From an uncultured Bacteroidales bacterium (lineage in GTDB: Bacteria > Bacteroidota > Bacteroidia > Bacteroidales > Muribaculaceae), in NCBI GenBank assembly GCA_902800715.1, contig CADCFN010000002.1, forward strand, positions 310,001 through 374,000: a stretch of 64,000 bases of DNA. Reading direction: 5' to 3'. The position numbers and the translations under genes are program-made. Under the pieces are notes generated by a model. It searched no databases and was not told the origin of the DNA. It saw nothing but the letters and a program-made list of their open reading frames with translations. The number at the start of each line of letters is the position of its first letter. Positions within the stretch are counted from its first letter, which is position 1. Shown here piece after piece: positions 1 to 64,000 of this stretch.

Positions 1-522
1 AAAATGATTGCCGATAAACTGCAGGACAGCCAATTGGGTGAGAATATTGCCCACATGGCTACCGAGCATGTGATGGAGAAAACGCGCAAGAGCGTTGCAG
101 GACGATTTGGCGCCGACATGCTGCTGCAGCCCATTGCCCAACTTGTCGAAGGCATTCTAGCTAAGCACATCAACGAAATCCTGTCGAACAACTCTCAGCA
201 AATGGTTGAGAATCTGGTTGCCAACGAATCCCAAGAACTGATGAACATGACTATGAGTAAGCTCATCAACGGGCATGACGAGCAGGTGGCACAAATCAAG
301 AAAGGCATCTTCAATGCCTATCGCGTCATTATCACTGAACATCTGCCACGCATCCTTCAGGACATCGACATCAGCGCCATTATCGAACAACGTATCAATG
401 AAATGGACATGGATGAGGCCGAAGCCATCATCTTCGATGTCATGAAAAAAGAACTCCGCGCCATCGTGTGGCTCGGAGCTCTGTTGGGAAGCATCATGGG
501 CACTATCAATGCCCTGATTTAA
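1..522 (+). CDS. DUF445 family membrane protein, C-terminal part
   Basis: The reading frame is open from the first base of the window, so this is the 3' part of a larger gene and the first ATG (position 4) is probably internal. The visible 172 residues are mostly amphipathic helix. They end in a hydrophobic helix with the pattern WLGALLGSIMGTINALI, the typical C-terminus of DUF445 (YheB/YjiN-like) proteins, which have a membrane segment at each end and a long helical middle. The biochemical role of the family is unknown. It converges on korB with only 13 bases between the stop codons. Confidence 0.7.
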   Translation, partial: KMIADKLQDSQLGENIAHMATEHVMEKTRKSVAGRFGADMLLQPIAQLVEGILAKHINEILSNNSQQMVENLVANESQELMNMTMSKLINGHDEQVAQIKKGIFNAYRVIITEHLPRILQDIDISAIIEQRINEMDMDEAEAIIFDVMKKELRAIVWLGALLGSIMGTINALI

Positions 523-535
523 AAATCATCGGCTA

Positions 536-1567
536 TTATTCAACTTGCCATGTGTCGCCTGACCTGATAACATCGTCCAGGCACGTGAAACCGTGCATAG
601 CCTTAGCTTGCTCAACCTGCTCGGCTAAAGCCGTCTCGTAGGTGGGAGCTTCTACCGCACGGATGACACCCAATGCCACGGGCAGGTCGGTGCCGTCCAT
701 CATAGCCAGCATCTGGTGCAAGAAGAAGCTCTGGCAGTGGGCGTCATGGATCAGCACGTCGTCGATGGTGTAGCCATCTTCACCGATAGTCACGGCTTTG
801 AGGCCGAAACCGTCCTGTACAAGACCACGGTTCATGTCCTTACCGAAAATCATCTTCTCGCCATGTACGAGATGTATGGTGCGGTCAGCACGGTTCTCAC
901 GGTCGGTGATGTAATTGTGGATGCCGTTGTTGAAAATCATGCAGTTCTGCAAAATCTCAACAACTGCACAGCCCTTGTGCTGTGCGGCAGCCATCATCAC
1001 CTCCTGGCTGATATCAAGAGCCACGTCAAGGCTGCGTGCAAAGAAAGTGCCGCGTGCGCCAAAGGTCAATTCAGCGGGGATGAAGGGATCCTCGGTCGTA
1101 CCGTAGGGCGAAGACTTGGACTTGAAGCCACGAGCGCTTGTGGGTGAGAACTGGCCCTTGGTCAGGCCATAGATACGGTTATTCAATAGCAACAGGTTGA
1201 CGTCGATATTGCGACGTACCTCATGGATGAAGTGATTACCACCGATGGCAAGGCAGTCACCATCGCCCGATACCTGCCAAACAGTCATGTCGGGGTTAGC
1301 GGCCTTGAAACCAGTTGCTACGGCACCGCCACGGCCATGAATGGTGTGGAATGCATAGGTGCGGGTGTAGTAAGGCAGACGCGAACTGCAACCGATACCT
1401 GAAATCACGGCAGTCTTCTCAGGGGCAATATTCAATTGTGCCATTGCCTTGAGCAGGACATTGAGCACGGCATGGTCACCGCAACCGGGGCACCAGCGCA
1501 CGGGCTGGTTGTTCTTGTAATCGAGAGGCTTGTGAGCCACGGGCTGATTATTCTCATTCTTTTCCAT
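536..1567 (-). CDS. korB: 2-oxoacid:ferredoxin oxidoreductase, beta subunit (KorB type)
   Basis: The 343-residue product is the thiamine-pyrophosphate subunit of a 2-oxoglutarate (or other 2-oxoacid):ferredoxin oxidoreductase. With KorA it oxidatively decarboxylates a 2-oxoacid to acyl-CoA and reduces ferredoxin in the cytoplasm. The N-terminal CPGCGDH motif, the GIGCSSR segment and the TPP/Mg site around GDGD followed by an NN..YGLTKGQ stretch are all present. The length is normal for the family. Its ATG overlaps the korA stop codon (TAATG), so the two are translationally coupled. The exact 2-oxoacid is not proven, but 2-oxoglutarate is the usual substrate of this clade in Bacteroidales. Confidence 0.93.
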   Translation of the reverse strand: MEKNENNQPVAHKPLDYKNNQPVRWCPGCGDHAVLNVLLKAMAQLNIAPEKTAVISGIGCSSRLPYYTRTYAFHTIHGRGGAVATGFKAANPDMTVWQVSGDGDCLAIGGNHFIHEVRRNIDVNLLLLNNRIYGLTKGQFSPTSARGFKSKSSPYGTTEDPFIPAELTFGARGTFFARSLDVALDISQEVMMAAAQHKGCAVVEILQNCMIFNNGIHNYITDRENRADRTIHLVHGEKMIFGKDMNRGLVQDGFGLKAVTIGEDGYTIDDVLIHDAHCQSFFLHQMLAMMDGTDLPVALGVIRAVEAPTYETALAEQVEQAKAMHGFTCLDDVIRSGDTWQVE

Positions 1568-3426
1568 TAGAATTCCTCCTCCATCATGATGTTTTTAACT
1601 CCGTCAACAATTTCCTGAACTAGGAACGGCTGTCCCTGTACCTTATTAATATGGCAGATGTTCAGGTTGGGCACCTTGCTCTGCAGGAAGCTGGCAAGTT
1701 GTCCGGTGTTCAACTCGGCTACAATCACCGTCTTGAAGCGGCTAAGCAACTCGGCGGTGTTCTTGGGCAACGGGTTGATGTAGCGGATGTGCGTCATTGC
1801 AATCCTGATACCCTCCTCATTCAAGCGGTTCACGGCATCCAGGATGTGACCATAAGTGCTGCCCCATCCCAAGATGATGGTGTCGGCACCGGTGTCGCCC
1901 TTGAGTTTGAGTTCGGGAATGTCGTTGGCTACATTGGCAATCTTCATGCGACGCGTCTCGACCATGTGTGCATGGTTGATGGGGTCGTTGCTGAGTACGC
2001 CCAGGTTGTAGTCTTTCTCCAAACCACCGACAACATGTTCCAGTCCCTTAGTACCAGGGATAGCCCAGTAGCGGATGCCCAGTGCGTTGCGCATGAAGGG
2101 GGTCCAGGTTTCCTTCAAGGCCTCGGGTACATAGTTGGGCTTGATGACGGGATACTCACCCTCCTCAGGGATGCGCCATGCCGACGAGCCGTTGGCGATA
2201 AAGGCATCGGTCAGCAGGATGACGGGAGTCATGTGCTCGATGGCGATGCGAGCAGCCTGGAAGGCCATCTTGAAGCAATCGGTGGGTGAAGCGGCAGCCA
2301 GTACAACCAGGGGGCTCTCGCCGCTGCGGCCGTAAAGTGCCTGCTGCAGGTCGGTCTGCTCGGTCTTGGTAGGAAGGCCTGTTGAGGGACCGCCACGCTG
2401 CACGTCAACGAGCACGAGGGGCAACTCGGCCATCACTGCCAAGCCTAAAGCCTCGCTCTTCAATGCCAGACCAGGTCCTGAAGTAGTTGTCACTGCCAAG
2501 TGTCCAGCAAAGGCTGCGCCAATGGCTGAGCAGATACCACCAATCTCATCCTCCATCTGAATAGCTTTCACACCAAGGTCGCGGCGCTTGGCAAGCTCAT
2601 GAAGGATATCGGTGGCGGGGGTGATGGGATAGGAACCGAGGAACAAGGGACGTCCGCTCATCTCCGAGGCCTTAATCAGACCCCAAGCAGTCGCCTTGTT
2701 GCCGCTGACGTCGGTATAGGTACCGGGACGCACCTCATCGCTTTGGATACGGTAAGTTGATACGGTAGCGTGGATATTGTGTCCATAATTGTAACCACCC
2801 TTGACAACGAGTTCGTTGGCGGCATACACATCGGGCTTCTCGGCAAACTTGGCCTTGAGGAACTTCAATGGTGCCTCCATGGGACGGTTGAAGAGCCAGC
2901 AGACCAGACCCAGGGCAAACATGTTGCGGCACTTGAGCTGTGCCTTCAGGTCCATGCCTGTGTCCTTAAGTGCTTCCTTGACCATGGTGGTGATAGGAGC
3001 CTCGATGACCTGTGCCCTGAGGTTCAATTCCTCATAGGGCTCATTGGTCGTGTAGAGCGCCTTGTCAAGTCCGGCTTGGGTAAAGGTGTCGATGTCTACG
3101 ATGGCGGCACCGCCCTTGCGCAGGAACTGCGCGTTCATCTTGAGGGCTGCAGGATTCATAGCCACCAGCACGTCGCACTCGTCACCGGGAGTGTGAACAC
3201 CGTGACCAATGTGAACCTGGAAACCGGAAACACCGCCCAGCGAGCCCTGCGGGGCGCGCACTTCGGCGGGATAATCAGGGAAAGTGGAGATGCGGTCACC
3301 TAATCCCGCACTCACGTTAGAGAAAATGTTGCCAGCCAACTGCATGCCATCGCCGCTGTCGCCCGAAAAGCGCACAACGATACTCTGCCTGAACTGGACT
3401 TTTGCTTTTTCAGTTCTTTCTGCCAT
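1567..3426 (-). CDS. korA: 2-oxoacid:ferredoxin oxidoreductase, fused gamma-alpha subunit (KorA type)
   Basis: This 619-residue partner of KorB carries the gamma domain first (residues about 10-190, with the GDSGDGMQLAG segment). The alpha pyrimidine-binding domain follows, with the GSYPITPATDILHEL motif and a C-terminal transketolase-like domain. This gamma-alpha fusion is the standard KorA architecture. An in-frame TTG lies 9 bases upstream, but the ATG at 3426 gives the usual MAERTEK-like beginning. It is first in the korAB operon. A near-perfect 25-base palindrome lies just upstream of the start (3441-3465). Confidence 0.93.
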   Translation of the reverse strand: MAERTEKAKVQFRQSIVVRFSGDSGDGMQLAGNIFSNVSAGLGDRISTFPDYPAEVRAPQGSLGGVSGFQVHIGHGVHTPGDECDVLVAMNPAALKMNAQFLRKGGAAIVDIDTFTQAGLDKALYTTNEPYEELNLRAQVIEAPITTMVKEALKDTGMDLKAQLKCRNMFALGLVCWLFNRPMEAPLKFLKAKFAEKPDVYAANELVVKGGYNYGHNIHATVSTYRIQSDEVRPGTYTDVSGNKATAWGLIKASEMSGRPLFLGSYPITPATDILHELAKRRDLGVKAIQMEDEIGGICSAIGAAFAGHLAVTTTSGPGLALKSEALGLAVMAELPLVLVDVQRGGPSTGLPTKTEQTDLQQALYGRSGESPLVVLAAASPTDCFKMAFQAARIAIEHMTPVILLTDAFIANGSSAWRIPEEGEYPVIKPNYVPEALKETWTPFMRNALGIRYWAIPGTKGLEHVVGGLEKDYNLGVLSNDPINHAHMVETRRMKIANVANDIPELKLKGDTGADTIILGWGSTYGHILDAVNRLNEEGIRIAMTHIRYINPLPKNTAELLSRFKTVIVAELNTGQLASFLQSKVPNLNICHINKVQGQPFLVQEIVDGVKNIMMEEEF

Positions 3427-3440
3427 TGATACCAAAAAAA

Positions 3441-3465
3441 TTATAAAACAGTTCTGTTTTTATAA
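3441..3465. repeat. Leader palindrome in front of korA
   Basis: The arms TTATAAAACAG and CTGTTTTTATAA flank a two-base centre, a near-perfect inverted repeat with one extra T. It lies between the predicted korA transcription start and the ATG. It could be an operator for a dimeric regulator or an RNA hairpin; the sequence does not match a binding site I know. Confidence 0.5.
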
Positions 3466-3482
3466 GCTTCTAAAAAACGCCG

Positions 3483-3510
3483 CAAAATTACAACTATTTT
3501 CCCGACCAAA
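3483..3510 (-). promoter_or_regulatory. Putative korAB promoter
   Basis: Read on the minus strand, TAATTTTG (3483-3490) matches the Bacteroidota -7 consensus TAnnTTTG. A TTTG lies at 3507-3510. The spacing of 16 is shorter than the usual 19-21, so the -33 assignment is uncertain. Transcription would start near 3476 and give a leader of about 50 bases. Confidence 0.4.
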
Positions 3511-3624
3511 TCATTTTTCATGAATAATTCTGCACCATTTAATTTATACATGGGTTCAAAAAGACCAAAAAACTCATCAGCAATCACTTGATTGAATAAT
3601 ATTTTAAAAAAATGCCCATTGAGA

Positions 3625-3656
3625 TTTGTTTGGGAACAATTTCATCATTATCTTTG
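3625..3656 (+). promoter_or_regulatory. Bacteroidota-type promoter for the secreted protein at 3765
   Basis: A -33 TTTG (3625-3628) and a -7 TATCTTTG (3649-3656) are separated by exactly 20 bases, the preferred spacing for the housekeeping sigma factor of Bacteroidota. The 5' leader would be about 100 bases. Confidence 0.65.
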
Positions 3657-3764
3657 CAGATTGATAACTCAAGATGTGTTTTCTTGAGCGCAATGGTTCT
3701 AGTATTTACATCTGAGATTTGTTTAATTTTATATAAGTTTCATTTATTAATTCAATTCATGTCT

Positions 3765-5948
3765 ATGAAAAAAATCTTTACGCTTTCAGCAATGATGGTG
3801 ATGCTCGCCTTCTCATCTCAGGCAGCTTACTATCTGGTGGGAGAAGCCCCATTCGGTAACGGATGGGATCCCAGCAATGGACTTGAGATGACTCTGGGCA
3901 GCGATGGCCTTTACAGTGTTAAAGGCACCGTTAACGGAACCATCTATTTTGTGCTTGCCGACAACTTGTCAGCACCTGGTGACTGGGCCACGTTCAACAA
4001 TGAGTATCGCATTGGCCCTCTCGGCGCCAACGAGGAAGTGACTGTCGGTTCATGGATTACTACCCAAAAGGCTGCCGGTAACGGTAACGGCTCTTATAAG
4101 TTCACTGGCACTGGCAGTGAGTACACTATTACCTACAACCCGTACATCTCCAAATTCAAGATTGAGGGAGAGGTAATTCCCATTACCATCGACACCTATA
4201 CTGTTGCAGGTACTCCCGAATCAGTCTTTGGCACGCTTTGGGATCCCAACAACGAAAACAACAACATGGTGAAGCAGGATGATGGAACCTTCAAGCTGAA
4301 CAAGTATGGTTGCCAGCTGTCAGGTGACGAGTTGCAGTTCAAGGTTGTGGGTAACCACGACTGGGGATTCGCATGGCCTGATATTGACTATATTTATACG
4401 GTTGATGAGCCTGGTTTGTATGATGTAACCTTTACCTTCGATCCTGTGACTAAGGACGTCGGCGTCGATGCCGTTAAGTCCGGCAGCATTGATGTCCTCA
4501 CGGGTGATCTGTTCATCCTGGGTGAGGTTAACGGCAACGGCTGGGATCCCAGCGTCGGCGTGAAACTGGATACCGAGGACGGTAAAATCTTCACTGGTCA
4601 AGTTACTGCCACCGGCACCAACCCCGACGAGAACGACGGCAACGTTTACAGTTACTTCTCGTTCACTACCAAGCTGAGTGAGGATAGCGAAGACTGGAAC
4701 AGCATCGGTGCTTATCGCATCGGCGCTCTGGAGAACGACTATCTCTTGAGCGATGACATGTTCGGTATTGATATCAATATGGGTAACTTCGGTCAGGCTA
4801 ACAGCTTCAAGATTCCCTCTGGTGAGTATGAACTGACTGTTGATATTGAGAACAAGGTTATGAATATCAACAAGGCTGATACTCCTGAGCCTCCCGTAGG
4901 CCCTGAGCTCAAATTGGTTTGGGAAATCGATGACCTGTCATTCATGCCTCTTGCTGATGTTCGTCAGGGCTTCGGTATGAACGGCAAGTTCTACATCAAC
5001 AACAAGGCTGACCAGAAGGTTCTCGTTGTCGATGAGAATGGTCTTACCAACACTGAGTATCCTGGTGGTGCCAACTGCGGTATCACCCGCGACGAGGCCG
5101 GAAACCTCGTTATCAGCAACGCTCACTTCCCCGATGCTTGGAGCGAGGTAACCATCAAGGTTGTGAACCCCGAGACCAACGAAGAGAAGGAATATGCAGT
5201 ACCTGAGGAGTGTGGTATCGATGGTCGCTGCGATATGATTGGCTTTGCCAAGGGTAACCTCATGGAGAATGGTGTTCTCTATCTCGCTGGCGCAACTACT
5301 AGTGGTGTAGGCGTTATGGCTATTGTCGATGGCGAGGTTAGCGCTGACGATTCCTACATGGCAACCTGCGACGGCTTGGTTCCGAGTTCATCTACCGTTA
5401 TCAACTACTACAAGGACCTGGCCGGTGAAGACGCATTGCTCTATGTAACCCGCAATGCTGCTCCCGCTAAGCTTGCTGCTGACGGCGACAACTTTGTAGC
5501 TACCACATTCACCCTGCCCAACAAGGGCGCTTGCAACGGTGCATTCCCGTTCATCTGGGATGAAAAGGAATACTTCGTATATCCCACCCTGCCCAACTAC
5601 CAGAACGGTTTTGCTGTAGCTGAGGCTAACGCTGAAGAGCCCCTCGTGGAAGTTGCTTCGACTTATACAGTTAATGCTAACGGCTATACCTCCAACTGGC
5701 TGAATGCCGAGGTTGACAAGGATGGTGTGAACATCTACCAGTACTATCCTGGTGGTCACCTCACCGTATATCGTCTGACCAACAGCACCGGTGGCGTTGA
5801 GGAAATCATCAACAACGTTGAGAAGGTTGTGGCTGGCGTACGCTACTACAACATCATGGGCCAGGAGATGAAGGAGGCCAACGGTATCACGATCGTTGTT
5901 ACCACCTACACCGACGGTAGCCATAGCGCTGTTAAGGTGATCAAGTAA
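3765..5948 (+). CDS. Large secreted multidomain protein, SusE/F-like modules plus propeller-like domain
   Basis: I start this gene at MKKIFTLSAMMVMLAFSSQAA, a clear signal peptide (an ATG two codons upstream is equally possible). The longer frame back to 3612 would run through the promoter. The mature protein of about 700 residues begins with three similar beta-sandwich modules. Modules 1 and 3 share a VGE...GNGWDPS opening and a later YRIG motif, as in carbohydrate-binding SusE/SusF-type domains. A longer propeller-like region follows. The tail contains VRYYNIMGQEM and ends in TTYTDGSHSAVKVIK, a C-terminal signature common on exported Bacteroidales proteins (T9SS-like or related). The ligand is unknown; the gene is monocistronic, with a bidirectional terminator behind it. 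Confidence 0.7.
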   Translation: MKKIFTLSAMMVMLAFSSQAAYYLVGEAPFGNGWDPSNGLEMTLGSDGLYSVKGTVNGTIYFVLADNLSAPGDWATFNNEYRIGPLGANEEVTVGSWITTQKAAGNGNGSYKFTGTGSEYTITYNPYISKFKIEGEVIPITIDTYTVAGTPESVFGTLWDPNNENNNMVKQDDGTFKLNKYGCQLSGDELQFKVVGNHDWGFAWPDIDYIYTVDEPGLYDVTFTFDPVTKDVGVDAVKSGSIDVLTGDLFILGEVNGNGWDPSVGVKLDTEDGKIFTGQVTATGTNPDENDGNVYSYFSFTTKLSEDSEDWNSIGAYRIGALENDYLLSDDMFGIDINMGNFGQANSFKIPSGEYELTVDIENKVMNINKADTPEPPVGPELKLVWEIDDLSFMPLADVRQGFGMNGKFYINNKADQKVLVVDENGLTNTEYPGGANCGITRDEAGNLVISNAHFPDAWSEVTIKVVNPETNEEKEYAVPEECGIDGRCDMIGFAKGNLMENGVLYLAGATTSGVGVMAIVDGEVSADDSYMATCDGLVPSSSTVINYYKDLAGEDALLYVTRNAAPAKLAADGDNFVATTFTLPNKGACNGAFPFIWDEKEYFVYPTLPNYQNGFAVAEANAEEPLVEVASTYTVNANGYTSNWLNAEVDKDGVNIYQYYPGGHLTVYRLTNSTGGVEEIINNVEKVVAGVRYYNIMGQEMKEANGITIVVTTYTDGSHSAVKVIK

Positions 5949-5977
5949 TTGGAGTATTAAACTGCAATTAGCAAATG

Positions 5978-6013
5978 AAAAAGGGCGGTTCCTTAACGGA
6001 GCCGCTCTTTTTT
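5978..6013. terminator. Bidirectional Rho-independent terminator
   Basis: An 11-bp GC-rich stem with G-T pairs (AGGGCGGTTCC / GGAGCCGCTCT, loop TTAAC) is flanked by an A-run on the left and a T-run on the right. It can therefore stop transcripts of both the secreted-protein gene and recQ. Confidence 0.8.
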
Positions 6014-6031
6014 GCTATTTTAAGACTTGGA

Positions 6032-7942
6032 TTATGGGCGTTTGCTGTATGTGTCGTCGTCAAGGTGGTCGATGAATCCCTCATCAACGAGGAAAGATAG
6101 CATCGACAGGATTTCGTCCTTAGGGAAAGACAGGGTGTTGATGAACTCTTCCAAACGTCGAGGACGCAGACCTGCCATATAGAGGATGCCCTGTTGGACT
6201 TCTTCAGGTGAATGGTCACCACTCTTACGCCGGTCGATGCACAGGTCGCAATGACCACATTCATCATCCTTTTTCTCACCGAAATAGCCCAAGAGCATGC
6301 GTTCGCGGCAACCCGTATCGCTGTAGGCATAGTTGATAGTAGCCTCGATGCGGTCGGTCATTCGCTGCCGCAGGTCTTCATACACCGCCCTTGGTATCAG
6401 CACATACTTGGGCTCTTCGCGCGAGGTGGTATAAATGATATAAGGTGTACGTTTGCGGGGAACATAGTGCAAGATGTGCATGCGGGTAAGCTCGAGCAGT
6501 GACTTGTAGATAGTCTCCTGGTCCAATCCTGTACGGAAGGCTATGACATCCTCGTTGATAAAAACATAATCGGCAAACAGTCCTGTGTATAGCCTGAGGA
6601 TGGCCTGCAGCACCTGGTCGGCACCAGGCGTGACCGTGTCCAGGTCATAGAGTTCTTCTTTGCGCGCAAGTATCATCACACGGGACTGCGTCTCAATCTC
6701 CTCAACAAACTCAATATAGCCGGCTTGGGTGAGAATCTTCAGCGCGTTGTGGGTGGGCAATACCGGCAAGTCATAGGTGCGGCAGAACAGATTGAAGTTG
6801 AAATCAAACATCTGCTGGAACCCTTCGCCAATGCTCACGCCCAGAAAATCCCCTACACGCTCATACACAGTGCGGATGAAATCCTTCTCGGGAAACGCCT
6901 CGATAATGTGGCGCCTGAGGATGCGCTGGTCGGTGTGCTTGACCAGCAAGACAGCATAGGAGCGCTTGCCGTCACGGCCTGCCCTACCCGCCTCCTGATA
7001 ATACTCCTCCAGGGAATTGGGAATATCCACATGGACCACCAGGCGAACGTCAGGCTTGTCGATACCCATACCGAAAGCATTGGTTGCCACCATCACGCGG
7101 CACTCGTTGCCGGTCCACTTGGTCTGCTTATCTTCCTTGTCCTCGACATAGAGCCCCGCATGGTAATAGTCGGCATGAATGCCTGCATGGTTGAGTTCGT
7201 CGCAAATCTGCTTTGTGCGCTTGCGGGAACGCACATACACAATTGCAGTACCGGGTACTGAGCGCAGGATGTGGATGAGTTCAGCTACTTTTTCCTCGGT
7301 AGGACGGACTACATAGGACAAGTTACTGCGGGCAAAACTCATCGACAGGACATTTGTTGCCTTGAATTCGAGACAACGCTGGATATCCTCGACGACAATG
7401 GGTGTTGCGGTAGCGGTGAGCGCCAGCACTGGAGCATTGGGGAACAGTTTGCGCACCTTGGCAATATGCAAAAACGACGGTCTGAAATCATATCCCCATT
7501 GGGAGATGCAATGCGCCTCGTCCACAACAATCAGTCTGACAGGCATCTGTCGCAGATGCTCCATAAACGAACGTGACTGCAAGCGTTCGGGCGAAACATA
7601 GAGGAACTTATAATTGCCGTAGAGACACTTATCGTAGGTGCGGTTCACTTCGGCTCTCGTCAATCCGGCATAGAGGTAGGTCGCCTTGATGTTCAGTGAA
7701 CGAAGGCGGTCCACCTGGTCCTTCATCAACGAGATAATGGGCGTGACGACAAGCGCCATGCCATCCATAGCCATTGTGGGAACCTGAAATGTAATGGACT
7801 TGCCTCCACCGGTGGGCATGAGGCCTAAAGTGTCACGACCATCTAGAACAGACTCGATAATGTCTTGCTGCAGAGGCCGGAATGCGTCATATCCCCAATA
7901 CTTCTTGAGGACATCAAGAACCGGCTTGGGCTGACTCGGCAT
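6032..7942 (-). CDS. recQ: ATP-dependent DNA helicase RecQ
   Basis: This is a 636-residue superfamily 2 3'-5' DNA helicase of the RecQ family, acting in recombinational repair. Visible motifs are the Q-motif region (YDAFRPLQ), Walker A (MPTGGGKS), the DEAH box (VVDEAHCISQWGYDFR), motif III (ALTATAT) and motif VI (YQEAGRAGRDG). The RecQ zinc-binding segment is CRERMLLGYFGE followed by CGHCDLC, and a winged-helix region precedes the C-terminus. The length is normal for a bacterial RecQ. The start overlaps the end of recJ by 29 bases, which indicates a bicistronic message and translational coupling. Confidence 0.95.
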   Translation of the reverse strand: MPSQPKPVLDVLKKYWGYDAFRPLQQDIIESVLDGRDTLGLMPTGGGKSITFQVPTMAMDGMALVVTPIISLMKDQVDRLRSLNIKATYLYAGLTRAEVNRTYDKCLYGNYKFLYVSPERLQSRSFMEHLRQMPVRLIVVDEAHCISQWGYDFRPSFLHIAKVRKLFPNAPVLALTATATPIVVEDIQRCLEFKATNVLSMSFARSNLSYVVRPTEEKVAELIHILRSVPGTAIVYVRSRKRTKQICDELNHAGIHADYYHAGLYVEDKEDKQTKWTGNECRVMVATNAFGMGIDKPDVRLVVHVDIPNSLEEYYQEAGRAGRDGKRSYAVLLVKHTDQRILRRHIIEAFPEKDFIRTVYERVGDFLGVSIGEGFQQMFDFNFNLFCRTYDLPVLPTHNALKILTQAGYIEFVEEIETQSRVMILARKEELYDLDTVTPGADQVLQAILRLYTGLFADYVFINEDVIAFRTGLDQETIYKSLLELTRMHILHYVPRKRTPYIIYTTSREEPKYVLIPRAVYEDLRQRMTDRIEATINYAYSDTGCRERMLLGYFGEKKDDECGHCDLCIDRRKSGDHSPEEVQQGILYMAGLRPRRLEEFINTLSFPKDEILSMLSFLVDEGFIDHLDDDTYSKRP

Positions 7943-9671
7943 CGTCGTGCAGTTTTATAGCCTTGACCATGAGCTGTATTGATGTGGTCATGCGATGACG
8001 GGTCTCCTCAATCGTGTAGCAGATGTCAACGGGCTTGCCGGCCTTGAGCGCATCATTGAAAGCCGCCTGGCCAAACGCAATCGCGTTGGTCACCTTATTG
8101 CCTTCCTCATCAACGAGGTCAAGCTTGATGTGTTCCGACTTCTTGCCCACTACCTTGCTGGTACCGGCATCATAAACCTTGCGGGTGATAAATACCGGCT
8201 TGCTGTTGCCCGGACCATAAGGATTGAGCATACGCAAATAGCGCAACAAGGCACCGCTGATGTCACTGAACTTGATTTCACAGTCGATATCGATAGCCGG
8301 AGTCACCTGCTCATCGTGAATGTGCTCCTCGACGTACTGGGTGAGGCGTTTGCGGAACTCGGGTATATTCTCCTCCTTGATGGAGAGACCTACTGCGTTA
8401 GTGTGGCCGCCGAAGGTTTCCAGCAGGTCACGACATGACTTAATTGCCGTGTAAACGTCAAAACCACGCACTGAACGCGATGATCCCGTTGCAATGCCAT
8501 CGGCATAATAGGTCAGCACCACCGACGGGCGGAAATACAACTCGGCCAAGCGTGCAGCAACGATACCGATGACACCCTTGTGCCAATTGCGGTCATAAAT
8601 GACAATTGGCTTCTTGCCATCGAGCACCTGGGCATGACGGTCGATAATCTCGTTAGCCTCGACAGTTACCTGGCTGTCAAGCTCCTTGCGGTTGCTGTTA
8701 TACTGGTCGATGCGCTTGGAGATTTCCATCGCCGACTGCATGTTGCGTGTTACCAGCAGTGCTACAGACTCCTGGCCAGACTCCATGCGGCCCGATGCAT
8801 TTATGCGCGGACCAATTTTGAAAATGATGTCGTTGATGGTCAACTCATGGCGATTCAGGCCACAAGTGCGGATGATGCTGCGCAGACCCACGTTGGGGTT
8901 GTTGTTCAAACGGCGCAGTCCATAGAACATCATCACCCTGTTCTCGCCTGTGATGGGCACGATATCGGCTGCAATGCTCACGGCCACAAGGTCGAGCATA
9001 GCCTCCAGATTGTACATCTGCACGAGGCCATTGCTCTTAGAGAAAGCCTGCATGAACTTGAAGCCCACGCCACATCCCGACAAGCCCTTGAACGGATAGG
9101 TGTCATCAACAAGCTTCGGATTCAGAATTGCCGCTGCATCGGGCAACTCATCGTCCGGCACGTGGTGGTCACACACGATGAAGTCTATGCCTTTCTCCTT
9201 GGCATAGGCGATTTCGTCGATTGCCTTGATACCGCAATCGAGCACAATTATCAATTTCACTCCAATCGATTCTGCATAGTCAATGCTCTGCAGTGATATA
9301 CCATAACCGTCATCGTCGCGAGTCGGAATATAGTAAACCAGATTGGAATAAAGGTTTTGAAGATACTTATAGACAAGCGCTACGGCTGTGGTACCATCCA
9401 CGTCGTAATCGCCATACACCATGATCTTCTCTTTGGCCCCTAACGCCTGATTCAGCCTTGCCACTGCCTTGTCCATGTTCTTCATCAAGAACGGATCGTG
9501 CAGTTGCTGGAGCGACGGGTAAAGAAAATCGTGGACCTGGTCCGCGGTCTTCAAGCCCCTGAGCACCAACAACCGAGCGATCGCGGGGCAGTTGGGGAAC
9601 TGAGCCGCCAGCTGCTCCTCGGCAATGCGTTCGTCGGATGTTAGAGGTAAGTAATTCCATTTACTTATCAT
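7914..9671 (-). CDS. recJ: Single-stranded-DNA-specific exonuclease RecJ
   Basis: This 585-residue DHH/DHHA1-family 5'-3' single-strand exonuclease has the catalytic motifs YGDYDVDGTT and VCDHHVPDD (the DHH triad). The DHHA1 motif GGHTNAVGLSI and a C-terminal OB-like domain follow. It acts with RecQ, which overlaps it, to resect DNA ends in the RecF pathway and in replication-fork repair, so the gene order mirrors function. The ATG at 9671 gives the usual N-terminus. Its promoter lies 170-200 bases upstream, leaving an unusually long leader. Confidence 0.95.
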   Translation of the reverse strand: MISKWNYLPLTSDERIAEEQLAAQFPNCPAIARLLVLRGLKTADQVHDFLYPSLQQLHDPFLMKNMDKAVARLNQALGAKEKIMVYGDYDVDGTTAVALVYKYLQNLYSNLVYYIPTRDDDGYGISLQSIDYAESIGVKLIIVLDCGIKAIDEIAYAKEKGIDFIVCDHHVPDDELPDAAAILNPKLVDDTYPFKGLSGCGVGFKFMQAFSKSNGLVQMYNLEAMLDLVAVSIAADIVPITGENRVMMFYGLRRLNNNPNVGLRSIIRTCGLNRHELTINDIIFKIGPRINASGRMESGQESVALLVTRNMQSAMEISKRIDQYNSNRKELDSQVTVEANEIIDRHAQVLDGKKPIVIYDRNWHKGVIGIVAARLAELYFRPSVVLTYYADGIATGSSRSVRGFDVYTAIKSCRDLLETFGGHTNAVGLSIKEENIPEFRKRLTQYVEEHIHDEQVTPAIDIDCEIKFSDISGALLRYLRMLNPYGPGNSKPVFITRKVYDAGTSKVVGKKSEHIKLDLVDEEGNKVTNAIAFGQAAFNDALKAGKPVDICYTIEETRHRMTTSIQLMVKAIKLHDDAESAQAGS

Positions 9672-9758
9672 TATGTTAGTTTTTTAATATACAAAAGCAG
9701 GGGCTCACTACCGCGAAATAATGAGCTAGTGGAGATGAGATATTTATCTATTTGGGGA

Positions 9759-9854
9759 TCAGTCAATTGAAACACCGATTTTCAAGAAGCCTCCGTCGAT
9801 CGGAATGCCACCGGTTGTTTCCAACCCCCTTTTGTTGCCACAAAAGTAGTGCAT
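9759..9854 (-). CDS. Possible 31-codon ORF in the recJ leader
   Basis: A complete small frame encodes a 31-residue peptide containing ETTGGIPIDGGFLKIGVSID. Its ATG overlaps the -7 box of the predicted recJ promoter, so translation from that ATG would need a start site further upstream. An internal TTG could serve instead. No family is recognised. It may be a leader peptide, a gene relic or chance. Confidence 0.2.
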   Translation of the reverse strand: MHYFCGNKRGLETTGGIPIDGGFLKIGVSID

Positions 9855-9871
9855 TTGATACGTTTTTCAAA
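9841..9871 (-). promoter_or_regulatory. Promoter of recJ-recQ
   Basis: On the minus strand a TTTG (9868-9871) is followed after 19 bases by TACTTTTG (9841-9848), fitting the Bacteroidota -33/-7 pattern. The leader to the recJ ATG would be about 165 bases. Confidence 0.55.
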
Positions 9872-10076
9872 GAAAAAATGCCAATATTTTTAGTGTGCTT
9901 TAATCATTTTAGCGAATTTTAACAGGTTTTTCTGGCTTTTTCAGTGCTAAGAAATACCATTACAATGGACTTAAATTTAAATAATTACTTTATGTTTTAT
10001 ACTATATTTTCCTTAGTATTATCAAATTATATAAAGAATCTTCAACAAACCAGCATTATCGGGAAGAATGGTAACG

Positions 10077-10117
10077 AAAAAAGAAAATCGCCAACCAGGA
10101 GTACCAGTCGGCGATTT
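10077..10117 (-). terminator. Terminator of the tRNA-Cys transcript
   Basis: On the minus strand AAATCGCC pairs with GGCGATTT across a 17-base loop, followed by TCTTTTTT. It lies a few bases after the tRNA 3' end. Confidence 0.75.
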
Positions 10118-10124
10118 CTCGTTG

Positions 10125-10196
10125 AGGTCGCTAGCGGACTCGAACCGCTGTGCCCGGTTTTGCAGACCGGTGACTAAACCACTCATCCAAGCGACC
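10125..10196 (-). tRNA. tRNA-Cys (anticodon GCA)
   Basis: A complete cloverleaf can be drawn: acceptor stem GGTCGCT/AGCGACC with discriminator T, a D-arm with GGTTTAGTC, anticodon stem CCGGT/ACCGG with loop CTGCAAA (anticodon GCA at 10161-10163), and T-arm AGCGG/CCGCT with loop TTCGAGT. The CCA end is not encoded. U73 is the identity base expected for cysteine. Confidence 0.95.
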
Positions 10197-10213
10197 TTTC
10201 GTAAATAGCGGTG

Positions 10214-10245
10214 CAAAATTACTGCGTATTTTTGACCTGTGCAAC
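10214..10245 (-). promoter_or_regulatory. Possible tRNA-Cys promoter overlapping the end of the small upstream gene
   Basis: TAATTTTG (10214-10221, minus strand) is a good -7 box that includes the stop codon of the 70-residue gene. A weak -33 GTTG lies 20 bases upstream. Transcription would begin about 10 bases before the tRNA. Confidence 0.4.
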
Positions 10246-10431
10246 TTTATCGGCACATTTTTTCGCAGAATTTTTCTCTGGCTTCTGGCAAACATCCTTT
10301 AATTTGCATGAGGCACAGGCAGTTAGCGCCGTTTTCTTACCCTTAGCGGCACCCACTGCTGAACGCACTGCAGCTACCACCGCAATAGCGACAATGACTC
10401 CCACCAGCAAATAATGCAACCAATTATTCAT
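10219..10431 (-). CDS. Small single-pass Cys-rich membrane protein
   Basis: The 70-residue protein has one N-terminal membrane helix (about residues 5-28, LLVGVIVAIAVVAAV). A cytoplasmic Lys-rich tail follows with four cysteines in the pattern C-x2-C-x5-C-x11-C. The cysteine spacing suggests a small metal or Fe-S site, as in FeoB-associated Cys-rich membrane proteins, but no Feo gene is nearby and I do not assign it. It starts 9 bases after topB and is probably co-transcribed with it. Confidence 0.6.
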   Translation of the reverse strand: MNNWLHYLLVGVIVAIAVVAAVRSAVGAAKGKKTALTACASCKLKDVCQKPEKNSAKKCADKVAQVKNTQ

Positions 10432-10440
10432 TAAACTAGC

Positions 10441-12525
10441 TTATTTGGTTTTAAAATTCTTCTTTATCAAGCGCGACAGCTTAGCCGGGGTCAGATCAGC
10501 AGGATATTCGGTGAACGGCATCACCGTGTGGCAACCGTTTTTATACTCGCTGCACCCGAATGCGGTATTACCTTTAACCAAATGCCCCTTGCCACATACA
10601 GGACACGGGATTTCCTCAATACTCTTCAAACGGGGAGCACGAGGCTTCACTGGCTTGCCATCTCCTCCTGATGCCTTCGGCGACTTGGGTTTATCGGGCT
10701 TGCCCTGCTCGACGGCAATGCTGCCGCTGCTGTTGTCACGCAACACATTGAGCACAATCTCGCCAATCATTTTCTTGAGTTCATCAATGAACTGAGCTGC
10801 ACTATACTCACCTCGCTCAATTTCACGCAACTTTTTCTCCCACAAGCCAGTGAGTGATGCACTCTTAAGCAATGGTTCATGGATTGTGTCTATCAGTTGT
10901 ATGCCTGCCAGAGTGGGCGTGATTGCTTTTCGCTCCTTGCGGATGTAGCGTCGCTTGAACAAGGTCTCGATGATTGCAGCACGGGTGGAAGGGCGTCCGA
11001 TGCCGTTCTCTTTCATAGCATCGCGCAGTTCCTCATCGTTTACGGTTTTGCCTGCAGTTTCCATAGCACGCAGAAGCGTACCCTCAGTATATGGTTTGGG
11101 CGGCTGCGTGGTACGTTTCAGTATCGAGGGCTCGTGCGGTCCACTCTCCCCTTTCTCGAAGTGCGGCATTGTTCCATTGTCCTCGTCCTCAGCCTTTTCC
11201 TTTCCATCTTCATCGACGTTTTTGTCGCCAGGCTTGTTGAAGAGGTCACGCCAGCCCGCCTTGAGGATTTCTTTGCCAGTCGCTTTGAATCCATATTCTC
11301 CCACTTGCGCCATCACTGTCGTTGTGTTGAACTCGCAATCAGGATAAAAAGCGGCAATAAAACGCATAGCGATGAGGTGATATACCCGCTTTTCGTCAGG
11401 TGTCATCGCTACTGTAGCAGGATTGACGTTAGTGGGGATAATTGCATGGTGATCAGTCACTTTGCTATTATCAAAGACCTTCTTGGTCTTGGGCAATTTG
11501 GGCAACGACAACAATGGAGCTGTTAGGTTGGCATAAGGAGCCATTGCCTGTAGAATGCCCGGCACCTGCGGGTAGATGTCATCGCTCAAGTAGGTCGTAT
11601 CGACACGAGGATAGGTTGTCGCCTTTTTCTCGTAGAGCGACTGGATGGTCTTCAGCGCCTCATCGGCCGACATGCCAAACTTCTTGTTGCATTCAACCTG
11701 CAGGCTAGTCAAATCGAAAAGACGTGGAGGTGCTTCACGTCCCTTTTTGGTCTCGACCGAAGTCACTTCAAGCGGCAACTGCTTGATATTCTCTACAATA
11801 GCGCTTGCCTCGCCTTCAGTCTTAAAGCGTCCACGTGTGCTATTGAAAGTGACTCCACGATACTTGGTCTTTAATTCCCAATAGTCTTCAGGCACAAAGT
11901 TCTCAATTTCACGGTGACGTGCGACAATCATGGCGAGCGTGGGCGTCTGCACCCTGCCCACCGACAGCACATCCCGCGATTGAGAGTACTTTAATGTATA
12001 TAGACGCGTGGCATTCATGCCCAAGACCCAGTCGCCGATAGCGCGAGATAGTCCCGCAAAATACAGATTATCAAAGTCTTTGGCGTCTTTTAACTGTTCA
12101 AAGCCTTTGCATATGCTTTCATCGGTCAGTGATGAAATCCATAAGCGTTTTACAGGCTTGTCGCAACCAGCCTTCTGATACACCCAACGCTGAATCAGTT
12201 CGCCTTCCTGGCCGGCATCACCGCAGTTGATGACCTCGTCGGCGCTTGCAATCAGACTCTTGATAACATTAAACTGTTTCTTTATACCTTCATCGTCTTT
12301 CAGCTTAATACCAAAGCGTTGCGGTATCATTGGCAGTTGACCAAGACTCCACCGTTTCCATTGATCGGTATAGTCGTTGGGCTCCTTGAGTTCACACAGG
12401 TGTCCAAAAGTCCATGTCACCTGATAGCCATTGCCCTCGTAGTAGCCATCGTGCCTGTCATTGGCACCAAGCAATCGGGCAATGTCACGTGCCACACTGG
12501 GTTTCTCGGTAACGCAGACTCTCAT
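10441..12525 (-). CDS. topB: DNA topoisomerase III (type IA)
   Basis: This 694-residue type IA topoisomerase has an N-terminal TOPRIM domain (VTEKPSVARDIA, later GDAGQEGELIQRW). The SVGRVQTPTLAMIV signature comes next, then the catalytic tyrosine region TYPRVDTTYLSDD. A C-terminal zinc-ribbon-like module (CPVCGKGHL...FGCSEYKNGC) follows a Lys/Pro-rich linker. It decatenates and relaxes DNA through a 5'-phosphotyrosine intermediate. It fits the neighbouring RecQ, because TopIII and RecQ form a conserved functional pair. Confidence 0.95.
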   Translation of the reverse strand: MRVCVTEKPSVARDIARLLGANDRHDGYYEGNGYQVTWTFGHLCELKEPNDYTDQWKRWSLGQLPMIPQRFGIKLKDDEGIKKQFNVIKSLIASADEVINCGDAGQEGELIQRWVYQKAGCDKPVKRLWISSLTDESICKGFEQLKDAKDFDNLYFAGLSRAIGDWVLGMNATRLYTLKYSQSRDVLSVGRVQTPTLAMIVARHREIENFVPEDYWELKTKYRGVTFNSTRGRFKTEGEASAIVENIKQLPLEVTSVETKKGREAPPRLFDLTSLQVECNKKFGMSADEALKTIQSLYEKKATTYPRVDTTYLSDDIYPQVPGILQAMAPYANLTAPLLSLPKLPKTKKVFDNSKVTDHHAIIPTNVNPATVAMTPDEKRVYHLIAMRFIAAFYPDCEFNTTTVMAQVGEYGFKATGKEILKAGWRDLFNKPGDKNVDEDGKEKAEDEDNGTMPHFEKGESGPHEPSILKRTTQPPKPYTEGTLLRAMETAGKTVNDEELRDAMKENGIGRPSTRAAIIETLFKRRYIRKERKAITPTLAGIQLIDTIHEPLLKSASLTGLWEKKLREIERGEYSAAQFIDELKKMIGEIVLNVLRDNSSGSIAVEQGKPDKPKSPKASGGDGKPVKPRAPRLKSIEEIPCPVCGKGHLVKGNTAFGCSEYKNGCHTVMPFTEYPADLTPAKLSRLIKKNFKTK

Positions 12526-12578
12526 TTAGTTAATAGTTAATAATTAATAGTTTTATATTTAAAGTGATTCTTTAAGTG

Positions 12579-13376
12579 TTATTCGCCTAGTTTTTGTGCC
12601 TTGGCTTCATTCCAGAGTTCGTCCATCTCGGCTAAGGTCAACTCGTTGACGTGGCGTCCTTGCTCATTGGCCTTCTGCTCGATGTAGTTGAAGCGGGCGA
12701 TGAATTTGCGGTTTGTACGCTCCAGGGCATTATCGGGACGCACGTCATAGAGGCGCGCAGCGTTGATAAGTGAGAAGAACAGGTCGCCAAATTCCTTTTC
12801 CCTGTCCACTTTGTCATTATCCCGCAATTCGGCCTCTACCTCATTCATTTCCTCCTTGACCTTGTCCCAGACGTCCTCGCGCTGCTGCCAGTCAAAGCCT
12901 ACGTTGGCAGCCTTTTCCTGGATACGTTCAGCCTTGATGAGCGACGGTAAGCTGCGAGGCACGCCACTGAGTACCATCTTGTTACCATCCTTTTCACTCA
13001 TCTTGAGCACTTCCCAATTCTGGAGCACCTGGGCGGCAGTATCGGCTTTCTCCTCGCCAAAGACGTGGGGATGACGATAAACCAGCTTCTCACACAAGGC
13101 GTCACAGACGTCGGCGATGTCAAATTTGCCCTTCTCGTCACCGATTTTGGCATAAAAGACGATATGCAGCAACACATCACCCAATTCCTTGCGGATTTTA
13201 TCGTCATCCTCGCCCATGATGGCATCGGCGAGTTCCATGGTTTCCTCGATGGTATTTGGACGCAGGCTCTCATTGGTCTGCTTGCGGTCCCACGGGCACT
13301 TCACGCGCAACTCGTCCAAGATGTCGAGCAAACGACCGAAGGCCTCCAATTTCTTTTCTCTGCTGTTGTTAGGCAT
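12579..13376 (-). CDS. mazG: Nucleoside triphosphate pyrophosphohydrolase MazG
   Basis: This 265-residue all-alpha NTP pyrophosphohydrolase hydrolyses (d)NTPs to the monophosphate plus pyrophosphate. The first domain has the CPWDRKQTNESLRPNTIEE start and the metal site EExxE...KELGD; a second MazG half follows (REKEFGDLFFSLINAAR). The length matches E. coli MazG. It has its own well-formed promoter and lies 53 bases upstream of topB on the same strand. Confidence 0.93.
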   Translation of the reverse strand: MPNNSREKKLEAFGRLLDILDELRVKCPWDRKQTNESLRPNTIEETMELADAIMGEDDDKIRKELGDVLLHIVFYAKIGDEKGKFDIADVCDALCEKLVYRHPHVFGEEKADTAAQVLQNWEVLKMSEKDGNKMVLSGVPRSLPSLIKAERIQEKAANVGFDWQQREDVWDKVKEEMNEVEAELRDNDKVDREKEFGDLFFSLINAARLYDVRPDNALERTNRKFIARFNYIEQKANEQGRHVNELTLAEMDELWNEAKAQKLGE

Positions 13377-13405
13377 GATTTATTGTCATTTATTAAACTA
13401 ATCTG

Positions 13406-13436
13406 CAAAATTACTAATTTTTAAATTCACTGCAAA
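13406..13436 (-). promoter_or_regulatory. Promoter of mazG
   Basis: TTTG (13433-13436) and TAATTTTG (13406-13413) are separated by 19 bases on the minus strand. The leader to the mazG ATG is about 20-25 bases. The position also marks the end of the upstream TIR/TPR operon. Confidence 0.65.
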
Positions 13437-13451
13437 CGCATATATCTGAGG

Positions 13452-15275
13452 TTATCGATGACTGATGCGCCAGATGGTGCCCTCAATGAGTGAACAGTAG
13501 ATATCACCACGCTCATCGACCTCAAAACCGTTCACCTCGCTGGTTCCCAACCGATAAGTGAACTCAAGCATGTGTGTTGCGGCATTAACGACTGCCAGCA
13601 TTCCGCGACGTGAACCACAGTAAATGAAGCCGTTATGTTCCAGCACGATACTTGGTGCATGTTCATATCCGAACCCTAAATCCACTTTCCACAACAGTTC
13701 GTATCGGTCTCCAGTGCTCATGGCGACCAGTTCACCGTCCATCGTCTTGGCATAAGCCACCTTGCCGTCAGCACTGTGTCCCAAACTCTCGCGCACCTTA
13801 TTGTCGTTCTTCTCGCGCCAGAGCTGTTCGCCCGTTCGACGGTCAAGACCCGTTGAAAAACGGTCGGGAGCGACAATAACGACATGCTCAGGAGTTACGA
13901 CAGGCACCACATTGCCCGGACTATAGAGATTCACGTTCTTGCCGTTGTTCCATTGCCAACGCATGGCGCCCGTGCGGCGGTCAAGGCAACGCAGATAAGT
14001 ATCCCAAGCGCCAAAGACCACATCCTTGCCGTCGATTACAGGCTCAGCCTGGCAATAGTTGTTGATGTCGTTATATTGCCACAGCAAACGGTGACGCTTC
14101 ACGTCCCAAGCCTGGAACGCCTTGAAACCACCCTGATATAAGATACCGTCACTCACGATGCCGTCGGCAACGTAGGGGCCAGCGGCATCATACTGCCACT
14201 TGACCTTACCGGATTTCTTGTCAAGCCAAACGAGGCGCTTGTCACTGGTTGGCAGGACAATGTACTTGTCGCCCACAGCAGGACGCGAAAAGAGCATGGC
14301 GTCGGTCTTGTATTGCCAACGCAGAGCGCCAGACGTCTTGTCCACCGCCTTGCAGTAACCCAGCGAGTTGCCAAAGTAAATGTTCTTATTGTCAAGTCCA
14401 ACCCTGGTAAATATCGAGGCATTATCGGCAACCAAACGCTGAACGTCAAATCCAGCCGGTATCTCGTAGCGCTCTTGTGCCGTGATAGAAGAATAATAGT
14501 CCAAGTTGATGCGATAGGCGTACATCTGCTCAGGCTCCTTGCCTATCACCTTATTATATACATATATCCAGTTGCGGTCCAGATCGATAGTCATCAACGT
14601 GTAGCCATAGTTGTTACCGCCCATATCCAGAGCCCTGACCATCAACCCGTTGATGCCATCAGTCTCATACAGCCGCCAATGGTGGTAATGTCCGCACTGG
14701 TGGGTGATTACAGGATATTTCTTGAGAATATCGACATAGGCACGGTAGTTGTCCAAATCATCGAGGATGGGATAATGGTTGACACTCAAGACCTTCATGC
14801 CAGGCTTGACCATCGCCGTGAGCGTGCTGTCGAGCCACAACAGGTCTTCCTGCTTGATGTGGCCATCACCCATCTTCATGAACGGACCGCAGTTCATGCC
14901 CACTACCACCAGATTGTCCACTGTAAAGACAAAACGATCTGCCCCCCAAATGTCATTGAAAGTCTTGCAAGCGCTCTGGCTCCAGTTGTTCTCGTGGTTG
15001 CCGGGGATGACATACAAGGGATGGGTAATACCGTCGAGAATTCCCTTGATATTATACAGTTGTTCGTCACTGCCCTCGTTGGTCAAGTCACCCGTCAACA
15101 AGACAGCATCGACGCCGGTGCCGTTGATTTCGGCTATCGCCTCGCGTAACTTGCCTTCATTGGCATTGCCAGGTGTGACATGCACATCACTCAGGATAGC
15201 CAGTCGGACTACCCCACCCTGCACGGCAAACGATAGCAACACCATTGCCAGCAGTAACACAAAATATCGTCTCAT
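13452..15275 (-). CDS. Secreted calcineurin-like phosphoesterase fused to a PQQ-type beta-propeller
   Basis: The 607-residue protein has a signal peptide (MRRYFVLLLAMVLLSFAVQG). A metallophosphoesterase domain (residues about 25-260) carries every metal motif: LSDVH, GDLTNEG, PGNHEN, VNHYP and GHYHH. The remaining 330 residues form a PQQ/WD-like propeller with repeated blades of the W(Q/R)Y(K/D/N) and LDRRTG type. It should act in the periplasm or on the surface. The substrate is not predictable; the family includes nucleotidases and phosphodiesterases. It starts 37 bases after the RyR gene on the same strand and may be the last gene of that operon. No promoter is visible in the gap. Confidence 0.8.
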   Translation of the reverse strand: MRRYFVLLLAMVLLSFAVQGGVVRLAILSDVHVTPGNANEGKLREAIAEINGTGVDAVLLTGDLTNEGSDEQLYNIKGILDGITHPLYVIPGNHENNWSQSACKTFNDIWGADRFVFTVDNLVVVGMNCGPFMKMGDGHIKQEDLLWLDSTLTAMVKPGMKVLSVNHYPILDDLDNYRAYVDILKKYPVITHQCGHYHHWRLYETDGINGLMVRALDMGGNNYGYTLMTIDLDRNWIYVYNKVIGKEPEQMYAYRINLDYYSSITAQERYEIPAGFDVQRLVADNASIFTRVGLDNKNIYFGNSLGYCKAVDKTSGALRWQYKTDAMLFSRPAVGDKYIVLPTSDKRLVWLDKKSGKVKWQYDAAGPYVADGIVSDGILYQGGFKAFQAWDVKRHRLLWQYNDINNYCQAEPVIDGKDVVFGAWDTYLRCLDRRTGAMRWQWNNGKNVNLYSPGNVVPVVTPEHVVIVAPDRFSTGLDRRTGEQLWREKNDNKVRESLGHSADGKVAYAKTMDGELVAMSTGDRYELLWKVDLGFGYEHAPSIVLEHNGFIYCGSRRGMLAVVNAATHMLEFTYRLGTSEVNGFEVDERGDIYCSLIEGTIWRISHR

Positions 15276-15312
15276 TGCACTTGAATATTAATCGTTATCA
15301 ACCTGTCAGCAC

Positions 15313-15606
15313 TCATTTTGAAATGAGGAACCCCAGTTTCTTAATAAGCTTGAGCGTACCCAGAGCCGTATCTCGGTCATACTGTTTCTCTACCTCAGGC
15401 AGTTCCTCATAAGGCACTAGACACGGGTGCGTCTTGAGTTCATCACTGCGTTTGGGGCCATAGACCCAGCCCTGTTCAAATCTAGACTTTGCCCACACCT
15501 CATGCACATTCTTAGCCAGCAGTTCCACCAGTTGATTCATTTCTTCAGGCAAACTGATTTCGCTGGTATCAACCGGTTGCGGGACATATTTATTTTCTTG
15601 TTCCAT
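15313..15606 (-). CDS. Stand-alone RyR domain protein
   Basis: The 97-residue protein is essentially one RyR (ryanodine-receptor) domain. The features HEVW...F..GWVYG...D..KTHPCLVPYEELPEVEKQYDRDTA match the conserved Trp/Gly/Tyr-Gly, HP.LVPY and EK..D positions. RyR domains are predicted ligand- or peptide-binding modules, and in bacteria are found beside signalling and conflict genes. I use the ATG at 15606, 6 bases after the TIR gene stop; a GTG at 15612 is the alternative. The C-terminus of the TrkA-like protein in the same operon resembles this domain. Confidence 0.75.
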   Translation of the reverse strand: MEQENKYVPQPVDTSEISLPEEMNQLVELLAKNVHEVWAKSRFEQGWVYGPKRSDELKTHPCLVPYEELPEVEKQYDRDTALGTLKLIKKLGFLISK

Positions 15607-15612
15607 TGTCAC

Positions 15613-16770
15613 TTACATTTTTTCTACCACGTCATTCTCTCCGCAAGGCATAGAAAGCATATCATTATAGAGGGGGAATGGCGCCTTCACTTTATACGTT
15701 TTGCGCTGAGCCTCAAGCGGGATAAACAGCACGACCTTGCCATTGGCATCGGAAACAGCCGGGTGCCCTTCTACCTCTACTTTAGTATTAGGGATAAAGG
15801 TCTCGGTCTCAGGGTTCCATAAACTGAAGTGGACGTCACCGTAAACCGCCGGATTGCGGTATATGTTCAATGCCACATCACGAGTTAGCGTGAGCGTCGT
15901 ATCAACAGGCATGAAATCTGGAGCTGTGAACGACATTTTCACCTGCTTTTCAAGAAAACGATGAGGAATATTGGCAAACAAGCCCTTATCGTTCATCGAT
16001 ACCAAGGTGTCAGCTTTGGTCTCGTTATCCAATGTCAGGGTGATGATAGCATCATGCAAGGGTGGCAACTGCTCGTTGGGTACTGACGCCTCGTTGAGGT
16101 TCACCGTGGCATCGAAGGGCTGGTTGTAAACCCACACTGCCACCAACGTGCCTATCATCAGCAGAGCGCCGAGCACCCATGCAATAATCCTGCGGATAAG
16201 GAGCCGTTTATGGCGTTTCCAAATAGCATCAAACTCAACGCCCAGCAACTTGGAAACCAGCTGCACATAGGCCCTCTCCTTGTTGAGCCACGGCCATGCG
16301 TATACCTTCTCATGGATGTTGGCTCCCAGAATTTCAGGCAGTTCCAGTTTATCAACGACAGGATTGAAACACTCCGTATCGGGATTACCGCTGTGAGGTG
16401 TGCCGTCAACGATAAAGAAATGGATGTTCTGGGTGCGTCCCAAACCATGGAAAAACTCAATCTCTTTGCCCACCCATTCAGAAGCTGCCGAATTAGGGGA
16501 GCAAATCACAATCAGGTTTCTCGAAGCCTTCAAGCGTTCCTGCAGTTCCTCGCTGAGTCCTCCAGGCTGGATATCGGTTGGCGCAAAGAAAACCGGTCTG
16601 ATCGGTTTGCGTTTCCAGCCTCGCTCGTTGCACATGGTAGCGGGCATACGGTAATGCTCCAGTTTGCGTTGAACGCGCTTTCCCCATTCCGTATCATTGG
16701 AATTGTAGCTGATGAACGCAAAATACTTGAACTGTTGCTCGTTCATCATTGATTCTGTTGACTCTTCCAT
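15613..16770 (-). CDS. Membrane-anchored TIR-domain protein with extracytoplasmic tail
   Basis: This 385-residue protein has an N-terminal TIR domain (residues about 15-180). It shows the strand-A motif FAFISYNSNDTEWG, the box RNLIVICSPNSAASEWVGKEIEFF and a conserved hydrophobic core. E103 in WVGKEI sits where the catalytic glutamate of NAD-cleaving TIRs such as SARM1 lies, so NADase activity is possible. One membrane helix follows (195-215), then about 170 extracytoplasmic residues that look like two Ig-like beta domains. The start overlaps the TPR gene by 25 bases. An ATG at 16749 that overlaps its stop (ATGA) is an alternative start. Confidence 0.8.
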   Translation of the reverse strand: MEESTESMMNEQQFKYFAFISYNSNDTEWGKRVQRKLEHYRMPATMCNERGWKRKPIRPVFFAPTDIQPGGLSEELQERLKASRNLIVICSPNSAASEWVGKEIEFFHGLGRTQNIHFFIVDGTPHSGNPDTECFNPVVDKLELPEILGANIHEKVYAWPWLNKERAYVQLVSKLLGVEFDAIWKRHKRLLIRRIIAWVLGALLMIGTLVAVWVYNQPFDATVNLNEASVPNEQLPPLHDAIITLTLDNETKADTLVSMNDKGLFANIPHRFLEKQVKMSFTAPDFMPVDTTLTLTRDVALNIYRNPAVYGDVHFSLWNPETETFIPNTKVEVEGHPAVSDANGKVVLFIPLEAQRKTYKVKAPFPLYNDMLSMPCGENDVVEKM

Positions 16771-19265
16771 GCTTGATATGCCTGATTAATTTGTTGTTTC
16801 ATTTCTTTATCCACTGTTTTTACGCCAAATGTGATGCCCAGCTTGTTCTCGAAATGATAGCGTGAAACAACGCCGTCCTTCAAGACAACGATATCCTTGG
16901 GCTGCTGTCGCATTTCATCAGCCTTGTCGAACAACGAGAAGCCACAATCCTGGTTCCAGTCGGCAAACTCCAGTAGCACATACTCTCCCGTCATGCCCTG
17001 TTGCCTGGCAGAATTATCCCCATTATTGACCGTACCGATAAAGCAATGCTCTTTCAGGAAATCCTTTAGTTTTCCCTTTGAGAGAGCGAGCTGATACTGT
17101 GTTAAGAGAATACTCTTTTTGAGGTTGACGGCCTCCTTGTGTTCAGAACCTTTCAATGGCTCAACAATAGCCAAAGACTTGTTAAAATAGATTAAAGCCT
17201 TCTCGAACTCTCCCATCATTCGATAGGCAGTTGCGATGCTCAGATAGACACGGGCAGTTGCCTCGTGATTCTTGCCCTGCAAACGCTCACGGATTTCAAG
17301 CGAACGATTCATGAATTCGACAGCCTTGGCATAGTTTCCCATTCTGTGATGCGTGCCGCCAACATTGTCATAAGACATTGCCAGTCCCAACTGGTCTTCG
17401 TTGTGGGCTTTCTCCCTGGCATTCATTGCTCGCGTGTAATAGTCAAGGGCCTGATTGAAGCCCTTTAAAGCATAATACACATTACCCACGTTATCCATTG
17501 TGGTAATGGTAGATAAATGCTCAGGTCCTAGCGCAGTCTCCTTAACGGCGAGAGACTTGAGGTACCATTCCAGTGCCTTGCTGTAATCACGTTGTGTCTC
17601 ATACGCCAAGCCGATGTTGTTACAAGCGATGGCGACATCAGGATGATTACCGCCCAGCACCTTTTCACTGATGGAAAGTGAACGGGTGAAGCAGTCCAAC
17701 GCTTGAGACAGGTCAGCTTGTCGCAGGCACGCCAACCCCATATTGCTGAGGGTCACAGCAACGTCAGGATGCTCCTTGCCTAACACCTGCTCACGTATCG
17801 ACAACGCGCGATTAAAGAATTCCATGGCCTTTGTATTATTCCCAAGCGCATTATAGACCAATCCGATGTTGTTACAGGTCATCGCAATATCAGGATGGTC
17901 GGCATCCAGCACCTTTTCCTGAATGGAAAGCGACTTGTTGAAATACTCTATAGCACGCTCATAATCGCTCTGGTTAAGATAAAGAGCGCCCACATTGTTG
18001 TAGGATGTAGTCGTGTAGGGATGCTCGGCTCCCAACACATGCTCCTCGATGGCCACAGCCTTAAGGTAATGCTGCAGCGCTTCGGCATTGTTGCCCTTTT
18101 TGTCCAGCAAAAGACCGATGTTGTTGTGAGTAGTGGCTGTCACCGCATTTTCATCGCCCAACGACTGTTCACAAATGGTGAGCGCCTTGCGGTAACAATT
18201 CATCGCTTGGTTGAAATCACCTAGCCTGCGATAGACGACACCCATGCCATTATACAAATTGGCAACAAACTCATTGTCCTCGCCCAGCTGGTTGACGGCA
18301 TGGGACAACGCCCGATGGTAATAGTCAAGCGCCGAAGAATAGTCCGCCAGATAACTGATGGCAAAATCGCCAGCATCGTTCAGCCACGCTACATTGGTTG
18401 AATCAAGTAATACGCGCTGTTCAAGATAATAGGCAGCCGAGTCATTGTTGTGCTCCAGCTTGAATTTCTCGAAAAAGTGGTAACAATCCTGGGCAATATC
18501 GTCTTTGGATGCCTGAGTGCCAGCCTTGCTTTGTTCCAGTATCTGCTGGCGTTCAGCAATCTCGGCAGCTTCAGCGGCCTCGATGGCTTCAGCTTTGTGG
18601 ACGGCTGCGATACGGTCCTTGATGTCACCTTTGGAACGAAGCAGCGAGTCAGCCTCGGCAAGGCGTCCCTCAAGGATGCAGTCACTGATGCGCGTGTTGA
18701 ACTCATCCATCAGGTCATAGTCAATCTCGGAGTAGCGTTCAGCCATCTCACTGATAAGCTTCTCGTTGGTCTCCTGCTCGGCATAGAGCTGCTGCAGCGC
18801 GTTCTGGTATTGCTCACGGGTGAGTTTATTTTCCTCTTTCAGCGCCTCGATTTCGTCTTCACGTTTCTGCAATTGGCGTTGCAGGGTGCGGCGTATCTTA
18901 CGCTCGGCAGCCAACTTGTCGTCGGTTTTCTGCTCTATGGTTTCCAGTACCAGAATCAACGGATTGGTCGAATAGGCGTATTGTTTGGTGAGCATCTCAG
19001 GGTCGGTAATCACATAGCCCTGTTTCTTCACGCTTTGGATGAAGAACCTGCTGGCAGGAATCGGGAACGAAAACACGCCATTAGCCTGAGTCACCACCGC
19101 ATTGCGGCCCTTGACCTGAACTGTTGCCCCAACAATACGCTGTCCTGGAACAACCGCACCATCGCTACCTTTACGCCCCTTGGTCTTGACATAGCCTTGC
19201 TGGGTCTGCGCCGAAGCACAAAGTGTTAAAAGCAAGCATAATGATATCCACAATAAGCGTTTCAT
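16746..19265 (-). CDS. Secreted coiled-coil and TPR-repeat (kinesin-light-chain/NPHP3 type) protein
   Basis: The 839-residue protein starts with a signal peptide (MKRLLWISLCLLLTLCASAQ). A carboxypeptidase-regulatory-like beta domain (residues about 25-95) and a long charged coiled coil (about 105-245) follow. About ten 42-residue TPRs come next with the repeating pattern LG.(E/D)HP(D/E)(V/I)A...NNIGL.Y......A...(Y/F).(K/R)(S/A)L.I.E. A roughly 130-residue C-terminal domain ends it. I reject an in-frame TTG at 19295 in favour of the ATG before the signal peptide. TPR solenoids bind proteins, so this is likely the periplasmic scaffold between the channel-like and TIR proteins of the operon. No enzymatic motif is visible. 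Confidence 0.8.
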   Translation of the reverse strand: MKRLLWISLCLLLTLCASAQTQQGYVKTKGRKGSDGAVVPGQRIVGATVQVKGRNAVVTQANGVFSFPIPASRFFIQSVKKQGYVITDPEMLTKQYAYSTNPLILVLETIEQKTDDKLAAERKIRRTLQRQLQKREDEIEALKEENKLTREQYQNALQQLYAEQETNEKLISEMAERYSEIDYDLMDEFNTRISDCILEGRLAEADSLLRSKGDIKDRIAAVHKAEAIEAAEAAEIAERQQILEQSKAGTQASKDDIAQDCYHFFEKFKLEHNNDSAAYYLEQRVLLDSTNVAWLNDAGDFAISYLADYSSALDYYHRALSHAVNQLGEDNEFVANLYNGMGVVYRRLGDFNQAMNCYRKALTICEQSLGDENAVTATTHNNIGLLLDKKGNNAEALQHYLKAVAIEEHVLGAEHPYTTTSYNNVGALYLNQSDYERAIEYFNKSLSIQEKVLDADHPDIAMTCNNIGLVYNALGNNTKAMEFFNRALSIREQVLGKEHPDVAVTLSNMGLACLRQADLSQALDCFTRSLSISEKVLGGNHPDVAIACNNIGLAYETQRDYSKALEWYLKSLAVKETALGPEHLSTITTMDNVGNVYYALKGFNQALDYYTRAMNAREKAHNEDQLGLAMSYDNVGGTHHRMGNYAKAVEFMNRSLEIRERLQGKNHEATARVYLSIATAYRMMGEFEKALIYFNKSLAIVEPLKGSEHKEAVNLKKSILLTQYQLALSKGKLKDFLKEHCFIGTVNNGDNSARQQGMTGEYVLLEFADWNQDCGFSLFDKADEMRQQPKDIVVLKDGVVSRYHFENKLGITFGVKTVDKEMKQQINQAYQAWKSQQNQ

Positions 19266-19291
19266 GCTGATATAGAATTGTTTGCCATTAA

Positions 19292-21631
19292 TCAAATTAT
19301 GCCTAAAGAAACGTCAACCACATTGTAGTCATAGCTCTGTAGGCGGGTTGACAGGCTCTCCCATGGCTTGAGGCAGCCATGCAACAGACGAGCCTCGTCC
19401 TTATCGTTTTCGGTGCCATGGTCGATATAGCCCAATACTTCATGAGATGCCACCCAACGCAGGTGCTCGGTTTTCGCAAGCACGTTAAGAACTTCAATGA
19501 CATGGTCGTCACTCTCGCCCTTGGTCCAAGTGTAGGTGATATGGTTCTCTTCGCGTTTTAAGCAATTCATGCCAAAAACCTGATACTTATCTCCAAGAGC
19601 GACATGAGCCAGCTTCTGCTTTGTCAACAGATGGAAACAGTTCTCCATGTTCTGGTACTTGGTGCGTCGCAGCCTCATAATTCCAGAATAGGTGGGAGAA
19701 TATCCCTTGTACTCTTGGGTAAGCTGCATGAGGTCCTTGTGCTCGGTTTCCCAATCAGGAATGGTTCCCGGCTGCTGGTTGGTGAAAGCCTCCATCGACT
19801 TGTCATACCGCTCCTTAAACATCATTGCCTGATTCTTCAGTTTGTCACTGACGATGTACTCATAGGTGAAAGTCTCGTCCAACTTGCCGAACAGCGTGAT
19901 TGGTGTGTGTGGAACTGCATCGGTTGGGACCACTTTTTGATGAGTACGTTTAATCGGGTCCTCACAATTCTCTTCGGCAGACCACAATCGATTATAGTGC
20001 TCAGCGACACGCTGCAGATGGCCATCCTCGTCATGCTTCACCAGGACAAGTATGCGGAAGTGGTTCATGTCTTTTCTGTACCTTACCGCTAGCCTGAAAA
20101 TGCGCACTGCCAGCGAGATGTTCTGCTCATCATCATTCTGAGCGACAACCACATAGTTAAGCTGCTTGATGTGAGTCTTGAGATAACGATAGAACTCGTC
20201 ACAATAAGCGTCCGTCTCATGCAGGGAAATGAGCGAATCAGGAGCAGCTGAATCTTGAAATGAAGACAGGCGGGCTGCCACCGAAGGTGCGTTCGCCAAG
20301 AACATGCCAGCCAAACGAGACATATCAGGATCCACAACATCACAGTGGAAATCAGCACGTTCTACCTTACCATTGCCATTTCCGCTCTTGACAAATGAAC
20401 CAAACTCATAAAGAAATTTTACTGCATCCTCACCAACCTCACCAAAACCCACTACCAGTGCGTTAAACGGAGAAGAAACTGTAGCATCATGCTCGATGTC
20501 CACATAGCTCACAGGATGATACTCCACATGCTGTTTCAGCACATCGACGCTGATGTGTGACGAGTCGATAACCCTAACCTCAATCCTGTCATGCAGCTGC
20601 TCGTCCTCAATGACACGGTGGACGCTGTTGTAACGGGCACGACAATAAAAAGTGACTGTGTTCTCATCGACGGCGACATAATTGTTGATTGTCTTATCCC
20701 ATCGGAGATTAGCAACCGATTGGATGTTGTCGCTAGCGTCATCGGTGAGGAAAAACAGATGCGCCTTGCCCTTGGTCTTGTTCTTGATAATGCGTGATAA
20801 CTGCCTCAGATTAAGGCGTTTTTTCAAAATATCGTCAAGCGTAAAACCAATATGCAAATGAGCAATGTCAGAATAGGTGTTCGTAGTGAAACAATCCAAC
20901 TCTTGCAGATGTGCCAAATCATTGTTATGGAAAGAAAGGAAATTGAACAGGCGCTCCATGCCGTTCTTTATACTGGTTTTCTGGTCTTTGTTGGTCCTCA
21001 CAATGACGATGCGGTAATCCTTGCTTTTGCCTTTTTGCTGCTTGATGCTCTTGGCAAGCAGATAAGTGGCATCATTCAGTCCCCAGAACACAAAGGATTC
21101 TTTTTTCTTGCCCCAATAGGCTTCGAACAACATTCTGAATCCGGCGATGATATTGAAGCCAAAGTGCTTAATGACAAAAATCAGTGTGATGGCAGCCGCC
21201 AGCAGATGAACGAGCGAGAAAGCCGCCATGAAAACCCAGTTGTCGTGGAACTGAAGATGGATGGCATTAACATCGCTCTCCAAAAGGAACATCTCGAAAG
21301 CATGGATTATCGCCATCGGTATATTGGTCAATAACGACAGACGGCTATGACCGATATACATACCCACATCATAGATTATAAATCCTGCAAACCATACCAG
21401 CACAAACGCCGTGGTCAAGAATTTGCTTGAGACATTATAACCGGTACCCTTGTGGCACCTGTTTACCCAGGATAACACGGCCAGCACCACGATAGCCAGC
21501 ACAACGCCCATGAAGCCGCTCCATGCCGCCATCGTGACCAGATGATGGGTAACATCGAAGTCGTACCGGCTAAATTCAGGAATTTGGTTAAATAATTCCT
21601 TTATATCTAACAATAAGGAGTAATTCATCAT
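19292..21631 (-). CDS. Four-TM protein with two RCK/TrkA-like Rossmann domains and a RyR-like C-terminus
   Basis: The 779-residue protein has four predicted membrane helices (residues about 34-54, 71-93, 100-117, 132-155). A cytoplasmic part begins with a Rossmann-like fold (FVFWGLNDATYLLAKSI, about 180). A second clear nucleotide-binding Rossmann motif follows (VVGFGEVGEDAVKFLYEFG, about 393-411). The last 60 residues (EHLRWVASHEVLGY...K..LLHGCLKPWESL) resemble a divergent RyR domain. The layout recalls RCK-gated ion channels, but I see no K+ selectivity filter. The ATG at 21631 follows a -7 box; an upstream TTG in that box is rejected. It is the first gene of the TPR/TIR/RyR operon. Confidence 0.75.
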   Translation of the reverse strand: MMNYSLLLDIKELFNQIPEFSRYDFDVTHHLVTMAAWSGFMGVVLAIVVLAVLSWVNRCHKGTGYNVSSKFLTTAFVLVWFAGFIIYDVGMYIGHSRLSLLTNIPMAIIHAFEMFLLESDVNAIHLQFHDNWVFMAAFSLVHLLAAAITLIFVIKHFGFNIIAGFRMLFEAYWGKKKESFVFWGLNDATYLLAKSIKQQKGKSKDYRIVIVRTNKDQKTSIKNGMERLFNFLSFHNNDLAHLQELDCFTTNTYSDIAHLHIGFTLDDILKKRLNLRQLSRIIKNKTKGKAHLFFLTDDASDNIQSVANLRWDKTINNYVAVDENTVTFYCRARYNSVHRVIEDEQLHDRIEVRVIDSSHISVDVLKQHVEYHPVSYVDIEHDATVSSPFNALVVGFGEVGEDAVKFLYEFGSFVKSGNGNGKVERADFHCDVVDPDMSRLAGMFLANAPSVAARLSSFQDSAAPDSLISLHETDAYCDEFYRYLKTHIKQLNYVVVAQNDDEQNISLAVRIFRLAVRYRKDMNHFRILVLVKHDEDGHLQRVAEHYNRLWSAEENCEDPIKRTHQKVVPTDAVPHTPITLFGKLDETFTYEYIVSDKLKNQAMMFKERYDKSMEAFTNQQPGTIPDWETEHKDLMQLTQEYKGYSPTYSGIMRLRRTKYQNMENCFHLLTKQKLAHVALGDKYQVFGMNCLKREENHITYTWTKGESDDHVIEVLNVLAKTEHLRWVASHEVLGYIDHGTENDKDEARLLHGCLKPWESLSTRLQSYDYNVVDVSLGII

Positions 21632-21669
21632 TTTTAAATCAAGTTTCAGGACAATCCTAGATTTGTGTG

Positions 21670-21677
21670 CAAAAATA
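21670..21677 (-). promoter_or_regulatory. Putative promoter of the TrkA-like/TPR/TIR/RyR operon
   Basis: TATTTTTG on the minus strand matches the -7 consensus and lies about 40 bases before the ATG at 21631. No TTTG stands at the optimal -33 distance, so this promoter may be weak or activator-dependent. Confidence 0.4.
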
Positions 21678-21785
21678 CACAAAAAAACGACATTGCCACC
21701 ATTTTATATAAAGAAAAGTCACGCCACTCCAGGCGCAATCGGAAAATAACTTAGGGCCAAAAGAGCGATACTTAAAACTTTTCAG

Positions 21786-21793
21786 TAACTTTG
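21786..21793 (+). promoter_or_regulatory. -7 box giving a nearly leaderless transcript for the FtsX-type permease
   Basis: TAACTTTG matches the -7 consensus. The ATG at 21803 is only 9 bases beyond it, so the message would have a leader of a few bases at most. No -33 TTTG is present at the expected place. Confidence 0.4.
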
Positions 21794-21802
21794 CACTCTA
21801 GA

Positions 21803-23059
21803 ATGAATCATGAACTGTACATAGCTCGACGCATGACGTTGAACAATGAACGCCAGAAGGGGTCTCCCAGTCTGACGGTTGCTCTTGTTGGCATCGTGCT
21901 GGCTGTTGTTGTAATGATTCTGTCGATAGCCATTGTCATGGGCTTCAAAGGCGAAATCTCGGGAAAGATTTTGCGTCTCGACGCCCAACTCAGGGTGACT
22001 AATGCCGCGTTGGGTATCGATGACAACTACGCTACCGTCAACGGCCGAGAGGTGCTTGAGGCGATTGCTGAATTCGGTGCTGATTTTACTGGAAAAATCG
22101 AGAGCATGAGCCTTGTCGCCGACAAGAGCGCGATTCTCAAGACCGATCAGGATTTCATGGGCATCATCATGCGAGGCGTTGATGAGGGTTATGACTGGCG
22201 CTACCTCAAGTCCAAGATGGTAGAGGGCGTGGAGCCCAGCGTAAGCGATACCGCATCATCAAACCAAATCGCCATTTCCAAGACAGTTGCCGACCGGCTG
22301 CAACTGCATGCTGGCGACAAGGTGATGACCTATTTCATCGATGACAAGATTAAAGTGAGGAATCTGGAGATTGCCGGCGTGTTTGAGACCGACCTCGAGG
22401 CTTTTGATAATGCCTATATCGTGGGAGGCATCGGCATTGTGCAAGGCGTGAACGGGTGGAACGGCGATACAGGCACGCAGGTCGCCATTAACATGAAGAA
22501 TCCCAACGACCTTGAGTCTGACGCCTATCAGCTGTACACCCTGCTAGCCACCAACACCGTACAACGTGAAAGCAAAAACTTGTTCTATGTCACTACCACC
22601 CACCAGAATAATATGCCGTTTTTCGCATGGTTGCAGATGTTGGACATGAACGTGGTCATTATCTTGACACTGATGATGATAGTGGCAGCCTTCACGCTGA
22701 TTTCGGCTATGCTGATGATTGTACTGGAACGTATCCGCGTCATCGGCAATTTCAAGGCCCTGGGTGCTACTAACGGCTCCATTCGCCGCATCTTTATTTA
22801 CCTGACCGGGAAACTCATCATCAAGGCGCTCATCATCGGGAACGTCATCGGTATTGGGCTGGCATTGCTGCAGAAGTACGGACACATTGTGCGTCTCGAC
22901 CCCACTGCTTACTATATGCCTTATGTACCCATTCACCTGAGTATCCCCGCCCTACTGATGCTCAATGTGGGCATCATCATTGTCTCCTATCTCACCCTGC
23001 TTGGCGCCAGCCACATCATATCGACCATCAAGCCCACAGCAACGATGCGCTTCGAGTGA
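21803..23059 (+). CDS. FtsX-type ABC permease, LolC/LolE-like
   Basis: The 418-residue protein has the MacB/FtsX-permease layout: an N-terminal membrane helix after RRMTLNNERQKGSPSL, a large extracytoplasmic MacB-like core domain (about residues 45-265), then three C-terminal helices with the ERIRVIGNFKALGATNGSIRRIF coupling segment. Such permeases extract lipoproteins (LolCE) or act as mechanotransmission transporters with a LolD-type ATPase. No ATPase gene lies next to it. I start at the ATG 12 bases inside the open frame; the upstream TTG falls within the promoter box. Confidence 0.85.
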   Translation: MNHELYIARRMTLNNERQKGSPSLTVALVGIVLAVVVMILSIAIVMGFKGEISGKILRLDAQLRVTNAALGIDDNYATVNGREVLEAIAEFGADFTGKIESMSLVADKSAILKTDQDFMGIIMRGVDEGYDWRYLKSKMVEGVEPSVSDTASSNQIAISKTVADRLQLHAGDKVMTYFIDDKIKVRNLEIAGVFETDLEAFDNAYIVGGIGIVQGVNGWNGDTGTQVAINMKNPNDLESDAYQLYTLLATNTVQRESKNLFYVTTTHQNNMPFFAWLQMLDMNVVIILTLMMIVAAFTLISAMLMIVLERIRVIGNFKALGATNGSIRRIFIYLTGKLIIKALIIGNVIGIGLALLQKYGHIVRLDPTAYYMPYVPIHLSIPALLMLNVGIIIVSYLTLLGASHIISTIKPTATMRFE

Positions 23060-23123
23060 TTCGGCAAGAAGTGCTCAAGTAATATCCATCCAAGTATATA
23101 ATAATCCAAAAAACTGACCCGAT

Positions 23124-24587
23124 ATGAAGAAGAACCAAATGAACATGAAAGAGGAAGCAGCCCGTTGTCTGCTGTGTGAAAATGCCCCCTGTAGCCGCGC
23201 CTGCGGCAAGGGTGATGTAGCAAGGGCCATCCGTGCCGTGCGTTTTGGCAACGAGGGCATTGCCCGCCAGTGTCTGGAAGGCTGCGAAGATGCCGACCTG
23301 GAGAGAGCCGAGCAGGCTTGCATCCACTATGACCGCCCCATCCGCATCCGCGAGATGGTGAGCCAGTTGCCCAAGCCCATACAAGCCGACCTGCCGAGCC
23401 TGGCTATCGACTTTTGCGGAATACCCTGCGAGAATCCGTTCTTCCTGGCCTCCTCCTCAATATGCACCAACTACGAGATGGTGGCACGCGCCTTTGATGC
23501 CGGTTGGGCGGGCGTCTTCTACAAGACCATCTGCCTGGATGACATCAACGAGGTGTCACCGCGATTTGACGTCTTGCACCGCGAGGGCGACAAGGGCGAC
23601 TTCAACGCCTTGCGCAACATGGAGCAACTGAGCGAGAACCCAGCCGAAGTCGATTTTGATATCCTGCACCGCCTCAAGCAGAATTACCCCAACAAGATTG
23701 TGGTGGCCTCTATCATGGGCTCTACCGAGGAGCAATGGATTGAACTGGCCAAAATGGCGGAAGCAGCCGGAGTGGACGCCGTGGAGCTGAATTTCTCATG
23801 TCCACAGATGCGACTAACCGGTATGGGCAGCGACGTGGGCCAGGACCCCGAGCTGGTAACCTTCTACACAGCCTATGTGAAGCATGCCGTCTCGATTCCC
23901 GTGATTCCCAAGATGACACCCAATATCACTCTGATGAGCAATCCCGCCATGGGTGCCTACTTCGCCGGCGCCGATGCCATCAGCGCCATCAACACCATCA
24001 AGAGCGTCACCATGGACGAACGTGCTGAGGTATCAGGCCAGTGGACCGTATCAGGACTGTCGGGACGCGCCGTCAAGCCCATCGCCCTGCGCTTCATCCT
24101 CGAGATGGCCAAGAACCCCGTGATGAACAACCTGAAATTGAGCGGTATCGGCGGCATCGAGACCTGGCGAGACGCGCTTGAGTTCATCCAGCTGGGCTGC
24201 AGCAACCTGCAGGTATGCACCGCCGTGATGCAATACGGCTATCGCATCATCGATGACCTCAAGTTGGGTCTGCAGCACTACATGGCGAGCCGAGGCATCA
24301 CCAAGCTCTCTACCCTGGTGGGTGAGCGGCTTTCCAGCTTTGTTACGCCCAACGACCTGGACCGCGACACCGTCGTCTATCCCTTATTTAATAATGAGAA
24401 GTGCATCGGTTGCGGCAGATGCTACATCTCCTGTATGGATGGCGGCCACCAGGCCATCACCTTCGGCGAAGACCGCAAGCCCCACCTTGTGGGCACCAAG
24501 TGCGTGGGCTGTCACCTGTGCCGCCTCGTCTGCCCCACCGGCTCCATCGGCGTCTCCAAGCGCGTCCCCAAACGCAAAGGTAAATAA
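23124..24587 (+). CDS. preA: Dihydropyrimidine dehydrogenase-like PreA with an added N-terminal Fe-S domain
   Basis: The 487-residue protein has a central FMN-binding dihydroorotate/dihydropyrimidine dehydrogenase barrel with the active-site stretch NFSCPQM...GMGSDVGQ. It ends in two 4Fe-4S motifs (CIGCGRCYISC and CVGCHLCRLVC), as in PreA, which reduces uracil and thymine using electrons from PreT. Unlike E. coli PreA it begins with about 75 residues (CLLCENAPCSRAC...RFGNEG) resembling the N-terminal Fe-S domain of PreT, but lacks the FAD/NAD reductase part. No preT is adjacent. It follows the permease gene by 64 bases and may share its transcript. Confidence 0.85.
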   Translation: MKKNQMNMKEEAARCLLCENAPCSRACGKGDVARAIRAVRFGNEGIARQCLEGCEDADLERAEQACIHYDRPIRIREMVSQLPKPIQADLPSLAIDFCGIPCENPFFLASSSICTNYEMVARAFDAGWAGVFYKTICLDDINEVSPRFDVLHREGDKGDFNALRNMEQLSENPAEVDFDILHRLKQNYPNKIVVASIMGSTEEQWIELAKMAEAAGVDAVELNFSCPQMRLTGMGSDVGQDPELVTFYTAYVKHAVSIPVIPKMTPNITLMSNPAMGAYFAGADAISAINTIKSVTMDERAEVSGQWTVSGLSGRAVKPIALRFILEMAKNPVMNNLKLSGIGGIETWRDALEFIQLGCSNLQVCTAVMQYGYRIIDDLKLGLQHYMASRGITKLSTLVGERLSSFVTPNDLDRDTVVYPLFNNEKCIGCGRCYISCMDGGHQAITFGEDRKPHLVGTKCVGCHLCRLVCPTGSIGVSKRVPKRKGK

Positions 24588-24676
24588 CTGCCCATCAATT
24601 TTGAGGCTACTATAAAAAGAAGACAATAATAACAATCAATACAAAGCTATCCAGCTTGTAGCTGGTAATCAAAGAC

Positions 24677-24728
24677 AACTTGAACAACGAAACAACTACA
24701 AGTCAAATTGCGAACAGTTGTTCAAGTT
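24677..24728. repeat. 12-bp perfect inverted repeat
   Basis: AACTTGAACAAC (24677-24688) and GTTGTTCAAGTT (24717-24728) are exact reverse complements separated by 28 bases. There is no T-run, so it is not a typical terminator. It could be an operator, a recombination site or a remnant of a small mobile element at the edge of the AT-rich patch. Confidence 0.5.
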
Positions 24729-24850
24729 TAACGGAAAATAGAGGACGTTTGTCTGTTATTGAGGATATATTGATAATATATAATTGAAAATTGGTCACTT
24801 AGCGTCTTTTCGACTTAGTGTAGGGCTAGTCTTGTGCAGAGGAATTGTGT

Positions 24851-24898
24851 TTTTTTGAGAAAAAGTTGAGATTTTTCTTGGTGGTAACAAAAAAAGCA
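24851..24898 (+). repeat. Decayed copy of the rpsP/tRNA promoter upstream region
   Basis: These 48 bases match 26428-26475 at nearly every position, including the TTTTTCTTGGTGGTAA core and the following A-run. Here the -7 box that follows in the other copy (TACCTTTG) is absent. Confidence 0.6.
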
Positions 24899-25021
24899 AA
24901 GGCTATGTGGCTGATGCCATGTGAAGTAATACTTCTGATTAGTTTTTTTTCAAATTTTGCTTTTTATTTTTCATATCGTCAAAATACAGCGATTTGTATA
25001 ATATTTTATGAATCATAATTA

Positions 25022-25053
25022 TTTGCTAGATTCAGTATTTGTCTGTATCTTTG
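25022..25053 (+). promoter_or_regulatory. Promoter of the acyltransferase unit
   Basis: TTTG (25022-25025) and TATCTTTG (25046-25053) are spaced by 20 bases, an excellent match to the Bacteroidota consensus. The leader to the acyltransferase ATG is about 165 bases. Confidence 0.6.
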
Positions 25054-25076
25054 TGGGGTGAGGCATATCCGCATTG

Positions 25077-25148
25077 ATGAACGACTTAACAAGATACAAT
25101 TATGAAGTATCAACTAGACGACCTATAAACTGGTTGAATCCAGCCTAA
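25077..25148 (+). CDS. Possible 23-residue leader peptide
   Basis: A short frame begins about 20 bases after the predicted transcription start and encodes MNDLTRYNYEVSTRRPINWLNPA. It stops 76 bases before the acyltransferase ATG. No family is recognised. It could be a leader peptide or chance. Confidence 0.2.
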   Translation: MNDLTRYNYEVSTRRPINWLNPA

Positions 25149-25224
25149 TGGGCAGGCTTCATTATATACAATAAACGTCCTTTTTCCCTTCATTTTATTA
25201 TAATCACTATTTTTAAAAAGCAGA

Positions 25225-26199
25225 ATGGACAAACGTGATACTGCAATAGATATAGCAAAAGCCATAGGCATTCTTCTGATGATATTAGGACATTGTGGAG
25301 AAATCCCATACATGCCCTATAGACATTTCATCTTCACTTTCCATATGCCCCTATTCTTCATTATTAGTGGTTATTTTTTAAAAAAAATGCCCATCAAAGC
25401 ATCATTAATAAAAGATATAAGGCATCTAATGTATCCATATGTCTATACATCTTTTGCTATTATAGCATTGAGTTTATTGTTCGCGTTTCACAGTGGTGAC
25501 TATAAACAAGTGATATATTACATTGAAGCTACATTTATAGGGTCAGGTGGGCCTCATAGTTCATGCTTATTGCTTTCATCTGTACCAAGTATAGGAGCAA
25601 TTTGGTTTTTCCCCGCTTTATATGTTTGCAAAAATGTATACAATTGTATTTCAGGATATAGCACAGAGAAAAGAATGATTTATTCATCTGTTATATTCAT
25701 ATGTGCAACATTGATTGGCAGATACCTTATTTTTATCCCATTTTCCATACTATCAGGTTTATCTGCTATAATATTTTACGCAATAGGTGATTTCTTCAAA
25801 ACTCAATTTAAAATGAAGAATATATATTGGATTTTGGGGATTATTTGTTGGATTATTTCATTCAAATATTCACATCTTTACATTGTAAATCCACAAATTG
25901 ACTTATATTTTATAGATGTTATTGGAGCTACAACTGCATCGCTTATTTGCTATCTTGTCTCCCAAAAAATCGAACACTTACGGTTTTCTTCTCATTTTTT
26001 ATCATGGCTTGGGGAAAACACCTTGTATGTCCTTTGTTTTCATCTAATTGATCTGAATATCGGCATTTCAACAATTCTGACTAAAGGTAGTAGTCTGTTA
26101 ACTATTTCCTGCAGACTTGTTTTTCCTATTATGGCAACGCTTATTTTCACAAAAGCAAAACAAATAATAAAGGAAAAGACCGTTCACTGTTCTTATTAG
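25225..26199 (+). CDS. Membrane acyltransferase of the acyltransferase-3 family
   Basis: The 324-residue integral membrane protein has about ten hydrophobic helices and the family hallmarks: IDIAKAIGILLMILGHCG near the N-terminus with the catalytic-type His, then FHMPLFFIISGY. Such proteins (OafA, NolL, WecH-like) transfer acetyl or other acyl groups to exported glycans. Base composition is much more AT-rich than the neighbours (runs of ATA/TTT codons), which points to horizontal acquisition. It is monocistronic and isolated from the glycan operon 2-9 kb downstream, although it may modify that product. Confidence 0.8.
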   Translation: MDKRDTAIDIAKAIGILLMILGHCGEIPYMPYRHFIFTFHMPLFFIISGYFLKKMPIKASLIKDIRHLMYPYVYTSFAIIALSLLFAFHSGDYKQVIYYIEATFIGSGGPHSSCLLLSSVPSIGAIWFFPALYVCKNVYNCISGYSTEKRMIYSSVIFICATLIGRYLIFIPFSILSGLSAIIFYAIGDFFKTQFKMKNIYWILGIICWIISFKYSHLYIVNPQIDLYFIDVIGATTASLICYLVSQKIEHLRFSSHFLSWLGENTLYVLCFHLIDLNIGISTILTKGSSLLTISCRLVFPIMATLIFTKAKQIIKEKTVHCSY

Positions 26200-26427
26200 A
26201 AAGATTATGAGGAAGATTCTTTGATGGCACTCTCTTTGTTGGTTATGTAATCAATATGTAGTGCTTCATAGGAACCGGGCATTGACATACACACACTAAA
26301 CTATACCGAACGAAATGGATGCGCCACCCGGCTGAAATCGCCCATACAGATCATCCGTCCGTATATAAATAATGTTACTGATGCCATTATCACGTGATTT
26401 GGGGGCATTTTGGAGGCACTAAGTGAT

Positions 26428-26475
26428 TTTTTTGAAAAAAAGTTGGATTTTTTCTTGGTGGTAAGAAAAAAAGCA
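26428..26475 (+). repeat. Intact copy of the promoter-upstream repeat
   Basis: This partner of 24851-24898 lies directly in front of a TACCTTTG -7 box. A/T tracts flanking TTGGTGGTAA are what strong stable-RNA and ribosomal promoters in Bacteroidales tend to look like. Confidence 0.6.
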
Positions 26476-26484
26476 GTACCTTTG
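26454..26484 (+). promoter_or_regulatory. Promoter of the tRNA-like element and rpsP
   Basis: TACCTTTG (26477-26484) is a consensus -7 box. CTTG (26454-26457) lies 19 bases upstream as an imperfect -33, inside the A/T-rich repeat. Transcription would start near 26490, 12 bases before the tRNA-like sequence. Confidence 0.6.
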
Positions 26485-26501
26485 CAGTCGCAATTAGGAA
26501 T

Positions 26502-26572
26502 TGTCCTGTGGTGTAATGGTAGCACATCGGATTCTGGTTCCGCTTGCGAGGGTTCGAATCCTTCGTCACTTT
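26502..26572 (+). pseudogene. tRNA-Gln(CTG)-like sequence lacking a pairable acceptor stem
   Basis: The D-arm (GTG/CAC with TAATGGTAG), the anticodon arm (loop TTCTGGT, CTG at 26534-26536, four of five stem pairs) and the T-arm (GAGGG/CCTTC around TTCGAAT) are those of a glutamine tRNA. The 5' end TGTCCTG is also typical. The 3' strand that should read CAGGACA is instead GTCACTT, giving no Watson-Crick acceptor pairs. It lies between the promoter and the rpsP ATG, so it is transcribed as part of the rpsP leader. A functional tRNA is unlikely; a relic or tRNA-like leader structure fits better. Confidence 0.6.
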
Positions 26573-26620
26573 TTTTATGAGATTTTATTAGTTAATTCAA
26601 AAATTTAAACTGTTAGAATT

Positions 26621-27202
26621 ATGGCAACAAAGATCAGATTGCAGCGCCACGGTCACAAGGACTATGCGTTCTATCCCATTGTTATTGCCGATAGCAGGGC
26701 ACCACGAGATGGTAGATTTATTGAGAGGATTGGTTCTTATAACCCCAACACTAATCCTGCTACCATCAGTTTGAATTTCGAGCGTGCACTCTATTGGATC
26801 AACGTAGGTGCAATTCCCACCGACACTGTACGTAACATTCTCTCTCGCGAGGGTGTGATGCTGATGAAGCACCTCCAGGGCGGCGTCAAGAAGGGCGCTT
26901 TCACCCAGGAAGAGGCTCAGAAGCGTTTCGACGCCTGGAAGGCTGAGAAGCAGGCTAAGCTCGACGCTATCCGCAACAAGGAGCGCGACGACAAGAAGGC
27001 TGCCGACAAGAAGACCATCGCTGAGGAGGCCAAGAAGAACGAGGCAAAGGCTGAGGCCGTAGCCAAGAAGAAAGCCGAGATCGCTGCCGCTAAGGCTGCT
27101 GCCGAGGCTGAGGCTGCAAAGGCCGCTCAGGAGGCTGAGGCTCCCGCCGAGGAACCTGCCGCTGAGGCTCCCGCTGAAGAGGCTCCCGCCGCTGAGGCAT
27201 AA
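26621..27202 (+). CDS. rpsP: 30S ribosomal protein S16 with long low-complexity tail
   Basis: The first 80-90 residues are a standard S16 ([37 protein letters not shown]). The rest of the 193 residues is a charged Lys/Ala/Glu extension ending in repeated APAEE-type segments. A longer S16 is usual in Bacteroidota, although bacterial S16 is otherwise about 80-90 residues. It assembles into the small ribosomal subunit. The gene shares its promoter with the tRNA-like element and is followed by a strong terminator, so it is separated from the usual rimM/trmD neighbours. Confidence 0.95.
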
Positions 27203-27230
27203 GAAGAACCCCGTTCTTTTTAAAACCACA

Positions 27231-27269
27231 CTGGCTCTCAACCATCACGGTTGGGAGCCAGTACTTTTT
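27231..27269 (+). terminator. Terminator of rpsP
   Basis: CTGGCTCTCAACC pairs with GGTTGGGAGCCAG (13 bp, one G-T) across a 5-base loop and is followed by TACTTTTT. Confidence 0.9.
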
Positions 27270-27317
27270 GTTATCGATTAGCGCTTCACATCTCGCAAGT
27301 CAATTATCATGATATCA

Positions 27318-27349
27318 TTGCCTTTTTCAAAATATATACTTACCTTTGC
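27318..27349 (+). promoter_or_regulatory. Promoter of the ornithine cyclodeaminase-family gene
   Basis: ATTG (27318-27321) and TACCTTTG (27342-27349) are 20 bases apart. The leader is about 30 bases. Confidence 0.55.
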
Positions 27350-27382
27350 GCTCATAAAATATTACTCTAACAAATTTATTAT

Positions 27383-28351
27383 ATGATGGGCAATACCGTT
27401 AAGATCATTCGCCACCAAGATGTTGTCAACGCCGGCATCTCTCCCAAACAATGCATTGAATGGGTAGAAGAATCCTTCAAGATGAAATATGAGGCAACCT
27501 TGCCGCCCAAAATCAGTATTCATCCCCAAGGAGACGACTTCTTCAACACTATGCCATGCCTCTTGCCAAAACGCTATGGCCGTTTCACGATGAAAGAGGT
27601 GCACCGCATTGCCGGCCAAAAGCCTGCCCTGGGCAGCGATATCCTGGTCTATGATTCCAAGCAGGGTAACCTGCTGGCCATCATGGACGGTGACTGGATC
27701 ACTAACATGAGGACAGGCGCTGTCGCCGCGCTGTCGGCCAGAATGTTCAAGCCGTCAGGGTGCGATGAGTACTCGTTTATCGGACTGGGCAATACCGCCA
27801 GAGCCACTGCCTTGTGCCTTCTCGAGGACAACCACGACCGCAAAGTGGTCTTCAGATTATTGAAATACAAGGACCAAGCCGAGCTTTTTATAGAGCGCTT
27901 CAAGAACTATGACAATCTTGAAATAGAGATTGTTGACAACATCGAGCAGCTGGTCAAGCAGTCCAAAGTGCTCATTTCCTGTATCACCTCGGCCAATGGC
28001 ATCCTGTGCCCGGATGACAGCTTATTCCAGCCCGGAATGTTGCTCATCCCCGTCCACACACGCGGTTTCCAGAATTGTGATTTGATCTTTGACAAAATCT
28101 TCGGTGATGATACTGGCCATGTGCAAGGTTTCAAATATTTCTCACGTTTCAAGAAATATGATGAATTGAGCCAAGTTCTGCTGGGCAACAACCCGGGAAG
28201 AGAGAGTGACTTCGAGAGGATAATCTGCTACAACATCGGCCTGGGCCTTCATGATGCCGTGTATTCCAGCCATCTGTATGACATACTCGCCGACAAGGCT
28301 GAAATTCCAAGTATCAATCAAGACAAAGAGACCTCAAAATTCTGGATTTGA
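27383..28351 (+). CDS. Ornithine cyclodeaminase/mu-crystallin family dehydrogenase
   Basis: The 322-residue protein has the family layout. An N-terminal substrate-binding part carries KISIHPQGDDFFNTMPC and KEVH, with a DGDWITNMRTGAVAAL helix. A Rossmann domain with FIGLGNTARATALCLL follows. Members include ornithine cyclodeaminase, alanine dehydrogenases and ketimine reductases, all NAD(P)-linked imine or amino-acid oxidoreductases. The exact substrate is not predictable. A double ATG opens the frame and I use the first. It is monocistronic, between its own promoter and a bidirectional terminator. Confidence 0.82.
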   Translation: MMGNTVKIIRHQDVVNAGISPKQCIEWVEESFKMKYEATLPPKISIHPQGDDFFNTMPCLLPKRYGRFTMKEVHRIAGQKPALGSDILVYDSKQGNLLAIMDGDWITNMRTGAVAALSARMFKPSGCDEYSFIGLGNTARATALCLLEDNHDRKVVFRLLKYKDQAELFIERFKNYDNLEIEIVDNIEQLVKQSKVLISCITSANGILCPDDSLFQPGMLLIPVHTRGFQNCDLIFDKIFGDDTGHVQGFKYFSRFKKYDELSQVLLGNNPGRESDFERIICYNIGLGLHDAVYSSHLYDILADKAEIPSINQDKETSKFWI

Positions 28352-28368
28352 TCATCATCATTTCAACA

Positions 28369-28408
28369 AACAATCGTTCCTTCAATATTCTTTGAAGGAA
28401 CGATTGTT
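28369..28408. terminator. Bidirectional terminator between convergent units
   Basis: A 17-bp perfect stem (AACAATCGTTCCTTCAA and its complement) with a 6-base loop sits between two convergent genes. T-runs are weak on both sides. Confidence 0.75.
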
Positions 28409-28429
28409 ATGTAATCTATGATATCAGTG

Positions 28430-30253
28430 TCAACAGTATGCCATCAACGCGTCGACGAGACGGTTGTTGTCCTTCTCGTCACGGATAGCGATTCTGACGA
28501 AATTTTTTCCTTCAAGACCAGTCTTAGTGTCACAGTCCTTGATGAGGATGTTGTGTTCATTCAGCAGCTTCTCGGTCAGTTGACGTGACGTGTATCGGTC
28601 TGTAACTTGGCAGAGGAAGTAGTTAGCCTGTGAGGGGATGACTCTGAGATATGGTATTGAGGACAGGCGCTCGGCAAATCGGTTACGCTCGGCAATGAAC
28701 TTTTCACACGCCGACTTGTAGAAGGACTCATACTTGTTGAAAATCTGCATATAGAACTCAGCAAAGGAATTGATGTTCCAAATGGCGACATCTTTCTTCA
28801 TCTTATCCAATAGCGCTGTGTCGGCACCAGCCAAAACGCCCAAACGGAGTCCAGGTACACCATAGGACTTGCTGATGCTCTTCATGAGCAGCAACTCTGG
28901 ATGAGATTCCAGGATGTCATCATTGAGCAAAGAATTGTTCAATCCATTGTCGGCAAAGTCGACAAATGACTCATCGACAAGAAGCCTAATACCACGTTGT
29001 GCACACCAGTCGGCCAGTGACAACACATCATCACGGCCGATGTAATTACCAGAAGGATTATCTGGATTGATGAGCAACAAGGCATTAATTCCACTTGTTT
29101 CATAGAAAGCCTTCAGGTCATCGACGGTGTAACGCAGGTCCTCATTGTCGGGGAAGAACGGCACTATGGCATCCTTAGCCAAGCGATGAGGATACTCCTC
29201 AAACGTGGGATATACGACACCGATTCTCTGCTTTGAAGGCGCCATGCCTTCCATCAGAGCCTTAATCAGCTCGGAGGCTCCATTTCCCACCACCACATAC
29301 TGGCTGCTGATGCCAAAGTACTTTCCAGCCAACAATGAGTTCACCGCCATGCCGCTGGGATACTGCGTCAAGAGCTCAATGAAATTAGCCTTGATTTCTT
29401 CACGCATGCGTTTGGGCGGGAAGAACGGATTGACGAGGTAACAGAAATCCAGCATCTGCGGGAAGCGCCAATAGCCGCCATAGCGAATGTGGTACTTGTG
29501 CAGCTTGTCCTGTTCAGGAGAAAAGATAGCTTCGGCGATGTCCTTGTCCTGGACGTCATCAATCTCATACCACGGCTTGTCCCCGATGGGCAAGGCTTTG
29601 AGGTTGGCTTGATCCAATAAGGTTATCACGCGCAATACCTGCTCGTAGTACTCATTGTTGCCCATCACCTTGCAATAGGCATCAAGGAAGGGCACATAGA
29701 CCTTGGTTGAGAAATCCTTGCTGAACTTGTAGACGTTCACTGTTTTGTAGTAGAAATCAGCCTCGGCATAGTTAAAGGCCTTCTTGGGCACAAAATTGAC
29801 GATGCTGTTCTCTTTATTGATGCGCACCATCGTGCCGTCCATCCATGACTCATATTTAGCCACGAGCGCCAAGTTGGGATACGGGTCATCGAGAATCATC
29901 TGGAAAAGGCTGTCATCCAGAATCAAATCACTCTCAATGAGCAGCGTGTCATCCTCCACCATCTTGTCCTTGACCAAAGCCAAAGAATAGATGTTATTGG
30001 TCTTGTCGTAGACCGGATTCTCGGCATACTCGATATGCAATCTGTCCTCATAACGGTCACCGATATAATCGATCAATTCCTTGCCCTTGTATCCAACGAC
30101 CATGACAAGACGTGACAGGTTTAACTGGCACAGTTGTTCCAACATCCTATCAATCAGCCTTACGCCATTGACAGGTAACATACACTTGGTGTTATCTCGT
30201 GTATACTTTCCTAAACGCCGACCCATTCCGGCCGCTAAAATTATCGCTTGCAT
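28430..30253 (-). CDS. Fused LicC/PntC-like nucleotidyltransferase and class I/II PLP aminotransferase
   Basis: The 607-residue protein has two enzymes. Residues 1 to about 235 form a nucleotidyltransferase of the LicC/PntC type (AAGMGRRL, NTKCMLPVNG, YDKTNNIYSL, then an ESD metal site). Residues about 245-607 form a fold-I aminotransferase like HisC/CobD, with GNGASELI, NPDNPSGN, DESFVDF and the PLP lysine in SISKSYGVPGLRLG. Such a fusion could make an amino-group-bearing phospho- or phosphonate compound and activate it as a CMP (or other NMP) derivative. The adjacent LicD protein would transfer it to a glycan. The actual substrate is unknown. It is the last gene of the glycan operon. Confidence 0.8.
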   Translation of the reverse strand: MQAIILAAGMGRRLGKYTRDNTKCMLPVNGVRLIDRMLEQLCQLNLSRLVMVVGYKGKELIDYIGDRYEDRLHIEYAENPVYDKTNNIYSLALVKDKMVEDDTLLIESDLILDDSLFQMILDDPYPNLALVAKYESWMDGTMVRINKENSIVNFVPKKAFNYAEADFYYKTVNVYKFSKDFSTKVYVPFLDAYCKVMGNNEYYEQVLRVITLLDQANLKALPIGDKPWYEIDDVQDKDIAEAIFSPEQDKLHKYHIRYGGYWRFPQMLDFCYLVNPFFPPKRMREEIKANFIELLTQYPSGMAVNSLLAGKYFGISSQYVVVGNGASELIKALMEGMAPSKQRIGVVYPTFEEYPHRLAKDAIVPFFPDNEDLRYTVDDLKAFYETSGINALLLINPDNPSGNYIGRDDVLSLADWCAQRGIRLLVDESFVDFADNGLNNSLLNDDILESHPELLLMKSISKSYGVPGLRLGVLAGADTALLDKMKKDVAIWNINSFAEFYMQIFNKYESFYKSACEKFIAERNRFAERLSSIPYLRVIPSQANYFLCQVTDRYTSRQLTEKLLNEHNILIKDCDTKTGLEGKNFVRIAIRDEKDNNRLVDALMAYC

Positions 30254-30272
30254 TTTATCAGTTTATGTAAAT

Positions 30273-31082
30273 TTAATCATAGAATTCGAGGCGCTCGACG
30301 TGGTGATAGACGTGGTCGAGATCATCGGGGAGTCGCATGTAGTCACCAAACATGGTTTGAAGCATGTGGTGGCTGTTTCCAGGGACTGGGAGTTGTACAC
30401 CCTCAAAATCATGAGTAGCCAGTGGGAATACATCCTGCAGGTCATAGATGTTGTGGAACGGGATTCCATAGTCACACATGAGCGCCTTGGTGCCACTCAA
30501 GCGGCTGATGCCTCGCAACAACGGGAACGAGACATGACGATTGAACCAAGTCAGTGCCCTGATTTTCCTCATCGACGATTCGTTGCCATTACCCTTGCGA
30601 AAGAAGTTGTAAGCCATACTTTGCAGGCGCAATCGCTGTGTCCATGGCAAGAGCCTGTCCAGCGGGAAGATGTCAATGAAGATGCCACGTTCCTTAAACA
30701 CCTTGTCAAAGCCACCTTCATCAAGGAAAGAACGCTTATCCCTCAATTTGGCTATAAAGAGAAAATAATTCTTGTCGGTGTTGTTGGTCTGCAGGGCTAT
30801 GTGCTCAGGCAACTCATCGGGCAAGACCGCCAACAGCCGCTTGAAATCCTTGCGCATCATGGCCACATCCAAGTCGTCGTCCCAAGGAATGAACCCGTTG
30901 TGACGGAAAGCCCCCAGAAGAGTGCCGCCATACAAGAAATACGGTATACCGTGCTTCTTGCAAATCCTGTCAAGCACGGTAACCATCTCGAGCATGACCA
31001 TCTGTTGACGGCGCAGAGGAGAGCCTTCAGGGTTGAAACGTGCCCTTAACTCTTCTTGACTGAATGTTGCCTTGTCACTCAT
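30273..31082 (-). CDS. LicD-family phosphotransferase
   Basis: The 269-residue protein has the nucleotidyltransferase-fold LicD core: KHGIPYFLYGGTLLGAFRHNGFIPWDDDLDVAMMR, with the conserved GG..LG..RH..IPWDDD motif carrying the metal-binding aspartates. A later FIDIFPLD segment follows. LicD enzymes transfer phosphocholine or similar phospho-alcohol groups from a CDP/CMP donor to cell-surface sugars. It lies 19 bases from the nucleotidyltransferase-aminotransferase fusion, which could supply its donor. It probably acts at the cytoplasmic face before export by the flippase of the same operon. Confidence 0.88.
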   Translation of the reverse strand: MSDKATFSQEELRARFNPEGSPLRRQQMVMLEMVTVLDRICKKHGIPYFLYGGTLLGAFRHNGFIPWDDDLDVAMMRKDFKRLLAVLPDELPEHIALQTNNTDKNYFLFIAKLRDKRSFLDEGGFDKVFKERGIFIDIFPLDRLLPWTQRLRLQSMAYNFFRKGNGNESSMRKIRALTWFNRHVSFPLLRGISRLSGTKALMCDYGIPFHNIYDLQDVFPLATHDFEGVQLPVPGNSHHMLQTMFGDYMRLPDDLDHVYHHVERLEFYD

Positions 31083-31152
31083 CGGATAAATACCAGCAGT
31101 TAGATGATGTCGATGGTGCTGATTAGCATTTTTTGCACCGCAACAGGTTTGC

Positions 31153-31662
31153 TTATTTCTTTACTTTAAGCCTTAACAGCAGAGCGAATCCTACAGCCAA
31201 AGCAAAAGACATGATTAACTGCAACTGCCAGTTTGCCAGCACGACACTTGCCTGAAGAGCGCCATTAGTGATTACCAGACATTTCAGCAATCGAAAAACG
31301 ACTTTTGACACAAGGATACCCATAAACATCCCCACAAAAGCGCTTTTTGTCACCTTAGTCAACAGATGGAAGAGGTAAACATTGAGCATGAGCTCAATCA
31401 CCATCAAAGCACAAATCGGTGGAACGGGCATTCCCGAAACAATCATCGACGAGACTGGAAGCAATGCCGCCAACAGATAGCCGTTTCTCCTGTCATTCAC
31501 CATCAACAGTCCCAAGAAAAGGGCTACTCTCATGGGCTCAAAATAGTGATATGACACGCCTAAATAATGAGTAATGGCAGGAGTAAGAAATAATAATACC
31601 AACAGAACAGCATCGATAATGACTGTTCTCACAATAGGATTAACTGATGATAAAGTCTTCAT
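31153..31662 (-). CDS. Small multi-pass membrane protein
   Basis: The 169-residue protein has five to six hydrophobic segments and short charged loops, ending LLLRLKVKK. The overall look resembles the substrate-binding (S) subunit of ECF-type transporters, but no family motif is certain. It lies between galE (7 bases upstream) and licD (70 bases downstream) in the glycan operon, so a role in precursor supply or export is possible. Confidence 0.55.
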   Translation of the reverse strand: MKTLSSVNPIVRTVIIDAVLLVLLFLTPAITHYLGVSYHYFEPMRVALFLGLLMVNDRRNGYLLAALLPVSSMIVSGMPVPPICALMVIELMLNVYLFHLLTKVTKSAFVGMFMGILVSKVVFRLLKCLVITNGALQASVVLANWQLQLIMSFALAVGFALLLRLKVKK

Positions 31663-31669
31663 AATACTA

Positions 31670-32704
31670 TTACATTATGCCGCGTTCGCGGAGTTTTTTC
31701 TGCCAGTTCCATGCGCTGAGCATGGTATCGTCAAGAGAAATCTCGGCATGCCAGCCCAAGACCTCGTTAGCGCGTTTGGGATCTGCCCAGATTTGAACAA
31801 TGTCGCCAGGACGGCGAGGAGCAATCTTGTGGGGCACCTTTACGCCGGTAGCACGCTCGAAAGAGTGCAGCAGTTCAAGCACCGATGCACCGTTGCCCGT
31901 ACCGATATTGAAAATCTCCAATGCCTCGTCGCTCTTATCCTCGAGCATGCGCTCCAGGGCCTTGACATGTGCCTTGGCGAGGTCTACGACATTGATAAAG
32001 TCGCGGATGCACGAGCCATCACGAGTGGGATAATCGTCACCGAAGATGCTCAGTTCCTTGCGCACACCGATGGCAGTCTGCGTCAGATAGGGCACCAGGT
32101 TCTGAGGCACACCGTTGGGCAACTCGCCGATTTCGGCACTGGGATGTGCTCCGATAGGATTGAAGTAACGCAGAAGTATCGCCTTGATAGGGCTGCCGCT
32201 GCGGATGACATCGGTAATGATATCCTCACAAATCTGCTTGGTGGCACCATAGGGCGAAGTGGCCTTCTTGGTTGGTGCATCCTCGGTGATGGGGTTCTTG
32301 TCGGGCTCGCCATAGACCGTGCAGGACGATGAGAACACAAAGCCCTTGACGCCGAACTCGGGCATCAGCTCCAGCAAATTGAGCAGGATATTGATGTTGT
32401 TGCGGTAGTACATGATGGGCTTCTCAATACTCTCGCCCACCGCCTTGCTTGCAGCAAAGTTAATGATGCCACTGATGCCGGGATTGTCCTCGAACAGCTT
32501 GCGTACCACAGCGCGGTCGGTGCAGTCACCCTCGACAAACACTGGACGGATGCCCGTAATGCGCTCGATACCATCCAGCACCTCAATATTACTGTTGCTC
32601 AGGTTGTCAATGATGACCACCTCGTAGCCAGCTTGTTGCAGTTCTACTGTAGTATGGGAACCAATAAAGCCAGTTCCACCAGTCACTAAAATTTTGCCTT
32701 TCAT
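31670..32704 (-). CDS. galE: UDP-glucose 4-epimerase
   Basis: This 344-residue extended short-chain dehydrogenase interconverts UDP-glucose and UDP-galactose (or the N-acetyl forms) with bound NAD. The N-terminal GGTGFIGSHT, the catalytic Ser region SSCTVYG and YGATK (Y-x3-K), and the GalE signature NPIGAHPS are present. The length is normal. In this operon it would supply UDP-galactose-type donors for the surface polysaccharide. It is one of the best-conserved genes in the cluster. Confidence 0.93.
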   Translation of the reverse strand: MKGKILVTGGTGFIGSHTTVELQQAGYEVVIIDNLSNSNIEVLDGIERITGIRPVFVEGDCTDRAVVRKLFEDNPGISGIINFAASKAVGESIEKPIMYYRNNINILLNLLELMPEFGVKGFVFSSSCTVYGEPDKNPITEDAPTKKATSPYGATKQICEDIITDVIRSGSPIKAILLRYFNPIGAHPSAEIGELPNGVPQNLVPYLTQTAIGVRKELSIFGDDYPTRDGSCIRDFINVVDLAKAHVKALERMLEDKSDEALEIFNIGTGNGASVLELLHSFERATGVKVPHKIAPRRPGDIVQIWADPKRANEVLGWHAEISLDDTMLSAWNWQKKLRERGIM

Positions 32705-32731
32705 TTCTACTTTTTGTTTTATGATTAAATG

Positions 32732-34186
32732 TTATTTTTTTCGGTTGCGAATAAATTCGATACACTCCTCAAATATCTTGGCATGCAGCAATTTCATCGT
32801 GATGGCATAAAGCGCCGCTGCAATGAGGATGCGAGAAGCCAACAGGAAATACGCATTATGGATGAAGAGCGTCACGAGATAAGTCAAAGCCATCACCACC
32901 ACCGTGATGAGCAAGAACGGCAGCAAGTCGCGCAACATGCTGGTAAACTTGTAACCAATCAATCTTGAAGCAAACACCTGCCATGCCAACAGCCACAGGA
33001 TGTTAATGCAGGCAAATGCTATCACCATTGCCGTGATGCCTAACTGATGACAAGCAAGCACCGCAATCAACATGATGACAATCTGAGATACACAGAGCCA
33101 CATATAGATGTCGGACTTGCCCAAGCTCAGGAACAGGTTCTGATAAACCGTATAGAGCGGTATGAATGCGCCGCTGATGCACAGAATCTGCAACAGCGGA
33201 ATGCTATTAATCCACTGTTCGCCAATTGCTTTAATGATGAACTGAGGGGCAATAAGTGCTAAGCCAAACATTGCCGGGAAAGCCATGAACGCCGTGAAAC
33301 GCAGCATTTTGCCAAACACACGCCGCTGACGCTCATTATCATCGTTGATGCGAGTGAGTACAGGCTGTGCCACCTGGGCGACAGTATTGGATACCAGCTG
33401 GTTGGCCATCGTGTTCCATTTGTTTGCCTGAGTGAAATTACCCACCGATAGAGCAGGAAACAGTCGGCCGAAGACAACAGTCAACAAATTGTTGTTGATG
33501 GTTGTCAATACGGTGGTAATCAGCACCTTGTAACTAAAGGAGAACATCTGTTTGACAGGCGTGAAATCGACATGAAATGTAGGATGCCACCGTGAGAACA
33601 GATATCGTCCAGTGCAAATCATTACATTGTACAGAACTTGCTGTGCCGCCAGGCTCCAATAGGAAAAGCCATTCAACGCCATCACTACACCGACTGTACC
33701 AGAAACAATTAGAGCCGTTATCGTGATGATTGCTTTTTCCTTCACCCTGAGACTGCGGGTGAGTACTGCATTGGGCGTGATACCGATTGCGGCAAAGATA
33801 AATCCCAAGAAGATAAATCGGGACAAGGACGTGAGGCACGGCTGATGGAAAAACTTCGCAATAAGCGGAGCACAGAAAAACAGCACAACATAGAGCAACA
33901 GACTCACGCCGATGTTGAACCAAAAGACTGAATTATAATCGTTGTGCTTGATGTCCTTTATATTGATGAGCGCTACTCCAAATCCGCTATCCTGCAAGTT
34001 ACCTGCAATCAACGTGAAGATAGCCAGCATTCCCACAATACCGTATTCCTCGGGAGAGAGCAGACGTGCAAGAAAGATACCGATAATCAGATTGAGTAGC
34101 TGCGTGCCGCCACTGCTGAGGAAGCCCCAAAACAGCCCTTGGGCGGTTTTTTGCTTCAGGCTCTGATTATCGTTATCGTAACTCAT
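32732..34186 (-). CDS. Polysaccharide flippase, Wzx/TuaB-like
   Basis: The 484-residue protein has about 12-14 membrane helices and begins LKQKTAQGLFWGFLSSGGTQLLNLIIGIFLARLLSPEEYGIVG, the usual start of the MOP-superfamily polysaccharide exporters. It should flip undecaprenyl-linked glycan units across the inner membrane. The start overlaps the KdsC-like gene by 4 bases (ATGA), so translation is coupled. With galE, GT2 and LicD it defines a surface-glycan biosynthesis operon. Confidence 0.88.
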   Translation of the reverse strand: MSYDNDNQSLKQKTAQGLFWGFLSSGGTQLLNLIIGIFLARLLSPEEYGIVGMLAIFTLIAGNLQDSGFGVALINIKDIKHNDYNSVFWFNIGVSLLLYVVLFFCAPLIAKFFHQPCLTSLSRFIFLGFIFAAIGITPNAVLTRSLRVKEKAIITITALIVSGTVGVVMALNGFSYWSLAAQQVLYNVMICTGRYLFSRWHPTFHVDFTPVKQMFSFSYKVLITTVLTTINNNLLTVVFGRLFPALSVGNFTQANKWNTMANQLVSNTVAQVAQPVLTRINDDNERQRRVFGKMLRFTAFMAFPAMFGLALIAPQFIIKAIGEQWINSIPLLQILCISGAFIPLYTVYQNLFLSLGKSDIYMWLCVSQIVIMLIAVLACHQLGITAMVIAFACINILWLLAWQVFASRLIGYKFTSMLRDLLPFLLITVVVMALTYLVTLFIHNAYFLLASRILIAAALYAITMKLLHAKIFEECIEFIRNRKK

Positions 34187-34710
34187 TGCTTGTCAAGAAT
34201 CATATCAATCCACTCGCGCACGCAGGCATCACCACCCCGACGTTCCAGGACAAGGATACCGGGAATCTTTTTCACTTTGCTACAGGCATCGGAGGGGCAA
34301 GCCGCCCACCCTACTGCAGCGAGCAGATCATAGCAGTTCACGTCATCGCCAATATATGCCACCTGCTGCATTGTGATGCCCATCTCCTCACAGATTTCAC
34401 GCGTCGCAGCCAGTTTGCCGCCATCACGGGCACCCTGCTTGAGAAAGTCCAAGCCAAGTTTCCGGGCACGATTCACGTTAATGGGAACATTCTCGCTGGT
34501 AACGATACCCACCTTGACCCCAGCACGTTGCAGCATCTGCAAACCCATTCCGTCGCGGGTATTGAATTTCTTGAATTCGGTGCCATCGGTGCCATAGTAC
34601 ATGCCGCCGTCAGTGAGCGTGCCATCAACATCCGTCAGGAAGAGACGAATATCACTTGGCGAAGGCACCTTATCAATTATTCTTTGTTTATCAATATTCA
34701 CCTCAGCCAT
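34183..34710 (-). CDS. KdsC-like HAD phosphatase
   Basis: This 175-residue cap-less HAD hydrolase has LFLTDVDGTLTDGGMYY (the DxDG nucleophile motif), TSEN motif II, a Lys/GARDGGKL segment and GDDVNCYDL motif IV. It matches 3-deoxy-D-manno-octulosonate-8-phosphate phosphatase and related nonulosonate phosphatases, which are short and tetrameric. No kdsA/kdsB or neuA is nearby, so the precise sugar phosphate is unknown. It overlaps the flippase gene by 4 bases and follows GT2 by 9. Confidence 0.82.
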   Translation of the reverse strand: MAEVNIDKQRIIDKVPSPSDIRLFLTDVDGTLTDGGMYYGTDGTEFKKFNTRDGMGLQMLQRAGVKVGIVTSENVPINVNRARKLGLDFLKQGARDGGKLAATREICEEMGITMQQVAYIGDDVNCYDLLAAVGWAACPSDACSKVKKIPGILVLERRGGDACVREWIDMILDKQ

Positions 34711-34719
34711 AATCGATGT

Positions 34720-35667
34720 TTATTTGAGGTATTTTTCAATATTGTAACGGGGACGGTGCTTACCCTCGGTATAAATGCGTCCAATATACGCTGCTATGAT
34801 GCTCAGGCAGATGAGCAGACACCCGCCTACAAACCAGATTGACAGCATAATAGATGCCCAACCTTGAGCGCCATTGCCTTTGCAAAGCGACACAATCACA
34901 TAAATGAGAATGGCGAAACTGATGAGCAAGAAAATGATGCCCAAATCAAAGATGAGTCTCAATGGCTTGACGCTGAACGAGGTCACCCCGTCGATGGCAA
35001 AGGACAGCATCTTGCTCAACGGATACTTGCTCTCGCCCGCTTGACGTTCCAGCCTGTCATAATAGACCGAGTCGGTTTTATAGCCCAACAGCGGCACCAA
35101 GCCACGCAGGAACAGGTTGCGCTCCTCGTATTGGCACAGGGCATTGACGGCACGCTGACTCATCAGCCTGAAATCGGCATGGTTGTACACCGATTTCACG
35201 CCCATACCGCTCATGAACTTGTAGAACATCTGCGCCGTTGTGCGCTTAAAGAAAGTATCGGTCGTGCGTTTGCGCCGCACACCATAGACGATGTCACAGC
35301 CATCGTTATACTTCTTGACCATTTCGGGTATCGCATGGATGTCATCCTGCAGGTCGGCATCAATAGATACCGTCACATCGGCATCCTCGCGGGCTGTTTC
35401 CAATCCAGCCATGAGGGCATTCTGGTGTCCCACGTTACCTGCCAGTTTCAAGCCTCGCACATGGACACTGGCATCGCTGTATTCATTGATGATTTGCCAG
35501 GTGCGGTCTCGTGAACCGTCGTCAACATAGAGAATGTAACTTCCCTCGCCCACCAGATGCTGAGTCATCATATCGGTCAGCAAGGCAACGAGTTGCCGAT
35601 TGGTCTGCGGCAAAACCTCTTCCTCGTTAAAACAAGGCACTACAATTGCTAAAGTCGAGTTTTCCAT
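34720..35667 (-). CDS. GT2 glycosyltransferase, GtrB/ArnC/DPM-like
   Basis: The 315-residue protein has a GT-A domain with VVPCFNEEEVLP, YVDDGSRDRT and SIDADLQDD (the metal-binding DxD in DADLQDD). Two C-terminal membrane helices follow (about residues 225-250 and 262-288). This layout belongs to polyprenyl-phosphate glycosyltransferases such as GtrB and ArnC, which load a sugar onto undecaprenyl phosphate. The ATG at 35667 follows a clear promoter; an upstream in-frame TTG lies inside the -7 box and is rejected. It is the first gene of a seven-gene operon. Confidence 0.88.
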   Translation of the reverse strand: MENSTLAIVVPCFNEEEVLPQTNRQLVALLTDMMTQHLVGEGSYILYVDDGSRDRTWQIINEYSDASVHVRGLKLAGNVGHQNALMAGLETAREDADVTVSIDADLQDDIHAIPEMVKKYNDGCDIVYGVRRKRTTDTFFKRTTAQMFYKFMSGMGVKSVYNHADFRLMSQRAVNALCQYEERNLFLRGLVPLLGYKTDSVYYDRLERQAGESKYPLSKMLSFAIDGVTSFSVKPLRLIFDLGIIFLLISFAILIYVIVSLCKGNGAQGWASIMLSIWFVGGCLLICLSIIAAYIGRIYTEGKHRPRYNIEKYLK

Positions 35668-35703
35668 ACTTATGTCGTAGCCTTTTTTATCCAGACTAAT
35701 CTG

Positions 35704-35735
35704 CAAAGATACATTTTATTCGTGGAATGTGCAAA
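35704..35735 (-). promoter_or_regulatory. Promoter of the glycan operon
   Basis: On the minus strand TTTG (35732-35735) and TATCTTTG (35704-35711) are exactly 20 bases apart. The leader is about 30 bases. Confidence 0.7.
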
Positions 35736-35794
35736 CCATAGCCATAATATTGACATTTTGACGGACTAGTTAGGTGATGAATTAATTTTTTTAG

Positions 35795-35802
35795 TAATTT
35801 TG
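35795..35802 (+). promoter_or_regulatory. -7 box of yicC-gmk
   Basis: TAATTTTG matches the -7 consensus 31 bases before the yicC ATG. No TTTG lies at the optimal -33 distance. Confidence 0.4.
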
Positions 35803-35833
35803 CCCGAGTAAACCGAAAACAATCTGATTGACA

Positions 35834-36715
35834 ATGATACTATCGATGACCGGATTTGGCAAAGCAGTGAAGGTGTATAACAACAAAAAAATCACTGCCG
35901 AAGTCAAGTCACTGAACAGCAAACAATTGGACTTTGGGGTACGCACGCCTCAAAACCACCGTGAAATTGAGATGGAACTGCGCAACAGCATCTCCCAAGC
36001 CTTATTGCGTGGTAAGATTGACCTGTTTGTCTATTGTGAACCCATCGAGGGGGCGCCTTCAGGCACCATCAACATCCCGATGCTGCAGCAATATAAGGCT
36101 CAAATCGAGGAAATGGCAAAACAACTGAACTTGCCACAACCCGAGGACTGGTACGCTACCCTACTGCGCATGCCCGATGCCATGAAGACCGATGCCAAAT
36201 CGACAGAAGCCGACGAGGAAGAGTTAAAAGTAGTCAAAGAAGTTGTTGCCCAAGCGACCAAACAACTCGTGGAATTCCGCCGTCAAGAGGGCGCACGTCT
36301 TGCTGCTTTCTTCGAGGAGAAAATCGCAGCCATCCAAGCGTTGCTCAACGAGGTACCCCGCTATGAGGAACCCCGCATCAACAAGATTAAAGGTCGTATC
36401 CTTGACGCTCTTGCCAAAATCAAGGAGGTGGACTACGACAAGAACCGCTTTGAGCAGGAACTCATCTATTATATCGAGAAACTCGACATTACCGAGGAAA
36501 AAATACGTCTGCAAAACCACCTGAATTACTTCCTGGAAACGATGAACAGCGAGGAGCCAGGGCAGGGCAAGAAACTGGGATTCATCAGCCAAGAAATCGG
36601 ACGCGAAATCAACACCATGGGTTCCAAGGCCAATCAAGCCGACTTGCAGAACCTGGTCGTGCGCATGAAGGACCATCTGGAGCAGATTAAGGAACAGGTG
36701 CTGAATGTGCTTTGA
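35834..36715 (+). CDS. yicC: YicC-family endoribonuclease-like protein
   Basis: The 293-residue protein matches the YicC/YloC family: N-terminal MTGFGKA...VEVKSLNSK-like start, a helical middle, and the conserved C-terminal DUF1732 with KKLGFISQEIGREINTMGSKAN. E. coli YicC is an endoribonuclease and RNase adaptor implicated in sRNA decay. The ATG at 35834 gives the standard start; a TTG two codons upstream is less likely. It is followed by gmk, a neighbour pair seen in many bacteria. Confidence 0.9.
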   Translation: MILSMTGFGKAVKVYNNKKITAEVKSLNSKQLDFGVRTPQNHREIEMELRNSISQALLRGKIDLFVYCEPIEGAPSGTINIPMLQQYKAQIEEMAKQLNLPQPEDWYATLLRMPDAMKTDAKSTEADEEELKVVKEVVAQATKQLVEFRRQEGARLAAFFEEKIAAIQALLNEVPRYEEPRINKIKGRILDALAKIKEVDYDKNRFEQELIYYIEKLDITEEKIRLQNHLNYFLETMNSEEPGQGKKLGFISQEIGREINTMGSKANQADLQNLVVRMKDHLEQIKEQVLNVL

Positions 36716-36717
36716 TT

Positions 36718-36769
36718 CAATTTTGCAGAGCAAAATTGAGGTTTAGAGTGTAGAGTTTAGGGTTTAGAG
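36718..36769 (+). repeat. Intergenic palindrome plus TTTAGAG-type heptamer run
   Basis: CAATTTTGC and GCAAAATTG form a 9-bp perfect palindrome with a 3-base spacer. A degenerate run of (GTTTAGA)n follows. The same kind of module recurs, in the opposite orientation, at 54001, 54102 and 57121. Confidence 0.6.
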
Positions 36770-36796
36770 ATTTTTGACTAGAGATTAGGCAATTAT

Positions 36797-37393
36797 ATGA
36801 ATCAGGGCAAATTGATTATCATTTCGGCGCCGTCAGGGTCGGGCAAATCGACCATCATCGGGCGCATCATGCAGGACGAGTCTCTGCGGCTTGCTTTCTC
36901 GGTATCGGCCACTACCCGCCCCCGTCGCGGGCAGGAAGTGCATGGCGTGGACTACTATTACCTGACAACCGAGGAATTCCAGCAGAAAATTGCCAACGAT
37001 GAATTGGTGGAATACCAGGAGGTGTACGAGGGTCGCTATTACGGCACGCTAAAGAGCGAAGTGGAACGCATCACCGCCATGGGCAACAACGTCGTGCTTG
37101 ACCTAGATGTGCTCGGTGGAGTCAATGTCAAGAAAATGTACGGTGACCGTGCCCTGTCCATCTTTATCCAACCGCCCAGCGTCGAAGTGCTGCGCCAACG
37201 CCTAATCAACCGCGGTACCGACAGCATGGAGGATATCAAAGCCCGTGTGGATAAAGCCGAGTTTGAGATTTCCATCGGACCGCAATTTGACTACACTGTC
37301 ATCAACGATGACCTGGAAACCGCTGTCAATCAAGTGCATGACCTGATTACCGATTTCATCGACCCCCCCTTACAAAACGAACAAGAGAAATAA
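36797..37393 (+). CDS. gmk: Guanylate kinase
   Basis: This 198-residue P-loop kinase phosphorylates GMP to GDP. Visible features are Walker A (SAPSGSGKST), the GMP-binding TTRPRRGQEVHGVDYYYLT segment, EYQEVYEGRYYGT and the lid region. The length is normal for bacterial Gmk. It is transcribed after yicC and converges on the PPTase gene with only 3 bases between stop codons, so the two genes leave no room for a terminator. Confidence 0.95.
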   Translation: MNQGKLIIISAPSGSGKSTIIGRIMQDESLRLAFSVSATTRPRRGQEVHGVDYYYLTTEEFQQKIANDELVEYQEVYEGRYYGTLKSEVERITAMGNNVVLDLDVLGGVNVKKMYGDRALSIFIQPPSVEVLRQRLINRGTDSMEDIKARVDKAEFEISIGPQFDYTVINDDLETAVNQVHDLITDFIDPPLQNEQEK

Positions 37394-37396
37394 GCA

Positions 37397-37966
37397 TCAA
37401 TCAGTTGCACTGGTACATACCGTGCAAACGTATTTAGAGGTCACCATCGTATCAAACCGATAGCGGTGTGCCTCGTTGAGTACCGATAATAGATTTTCAT
37501 CGGCAAGTCCTTGTCCTGTGAGTTTCAACAGGCTTTCTTTCATTGTCCACAAGCGGATAAATTCTGTGGCAGGTTGCTTTGATGCAGCAATCCTGCGGCA
37601 TTCGTCGGCATTCATCATGTGATGCAGCAACGACTCGTCATATCGGTCGATGCTCTCCACGTCAATCCCCACAGGATGCGGGGCTAGCACACAAACAGCC
37701 GCATCACGACAATGGCTCAGGTTAAAGTGGATGTCGGGAAAGCCTTCAAGCCGTGGCTTTCCTTTTGGCTCAAAGACAAACCGCGGCACAGAATCCATGC
37801 CGTACTCCAACGACAATGCCCGTTTCAAGAGTAAATAAGAAGCCACCGACAGGCGACGGTCCAATTCTTGAACATATTGCATGGCATAGTCACGCCGTTG
37901 AGCACTTACGGCAGCCAAAGCCGCCGTCAGATCAAAATCCCAAATATGGTCGTCAACATATATCAC
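37397..37966 (-). CDS. 4'-phosphopantetheinyl transferase, Sfp-like
   Basis: The 189-residue protein carries the phosphopantetheinyl transferase signatures: KGKPRL...HFNLSHC, VGIDVESIDR and FIRLWTMKESLLKLTGQGL (the Mg-binding Asp/Glu residues and the WxxKE(S/A)xxK motif). It moves the phosphopantetheine arm of CoA onto carrier-protein serines. The start is GTG and overlaps the MATE exporter by 4 bases (GTGA). As the last gene of the NRPS operon it presumably activates the two carrier domains of the synthetase. Confidence 0.9.
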   Translation of the reverse strand: MIYVDDHIWDFDLTAALAAVSAQRRDYAMQYVQELDRRLSVASYLLLKRALSLEYGMDSVPRFVFEPKGKPRLEGFPDIHFNLSHCRDAAVCVLAPHPVGIDVESIDRYDESLLHHMMNADECRRIAASKQPATEFIRLWTMKESLLKLTGQGLADENLLSVLNEAHRYRFDTMVTSKYVCTVCTSATD

Positions 37967-39294
37967 GTCTTCAACTTGAACTGGATGTGTCGTCCCTTGT
38001 GCAGAACGAAAATGACGGCGACCTCAATCACATAGGCAATGAGGTAACTGTACCAGAGGTACTGCGGCATGAGCTTGCCCATGAACCAGAGCACGGGAAT
38101 GACTGTGAGCGACAAGGCAAACGAGATAAACAGAGCCATTCTATGCTGATTATAGAGTTTATAGACTATCATCAGCACATAGATGTAACAGAATGGGATG
38201 AAACTCAGGGCAAAAATCCTCAATGCGGGCACACTCTGGTGCAGCATTTCGATTTCATCACAGCCGAACACGTGGGCGATGCTCTGTGGGAATATCCACA
38301 CCAACAAGCATGTAACCAGCATCGACACTGTAATGAAACGGAAACCGCGTTTAATCACCGTGCGTAAACCTTCTTCATCTCCCTTACCCACCTGAATGGC
38401 GCCAAGAGACTGCAAAGTCTGACAAGTACCCGACAGGAACAAGTTATAGAGTTGAAGCAGGTTCATACATAGAGCGAACACAAAAATTCCCGTTCGTCCC
38501 AACGAGGACAACACAATCGTGTTTGCCGACAGTAACAATAACGTGAGGCAGATTGATGCCACTGCTAACGGGGCACCCTGAGAGATGATGCGCCGCAACG
38601 AGGACGACAGGCCATCGGTAGAGAAAACAGGCATCAGACGACGCTGCTCTGGCTTGCTCCAATGGCTCAACAGAATAGCAATGCCCACTAAATGACCTAC
38701 TACCGTTGCTGTGGACGAACCCGTAATACCCCAACCAAACCATTGAATAAATACTATATCGAGCAACAGATTGACCAGATTGTCGATGATTACAGCTACC
38801 GACACCAGACGCGGACTGCCGTCAACACCCACCATGGTCGATAAGCCCCACATGAGAATGAACGCGGGATTACCGATGAGCAGCACCTGCATATAATCGT
38901 CAGCCAGCGGCAGAATCTGTTCATTGCTACAGAGCAAGCGCGCCGTCTCATGAGGGAACATCATGCCACCGATAATCGCCAGCAACACACCAAACCCAAG
39001 ACTCAACGACAGAGCGCGTGTGAAGAAACGTCGTGCCTCGTCAATCTTGTGCTGTCCTAACGCATAAGCCACCAACATACCCGCACCTGCATTGATGAGC
39101 AGGTGCAGGGTAAAGATGAACTGGGTGATGGGCGTTGACAGGTTAATGGCACTCACGCCATCCTCGCTGATGAGGTTGCCCACGATAATGCCGTCAACCA
39201 CGGTGCCCAAGCAACCTGAGAGCGCTACTAGAATATAAGCCCACAGGTAGCGGTAGAACTGGGCATTGATATTGTCACTTGAGGGTTTCACCAT
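37963..39294 (-). CDS. MATE-family exporter
   Basis: This 443-residue, 12-helix membrane protein of the MATE family opens FYRYLWAYILVALSGCLGTVVDGIIVGNLISEDGVSAINLSTPI, the repeat typical of the family. MATE proteins export cations and small organic molecules by H+ or Na+ antiport. It lies 9 bases after the NRPS gene and 4 bases into the PPTase gene. The simplest reading is inner-membrane export of the NRPS product and self-protection of the producer. Confidence 0.9.
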   Translation of the reverse strand: MVKPSSDNINAQFYRYLWAYILVALSGCLGTVVDGIIVGNLISEDGVSAINLSTPITQFIFTLHLLINAGAGMLVAYALGQHKIDEARRFFTRALSLSLGFGVLLAIIGGMMFPHETARLLCSNEQILPLADDYMQVLLIGNPAFILMWGLSTMVGVDGSPRLVSVAVIIDNLVNLLLDIVFIQWFGWGITGSSTATVVGHLVGIAILLSHWSKPEQRRLMPVFSTDGLSSSLRRIISQGAPLAVASICLTLLLLSANTIVLSSLGRTGIFVFALCMNLLQLYNLFLSGTCQTLQSLGAIQVGKGDEEGLRTVIKRGFRFITVSMLVTCLLVWIFPQSIAHVFGCDEIEMLHQSVPALRIFALSFIPFCYIYVLMIVYKLYNQHRMALFISFALSLTVIPVLWFMGKLMPQYLWYSYLIAYVIEVAVIFVLHKGRHIQFKLKT

Positions 39295-39303
39295 AGCAGC
39301 TGT

Positions 39304-42300
39304 TTATTCAAAGAAACCAAAGCCGCTAATGGCGTTCAACATGCGCTCCACATAGTCCCATGACGTGGGTGACCAAGCGAAGTCATAGCGATAGAGTACC
39401 TGGGTGGTATAGTTGTTATCGCGCTTCACATCGGCAGTCTTCTGTCCATGCGCCATATCCTGATATGCCAGCAATGACGACATTGACTTGGCCTTGACGG
39501 GATCGTTCTTGGCCTCTTCCATTCTTTGATCGAATTCCTCCTGCTCGACGAACTTCACGCCATCACCCACACTGCTCAATTCCATAAGCACATCACCCAG
39601 GAATTGGCCATGGATGTTGTAGGGATGGAATACCGTGCAGTCCTTTGGCGATGAACTCAGCAGCACAATGGCATGTGCCACCTCGTTGATGGGCGAGAAT
39701 TCCACCTGCAGGTTGCGCATGGCGTGCGGACAGCAGCCCAGCATGTTATAGACCTTGATGCGGCCCATAAACGAGTTGGTAGCGAAGTTGGCCTGGAACT
39801 CACCGTCGGTGGAACGAGCAGCCAGGTTGCCCACACGCATAATCTTGGCATTCAATCCATGTATCGCCACAGCATTGAGAATCAAGCGCTCGGCCATAAA
39901 CTTGGAATAGATGTACTTGTTACCCAAGAACTGTCCCATATAGAGGCGCTGCTCGGTGAAAATGTCATTTTTCACCTCACCGGCCCACAGGCCTCGGGTG
40001 CTGGCAGTGGAAACGTGAACGAGTTTTGCGCCGGTCTTGACGCAGTAGTCAACGCAGCGTTGAGCGCCACCGATGTTCACGTCTTCAATCTCAGTGCCCT
40101 CGCTGAAGTGTTTCACAATAGCAGCACAGTTGAATATCGTGTCCACCTTCAGACCTTCACTAAAGTCGCTGGTCACATCGCCCAAGACAACATGCAGGCG
40201 ATTGCCGAACAATTCCTTGAACGAATCTGAGAAATAGTAGAACAGCAGTGTGCGCAGTCGGCTCTCGGCTTTTTCCAGCGTTTTGCCACGCACCAGGCAA
40301 TAGATGTTCCGGGCGTCGGAATCGATGAGTTCGCGCAGGATGTGGATTCCCAGATAACCCGTGGCACCCGTCAGCAACACATCACCCAACTGCTGGCGCT
40401 CGCCCTTGCGGAAGTTGTCGAGCGTGTTGCGCAACAGCAGGTTGTTGATGGCAGTATAGTCAAATCCTGTAATCTCATCATTCGCTTCATCACCGCTTTC
40501 GCCTGTGATGAGTCGAGCAAGTTTGCGAGGTGTGGGATTGGCAAACACGTCACCATAAGCCACATGCAGGCCTGCCTTGTCAGCCTCGATGATGACACGC
40601 GTCACGACAAGCGAAGTACCGCCCAATTCAAAGAAATTGTCGGTAGCACCCACCTTGTCCATCTGCAGGATATCGGCAAAGATGTCGCAGAAGGCGCGCT
40701 CGGTATCATTAGCAGGCTCTACCTGTGCCGAACTGATTGCCAATTCGGGCTCAGGAAGCGCCTTGACATCGGTCTTGCCGTTAGGCGTCATAGGCATCTC
40801 CTTGAGTTGCAGATAAGCCGTCGGCACCATGTATTGTGTCAGGCTCTTGGAGATTTCAGCCTTGAGGGCATCGGGAGCAATCTCGCGGTCGGCAGTGTAA
40901 TAGGCACACAGGTGCTCCTTGTCGTTAATCTTGCGGATAAGGATGACTACCTTCTTCATGCCCTCGACCTTAAGCATCACATTCTCAATCTCGCCCAACT
41001 CGATGCGCAGACCGCGCAACTTAATCTGGTGGTCGGTACGGCCCAGGATAACCACGTCACCATCGGGCAGCCACTTGGCATAGTCACCCGACTTGTAGAT
41101 GCGTGTGCCGTGGTAATCCACAAAGCGCTCACGCGTCATCTCATCCAGATTGTTATAGCCATGAGCCACGCCACGTCCACCGATGTAGAGTTCACCGACG
41201 ACTCCGACAGGCAACTCGTTGCCATCCTGGTCAACGATGTATTCAACCACATTCAGCTGTGGCTTGCCCACTGTCACCACATCGGCATGAGTCAATTCCT
41301 TATTGTTCGATGCCACGGTAATCTCGGTGGGACCATAGCAGTTAAAGATTCGGGCCTTGGTGACCTTGCGCAACTGTTCCAACAGCTGGTCGGAGAATTT
41401 CTCACCACCGGCACGCACAATGTCGATGCGACTGATGGCGTCGCAGAAGTCCTCGCTCGTCAACCATGTCATCCAGCGCGATGGCGTACCCGATACCATG
41501 TTGATGTGCTCATCGTTGATAAGGCGCGCCAAATCAAGCGGATTATTGGCCTGTTCCTCGGTTGCCACAATGAGTGTCTTGCCATTGAAGTATGCCGTAC
41601 CGATATCCTGCAATGCGGCGTCAAACGAGATGGTTGTCACGCTCATGATGCGCTTGGCATCGGTCAAGACACCATTGGCAAACACATTGGCGGGATGACC
41701 GTACAGGTAGTTACAGATGCCCTTGTGGTGCAACATCACTCCCTTGGGACGACCTGTCGAACCACTGGTATAAATCAAGTAAGCCAGGTCATCGGGCGTG
41801 ATATCGGTGACGATAGTACCGTCGTTATCATCGTTGATGAGTTCTTCCACATCGATTGCCTTACCCTCGGGAACGGAATCCATTCGGTCGGCTGTTGTAA
41901 TGATGTAACGAGCTTCGCTGTCCTCGAGAATCAGTTTCACACGGTCAGCGGGATACTCGGGATCACAGGGGATGTATGCGGCACCTGATTTCAATACGCC
42001 GAACAAGGCAAGAATCAGTCGGCTGGTTCGGGGCAGCAACAAGGCTACACGGTCACGCTCTTGCACACCGCGTTTCCTCAAGGCGGCAGCAATGCGGTTG
42101 GTCACCTCGTTCATCTCCTGATAAGTGAAACGGCCATCAATGGCAACAAGTGCCTCATGTTCAGGCTGCTCCTGAGCAAAGTGGCCGATGCACTCATGGA
42201 AGAACTTGAACGGAGCATCACCCGTTGCGGTCTGCCGCAGGTGGCTCAATTCCTCTTCCTGGGCCTCGCTGACAATGGAGAGCTGGCGCAAGCGCCTCTG

Positions 42301-45300
42301 GGGATTCTCCATCATCAGGTTAGCGACAGCGACGATGCTCTCGGCAAGTCCGCGTCCCACGCGCTCGCTATAGATGGAGTCATCATACTCGACAACCACG
42401 CCACAAGATTCAATTTTGATATTGATTTTGAATTTGGGGACATTCAGTTCGAGCACTTCATGATCAATGGGCTTGCCATTTACGGTATATTGTGAGAGTA
42501 TACCCACCTGATATGCGTAGGCTATCGCAGGACGGAAAGCGTAATCGGTGGCAATGCGTGCAAACGGATAGTCCTCATGACGCAGCGTCTGATCAAATGT
42601 GTCGCTGGTCTGTTTCAGGAAATCACCCACGGTCACGTCATCGATGCTCAATCCCAGGGCAAGTGTATTGACAAACATGCCCACAGTGTCGGCAACCTTC
42701 AGGTTGCTGCGGCCGCTGCTCACGGTGCACAAGTATACCTCGCGGTTGTTGGTGTAGCGCGAAATGACGTAGGAAGTGGCTGCCAGGAACAGATGGGCGG
42801 GCGTGATACCCTGCTCGCGGCAGAATGCAGTCGCCTTGTCCAGGTCGGCAGGACAAACCGCTTCGCCGATAAAGCCTTGTTCGTCACTCTTGGGCAGGTC
42901 GGCGGGTATTTCGCTGGCTCCCTCACAAGTCTGCAACTTCTCGGCAAAGAATCGTTGTGATTCCTTAAAGGCATCGGTTTCCTCAGCAGCCTGTTGGTCG
43001 TGGACAAATTCCAGGTAATTGTAGGCTTCCTTCTCCACCTCTTTGCCTTCGACGGCAGCATTGATTTGGCGGATTAACAGGTCGGCTGAACCACCGTCAA
43101 ATACCAGATGGTGTAAATCCATCAGCAGATAAACGCCAGCAGGCGTCTTGACTACCTCGACGCGGTATAGCGGCGGCTTCTGTAAATTGAACGGTCGCAC
43201 GAACTCATTCTTGTATTTCGCCAATTCCTCCTCACTCATCTCGGTGATGCCCACCTCGACGGGAACACTGTCATCAGTCGTCTGGATGATGGTATCGCCC
43301 TCGGTCGTGAAGTGGACGCTCAATTCGGGATGTGACTCGATGACGCGTTTCATAACATCGGCAAGGACGTTGGCATCAGTGCCCTCGGGATAAGAGAGCA
43401 GATAAGGGATGTTATAGATGGTGGAGGCTGGATTCTTCAGGCAGTCGAAATAGACACCCGTTTGGGCGTAGGACAATGGCGCGCTGGTAATCACCTTGGC
43501 TTCGGCCTTGGGCTTTTCGGCAGCAGGTTGAGCACCACCGGCGAGCATTGCCTTCAGAATTTCGTTCTCAATCGACTGGACAGTACCTGTCTTCACTAGA
43601 CTGCGAGAGTCGAGGGTCACGCCGTAGCGCTTGTTGACCTGCACAGCCAGCTTGATGGCCGAGATTGAGGTCAGACCCGCATAGCCCAATGGCGTAGTGA
43701 CGCCAAAGTCGGTGTTGTTGACAACGTCGGCAACAATCTGGTGCAGTTCCTCTTCCAACACGTTCATGGGCACATTGACGGCCTCGACTGCAGCAGCCTT
43801 TTTCTCGGGCTTGGGCAGGGCCCGCTTGTTCACCTTCTGATTTTGGTTCAAGGGGATGGCGTCAATCTGCATGGTAACGGCAGGCACCATGTAGGGCGGT
43901 TTCTCGTCCATGATGAAGTTGTTCAACGCCTCGATATCCACCTTCTCGTCGCTCACGATATAGGCCGCGATGAACTTGCCGCCACCTTCCTCGTCAAAGG
44001 CCTGTACCGTAGCATCCTTGATGCCCGGGAACTCTCGGATGATGCCCTCGACTTCCTTCAACTCGATGCGGAATCCGCGTATCTTGACCTGACCGTCACG
44101 GCGTCCCACAAACTGGATGTCACCCGTGGGCAGGAAACGCACGATGTCACCCGTGCGATAGATACGGGAATATTTTTCCTCGGTGGTGAAAGGATTGGAG
44201 ATATAGACTTCGGCTGTCTTCTCGGGGCGATTCAAGTAGCCACGACTCACTTGAGGACCTGCAGCCAACAATTCACCCGCTGCTCCCACGGGAAGACGAT
44301 GGCCCTGTGGGTCAACGATGTACAAGCGCACGTTTTTCGGTGCTCTGCCGATAGGAATATCCTTCATCTTCTTATCGACAAGATAGTTGGTAATGAATAC
44401 CGTCGTCTCGGTGGGACCATAGATGTTGTAGAACTTGAAACCCTGGGGTGGCGTTAATGAAGCCAGTTTTTCACCGCCAGCCGAGAGATACTTCAACGAG
44501 TGGTTTTCTACACTGGTAGCGAACTGGTAAGCCACTTGCGTTGTCATGAACGAGTGGGTGATGCCATTCTGGTCAAAATACTCGTTGAGGGCAAGAAGGT
44601 CGAGACGCAATTCTTCGGGAATGATATATAGTGTAGCACCGCAAGTCAAAGCGGGGTACATATCCATCATGTTCGCATCAAAACCGTAGCTGGCATAGGC
44701 AGCCACTTTGCTTTCGGGCTTGAGGTCGTACATTTGATGGTAGCCGTGGCAGAAGGTCACAAGATTGCGGTGAATCAACTGGCAGCCCTTGGGTACGCCT
44801 GTCGAACCTGAGGTATAAAGCAGAATGAACAACTGGTCGGGGGTGATATCCACTTGGGGCGCTGCAGCGGCGGGAAGGCCCATGATGTCCTTGGTCAACA
44901 GCACTTCGCCCTGATACTCATCAACGATGGGACGCAATTCCTCATCGGCAATAAGCAGTTTGGCGCTAGCATCCTGCATCATGAAGTTGAGCCTCTCCTT
45001 GGGGTAACTCGGGTCGAGTGGCTGGTAGGCACAACCGGCCTTGAGCACGCCAATCGAGGCGATAGGCATCCACTCACATCGAGGAATGAGTACCGACACA
45101 ACATCCTCAGTGGCTAAGCCTTTGCCGGCAATATAGGCGGCAATTCGGTCGCTGATTTCGTCAACTTGGGCATAGGTAAAGCGCTTGTCCTTAAAAACGA
45201 CGGCTATAGCGTCGGGGGTGGCTTTGGCCTGCTGGCGTAACATCGACACGACGGTTTGACTGTCGTCATAATCCAGTTCACCTGAGTTGAAACTATCAAG

Positions 45301-46554
45301 GATGGCAACCTGGTCTGCATTGGCAATGTCGATGTCGCGCAGGTATTCCTGGGATAGGAAACCCTCGACCACAACCTCATAGCTCTCCAGAATCTGGTTA
45401 ATGAGTTCGCGCGAATACTCGTTGGCATTGTATTCAGCTTCGGCATGTATCTTGTCGTCCTGGAGGAAGACCTTCATGTAAAGTGATTCATCAAGCGTAT
45501 CGTAGCTAAGGCGAATCGATTGCAAGGGCTTGTCACCCATTGTCGCATTTTCAAACAATTTGCCGTGCCATGCGAACATCGAGTTGGTCTGCAGTTTCAA
45601 GTCTGCCATCAAGTCGGAGTAAGAGTACAACTCATGCTCACGACACCCGCTCATTTGGTCCTGTCCTTGTCGCACCAGCTCCAGGACTGTTGTCTCGTTG
45701 GTGAATTTGGCATAAACAGGCAGGGTTTTGACTGTCATGCCAATCGAACGGGCAAAGCGTTTGTCGGTACGACCATTATAAACGGTATTGAACAGACTTT
45801 CCTGCTCGTTATTGAACTTCGCCAGCAGGAAGGCATAGGCGGTCGTGAACAGCGTGCTCTTAAACACACCATTCTGTTTGCAGTAGTCATCCACACGCTT
45901 CAAGTCAATCGAGAGGGTGCGCAACATGCTATCCTTGCGGCGCTCAGGCTCTTCCAAGTCAGGCATGAATTGGGTGAAAGTGTCACCACAATCAAAGTTG
46001 GCTGCATACCATTTCTTTGCCTCTTCAAATGCTGGCGTTTCACGTCCATCGGCTTCGATTTGAGCCAGCTCCACCAGTGTCATCTCCTCAGGGGCAACTT
46101 CCTCACCGTGGTAGGCCCTGTCGATATCTTGTAATAAGACTAGCAACGAGGTGCCATCCGCGATAATATGATGAGTATCGATGTAGAGGTAATAGTGCTC
46201 GCAATCGCGCATCAGATTGATGTGAAACAGGCGTCCGCCATCGAGATCGAATGGATGCACAAGCCGCGTCTTTTCTTGCTCGATATCGGTAATATCCTCA
46301 ATAGCAAGCGACCACGGCTCTTCTGCCATGTCAATCGTCTGAATAGGCTCGCCGTCCTCATTCACTTTGATGCGGGTAAACAGGGCGGGATGAGCCTTGA
46401 ATGCCGTCTCGATGGCAGCCAACAGGCGTTCGCCATCAAGAGAACGGTCGATAATATGGATAAATGGTAGGTTATAGTAGAGTTCGCCTTTGTGGCCCAT
46501 ACATTCCACATAGATGCCAAACTGTGATTTTGATAAAGGTGCTGACTGTTTCAT
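39304..46554 (-). CDS. Two-module non-ribosomal peptide synthetase with terminal thioester reductase
   Basis: The 2416-residue enzyme has domains C1 (HHIIADG near residue 130), A1 (LLYTSGSTGVPKG near 580), PCP1 (GLTSIS near 963), C2 (HHLVFDG near 1148), A2 (LIYTSGSTGRPKG near 1600), PCP2 (FFELGGTSL near 1978) and a Rossmann thioester reductase (TGATGYLG near 2063, YIYSK near 2215). The reductase instead of a thioesterase predicts NAD(P)H release of a dipeptidyl aldehyde, which can cyclise to a pyrazinone or imine. By eye the specificity residues are D-A-M-Q-L-A-I-V-F-K (A1) and D-A-Q-S-V-A-C-V-A-K (A2); I do not assign substrates. The starter C domain may acylate the first residue. The ATG is the only good start. 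Confidence 0.95.
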   Translation of the reverse strand: MKQSAPLSKSQFGIYVECMGHKGELYYNLPFIHIIDRSLDGERLLAAIETAFKAHPALFTRIKVNEDGEPIQTIDMAEEPWSLAIEDITDIEQEKTRLVHPFDLDGGRLFHINLMRDCEHYYLYIDTHHIIADGTSLLVLLQDIDRAYHGEEVAPEEMTLVELAQIEADGRETPAFEEAKKWYAANFDCGDTFTQFMPDLEEPERRKDSMLRTLSIDLKRVDDYCKQNGVFKSTLFTTAYAFLLAKFNNEQESLFNTVYNGRTDKRFARSIGMTVKTLPVYAKFTNETTVLELVRQGQDQMSGCREHELYSYSDLMADLKLQTNSMFAWHGKLFENATMGDKPLQSIRLSYDTLDESLYMKVFLQDDKIHAEAEYNANEYSRELINQILESYEVVVEGFLSQEYLRDIDIANADQVAILDSFNSGELDYDDSQTVVSMLRQQAKATPDAIAVVFKDKRFTYAQVDEISDRIAAYIAGKGLATEDVVSVLIPRCEWMPIASIGVLKAGCAYQPLDPSYPKERLNFMMQDASAKLLIADEELRPIVDEYQGEVLLTKDIMGLPAAAAPQVDITPDQLFILLYTSGSTGVPKGCQLIHRNLVTFCHGYHQMYDLKPESKVAAYASYGFDANMMDMYPALTCGATLYIIPEELRLDLLALNEYFDQNGITHSFMTTQVAYQFATSVENHSLKYLSAGGEKLASLTPPQGFKFYNIYGPTETTVFITNYLVDKKMKDIPIGRAPKNVRLYIVDPQGHRLPVGAAGELLAAGPQVSRGYLNRPEKTAEVYISNPFTTEEKYSRIYRTGDIVRFLPTGDIQFVGRRDGQVKIRGFRIELKEVEGIIREFPGIKDATVQAFDEEGGGKFIAAYIVSDEKVDIEALNNFIMDEKPPYMVPAVTMQIDAIPLNQNQKVNKRALPKPEKKAAAVEAVNVPMNVLEEELHQIVADVVNNTDFGVTTPLGYAGLTSISAIKLAVQVNKRYGVTLDSRSLVKTGTVQSIENEILKAMLAGGAQPAAEKPKAEAKVITSAPLSYAQTGVYFDCLKNPASTIYNIPYLLSYPEGTDANVLADVMKRVIESHPELSVHFTTEGDTIIQTTDDSVPVEVGITEMSEEELAKYKNEFVRPFNLQKPPLYRVEVVKTPAGVYLLMDLHHLVFDGGSADLLIRQINAAVEGKEVEKEAYNYLEFVHDQQAAEETDAFKESQRFFAEKLQTCEGASEIPADLPKSDEQGFIGEAVCPADLDKATAFCREQGITPAHLFLAATSYVISRYTNNREVYLCTVSSGRSNLKVADTVGMFVNTLALGLSIDDVTVGDFLKQTSDTFDQTLRHEDYPFARIATDYAFRPAIAYAYQVGILSQYTVNGKPIDHEVLELNVPKFKINIKIESCGVVVEYDDSIYSERVGRGLAESIVAVANLMMENPQRRLRQLSIVSEAQEEELSHLRQTATGDAPFKFFHECIGHFAQEQPEHEALVAIDGRFTYQEMNEVTNRIAAALRKRGVQERDRVALLLPRTSRLILALFGVLKSGAAYIPCDPEYPADRVKLILEDSEARYIITTADRMDSVPEGKAIDVEELINDDNDGTIVTDITPDDLAYLIYTSGSTGRPKGVMLHHKGICNYLYGHPANVFANGVLTDAKRIMSVTTISFDAALQDIGTAYFNGKTLIVATEEQANNPLDLARLINDEHINMVSGTPSRWMTWLTSEDFCDAISRIDIVRAGGEKFSDQLLEQLRKVTKARIFNCYGPTEITVASNNKELTHADVVTVGKPQLNVVEYIVDQDGNELPVGVVGELYIGGRGVAHGYNNLDEMTRERFVDYHGTRIYKSGDYAKWLPDGDVVILGRTDHQIKLRGLRIELGEIENVMLKVEGMKKVVILIRKINDKEHLCAYYTADREIAPDALKAEISKSLTQYMVPTAYLQLKEMPMTPNGKTDVKALPEPELAISSAQVEPANDTERAFCDIFADILQMDKVGATDNFFELGGTSLVVTRVIIEADKAGLHVAYGDVFANPTPRKLARLITGESGDEANDEITGFDYTAINNLLLRNTLDNFRKGERQQLGDVLLTGATGYLGIHILRELIDSDARNIYCLVRGKTLEKAESRLRTLLFYYFSDSFKELFGNRLHVVLGDVTSDFSEGLKVDTIFNCAAIVKHFSEGTEIEDVNIGGAQRCVDYCVKTGAKLVHVSTASTRGLWAGEVKNDIFTEQRLYMGQFLGNKYIYSKFMAERLILNAVAIHGLNAKIMRVGNLAARSTDGEFQANFATNSFMGRIKVYNMLGCCPHAMRNLQVEFSPINEVAHAIVLLSSSPKDCTVFHPYNIHGQFLGDVLMELSSVGDGVKFVEQEEFDQRMEEAKNDPVKAKSMSSLLAYQDMAHGQKTADVKRDNNYTTQVLYRYDFAWSPTSWDYVERMLNAISGFGFFE

Positions 46555-46592
46555 ATATATCTAGAGTTTATGAGTTAATTCAAGAGATTATT

Positions 46593-47939
46593 TTACCATT
46601 TGGTCGTAAAAATGCGGGGATTGACACTCAATCCAATCCAACCCCAACGCAGGGAGCTATTGTTAGAACTACGCTTCAGGCGTTCCATTGTTTCACCCCC
46701 CGACATAAATGACGCACCAGCCATCAAGCCCACATCACGAGATATGGCATAGGAGGCTTGAAATTCAAACTCGTGTCCCAGGGACATGTCCAGTTTATCG
46801 AGTTTAGTCGCTGTGGCTAAGTAGTGATAGCTTGCATCAAATTTGAGGCCCTTTATGGGACTGAAGAATCCACCGACATAGATGTTCTGCAAACCAGGGG
46901 TAAAGCCATGCATGTAGGTGCTCACGTAGAAGAAGTCCATAGCACCATAAAACTTGTGGTGAGAACCATAAACGGTACTAAATCCCCTAATTACATCATG
47001 AAGTACCATGCCAATATGACCCTCCTCGGGAACAGCAAAGTACTTGTCACCGCTCAAATAGTCATATCCTAACACAAAACCGTAGGTGGGTTTTGGAGAG
47101 AACGCAACCTTGCCACTCGCCATCCACGCATCGATTTTCATACCTCTCTCATTCTTACCCATCTGGTGGTAATAGGAAGCCTCGACATTCCAGCGTTTAG
47201 GTCTGAACGACAGGTAGCCACCCAGCAGTTGCTGGAACCAGGTTTTATGTTTCAAATGATTTTCGTCCTCGTTTTGCATGCCGATGTTCATGAACAACAC
47301 CGATATGCCCAAGGGAAACTTTGGAAGGTCATAATGATACCACACGTCCTGCATCGTCTTGTAGGGTTGTGCACCATTAAAAAAATTGGTGTTGCCATCA
47401 AGCACTTCGGCATTCTGGTTATAGGCAAAAACCACATGTGCCCTGTGTCCGTGGCCTTCATACCCCACTCGCAGTACATCGTGTGATTGTGATGCCATCG
47501 CCCAATCATCCGAGCCGATGATACGCTCGTCATCATAGGAAAGCGCTACCCTACCCACTTGGGCGAACAGGCCACAGCGGGCAGTCAACTTAACCCATGT
47601 CTCATATAGATTGAAGGCACCTTTTCCCGCTTGTCCCCAAATACCTGAATGCTGAGGCGTGACACGGGCTTCAAGCCAGTCGCGCTTGTAATTGATGGCC
47701 AAGCGAGTTCGGCTCAGCAAGAAACTTGATTTAGCCACTCCACTGCTTTCTTCCTCTTTTTGGTCGTCCGCTTCGGGCAACATGCCGCCGTAACGAGTTT
47801 CTCCACGGCCAAAGAACTGCAGATCCACCGTCAGTTCATTCTCTTTCTCGGGAATGCTGTCACTTGCAGGCTGTGCCACAAGCATCAACCCGGGTAGCAC
47901 CAATGCTGCGAGTAGCCATCGTCTAATGCTCGTATTCAT
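46593..47939 (-). CDS. Outer-membrane beta-barrel, alginate-export/porin-like
   Basis: The 448-residue protein has a signal peptide (MNTSIRRWLLAALVLPGLMLVAQP). Many alternating amphipathic strands rich in Tyr, Phe and Trp follow (SRTRLAINYKRDWLEARVTPQHSG; QNIYVGGFFSPIKGLKFDASYHYLAT), ending in IGLSVNPRIFTTKW. This resembles the alginate-export (AlgE) family of outer-membrane channels. It lies 38 bases before the NRPS gene and 28 after the STAS gene, all on the same strand, so it could carry the NRPS product across the outer membrane. That role is an inference from position. Confidence 0.75.
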   Translation of the reverse strand: MNTSIRRWLLAALVLPGLMLVAQPASDSIPEKENELTVDLQFFGRGETRYGGMLPEADDQKEEESSGVAKSSFLLSRTRLAINYKRDWLEARVTPQHSGIWGQAGKGAFNLYETWVKLTARCGLFAQVGRVALSYDDERIIGSDDWAMASQSHDVLRVGYEGHGHRAHVVFAYNQNAEVLDGNTNFFNGAQPYKTMQDVWYHYDLPKFPLGISVLFMNIGMQNEDENHLKHKTWFQQLLGGYLSFRPKRWNVEASYYHQMGKNERGMKIDAWMASGKVAFSPKPTYGFVLGYDYLSGDKYFAVPEEGHIGMVLHDVIRGFSTVYGSHHKFYGAMDFFYVSTYMHGFTPGLQNIYVGGFFSPIKGLKFDASYHYLATATKLDKLDMSLGHEFEFQASYAISRDVGLMAGASFMSGGETMERLKRSSNNSSLRWGWIGLSVNPRIFTTKW

Positions 47940-47967
47940 GTTAAAATATTATGGAGTAGTACAGCAA

Positions 47968-48270
47968 TTATTCGACCTCGAAAAGACTAATCAGTCCTGT
48001 CATCTGAAAGACATTCTTGATGTCGTCATTCATATTGCGCAAGGTCACCTTGCTTCCTGCAGCTTTTGCACTCTTGAGAATGCCCAAGAGAATGCGCAAA
48101 CCACTCGAAGCGATATACTCCAAATTCTCACATTCAATGACGATGTCACGGCCCTCACTCTTATAAAGAGGTTGCAGTTCCTTTTCAACTTCAATCGCTG
48201 CGGCGGTATCAAGTTCGCCTTCAAGAGTGGCAACAATCTTGCCCTCCAGTTCTTCAATGCTTGTTTTCAT
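47968..48270 (-). CDS. STAS-domain anti-sigma factor antagonist
   Basis: The 100-residue protein is one STAS domain of the SpoIIAA/RsbV type: VATLEGELDTAAAIEVEKELQPL, then DIVIECENLEYIASSGLRILLGILKSAKAAGS, where the phospho-acceptor serine of the (D/A)SSGL motif is visible. It should bind a HATPase-type kinase when unphosphorylated and release a partner. It follows the SpoIIE-type gene by 14 bases, and that protein carries both the matching phosphatase and kinase-like domains. Confidence 0.9.
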   Translation of the reverse strand: MKTSIEELEGKIVATLEGELDTAAAIEVEKELQPLYKSEGRDIVIECENLEYIASSGLRILLGILKSAKAAGSKVTLRNMNDDIKNVFQMTGLISLFEVE

Positions 48271-48284
48271 TTGTTTGTTTTTGA

Positions 48285-50501
48285 TTATGATTTATATTTC
48301 TTTTTCAATGTTAATACATTCTTTCCGTTAATCCACTCATAGTTGATGGAATCCATGAGCTCCCTCACCAGGAAAATGCCCAAGCCACCGATAGGTCTAT
48401 CCTCGGCGGACAATGTGGTATCGACTTTGCCAGCCTCGGTCGGGTCAAACGGATTTCCTGAATCACTAATGACAAAGGTAACAGTCGTTCCGTTGGACTT
48501 TGCTTCTACCAAGATATCACCCACTGTGTCTAAAGGATAGGCATAATCTATCACATTGACGACAGCTTCCTCGACGGCCAGCTTAATCTTGGATTTTAGC
48601 GAAGGTTCCATTTCCAGGCTGGAGGTAAACGATTCCACAAACTTGTTGAGTTCCGGCACATGTTTCAGGTCGTTCTTCAAAGCTAAAGAATCGTGCAACA
48701 AGCAATTCTCGATGCCAGGTGTATAACGAATTGCCATCAGGGTCAAGTCATCGCTCTGGGTGGCACCATTGACAAAATCTTCTACAGCGATACTTACTGA
48801 CTGCAGCATTTCCTCAAGCACCACATTATCCATTCCACAGTAACGCTCTAACGTATCAAAAGCGCGCTGCAGTCCGAACTGGTTATGCTGCTTGTCCATC
48901 GCCTCGGTCAATCCATCGGTGTAAAGGAACAATGACGTGCCAGGTTCTATACAGGCTTCTTGGCCCTCATATTGATAATCATCGATGACGCCTAAAGGAA
49001 GATTGGCTTTAACAGGCAGCAGCTTCACATCCTCTTTTCCGATAACTATGGGGGCATCATGTCCTGCGTTACAATACCGCAGGCGTCCCGTCGGCAAATC
49101 CAGTACACCGATAAAGAAAGTCACAAACATGTTCCTGTCATTATTCCGGCAGGCTGTTTCGTTGATAATCCTCATGACGTAAGCGGGGTTACTCTCATGT
49201 GAGGAAGTGGAGAAGAAAAGGGCGTGGGCAACCGACATCACCAGAGCCGAGGGCACTCCCTTACCGCTCACATCACCGATACAGAAGAACAACTTCTCGT
49301 CACGGACAAAGAAGTCATAGAGGTCGCCGCCCACCTCCCTGGCAGGCTTCAGCAGACCCAGCACGTTGATATCGTCACGTTCGGGGAAGGAGCCACTGTT
49401 CAGCGGTAGCATCGACATCTGCAATTCTCGGGCAATGCGCAACTCGCTGCCAATTCGTTCCTGCTCGATGCTGGCAAGGTGCAGGTTGCGGGCGTTGCGG
49501 GCAAAGCGGTACACGATGAATCCTAACAGAGCCATTGCTGCCAGCATCGACAGCAGCAGCATATAACGCATGCGATTGAGTGGGCCATACACTTCCTTGT
49601 CATAGCACACGATAGCCAGTTGCCAGTGGGGTTTACCCTTCATGTTGGCATAGAAGATGTAACCCACATCACCATCAATATTCGAGCGGAACTCAATCAC
49701 CTTTGTGAGCCCGCTGCTACTCTGTTGCCTCGCCACCGTACTGTCGTTGATGAGCCGCACCACCTGGTCCACATCATCGACATTTGCGTGTTGGGGGCTG
49801 GGTTTACAGATCAGACTTCCCGATTCGGTTAACAACAGGTCAAACGATGAGGGATAGGCTTGACGGGCATTCAGCGTGTCGCTGAGCCAGTCGAGCGAGA
49901 CGTCGATGGCAAACACACCTGCCAGCCGACCCTGTCGGTCCTTCATCGGCATGGCGTGGGTGGTAATGAGCATCTCTCGGTTGCTGTAGTTGGTGCTGTC
50001 GATATAGGGGTCGGTCCAATTGGGCTCTCCCAACTCGACGGTGTTTGCATAGAACGCCATCCGCGTGTAGTCGTGGGTTGCGCTGGCAATCTGTTGCGAC
50101 ATCGACCTTCCCTGTTCCATCTTGGCGAACAACTCAAACAGGCTGTCCCTCGATGAATAATAGCCTGGCGTGAAGGCCATGCCCGCACTCAACACGTCGG
50201 GGTTGGCGTCAACCATGAATTGCAACTCGCTACCCACCAAGTCGGGGTTGGCAAGCGTGGATTGGATGTTCCAGCCGTAGTCATACAACAACTGCTCTGT
50301 CTTGTTAAGCATACCCTTAATCAAGATGGCTTTAAACCACATCTGTGCCTCGGCACGACGCTCCAACTCACGCTCCACCACACGGTGGGCATTGTAATAC
50401 TGCAGCGCCGAAATCAATTCCAGCAGCACAGCAGCACAGATGATAACGCCCAGGCTGTTCCTGATTCTGGACGACCGCAGTATCTTTTTAAGCCAATTCA
50501 T
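48285..50501 (-). CDS. Cache-sensor SpoIIE phosphatase fused to an RsbW-like ATPase
   Basis: This 738-residue protein is a membrane sensor. A helix (about 16-36) and a large periplasmic Cache-type domain (about 45-305, with PNWTDPYIDSTNYSNREM and GVFAIDVSLDWLS) precede a second helix (about 314-334). A short coiled linker and a PP2C/SpoIIE phosphatase follow (about 375-595, REVGGDLYDFF, GDVSGKGVPSALVM, NAGHDAP, LYTDGLTEA). A HATPase domain ends it (about 610-735, EEAVVNVIDYAYP, DSGNPFDP, GGLGIFLVRELMD). Phosphatase and kinase in one chain would set the phosphorylation state of the adjacent STAS protein. It is the first gene of the unit running into the NRPS genes. Confidence 0.9.
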   Translation of the reverse strand: MNWLKKILRSSRIRNSLGVIICAAVLLELISALQYYNAHRVVERELERRAEAQMWFKAILIKGMLNKTEQLLYDYGWNIQSTLANPDLVGSELQFMVDANPDVLSAGMAFTPGYYSSRDSLFELFAKMEQGRSMSQQIASATHDYTRMAFYANTVELGEPNWTDPYIDSTNYSNREMLITTHAMPMKDRQGRLAGVFAIDVSLDWLSDTLNARQAYPSSFDLLLTESGSLICKPSPQHANVDDVDQVVRLINDSTVARQQSSSGLTKVIEFRSNIDGDVGYIFYANMKGKPHWQLAIVCYDKEVYGPLNRMRYMLLLSMLAAMALLGFIVYRFARNARNLHLASIEQERIGSELRIARELQMSMLPLNSGSFPERDDINVLGLLKPAREVGGDLYDFFVRDEKLFFCIGDVSGKGVPSALVMSVAHALFFSTSSHESNPAYVMRIINETACRNNDRNMFVTFFIGVLDLPTGRLRYCNAGHDAPIVIGKEDVKLLPVKANLPLGVIDDYQYEGQEACIEPGTSLFLYTDGLTEAMDKQHNQFGLQRAFDTLERYCGMDNVVLEEMLQSVSIAVEDFVNGATQSDDLTLMAIRYTPGIENCLLHDSLALKNDLKHVPELNKFVESFTSSLEMEPSLKSKIKLAVEEAVVNVIDYAYPLDTVGDILVEAKSNGTTVTFVISDSGNPFDPTEAGKVDTTLSAEDRPIGGLGIFLVRELMDSINYEWINGKNVLTLKKKYKS

Positions 50502-50534
50502 GCTCTAAATCATAATACATTGGGTTATTAACGG

Positions 50535-50542
50535 CAAAAGTA
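50535..50542 (-). promoter_or_regulatory. -7 box of the SpoIIE/STAS/barrel/NRPS unit
   Basis: TACTTTTG on the minus strand lies 34 bases before the ATG of the SpoIIE gene. No ideal -33 TTTG is present; an ATTG lies 23 bases upstream. Confidence 0.45.
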
Positions 50543-50643
50543 CAAAAAATTATTTCTTTGAGTATCAATATTCCCTTTTTTTAAATTGTTACAATAGCAA
50601 ATTGTAATCACCATTATAGCATTGCTCCATACGCAACCCACAA

Positions 50644-50690
50644 GAAAAAGAGTCGCGCCACACATCCCGTGGTGTCGGGAGCGTGGCGCG
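50644..50690 (-). terminator. Terminator of the secreted-protein gene
   Basis: On the minus strand CGCGCCAC and GTGGCGCG pair around an inner TCCCG/CGGGA stem. GACTCTTTTTC follows. Confidence 0.75.
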
Positions 50691-50737
50691 CAATAGGTTA
50701 AGCTAAGAATCTAAATCAGACTCTTACTGCTGGATTC

Positions 50738-51580
50738 TTACTTCACAACAATCTTCTGGCCGTTGTGGATGTAGATGCCGGCGGGCATGTTACCCTCGGT
50801 GAACTTCTGGCCCATCAGGTTGTAGTATGCACCGTCCTGGGCAGCAGCCTTTACCTCCTGGATAGCGGTCATGCCACCACTGTAGGTGTAATCAAACAGG
50901 GTTACAGGCAGTTCGGCGTTGGTGCCGCAGCCCAGCATAGCAGTTGCATCGGGGAACTCTTCATAGTTCAGGAAGCTGGTCCAGTTGTCGGTGTAAACCA
51001 TGCACTTGCTCCTGATGCCAGAGGTATAGAAGGGAGCATCGTCAGAGCCACCGGTGCAGTTGTCATCATCCTCGGCATCAAACACGATGGTCACCAGCAG
51101 GGTCTTGCCAGCCTCGAGAGCGAAGGGCTCATCCAACTCAAACTTCATCTCCACATCCTCACCAAAGAAATCAAGCATGGCATAAACCTCGTTGGCCTCA
51201 TACACCTGATTGTCAAAGTTGAAGAACTGCTTCACACCATTCTCATTTACAGCGAACTGGGTGTCATCAATAGCCTCGAGATAAATCTTCACGTCGCGAA
51301 CAATGTCATCATACCAATAGTCATTGCGGAACTTGAATGAGATAGCGTTAATCTCCACATCGGTCTTGTCCTGCATGTCGGCCAGCTCGTCAACGGTGTA
51401 GAGCATCTGGGCGCCGGTGTGAGCCAGATAGAAGTTGGTGGGAGCGATGTCGAAATAAGAAGCGTTGTAGATTTCGGTAGGATTAACAAAATCACCTACT
51501 TCAACAGTACCTACGGACTGAGCCTGAGCACTCATCGTCATTGCAGCTACAGCTGCGAGAATCATGTAGAATTTCTTCAT
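50738..51580 (-). CDS. Secreted protein with a T9SS-type C-terminal signal
   Basis: The 280-residue protein begins with a signal peptide (MKKFYMILAAVAAMTMSAQAQ). Its beta-rich body is acidic (many Asp/Glu, e.g. AEDDDNCTGGSDDAPF) and has no recognised enzymatic motif. It ends in AYYNLMGQKFTEGNMPAGIYIHNGQKIVVK, which matches the pattern of type IX secretion C-terminal domains (NxxGQ...PxGIYIxNGxKxxxK). It is therefore probably exported to or attached at the cell surface. The gene is monocistronic with its own promoter and terminator. Confidence 0.7.
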   Translation of the reverse strand: MKKFYMILAAVAAMTMSAQAQSVGTVEVGDFVNPTEIYNASYFDIAPTNFYLAHTGAQMLYTVDELADMQDKTDVEINAISFKFRNDYWYDDIVRDVKIYLEAIDDTQFAVNENGVKQFFNFDNQVYEANEVYAMLDFFGEDVEMKFELDEPFALEAGKTLLVTIVFDAEDDDNCTGGSDDAPFYTSGIRSKCMVYTDNWTSFLNYEEFPDATAMLGCGTNAELPVTLFDYTYSGGMTAIQEVKAAAQDGAYYNLMGQKFTEGNMPAGIYIHNGQKIVVK

Positions 51581-51686
51581 TTTTTAAAACTGATTTTTAA
51601 TAGTTTATTAATATTGTTTATTATACAAAGCCCTGCAACGGGCGATACTATTTTTCAGTGCCACATCATCATTGGTTATGATGCTA

Positions 51687-51717
51687 CAAAAGTAGAAAAA
51701 GTATAGAAAACAGCAAT
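51687..51717 (-). promoter_or_regulatory. Putative promoter of the 51580 secreted-protein gene
   Basis: TACTTTTG (51687-51694, minus strand) is a good -7 box. ATTG (51714-51717) lies 19 bases upstream as an imperfect -33. The leader of about 100 bases contains a small GCCC/GGGC hairpin. Confidence 0.4.
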
Positions 51718-51754
51718 ACAAATTCATTAGTTTTTTGGGCGCGCTATCAACAAA

Positions 51755-51788
51755 TATCCCCTGCCGGCGAGAACGCCAACAGGGGATA
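51755..51788 (-). terminator. Hairpin downstream of groEL
   Basis: TATCCCCTG and CAGGGGATA pair around an inner GGCG/CGCC stem. Only a weak T-rich tail follows on the minus strand. It lies 37 bases after the groEL stop codon. Confidence 0.65.
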
Positions 51789-51824
51789 CCATTATTATAG
51801 CTATGAAAAAGTTGATTCGTGGGA

Positions 51825-53483
<1,659 letters not shown>

Positions 53484-53522
53484 TCAGTTGTCAGTTTCTC
53501 AGTTACTATTAACTCTAATGAA

Positions 53523-53795
53523 TTATTCCTCAACGATTGCCAGGATGTCATTCTGACGCATCATGAGCAGCTTCTCGCCGTCGATTTCGATTTCGTTGCC
53601 GGCATACTTGCCATAGAGGACGGTGTCACCGGGCTTGACGATCATTTCCTCGTCCTTGGTGCCATTGCCTGCAGCACGCACTTTGCCCTTGAGAGGTTTT
53701 TCCTTAGCACTGTCGGGGATGATGATACCGCCGACAACTTCTTCTGCCTTTGCCGGTTCGATGAGAACGCGGTCGTTTAATGGTTTAATAGTCAT
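53523..53795 (-). CDS. groES: Co-chaperonin GroES
   Basis: This 90-residue 10-kDa co-chaperonin has [19 protein letters not shown], the mobile loop [14 protein letters not shown], and [33 protein letters not shown]. The length is normal. It is first in the groESL operon. The only clear promoter motif upstream is a sigma-54-type element at 53853-53869; I see no CIRCE element. Confidence 0.97.
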
Positions 53796-53852
53796 GATTT
53801 CTTTTAATTGTTATTAATTATGTTTATAAGTTGTTTTCACGTCCTGCGAGTC

Positions 53853-53869
53853 TGCAACGAGTGTGCCAA
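53853..53869 (-). promoter_or_regulatory. Sigma-54-type promoter of groESL
   Basis: On the minus strand TTGGCACACTCGTTGCA matches the sigma-54 consensus YTGGCACGNNNNTTGCW at nearly every position. There are exactly 10 bases between the invariant GG and GC. Transcription would start near 53842, about 47 bases before the groES ATG. Confidence 0.6.
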
Positions 53870-54000
53870 AGACAAAAAACGCCACACAATGCGACAATTT
53901 GTCACCCATCTGCCAAAATGCTCACTCCACCCGCAATAGCAGACAACTTTCAAAAAAGGAAAACAATTAATAAAAACAGTAGATTTTTAGAGTGCTTGCC

Positions 54001-54030
54001 CTCTAAACTCTAAACCGCGAGGTTTGCTCG
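54001..54030 (+). repeat. TCTAAAC run with GCGAG/CTCGC palindrome
   Basis: CTCTAAACTCTAAAC is followed by CGCGAGGTTTGCTCGCA, the same module as at 54102 and 57121. The bases after it (about 54040-54080) are a degenerate (TTTTGTCCG)n run. Confidence 0.55.
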
Positions 54031-54101
54031 CATAAATGCCATTGTTTTGTCCGTTTCGTCCATTTTGTCCGTTTTGTCCACGCATGCACTCGTATTGTCT
54101 T

Positions 54102-54147
54102 CTCTAAACTCTAAACTCTAAACCCTAAACTGCGAGCTATGCTCGCA
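54102..54147 (+). repeat. TCTAAAC run with TGCGAGC/GCTCGCA palindrome
   Basis: Four heptamers of the TCTAAAC type are followed by a 7-bp perfect palindrome (TGCGAGC-TAT-GCTCGCA). Confidence 0.6.
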
Positions 54148-54203
54148 TACGCTCGCATCCTTATTGACAAAAAAGCACAAAAAATGTTACACACTCCTAT
54201 TAT

Positions 54204-54236
54204 TTTGGCGGGATTGCGAAAAAATAACTAATTTCG
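54204..54236 (+). promoter_or_regulatory. Putative promoter of the WG-repeat lipoprotein
   Basis: TTTG (54204-54207) and TAATTTCG (54229-54236) are 21 bases apart. The -7 box has one mismatch to TAnnTTTG. The leader is about 25 bases. Confidence 0.4.
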
Positions 54237-54268
54237 CAACTTCAAATGACATTATTAAAAACAAAGAG

Positions 54269-55783
54269 ATGAAGTTTTTATCAAGAATCGCGCTTGCCGC
54301 GTTTGTGGCACTGCTGTTAACCGCTTGTGGTGGCAATGAGTCATCCTACCAGTACAAGACACAATATCTGCCTGTTCAGCTCGTGGGCAGCGAGAAATGG
54401 AGTATCCTCGACGTGAACAGCGGCGAGGTGGTCGCCAAGGACGCCTTTGACAACGCTCCGTCGCCCATAGTGGCAGGGATGTTCTATGTGATGAACAACG
54501 AGGGCAGCTACGATTACTATGACGTGGCAGCCCCCACCCAGCCCGTAGCAGGACACTTTGGCAGCGTGACCTCGTTCAGTGACGAGGGTGTTGCCGTTTG
54601 CAGCAAGGTGGGAGGACCACTGATTGTCATCGACCGCAAGGGTGACATCGTGAAACAGTTGCCCAAGGAAGTGTCGCAGTGTTCGATGTTTGCCCGTGGC
54701 ATGGCGACGTTCCAGAACGACGACGGCCTGTGGGGCTATATCAACGTCAGTGGTGACACCATCGTGCCCGCAACCTTCAGCAGCACCAATATGTTCCTCT
54801 ATAACGACTATGCGCTGGTCATTCCCCAGGTTCAGACCAACGACAGTGTGCTCTCGTTCTCGGTCATCGATAAGAGCGGCAAGGTGATGTTCACCGCCAG
54901 TGGTGCCGATTACCAGCCCGTTCAGCCCTATTACATCAACGGTGTCCTGCCCGTAGTGAGAGGCGACTCCCTAGTGTGCCTCGACGAGAACGGCAAGGAG
55001 GTGGCAAACCCAATCGATGACAAGGACAAGGTCGAGAAAGGCGGCTATGCCGATTTCTCACGCACCCCGTCAGGCGATTATATCGTCATCAAGGACAACA
55101 AGGCAGGTATGGTGGACAAGGATAACAAGACGCTGATTCCCATCAAGCACGATAACCTCATCGACATCAACGGCGAGCGCCTGATTGCTGTGGACGGCGA
55201 TACTTACTTTATTGTTGACCGCACAGGCCAGCCCGTGGGTAACGTGAAATTCCAGAATGCCCACGTGAGCGAGGACAACCCCTATGCTGCGCGCGGCTAT
55301 ATCGACACCGACCTGGCTGCAGCATCGCTGATGCTGCTGTTTGACGAGACCTCATGCTGTGGTGCCAATGCCAAGACCACGCTGATGGACATGAACGGTA
55401 TGGTCAGCACCGATGCCCTCATGTATGCCGGTAGCAACACGCTGATTCTGCCGCAGGGACCTTACATCATCCAGTATGTGTTTGACCGCGAGGTGGCCAG
55501 CGCCAATGCCGACAGCACGGCAGCCACCTTCAACTATGATGCCCACGTGAAATGCGTCATCGCATCGCTCAATGTCAAGCATTGCCCCGCCAATACCGAA
55601 CCCTCCATTGTCAACAAGGTGGAGAGCCATCTGGGCACCAAGGGCTTTGTGCTCGCCAGGGACGCCATCTTCTGCAGCGACTACCTGACCGCGCTCACCC
55701 TCGGCTATGACAAGGGCATCATCCAGATGAAGTACTACATGCACTTCAACGAATCTGTTCCTCAAGAGAAGAAGAAAAGGTAA
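54269..55783 (+). CDS. Lipoprotein with WG repeats
   Basis: The 504-residue protein starts with a lipoprotein signal peptide (MKFLSRIALAAFVALLLTAC, lipobox LTAC with Cys20). The body shows WG-type (KWG) repeats such as LWGYINVSGDTIVPATFS and AGMVDKDNKTLIPIKHDNL. These form small beta units and are common in Bacteroidota surface lipoproteins of unknown function. I use the ATG directly before the signal peptide; the frame is open 35 codons further up, through the promoter. The gene is monocistronic and is followed at once by a MITE-like palindrome. Confidence 0.75.
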   Translation: MKFLSRIALAAFVALLLTACGGNESSYQYKTQYLPVQLVGSEKWSILDVNSGEVVAKDAFDNAPSPIVAGMFYVMNNEGSYDYYDVAAPTQPVAGHFGSVTSFSDEGVAVCSKVGGPLIVIDRKGDIVKQLPKEVSQCSMFARGMATFQNDDGLWGYINVSGDTIVPATFSSTNMFLYNDYALVIPQVQTNDSVLSFSVIDKSGKVMFTASGADYQPVQPYYINGVLPVVRGDSLVCLDENGKEVANPIDDKDKVEKGGYADFSRTPSGDYIVIKDNKAGMVDKDNKTLIPIKHDNLIDINGERLIAVDGDTYFIVDRTGQPVGNVKFQNAHVSEDNPYAARGYIDTDLAAASLMLLFDETSCCGANAKTTLMDMNGMVSTDALMYAGSNTLILPQGPYIIQYVFDREVASANADSTAATFNYDAHVKCVIASLNVKHCPANTEPSIVNKVESHLGTKGFVLARDAIFCSDYLTALTLGYDKGIIQMKYYMHFNESVPQEKKKR

Positions 55784-55791
55784 ATCATGGG

Positions 55792-55970
55792 GAGGGTGTG
55801 TCATAATTGCGACTCGGTAATATAACCGTGCTATCGCACGGGAAATTAAACAAATTATTAAATTATTATTGATACTATTATCATATTAAAAAAAATTTTA
55901 TAATTAATTTGATTAATTTCCCGCCCGCAGGGCGGTTATAGTTCTAGTAGTTGAATTATAACACACCTTC
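55792..55970. mobile_element. MITE-like palindromic element
   Basis: This 179-base element has near-perfect terminal inverted repeats (GAGGGTGTGTCATAATT left, GAAGGTGTGTTATAATT as read inward from the right). The two halves remain complementary further in: AACCGTGC-TATC-GCACGGGAAATTAA faces TTAATTTCCCGCCC-GCAG-GGCGGTT, and the centre is A/T-rich. It encodes nothing. A target duplication is not clear. It sits between a lipoprotein stop codon and queD and looks like a non-autonomous insertion element. Confidence 0.6.
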
Positions 55971-56004
55971 ATAGAATAACACTGAGAACTAAAAACTAAA
56001 AAAT

Positions 56005-56340
56005 ATGTATTACGTTAAAAAGACATTAGAGATTTCGTCGGCCCACATGCTGTACCTGGACCACAACAGCAAATGCGAGAATCTGCACGGCCACAACTGG
56101 ATTGTTGACATCTATTGCAAAGCCAAGGAACTCGACGACAACGGCATGGTGACCGATTTCACCCTCATCAAGGAGATGGTACACGGCAAACTCGACCACA
56201 AGTACCTGAACGAGGTGCTCGACTTCAACCCCACCGCCGAAAACATCGCCCACTGGATTGTCGAGACCGTGCCCAACTGCTATCGTGCCGACGTGCGTGA
56301 GAGCGCCAACAACCTCGCCATCTATATTAAAGACGAATAA
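56005..56340 (+). CDS. queD: 6-carboxy-5,6,7,8-tetrahydropterin synthase QueD
   Basis: The 111-residue enzyme converts dihydroneopterin triphosphate to 6-carboxytetrahydropterin, the second step of preQ0/queuosine synthesis. It has the zinc ligands (His14, His28 and His30, in SAHMLYLDH and LHGHNW), the catalytic Cys24, and KLDHKYLNEV followed by PTAENIAHWI. The length is at the short end for QueD. It is followed by queE after a palindromic 89-base gap, and queC-queF lie 2 kb away on the other strand. Confidence 0.93.
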   Translation: MYYVKKTLEISSAHMLYLDHNSKCENLHGHNWIVDIYCKAKELDDNGMVTDFTLIKEMVHGKLDHKYLNEVLDFNPTAENIAHWIVETVPNCYRADVRESANNLAIYIKDE

Positions 56341-56345
56341 ATAAG

Positions 56346-56412
56346 TTTTTCAGTTGACAGTTATCAGTTGAGTGCGGATGCCGCTGACAACTGATAACTG
56401 ACAACTGAAAAA
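56346..56412. repeat. 25-bp-arm palindrome between queD and queE
   Basis: The arms 56346-56370 and 56388-56412 are complementary at 24 of 25 positions and built from TCAGTTGACAGTTA-type units. The 17-base loop itself has a GCGG/CCGC stem. More TGAAAAC repeats follow to the queE start. It may be a regulatory hairpin, or the TCAGTTT intergenic repeat in inverted orientation. Confidence 0.6.
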
Positions 56413-56429
56413 CTGAAAACTGAAAACTA

Positions 56430-57020
56430 ATGTGGAAAGTTAACGAAATCTTCTACTCGCTGCAGGGCGAGGGCTACAACACGGGTACCGCCAGCGTGTT
56501 CATCAGGCTGAGCGGCTGCAACCTGCATTGTGCCTTCTGCGACACTCGGCACGAGGAGGGCACCATGATGGCGTTGCCCGAAATCGTTGAGCAGGTGATG
56601 CAATACCCCAAGGCTCCGCTCATCGTGCTTACGGGCGGCGAACCGTCACTGTGGATAGACGATGATTTCGTGACGGGACTCAAGCAGATGACAGGCAAGC
56701 ACATCGCGATTGAGACCAATGGCACCCATCCCCTGCCCCACGGCATCGACTGGGTAACGCTGTCGCCCAAGACTGGCCTCGGCAACAGCGGCGACCTGCC
56801 CGTCATTCTCAGCCGCTGCGACGAGTTGAAGGTGGTCTATCTGGGCCAAGACTTGGCCCAATACAACAACATCACGGCTGACCACCGCTACCTGCAGCCC
56901 TGTTGGGTGAGCGATTCCGACCAATGCAGCCGCAACATGCACGCCACAGTCCAGGCAGTGCTTGACAACCCTCAGTGGAGACTGTCCCTGCAGACCCACC
57001 GCGTCCTGGGCATCAGATAA
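56430..57020 (+). CDS. queE: 7-carboxy-7-deazaguanine synthase QueE
   Basis: The 196-residue radical SAM enzyme converts 6-carboxytetrahydropterin to 7-carboxy-7-deazaguanine. The cluster-binding motif is CNLHCAFC (Cys30, 34, 37; C-x3-C-x2-C), preceded by the substrate-recognition start EIFYSLQGEG. The GGEP motif (LTGGEPSL) and a SAM-binding ETNGT segment follow. It takes the QueD product, and QueC and QueF, encoded nearby, continue the pathway to preQ1. Confidence 0.93.
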   Translation: MWKVNEIFYSLQGEGYNTGTASVFIRLSGCNLHCAFCDTRHEEGTMMALPEIVEQVMQYPKAPLIVLTGGEPSLWIDDDFVTGLKQMTGKHIAIETNGTHPLPHGIDWVTLSPKTGLGNSGDLPVILSRCDELKVVYLGQDLAQYNNITADHRYLQPCWVSDSDQCSRNMHATVQAVLDNPQWRLSLQTHRVLGIR

Positions 57021-57085
57021 CGCTGTCCAGTTTGTCCACGCGTGCACGTGAATCCAGGTCGCTTTCACGATAACCAAACAACAAG

Positions 57086-57116
57086 CGTCCGCACTCCATT
57101 GGCTGGAATGCGGACG
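57086..57116. terminator. Bidirectional terminator between queE and fabD
   Basis: CGTCCGCACTCCA and TGGAATGCGGACG form a 13-bp stem with a 5-base loop between two convergent genes. Confidence 0.75.
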
Positions 57117-57120
57117 TTAC

Positions 57121-57172
57121 TCTAAACTCTAAACTCTAAACCCTACACTCTAAACTGCGAGCAGAGCGAGCA
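57121..57172 (+). repeat. TCTAAAC run with GCGAGC motif, next to fabD stop
   Basis: Degenerate TCTAAAC heptamers are followed by TGCGAGCAGAGCGAGCA. This is the fourth copy of the module seen at 36718, 54001 and 54102; here the GCGAGC units are direct rather than inverted. Confidence 0.55.
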
Positions 57173-57174
57173 TA

Positions 57175-58053
57175 TTACTGGCGACCTGACAGGACGACGT
57201 CGCGGCTGGTCTTGCCGATGAGGCCCTGGAGAACCTTGCCGGGACCCAGTTCCTCGGCCTCGGTCATGCCGTCGGCAACCATGTTGGCAACGATGTGGCT
57301 CCAACGGACGGGAGCGGTGAGCTGTTGCAGCAGGTTAGCCTTGATTTCGGCGGGATCGGTGTGGGGCTTAGCGTCCACGTCCTGGTAGATGGGGCAAACG
57401 GGAGCCGAGAAGTCGGCAGCCTCGATAGCCTCGGCCAACTCGGCACGGGCAGGCTCCATCAGGGGCGAGTGGAAAGCACCACCCACCTTGAGGGGCAATG
57501 CGCGGCGTGCGCCAGCCTCCTTGAATTTCTCACAGGCAGCCTCGATAGCGGCAATCTCACCCGAGATGACCACCTGACCGGGACAGTTATAGTTGGCGGG
57601 GACACAGATGCCGTCGATGGTGGCACAGATTTCCTCCACCTTAGCGTCGTCCAAGCCGATGATGGCAGCCATCGTCGAAGGAGCTGCCTCACATGCCTTC
57701 TGCATAGCCAGGGCACGAGCCTCGACCAGTTTCAAACCCTGCTCAAAGGGCAGTGCGCCAGCGGCAACGAGTGCCGAGAACTCGCCCAGCGAGTGACCGG
57801 CAACCATATCGGGCTTGAACTCGTCACCCATCGTGAGCGCGAGAATCACAGAGTGCAGGAATACGGCGGGCTGGGTGACCTTGGTCTGCTTCAGGTCATC
57901 CTCGGTGCCTTCAAACATGAGGTCGGTGATGCGGAATCCCAGCACCTCATTGGCTTTCTCAAACAATTCTTTGGCCTGGGGATTGTTGTCATACAGGTCT
58001 TTGCCCATACCCACAAACTGTGCGCCCTGACCGGGGAATACGAATGCTTTCAT
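57175..58053 (-). CDS. fabD: Malonyl-CoA:ACP transacylase FabD
   Basis: The 292-residue enzyme loads malonyl groups onto acyl carrier protein for type II fatty-acid synthesis. The N-terminal FVFPGQGAQ, nucleophile GHSLGEFSALVAAG and catalytic His region GGAFHSPLM are present. The length is normal. It stands alone between the two halves of the queuosine gene group, with no fab neighbours in the window. Confidence 0.96.
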   Translation of the reverse strand: MKAFVFPGQGAQFVGMGKDLYDNNPQAKELFEKANEVLGFRITDLMFEGTEDDLKQTKVTQPAVFLHSVILALTMGDEFKPDMVAGHSLGEFSALVAAGALPFEQGLKLVEARALAMQKACEAAPSTMAAIIGLDDAKVEEICATIDGICVPANYNCPGQVVISGEIAAIEAACEKFKEAGARRALPLKVGGAFHSPLMEPARAELAEAIEAADFSAPVCPIYQDVDAKPHTDPAEIKANLLQQLTAPVRWSHIVANMVADGMTEAEELGPGKVLQGLIGKTSRDVVLSGRQ

Positions 58054-58105
58054 TGTCTTTTTATTATTATGTAGTTAATGATGTTTCTTTATTTCAAAAC
58101 GGCTG

Positions 58106-58113
58106 CAAAGGTA
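58106..58113 (-). promoter_or_regulatory. -7 box of fabD
   Basis: TACCTTTG on the minus strand lies about 50 bases before the fabD ATG. There is no clear -33 TTTG; the upstream bases are an A/T repeat (GAATAGTTT type). Confidence 0.4.
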
Positions 58114-58205
58114 ATACTTTTTTAGTGAATAGTTTATAGTTAAAAGTGAATAGTTTTTAAAACAAAACACAATTAGCTGATTTTCAGCCAACTATCAACT
58201 ATTAA

Positions 58206-58862
58206 CTATTTCAGGTATTCGGTGGGGTCGTCGATGCCGGCTTCCTTAAGGGCCTGGCGGCGTTCGGTGCAGGTGCCACAGGTGCCGCAGTGCTTCTCGC
58301 CTCCCTTGTAGCAGGAGTAGGTCTCGCTGTAGTCCAGCCACAGGGCCGCACCGTGGCGGGCGATGTCGGCTTTGCTCAAGTCGGTATAGGGGGCATAAAC
58401 CTTAACGCCCTCGTAGGTACCCGTCATCATCGCCGTGCTCATCGCCTCGATAAAGGGTGAACGGCAATCGGGATAGATGCTGTGGTCGCCAGCGTGGTTG
58501 GCAATCATCACACGCTTGAGGCCATTGCTCTCGGCAATGCCACAGGCAATGGCGAGCATGATGCCGTTGCGGAAAGGCACCACCGTCGATTTCATATTCT
58601 CGTCGTTGTAATTGCCGTCGGGGATGGCCTCGGCACTCTCGAGCAGGGCGCTCTTGAAGTACTTGTGCATGAAGTCCAGAGGGATAATCAGGTGCTTGAT
58701 GCCCAAGCGCTGGCAATGCATGATGGCGCAACGGCGCTCACGGCCGTTCTGGGTGCTGCCGTAGTCAAAGGTGATTGCCAATGCAATAATGTCCTTGTAC
58801 TCATAGAGCATGGTCGTGGAGTCCATGCCGCCCGATGTGATGATAACTGCGTCTTTTGCCAT
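58206..58862 (-). CDS. queC: 7-cyano-7-deazaguanine synthase QueC
   Basis: The 218-residue enzyme converts 7-carboxy-7-deazaguanine to preQ0 with ATP and ammonia. The PP-loop SGGMDSTTMLY at the N-terminus and the C-terminal zinc-binding cysteines (CYKGGEKHCGTCGTCTER) are clear. I use the ATG at 58862, 7 bases after the queF stop codon, instead of a TTG 30 bases upstream. It belongs to the mlaEF-HD-queF-queC strand and completes the pathway begun by queD and queE. Confidence 0.94.
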   Translation of the reverse strand: MAKDAVIITSGGMDSTTMLYEYKDIIALAITFDYGSTQNGRERRCAIMHCQRLGIKHLIIPLDFMHKYFKSALLESAEAIPDGNYNDENMKSTVVPFRNGIMLAIACGIAESNGLKRVMIANHAGDHSIYPDCRSPFIEAMSTAMMTGTYEGVKVYAPYTDLSKADIARHGAALWLDYSETYSCYKGGEKHCGTCGTCTERRQALKEAGIDDPTEYLK

Positions 58863-58869
58863 AGTCTTG

Positions 58870-59340
58870 TCAATCGTTATGGAAATTAGCAATCAGGCGG
58901 GCGCGCACCATATCCTGATGCTCACTGTCGCCATAGTTGGCAAACGGCTTGATGCTGATGCCACCACGGGGCATGAACAGGCCGATGACCTCAAGGTACT
59001 TGGGGTCCATCAGCTTGACCAGGTCCTTCATGATGATATTGACACAATCCTCGTGGAAATCGCCATGGTTGCGGAAACTGAACAGGTAGAGTTTCAGGCT
59101 CTTGCTCTCGACCATGCGCACACGGGGGATATAGTTGATGATGATGTGGCCAAAGTCGGGCTGGCCCGTCTTGGGGCACAACGAGGTAAACTCGGGGCAA
59201 TCGAGTGTCACCACATATTCGTTCTCGGGGTGCTTGTTCTCAAAGGTCTCCAGCACGTCGGGACGATAATCAAACTCATATTGTGTACCCTGGCTGCCCA
59301 GCAGCGTCACACCTTCCAATTCTTGTTCTGTTCTTGACAT
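58870..59340 (-). CDS. queF: NADPH-dependent preQ0 reductase QueF
   Basis: The 156-residue short-form QueF reduces the nitrile of preQ0 to preQ1 with NADPH. The catalytic Cys55 and Asp62 are in [13 protein letters not shown]. The substrate-binding [21 protein letters not shown] segment is typical of the unimodular class. It is the committed step before insertion into tRNA by Tgt. It precedes queC by 7 bases and follows the HD-domain gene by 27. Confidence 0.95.
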
Positions 59341-59367
59341 AGCATCAATCGTATTAAGTGTTTTTAA

Positions 59368-60000
59368 TCAAAGCTCGTCGATTTCCTCGCCTGTACGCTC
59401 CATGATGCTGGCAGCCAGGCCATCGGCGGTTTGGATAATGCTCACAAGCGGATAGAGCTTGCGGGCTGCATCATAATTGCGGACGTCCTCAAAGCTATTC
59501 TGATTCACGCCCCAAGCGCCCATGTGCCAGCGTATGGCAAGCATCTCGTCATCATTCAAGGGCAAGCCGCTACACAGGAGCAAGGTGAGCGATTTCTCGC
59601 CATGTCCCATGGGAAAGCTCTTGTAGGTGACCTTATAGCCCTCGGCATCTTCCCAAATGCCAAGCGCGTTCTTGCGCTTCTTGACCGACCGCTTGTAGAT
59701 GTCGCACTTGCACACGTCATGCAACAGGCTGGCAAGGATGATGCTGTCGCGCTTCACCTCATGCTCAAGACCGGGCTCCAAAGCCTTCATCGCCTCCCAA
59801 ACGGCAAGCGCCGCCTTGCAGGTGTTGAGCGAGTGTTTAGCCAGTCCTCCCTCGACATTGAGATGATGGCCAGCCGAAGCTGGAGCGGTGAAAAAGCCCC
59901 ATGCCTCTAAATCGGCAATCACGTCCTCGATACCTTCACGTTGAGTCGAACGCAACAACTCGATGATTTCTTCTTTACAGTTCTTATCGCTTGTTTTCAT
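59368..60000 (-). CDS. HD-domain phosphohydrolase-like protein
   Basis: The 210-residue protein has an HD-type metal site (HHLNVEGGLAKHSLNT, then LASLLHDVCKCD) and later HGEKS and WHMGAW histidines that fit the superfamily. HD proteins hydrolyse nucleotides, cyclic dinucleotides or other phosphoesters; the substrate here is not predictable. It lies between mlaF and queF on the same strand. The 99 bases before it are occupied by TCAGTTT and CTAACTCCTAATTC repeats. Confidence 0.75.
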   Translation of the reverse strand: MKTSDKNCKEEIIELLRSTQREGIEDVIADLEAWGFFTAPASAGHHLNVEGGLAKHSLNTCKAALAVWEAMKALEPGLEHEVKRDSIILASLLHDVCKCDIYKRSVKKRKNALGIWEDAEGYKVTYKSFPMGHGEKSLTLLLCSGLPLNDDEMLAIRWHMGAWGVNQNSFEDVRNYDAARKLYPLVSIIQTADGLAASIMERTGEEIDEL

Positions 60001-60099
60001 TTTCAGTTTTCAGTTTTTAGTTGTACACACGCGGACTAAACGGACAAAACGACGAATGCAGATGCTAACTCCTAACTCCTAATTCCTAACTCCTAATTC

Positions 60100-60897
60100 C
60101 TAACTCTTCCTCGTCGGCTTGTAACCGTGCTCACGGCGGTACTTGCGCACGTCGCGGAACAAGTCGGTGGCATAGACGAAATTGTTCAGGTCGTCATTGT
60201 CCACATTATAGACCTCGTCCTTGTTGCCAATCCATCCCACATGGCCCTTATTGATGAACACGATGTTCTCACCGATGCCCATCACCGAGTTCATGTCGTG
60301 GGTGTTGATGATGGTGGTGATGCCGAACTCATGGGTGATGTCGCTCAACAGTTCGTCAATGACAATCGACGTCTTGGGGTCCAGACCCGAGTTGGGCTCG
60401 TCACAAAAGAGGTACCTGGGATTCAATGCGATGGCGCGGGCGATGGCGCAGCGCTTCTGCATACCGCCCGAGAGCTCGCTGGGGTACTTGTTCTCGCTGC
60501 CCGTGAGATTCACGCGGTCGATACAGAACTGTGCTCGTTCGCGCATCTCGTCATTGCCCATCCCTCCAAACATGACCAGAGGGAACATCACATTGCCCAT
60601 CACCGTCTCGCTGTCGAACAAGGCAGAGCCCTGGAACAGCATGCCGATTTCCTTGCGCAACTCCTTGCGCTGCTTGCGGTTCATCTTGGTGATGTCACGT
60701 CCATCGTACAGGATTTCGCCCTCATCAGGGTCAAACAGTCCCACAATATTCTTAATCAGCACCGTTTTACCCGAACCCGACTGGCCGATGATAAGGTTGG
60801 TCTTGCCGTCATAGAGCTTGCAGCTCACGTCATACAGCACTTGACGCACACCACCGTCTTCCTTGAAAGACTTGGATAGATGTTTGACTTCGATCAT
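60100..60897 (-). CDS. ABC transporter ATPase, MlaF-like
   Basis: The 265-residue ATPase has Walker A GQSGSGKT, the Q-loop LFQGSALFDS, signature LSGGMQKR, Walker B YLFCDEPNSGLDP and the H-loop THD. The sequence groups with MlaF, which powers phospholipid (or in plants TGD) transport. It lies 24 bases after the MlaE-like permease. No MlaD-type substrate-binding gene lies beside it, unlike most mla operons. Confidence 0.9.
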   Translation of the reverse strand: MIEVKHLSKSFKEDGGVRQVLYDVSCKLYDGKTNLIIGQSGSGKTVLIKNIVGLFDPDEGEILYDGRDITKMNRKQRKELRKEIGMLFQGSALFDSETVMGNVMFPLVMFGGMGNDEMRERAQFCIDRVNLTGSENKYPSELSGGMQKRCAIARAIALNPRYLFCDEPNSGLDPKTSIVIDELLSDITHEFGITTIINTHDMNSVMGIGENIVFINKGHVGWIGNKDEVYNVDNDDLNNFVYATDLFRDVRKYRREHGYKPTRKS

Positions 60898-60921
60898 AGT
60901 TCTTTAGTTTTTAGTCCCAAG

Positions 60922-61668
60922 TTACAGTAAGAGAAGGGTCAGAATAACGTCTGCCACCAGAATCATGATATTGCTCACAACCACGGTGTCGGTGCTCGCC
61001 TTGCCCACCTCTACCGAGCCGCCCTTCACCGTGTAGCCGTAGTAGCAGGCTATCGTGGACATCAGGAAAGCGAACACAAGCGACTTGATGAGCGCAAACC
61101 ACACATACCACTCGATGAACAGCGACTGGATACCAAAGATAAAGGTATCGGGGTCGACGATTCCCGTTATGACACAGATGAGCCAACCGCCAAACAAGCT
61201 GGTCGCCATACAAATCACAACCAGGAACGGCAAGATTGTGATGAGCGCCAAAATCTTGGGCATCGCCAGGAAATTGGCGCTGTTGATGCCCATGATGTCG
61301 AGGGCATCAATCTGCTCGGTGGCACGCATGGTGCCGATTTCGCTCGCAATATTGGAACCGATTTTACCCGAGAGAATCAGGCACAGGATAGTCGATGAGA
61401 ACTCCAGCAGGATAATCTCACGGGTTGTCAGACCCACCGTGTAACGCGGCAACAACGGGTTAGAGATGTTGAGCTTAATCAGGATGGTACACAGCGAACC
61501 GATGAACAGCGACACGATGATAATCAGCGGAATCGAGTCGATGCCCAATTTCGCGATTTCATCAAGGTAACGCTTGAAGAATACTTTCCACTTGTCAGGG
61601 ATGGCGGTAACCCTCCACATGAACATGCAGTAGTCTCCAAACTTATCTAGCATTTTAGTCAATATCAT
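60922..61668 (-). CDS. MlaE-like ABC permease
   Basis: The 248-residue protein has about five to six membrane helices and the MlaE-family conserved blocks (PLIIIVSLFIGSLCTI, the central ILCLILSGKIGSNIASEIGTMRATEQIDAL, and the later AMPKILALITILPFL). It pairs with the downstream MlaF-like ATPase to move lipids between membranes. It has its own -7 box and is the first gene of the mla/HD/que strand. Confidence 0.9.
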   Translation of the reverse strand: MILTKMLDKFGDYCMFMWRVTAIPDKWKVFFKRYLDEIAKLGIDSIPLIIIVSLFIGSLCTILIKLNISNPLLPRYTVGLTTREIILLEFSSTILCLILSGKIGSNIASEIGTMRATEQIDALDIMGINSANFLAMPKILALITILPFLVVICMATSLFGGWLICVITGIVDPDTFIFGIQSLFIEWYVWFALIKSLVFAFLMSTIACYYGYTVKGGSVEVGKASTDTVVVSNIMILVADVILTLLLL

Positions 61669-61692
61669 ATCATCTCTTTAAATTTCAACCTG

Positions 61693-61700
61693 CAAAGGTA
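61693..61700 (-). promoter_or_regulatory. -7 box of the mlaEF unit
   Basis: TACCTTTG on the minus strand lies 25 bases before the MlaE-like ATG. No -33 TTTG is present at the usual distance. Confidence 0.4.
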
Positions 61701-61725
61701 CGAAAAAGATTTCACTTGTAGGGAA

Positions 61726-62295
61726 TTATATCAGGGAGTTCTCGTCGATGAGGTTGTTGAGCATGGCATAGACGGTGAGGCCTGCCACACTCTTGATGCC
61801 GGTCTTGCGGGTGATGTTCTTGCGATGGCTGATAACGGTGTGGACGCTCACGTTGAGGGCATCGGCAATCTCCTTGTTGGTCTTGCCCTGGGCAAGCTCG
61901 ACGAGGACCGCGGTCTCGCGCTTGGTGAGTTCGTAATTGTTATTGGCTGATTCCACCTCACCGGGTGATGCCTGGGCAAGCGTCTCGATAATCACAGCCC
62001 GGCTGGCACGGATGTCCACCACTGCGTCATACTGCTTGAGCACCTCACGCTCCACATATTGATAGACCAGTGCCACCACAGCCATCGGATGCTCGCCACG
62101 CAGCCGAGAAATGTTGCCGATAAGCGTGGGATTAATGAGCACAATGTCGGGACGAGTGGCAACCAGGCGCTCATCAAGCTGGTCAGCCCCCATCTCGGGT
62201 TCCAGCACCTTGAAGCGTATCTGCCCGTCAAGGATGGATTTCAACCCTTCGATGATGAGTTCCGAGGGTTCTACTATCAACAATCGCTGTTTCAT
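61726..62295 (-). CDS. LuxR-type regulator with a pseudo-receiver domain
   Basis: The 189-residue protein has an N-terminal receiver-like fold and a C-terminal LuxR helix-turn-helix (residues about 123-185, LTKRETAVLVELAQGKTNKEIADALNVSVHTVISHRKNI). The receiver lacks the usual acidic pair (LLIVEPSEL instead of (D/E)D) and its phospho-acceptor Asp (VLINPT, with Asn). It is therefore probably not activated by phosphorylation and may respond to a ligand or protein. It overlaps the hemerythrin gene by 4 bases, which suggests that the two act together in one pathway. Confidence 0.85.
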   Translation of the reverse strand: MKQRLLIVEPSELIIEGLKSILDGQIRFKVLEPEMGADQLDERLVATRPDIVLINPTLIGNISRLRGEHPMAVVALVYQYVEREVLKQYDAVVDIRASRAVIIETLAQASPGEVESANNNYELTKRETAVLVELAQGKTNKEIADALNVSVHTVISHRKNITRKTGIKSVAGLTVYAMLNNLIDENSLI

Positions 62296-62993
62296 TTCTT
62301 GAGGATGGCGTTTTCAAGATGTTTAACCAGCGGCACCATAATCTTTTCCTCGATGAAGGTGTGCTTCTTCAAGTCCTCGCTCAGGCGCAGGATATCGTCC
62401 ACCACATCAAGCACATTGTCGTCATCGACCTGGGGGGGCAGGTACTTGAACACAATGTTCAGCAGGTCATCGAGTTTTCCCTCGATGTCGCTGTGCGTGT
62501 CGATAAACTCACCGATGCTATAAGTTGCATCCCGCTTGCCAGCCATTAGTCCACGGATGTGAGGGAACACATCGCGCTCCTCGTGCATGAAATGAGTCTC
62601 CACGTCCTCCTTGTATTCCTTGAAAAAACTGATAAAGACCCTACCGATACGGGCGTTCAGTTTCTGGGCAATAGCGTCGAGGTGACATTCGATGTGGGGC
62701 AGGCGCTTTTCAACATAATACTTGTGGGACTTCTCGAGATAAGGGACAAGCCCTGTCATATCGGTTCCCAGTATGGCTGCCGTCGAAGGCACATAGTTAT
62801 TGAAAGTATAGACGTTGCAGATGAGCAGGAAAAAAGCGGTATCCACCCCACTCTCTTCACACACGTCGGCAATAGAGCGGTCACCGAATCCCAACGAGAT
62901 GCCCAGTCGCGACAGCAGCGAGAGCAGCGACGGATGGGCGGTTATCAAATCACTCAAGCGACTATCGCTCGAGAAAAGCCTTGATTTTATCAT
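62292..62993 (-). CDS. Hemerythrin-domain protein, RIC/YtfE-like
   Basis: The 233-residue protein has an N-terminal ScdA-like part (LSRLGISLGFGDRSIADVCEESGVD, but without the paired cysteines of YtfE). A hemerythrin helical bundle follows, with iron-ligand candidates (HIECH, HFMHEERDVFPH, DTHSDIEG, HTFIEEKIMVP). RIC proteins repair Fe-S clusters after nitric-oxide or oxidative stress using a di-iron site. It has its own strong promoter and shares 4 bases with the LuxR-type regulator downstream. Confidence 0.85.
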   Translation of the reverse strand: MIKSRLFSSDSRLSDLITAHPSLLSLLSRLGISLGFGDRSIADVCEESGVDTAFFLLICNVYTFNNYVPSTAAILGTDMTGLVPYLEKSHKYYVEKRLPHIECHLDAIAQKLNARIGRVFISFFKEYKEDVETHFMHEERDVFPHIRGLMAGKRDATYSIGEFIDTHSDIEGKLDDLLNIVFKYLPPQVDDDNVLDVVDDILRLSEDLKKHTFIEEKIMVPLVKHLENAILKK

Positions 62994-63033
62994 TTCTTGA
63001 ATTATAACTGTTTACTGTATAGCTATTTCACTG

Positions 63034-63065
63034 CAAAAGTAACATATTTCCCGCAAACCAGCAAA
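63034..63065 (-). promoter_or_regulatory. Promoter of the hemerythrin-LuxR pair
   Basis: TTTG (63062-63065) and TACTTTTG (63034-63041) are 20 bases apart on the minus strand, a full Bacteroidota consensus. Confidence 0.65.
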
Positions 63066-63115
63066 CGGCGCCATTAGCAATAGAAACCAATCACCCCATT
63101 ATCAACAACATACAA

Positions 63116-64000
63116 CTATTTTCCCACATTATCAAAGATGATAAAGCGGCTGATATCCCAAGCTTGGCGCTGGTGGGGCGTGAGGGCTGTACTGTCGCCG
63201 ATGACCGACATATTGCGCGGCTGGATGGCACCCTTGACAGGATAACGCAAGATGCTATGTCCCAGTCCTTTCCAGTAATAGGCATTGGCGCCCATCACAT
63301 CAAGCAATGTGGGGAAAACATCCACCTGACCAATGACCGCATCATAGCGCAAGGTGGTGTCACAGCCCGTGATAATCAACGGAATACCCCAGTCGTCGGG
63401 CACGAATTCATAGTCGGAACGTCCCTCGATTCGGTTGCGGTACAACTGGGTGTGGTCGCTCACGATGGCAAACACCGTGTTTTGTGCCAAGCCCAGGCGA
63501 TGCAGGTCTTCAATCATGGCACCGATACAGCTGTCGGTGAGATGGACACAGTTGAGATAGCCCCGCGCCTCGGCATTGAGCGTGTCGCTGGCGGTAATCC
63601 ACGAGCCGGGCAGCTTGCCATCGGTATAGGGGGCGTGCATCGTCATGGTGACCATCTCGAGGAAGAAAGGCTGGCGCAACCGTGGCAACAGGCGCGCTGT
63701 GAAATCGGTAAGCGCCGCGTCATCCACATTATTGTGGCGCTTCAGGGCACCGTCGGCAATAAGGTCATCACGGGTGTAAAGGGTATCGAAGCCGTAGGTA
63801 CGGGCGGTAACACTCTGATTCCAGTTCATTCCAGGAGTACAGATTACCTCTCGGCAGTCATACCCATCTAGGGCTGCTGCCAGTGTCGGATATTCCTTGT
63901 CGCCCCAATTCACAGCCACCACCCCGTCACGCAGGGGCAACAGACCGGTATTGTAGATGAAATGGGCATCGCTGGAATGGCCATGGCTCGTCTGGAACAA
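63116..64000 (-). CDS. LtaS-type sulfatase/phosphoglycerol transferase, C-terminal part
   Basis: The frame is open to the window edge, so this is the 3' part of a gene. The 294 visible residues begin QTSHGHSSDAHFIYNTGLLPL, the segment just after the catalytic threonine in the LtaS/alkaline-phosphatase superfamily. They continue with MTMHAPYTDG and the metal-binding VSDHTQ. The Bacteroidota members of this family are membrane-bound phosphoglycerol or phosphoethanolamine transferases, or sulfatases, working on envelope polymers. The N-terminal membrane helices are outside the window. The substrate cannot be named. Confidence 0.75.
   Translation of the reverse strand: MFQTSHGHSSDAHFIYNTGLLPLRDGVVAVNWGDKEYPTLAAALDGYDCREVICTPGMNWNQSVTARTYGFDTLYTRDDLIADGALKRHNNVDDAALTDFTARLLPRLRQPFFLEMVTMTMHAPYTDGKLPGSWITASDTLNAEARGYLNCVHLTDSCIGAMIEDLHRLGLAQNTVFAIVSDHTQLYRNRIEGRSDYEFVPDDWGIPLIITGCDTTLRYDAVIGQVDVFPTLLDVMGANAYYWKGLGHSILRYPVKGAIQPRNMSVIGDSTALTPHQRQAWDISRFIIFDNVGK

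Follow-up and report, generated by a model that had tools for sequence, protein, structure and literature searches.

The window, i.e. the whole stretch of DNA analysed, comprises 64,000 nt of contig CADCFN010000002.1 from an uncultured Bacteroidales bacterium (Muribaculaceae; assembly GCA_902800715.1). It harbours six ORFs, all on the minus strand, coding for a SpoIIE-type switch protein, a STAS protein, an outer-membrane barrel, an NRPS, a MATE exporter and a phosphopantetheinyl transferase (PPTase) in this order, with intergenic gaps of 14, 28, 38, 9 and -4 bases. Pfam searches support the identity of each gene, and the coordinates, gaps and identities proposed in an earlier note on this DNA were all confirmed. 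Judging from sequence, a small peptide resembling protease inhibitors is the probable product and export cargo of the six-gene set. Its features are as follows.

48285..50501, minus strand: SpoIIE-type switch protein, 738 aa (Pfam, PDB profile matches, invariant residues)
49572..50381, minus strand: extracytoplasmic sensor region within the SpoIIE protein, roughly aa 41-310 (PF22673 match at aa 93-207, 58.3 bits)
48723..49301, minus strand: PP2C phosphatase domain of the SpoIIE protein (PF07228, 157-161 bits)
48300..48677, minus strand: RsbW-like HATPase domain of the SpoIIE protein (PF13581, HATPase_c_2, 90-94 bits)
47968..48270, minus strand: single-domain STAS protein (Pfam STAS, 60 bits)
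46593..47939, minus strand: outer-membrane barrel, alginate-export (AlgE) fold (PF13372, Alginate_exp, 32.7 bits)
39304..46554, minus strand: NRPS, 2416 aa, C-A-T-C-A-T-R (Pfam domains and catalytic motifs)
45265..46554, minus strand: N-terminal condensation domain of the NRPS, starter position, limits approximate (HHxxxDG intact)
39304..40374, minus strand: terminal thioester reductase domain of the NRPS (NAD_binding_4, 118.9 bits)
37963..39294, minus strand: MATE exporter, 443 aa (PF01554, MatE, 108 bits)
37397..37966, minus strand: Sfp/AusB-type PPTase (ACPS, 50.3 bits)
50535..50542, minus strand: TACTTTTG, putative -7 element of a Bacteroidetes-type promoter (read from the sequence)
50646..50690, minus strand: terminator-like hairpin with a U tract, downstream of the preceding gene (within a 76-nt fold)

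The terminator-like hairpin upstream of the unit (76-nt fold, -37.2 kcal/mol, z -5.88) sets it apart from the preceding gene. The TACTTTTG element, which we take to fit the Bacteroidetes-type -7 consensus, ends ~34 bases ahead of the SpoIIE start; the full two-box promoter pattern has no exact match at this site. Within the unit, no strong intergenic terminator was found, as the earlier note had proposed: the 15-kb region contains 19 terminator-like matches on both strands vs 12.9 +/- 3.7 in shuffled sequences, and the fold at the barrel/NRPS junction is not more stable than that of shuffles (z -0.23). A search for a promoter splitting the barrel from the NRPS gene detected no exact minus-strand match to the Bacteroidetes-type pattern between them. 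One exact minus-strand match to the pattern lies inside the PPTase gene.

The NRPS contains two condensation, two AMP-binding and two PP-binding domains and one NAD_binding_4 domain. Its catalytic motifs are intact, with HHxxxDG in both C domains, both T-domain serines and the A-domain Asp and Lys, and Tyr2214 and Lys2218 of the R domain are invariant among nine aligned sequences including that of the window. The closest solved R domains are 6vtj/6vtz (E 9e-69 for 6vtj), followed by the AusA reductase (4f6c, E 2e-33). With two modules and a reductase that has its catalytic residues, the protein has the make-up of the dipeptide-aldehyde NRPSs; the reductase of such enzymes may also yield an alcohol. 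The two modules and the reductase had been recognized earlier, but the N-terminal C domain, upstream of which no module was found, had been left unmentioned. As this domain would generate an N-acylated peptide with no free amine to cyclise, the pyrazinone first envisaged is disfavoured, and an N-acylated aldehyde is the likelier predicted product.

That the product is nevertheless a free-amine dipeptide aldehyde cyclising to an aureusimine-like pyrazinone, which would be compatible with any reading of the control, appears unlikely. The AusA reductase is indeed the nearest solved R domain after 6vtj/6vtz, and the AusA model (NF047350) gives the best NCBIfam match, at 1145.7 bits. However, AusA is described as A-T-C-A-T-R (PMC12153313), whereas the NRPS of the window begins with an extra C domain whose HHxxxDG is intact, a type of domain often tied to N-acylation, a link that Leahy et al. 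2010 also make for their own NRPS (PMC2812497). An identity as the aureusimine NRPS was rejected on the basis of the score (cut-off 2500) and of the C-A-T-C-A-T-R rather than A-T-C-A-T-R architecture. The PPTase scores 68.9 bits with the AusB model, under the cut-off of 225. The ruminopeptin (rup) NRPS also has a C-A-T-C-A-T-R architecture, with N-acylation. Like the window, the rup pathway of Ruminococcus bromii involves a gut NRPS, which produces dipeptide aldehydes (PMC12327764). AusA/AusB of Staphylococcus aureus similarly combine a two-module NRPS, release by a reductase and a dedicated PPTase, and the R domains are similar; unlike the window, AusA has no N-terminal C domain, and ausA and ausB are the only cluster genes named in the sections available (PMC12153313). 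Protease inhibition is reported there for the dipeptide aldehydes that gut bacteria make with reductase-ended NRPSs.

The SpoIIE protein is composed of a TM helix, a periplasmic PDC/dCache sensor, a second TM helix, a PP2C phosphatase domain and an RsbW-like HATPase kinase domain (TM helices assigned by eye), with PDB profile matches to Rv1364c, the 3lic sensor, the SpoIIE phosphatase and RsbW. Sensor switches of the SpoIIE/RsbW/STAS type are known above all for regulating stress responses and sporulation. Residues D393, D410, D529, D585, E645, N649 and G705-G708 are invariant in ten aligned sequences including the window. The four aspartates, which we take to be the metal-binding residues of the phosphatase, identify together with the Pfam match a PP2C (SpoIIE) phosphatase of partner-switching modules. 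Likewise, the domain match and the N box, DxG and GGLG motifs, present in the window protein and in most SpoIIE copies, identify a GHKL serine kinase domain of the RsbW/SpoIIAB type. No separate anti-sigma kinase protein was found, the single HATPase_c_2 match in the assembly (G000, 88.9% complete) being inside the SpoIIE protein. Ser55 of the STAS protein is present in 16/16 aligned sequences, window counted, and aligns with the SpoIIAA serine (chain 1auz) that is phosphorylated in SpoIIAA/RsbV; it is the predicted phosphosite of this STAS protein, as in partner-switching modules. The sensor is the least conserved part, with a mean pairwise identity of 42% vs 56% for PP2C, 64% for STAS and 76% for the NRPS (19 clusters including the window). 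As it is of the PDC/dCache type, an extracytoplasmic cue is a plausible controlling input, as the earlier note had suggested without naming the level at which control would act.

The barrel exceeds the PF13372 cut-off (32.7 vs 25.2 bits), and the 16 best PDB matches of its AlphaFold model (mean pLDDT 60) are all AlgE (E from 2e-11), which places it in the Alginate_exp/AlgE group; outer-membrane transport, as proposed earlier, is thus better supported. It resembles the AlgE alginate exporter of Pseudomonas by its fold and Pfam family, but identity in the fold matches is 11-12%, and the window barrel is located in an NRPS cluster. AlgE barrels have 18 strands, and 17 were counted in this model of mean pLDDT 60. 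In line with its outer-membrane location, the barrel has no match in the loci from Bacillota and Actinomycetota; nor was one detected in the Bacteroidota clusters L091-L093, L095, L096, L111, L249 and L252. In sister clusters, MATE exporters end in an RsbW-like HATPase domain (as in L092, L093, L095 and L096). The window MATE (443 aa) is MatE only, with no C-terminal HATPase_c_2 domain in Pfam. It is nonetheless an orthologue of the fusions, being in its own genome the best match of the L093 fusion (306.6 bits, next 65.3). The fused HATPase is devoid of most of the ATP-lid motif and therefore may not be a kinase.

We then considered a family sample of 247 genomes, with SpoIIE relatives collected at E up to 1e-20 and NRPSs at E up to 1e-200. 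SpoIIE relatives are found in 38 genomes, the NRPS in 30 and both in 30 (Fisher p 1e-31; the test assumes independent genomes, which does not hold here). Outside the genus of the window, the corresponding numbers are 14, 8 and 8 of 221 (p 2e-11, under the same assumption, which again does not hold). The two genes are at most 10 kb apart in 28 of the 30 NRPS genomes. The barrel occurs in 26/247 genomes, all with a SpoIIE gene, and SpoIIE, STAS and barrel genes without the NRPS in two of those 26, G164 and G156, the latter at a contig end. SpoIIE, NRPS and barrel are jointly missing from two members of the genus. The earlier claim of one unit holds for a conserved gene set, but a fixed operon was not confirmed: gene order varies among relatives, and opposite-strand ORFs separate SpoIIE from STAS in G135 and G040. 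STAS has SpoIIE as a same-strand neighbour in 36/50 cases, the barrel in 18/50 and the NRPS in 17/50.

In a survey of 72 reductase-ended NRPS loci, PP2C or STAS genes are near 48 and both near 44; a MATE-HATPase fusion is the sole sign of a switch in six more, giving 54/72. PP2C, STAS and fusions are all absent from the 66 NRPS loci without this ending, most of which come from other taxa. All 54 loci belong to one clade of 64 (SH-aLRT 99) spanning Bacteroidota, Bacillota and Actinomycetota (taxa as titled in the records), and none of the eight rows outside it has any; ten clade loci, some of them at contig ends, show no switch within the stretch of DNA covered. Switch genes accompany 27/29 loci in the sample from the family of the window, 5/8 in other Bacteroidota records, 3/6 in the order sample, 6/18 in the family sample around L118 (10/18 counting fusions) and 7/10 in records titled Bacilli, Clostridia, Lachnospiraceae, Roseburia or Coriobacteriaceae (PP2C or STAS; 9/10 counting fusions). 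Some genomes have numerous SpoIIE-profile matches (23 in G636, 22 in G634, 18 in G641 and 13 in G644), and adjacency there is therefore weaker evidence. Fusions lie beside the NRPS in 20/72 loci (19 by a stricter rule). They are also common away from NRPSs in the sampled Lachnospiraceae, with PP2C or STAS near only 5/20 such loci, and the fusion thus has no private link to the NRPS pathway. The frequent position of a sensor switch beside such NRPS genes, in more than one bacterial group, suggests that it governs the timing of synthesis or release of the compound.

We lean towards the six genes being a single functional unit for the synthesis and secretion of a small N-capped dipeptide aldehyde, with a sigma-independent partner switch gating export or synthesis. 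The PPTase would activate the C-A-T-C-A-T-R synthetase, and the product would cross the inner membrane through the MATE protein and the outer membrane through the AlgE-like barrel. An outside signal would set the phosphatase/kinase balance of the SpoIIE protein and hence the phosphorylation state of Ser55, and unphosphorylated STAS would bind a client belonging to the pathway. The exporter or the synthetase is a more likely client than a sigma factor, because no second HATPase_c_2 protein was found in the genome (88.9% complete) and the MATE of sister clusters carries a fused RsbW-like domain. The MATE of the window lineage is itself without this domain, which limits the idea of docking on the exporter.

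In a classical transcriptional switch, STAS would instead free a sigma or transcription factor encoded elsewhere to turn the cluster on. The sigma-B and sigma-F circuits are made up of the same kinds of domain (SpoIIE, RsbW-like, STAS), and control of NRPS expression was proposed for the archaeal case discussed below (PMC2812497). Nevertheless, no transcription-factor gene was recognized among the recurrent cluster members, and with the SpoIIE protein as the sole HATPase_c_2 match in the 88.9% complete genome, we regard this scheme as rather unlikely. The switch might also serve another cell process, with the NRPS genes as passengers of a moving island. Flanking genes do differ from genome to genome, an NRPS match is missing from 8/38 family genomes with SpoIIE, G164 keeps SpoIIE-STAS-barrel-PPTase without NRPS or MATE, and further SpoIIE-STAS pairs with no NRPS nearby occur in G193 and G207 (second pairs, L102 and L103) and in G144 (L104). 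This is still improbable given the presence of a SpoIIE relative in 30/30 NRPS genomes of the family, the joint absences in the genus and the recurrence of the linkage in other phyla. As for two unrelated units adjacent by chance, variable gene order alone speaks for them; co-occurrence and adjacency across family genomes and wider loci contradict this, make it barely conceivable and bear out the earlier claim that the two halves belong together.

More tentatively, sigma-free partner switching may be common to the gut-associated clade of reductase-ended NRPSs in Bacteroidota, Bacillota and Actinomycetota, with STAS acting on the export or synthesis machinery itself. Ancestrally, the MATE would carry a fused switch-partner domain, and an outside signal would gate the release of protease inhibitor at the protein level; the window lineage would have left the kinase role to SpoIIE alone and added an AlgE-like outer-membrane exit. 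For the question of what triggers the production of gut dipeptide aldehydes, the conserved sensor-phosphatase-kinase-STAS set beside their clusters offers a concrete handle in a single serine and a single sensor domain. Should the switch act by gating a transporter, small-molecule export would join the processes under partner switching.

SypE of Vibrio fischeri combines kinase and phosphatase domains and is not known to have a membrane sensor. This regulator is likewise of the SpoIIE type, and its target SypA is, as in the window, a STAS protein of a single domain, which is active when unphosphorylated and for which the sections available report no evidence of anti-sigma antagonism and no known client (PMC4517449). 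Unlike the switch of the window, SypE is a response regulator (PMC3610818) and governs biofilm rather than an NRPS.

The earlier note knew of no SpoIIE/STAS wiring of such NRPSs; its novelty is weakened by Leahy et al. 2010 (PMC2812497), who described it around the NRPS mru0068 (cluster mru0066-mru0071) of Methanobrevibacter ruminantium M1. As in the window, the NRPS has two modules and a C domain at its N terminus, and it is flanked by serine phosphatases, an anti-sigma factor antagonist and a MatE exporter; environment sensing, regulation and export were proposed. In contrast with the window, the cluster is archaeal and has two separate phosphatase genes, with no outer-membrane barrel mentioned in the sections available. 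Its release domain is a thioesterase in the text and a thioester reductase in the legend of figure S8. Of other genomes, one Syntrophomonas NRPS homologue is given in these sections, without a survey. New here are the cross-phylum linkage of the switch with reductase-ended NRPSs and the MATE exporters with an RsbW-like HATPase end in sister clusters. A third M1 cluster, mru0513-0516, codes for a PPTase, a serine phosphatase, an anti-sigma factor antagonist and an anti-sigma kinase (PMC2812497).

The earlier note described a single six-gene unit on the minus strand, and its six ORFs were recovered with the coordinates and gaps (14, 28, 38, 9 and -4 bases) claimed for them:

50501-48285, minus strand: SpoIIE-type protein
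48270-47968, minus strand: STAS protein
47939-46593, minus strand: outer-membrane barrel
46554-39304, minus strand: NRPS
39294-37963, minus strand: MATE exporter
37966-37397, minus strand: PPTase

Pfam and NCBIfam analyses identified a PDC/dCache sensor, a PP2C domain and an RsbW-like HATPase in one protein, the SpoIIE-type protein. The other genes code for a STAS protein, an alginate-export-type barrel, a MATE exporter, an AusB-like PPTase and an NRPS of C-A-T-C-A-T-R architecture. In this NRPS, the HHxxxDG motif is intact in both C domains, and both T-domain Ser and the A-domain Asp and Lys residues are present. The reductase residues Tyr2214 and Lys2218 are invariant among nine aligned sequences, Tyr2214 being the YxxxK Tyr within YIYSK. 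The HHxxxDG motif of the first C domain is changed in the relatives at loci L085, L087 and L089. Motif anchoring gave the A-domain codes DAMFLAIVFK and DAQSVACVAK, read at the GrsA positions. Ser55 of the STAS protein, invariant across 16 aligned sequences, aligns with the SpoIIAA Ser; the equivalent RsbV/SpoIIAA residue is phosphorylated, according to PMC4517449.

The model of the barrel (46593-47939), based on five sequences, has 17 strands with a mean pLDDT of 60; its top 16 PDB matches are AlgE, in agreement with Pfam. Bacillota and Actinomycetota have no outer membrane, and no barrel match was seen in the loci examined from these phyla. Several Bacteroidota clusters likewise have none.

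Among 247 genomes of the family, SpoIIE relatives (E up to 1e-20) were found in 38, the NRPS (E up to 1e-200) in 30 and the barrel (E up to 1e-5) in 26, and each barrel-bearing genome also has the SpoIIE gene. As the earlier note had proposed, we searched for co-occurrence of the switch genes and the NRPS: all 30 NRPS genomes of this sample carry a SpoIIE relative, within 10 kb of the NRPS in 28 of them (median 1.7 kb over the distances that could be measured). The exceptions are G154, in which the two genes are 52 kb apart, and G146, in which they are on different contigs. When the genus of the window was left out, the association held in 8/8 NRPS genomes. Eight SpoIIE genomes of the family have no NRPS match. 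Within the genus, SpoIIE and the barrel are present in 24 of the 26 genomes sampled and the NRPS in 22; all three are missing from G095 and G173.

The analysis was extended to other taxa, assigned by record titles, many of which denote MAGs. In a profile search of named genomes, for which 80 of 585 confirmed stretches were taken into the counts, SpoIIE and STAS occur together in 11/18 reductase-ended loci against 0/62 others, among the matches listed. We then combined 72 reductase-ended loci: 29 from the window's own family, 18 and L158 from the named-genome search, whose records include Prevotellaceae possibly of that same family, 18 from the family of locus L118 (a record titled Lachnospiraceae; 24/250 genomes with a match) and 6 from the order (8/393 genomes with a match, including the window's own). 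The counts omit L083 (the SpoIIE contig of G146), L235 and L237 (the same places as L118 and L161) and L256; they include both of the near-identical loci L161 and L238, and a STAS gene in L155 (208 aa) at approximately 5 kb from the NRPS was counted as nearby. PP2C and STAS genes are both found in 44 of the 72 loci and at least one of them in 48. Counting MATE exporters fused to an RsbW-like HATPase domain brings the positive loci to 54, six of them by the fusion alone. None of 66 other NRPS loci has a PP2C, STAS or fusion gene, these being mostly from other taxa, with only five (L244-L247 and L255) from the samples compared. In other phyla (28 loci, 10 from named records and 18 from the L118 family sample), PP2C or STAS genes are present in 13, or 19 with the fusions.

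In a quick tree of the last A-T-R part, with several long branches, all 54 positive loci fall inside one 64-locus clade (SH-aLRT 99). Eight reductase-ended NRPSs lie outside it (L158, L236, L239, L241, L242, L243, L250 and L251) and have no switch genes nearby; thus, the switch seems to be characteristic of a single NRPS lineage. The record titles of this clade include Prevotellaceae, Bacteroidales, Bacilli, Clostridia, Lachnospiraceae and Coriobacteriaceae, but most are MAGs, so that single taxon labels may be wrong.

The co-occurrence in the family, the adjacency of the genes and the counts for reductase-ended versus other NRPS loci led us to reject two unrelated units that happen to be neighbours. 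The minus strand of the barrel-NRPS interval has no exact match to a Bacteroidetes-type promoter, and a terminator at this junction was not supported by the folding test. Upstream of SpoIIE, a strong terminator-like hairpin (z -5.9) follows the gene that precedes the cluster, and a TACTTTTG element is located ahead of the SpoIIE start. A strict operon as a general rule was rejected: close to the window, a common order is SpoIIE-STAS-barrel-NRPS-MATE-PPTase; relatives also have barrel-SpoIIE-STAS-NRPS or barrel-NRPS-MATE-SpoIIE-STAS, with varying flanking genes, and ORFs on the opposite strand separate SpoIIE from STAS in G135 and G040. The gene set is better described as a conserved cluster than as a fixed operon. 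Over the whole window (1-64000), the promoter pattern TTTG-N17..25-TANNTTTG has 10 exact matches versus 1.5 expected.

The best explanation, in which we have reasonable though not high confidence, is that the cluster works as one unit making and exporting a peptide under the control of a partner switch. A periplasmic ligand would cause the SpoIIE protein to set the phosphorylation of STAS, whose unphosphorylated form would act on a client. No separate anti-sigma kinase was found in the window's genome (88.9% complete assembly, one HATPase_c_2 match). A precedent is SypA, a STAS protein that functions although no evidence points to an anti-sigma role, its client being unknown (PMC4517449). On account of the MATE-HATPase fusions, the exporter would be the first candidate for the client, and the synthetase comes second because STAS directly adjoins the NRPS in 17/50 cases.

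In many sister clusters, the MATE proteins have 577 to 670 residues and end with an RsbW-like HATPase domain. This domain scored over the Pfam cut-off in 7 of 11 sister-cluster MATE proteins scanned, and with further profile matches fusions were counted in 20/72 loci. The model of the L113 fusion has a mean pLDDT of 84; with the whole model as query, the 50 PDB matches listed are MATE and related flippase entries, so that its HATPase identity rests on Pfam and the alignment. In the fused domain, the N box and the DxG motif are conserved, being invariant in 13 aligned sequences, but most of the ATP lid is missing, and hence this domain could serve to bind STAS even if it has no kinase activity. 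Within the window's genome, the L093 fusion matches the window MATE best (306.6 bits; next, 65.3), which makes the latter its orthologue, devoid of the HATPase domain. Loss of the domain on the branch above the 30-row clade of the window fits the tree, since no MATE found in that clade has it, some loci having no MATE in reach.

The idea that the fusion is a link private to NRPS clusters is weakened by its frequency away from NRPSs in the L118 family sample, with fusion-like matches in many genomes without an NRPS, several per genome. PP2C or STAS genes are near 5/20 fusion loci without an NRPS versus 14/20 NRPS-linked ones (Fisher p 0.01). The former (L287-L306) have no NRPS in the stretches read; G725, which gave two of them, G780 and G824 have one elsewhere. 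The remaining 15 of these loci, from the sampled Lachnospiraceae, have neither gene nearby, and such fusions look like a broader exporter class.

The earlier note knew of no NRPS wired to a SpoIIE/STAS switch. This novelty is not upheld: according to Leahy et al. 2010 (PMC2812497), the genes around an NRPS of M. ruminantium encode two serine phosphatases together with an anti-sigma factor antagonist and a MatE protein, for which sensing, regulation of expression and export were suggested. In the mostly open-access literature searched on NRPS or peptide switches and on MATE-HATPase-STAS, we found no description of the cross-phylum conservation or of the MATE-HATPase fusion in reductase-ended NRPS clusters.

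Among 19 clusters including that of the window, the NRPS has the highest mean pairwise identity of the four parts compared (76%), followed by STAS (64%), PP2C (56%) and the sensor (42%). The identities correlate (Spearman 0.83 for SpoIIE-STAS, 0.80 for NRPS-SpoIIE), which shared ancestry alone can produce. The second A-domain code has the form DAQS[VAC]ACVAK in 19 loci from L067 to L087 as well as in the window, and other codes occur in members further away. If the cue differs between species, one would expect the product to stay similar and the sensor to change fast.

Some members of the genus depart from the common arrangement. On contig 61 of G164 (L097), SpoIIE-STAS-barrel and the PPTase are kept, with approximately 53 bases where the NRPS and MATE genes are expected; this genome retains the switch genes and the barrel in the absence of the pathway. 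Second SpoIIE-STAS pairs, with STAS proteins of approximately 398 residues, are found in L102 and L103; the L102 pair adjoins groEL, and the window cluster is one gene away from groEL. Elsewhere, the SpoIIE gene of G222 (L073:3290-5514) is broken up into two reading frames that overlap (561 and 201 aa), which reflects either a true frameshift or a mistake in the assembly.

In four relatives, a protein of approximately 450 residues with weak AMP-binding similarity is encoded next to the NRPS:

L084:2793-4136, AMP-binding-like protein
L091:9990-11336, AMP-binding-like protein
L106:15555-17153, AMP-binding-like protein
L112:7321-8667, AMP-binding-like protein

Only the L106 protein is over the Pfam cut-off; those of L084 and L112 resemble F390-synthetase-related ligases, below cut-off. 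The protein may supply a cap. NRPSs of approximately 3000 residues (L091, L249 and L225) have an additional adenylation-like domain N-terminal to the first C domain, with only two carrier-domain matches in that of L091. As candidates for acyl loading, the N-terminal domains of L091 and L249 match both amino-acid adenylation domains and acyl-CoA ligases.
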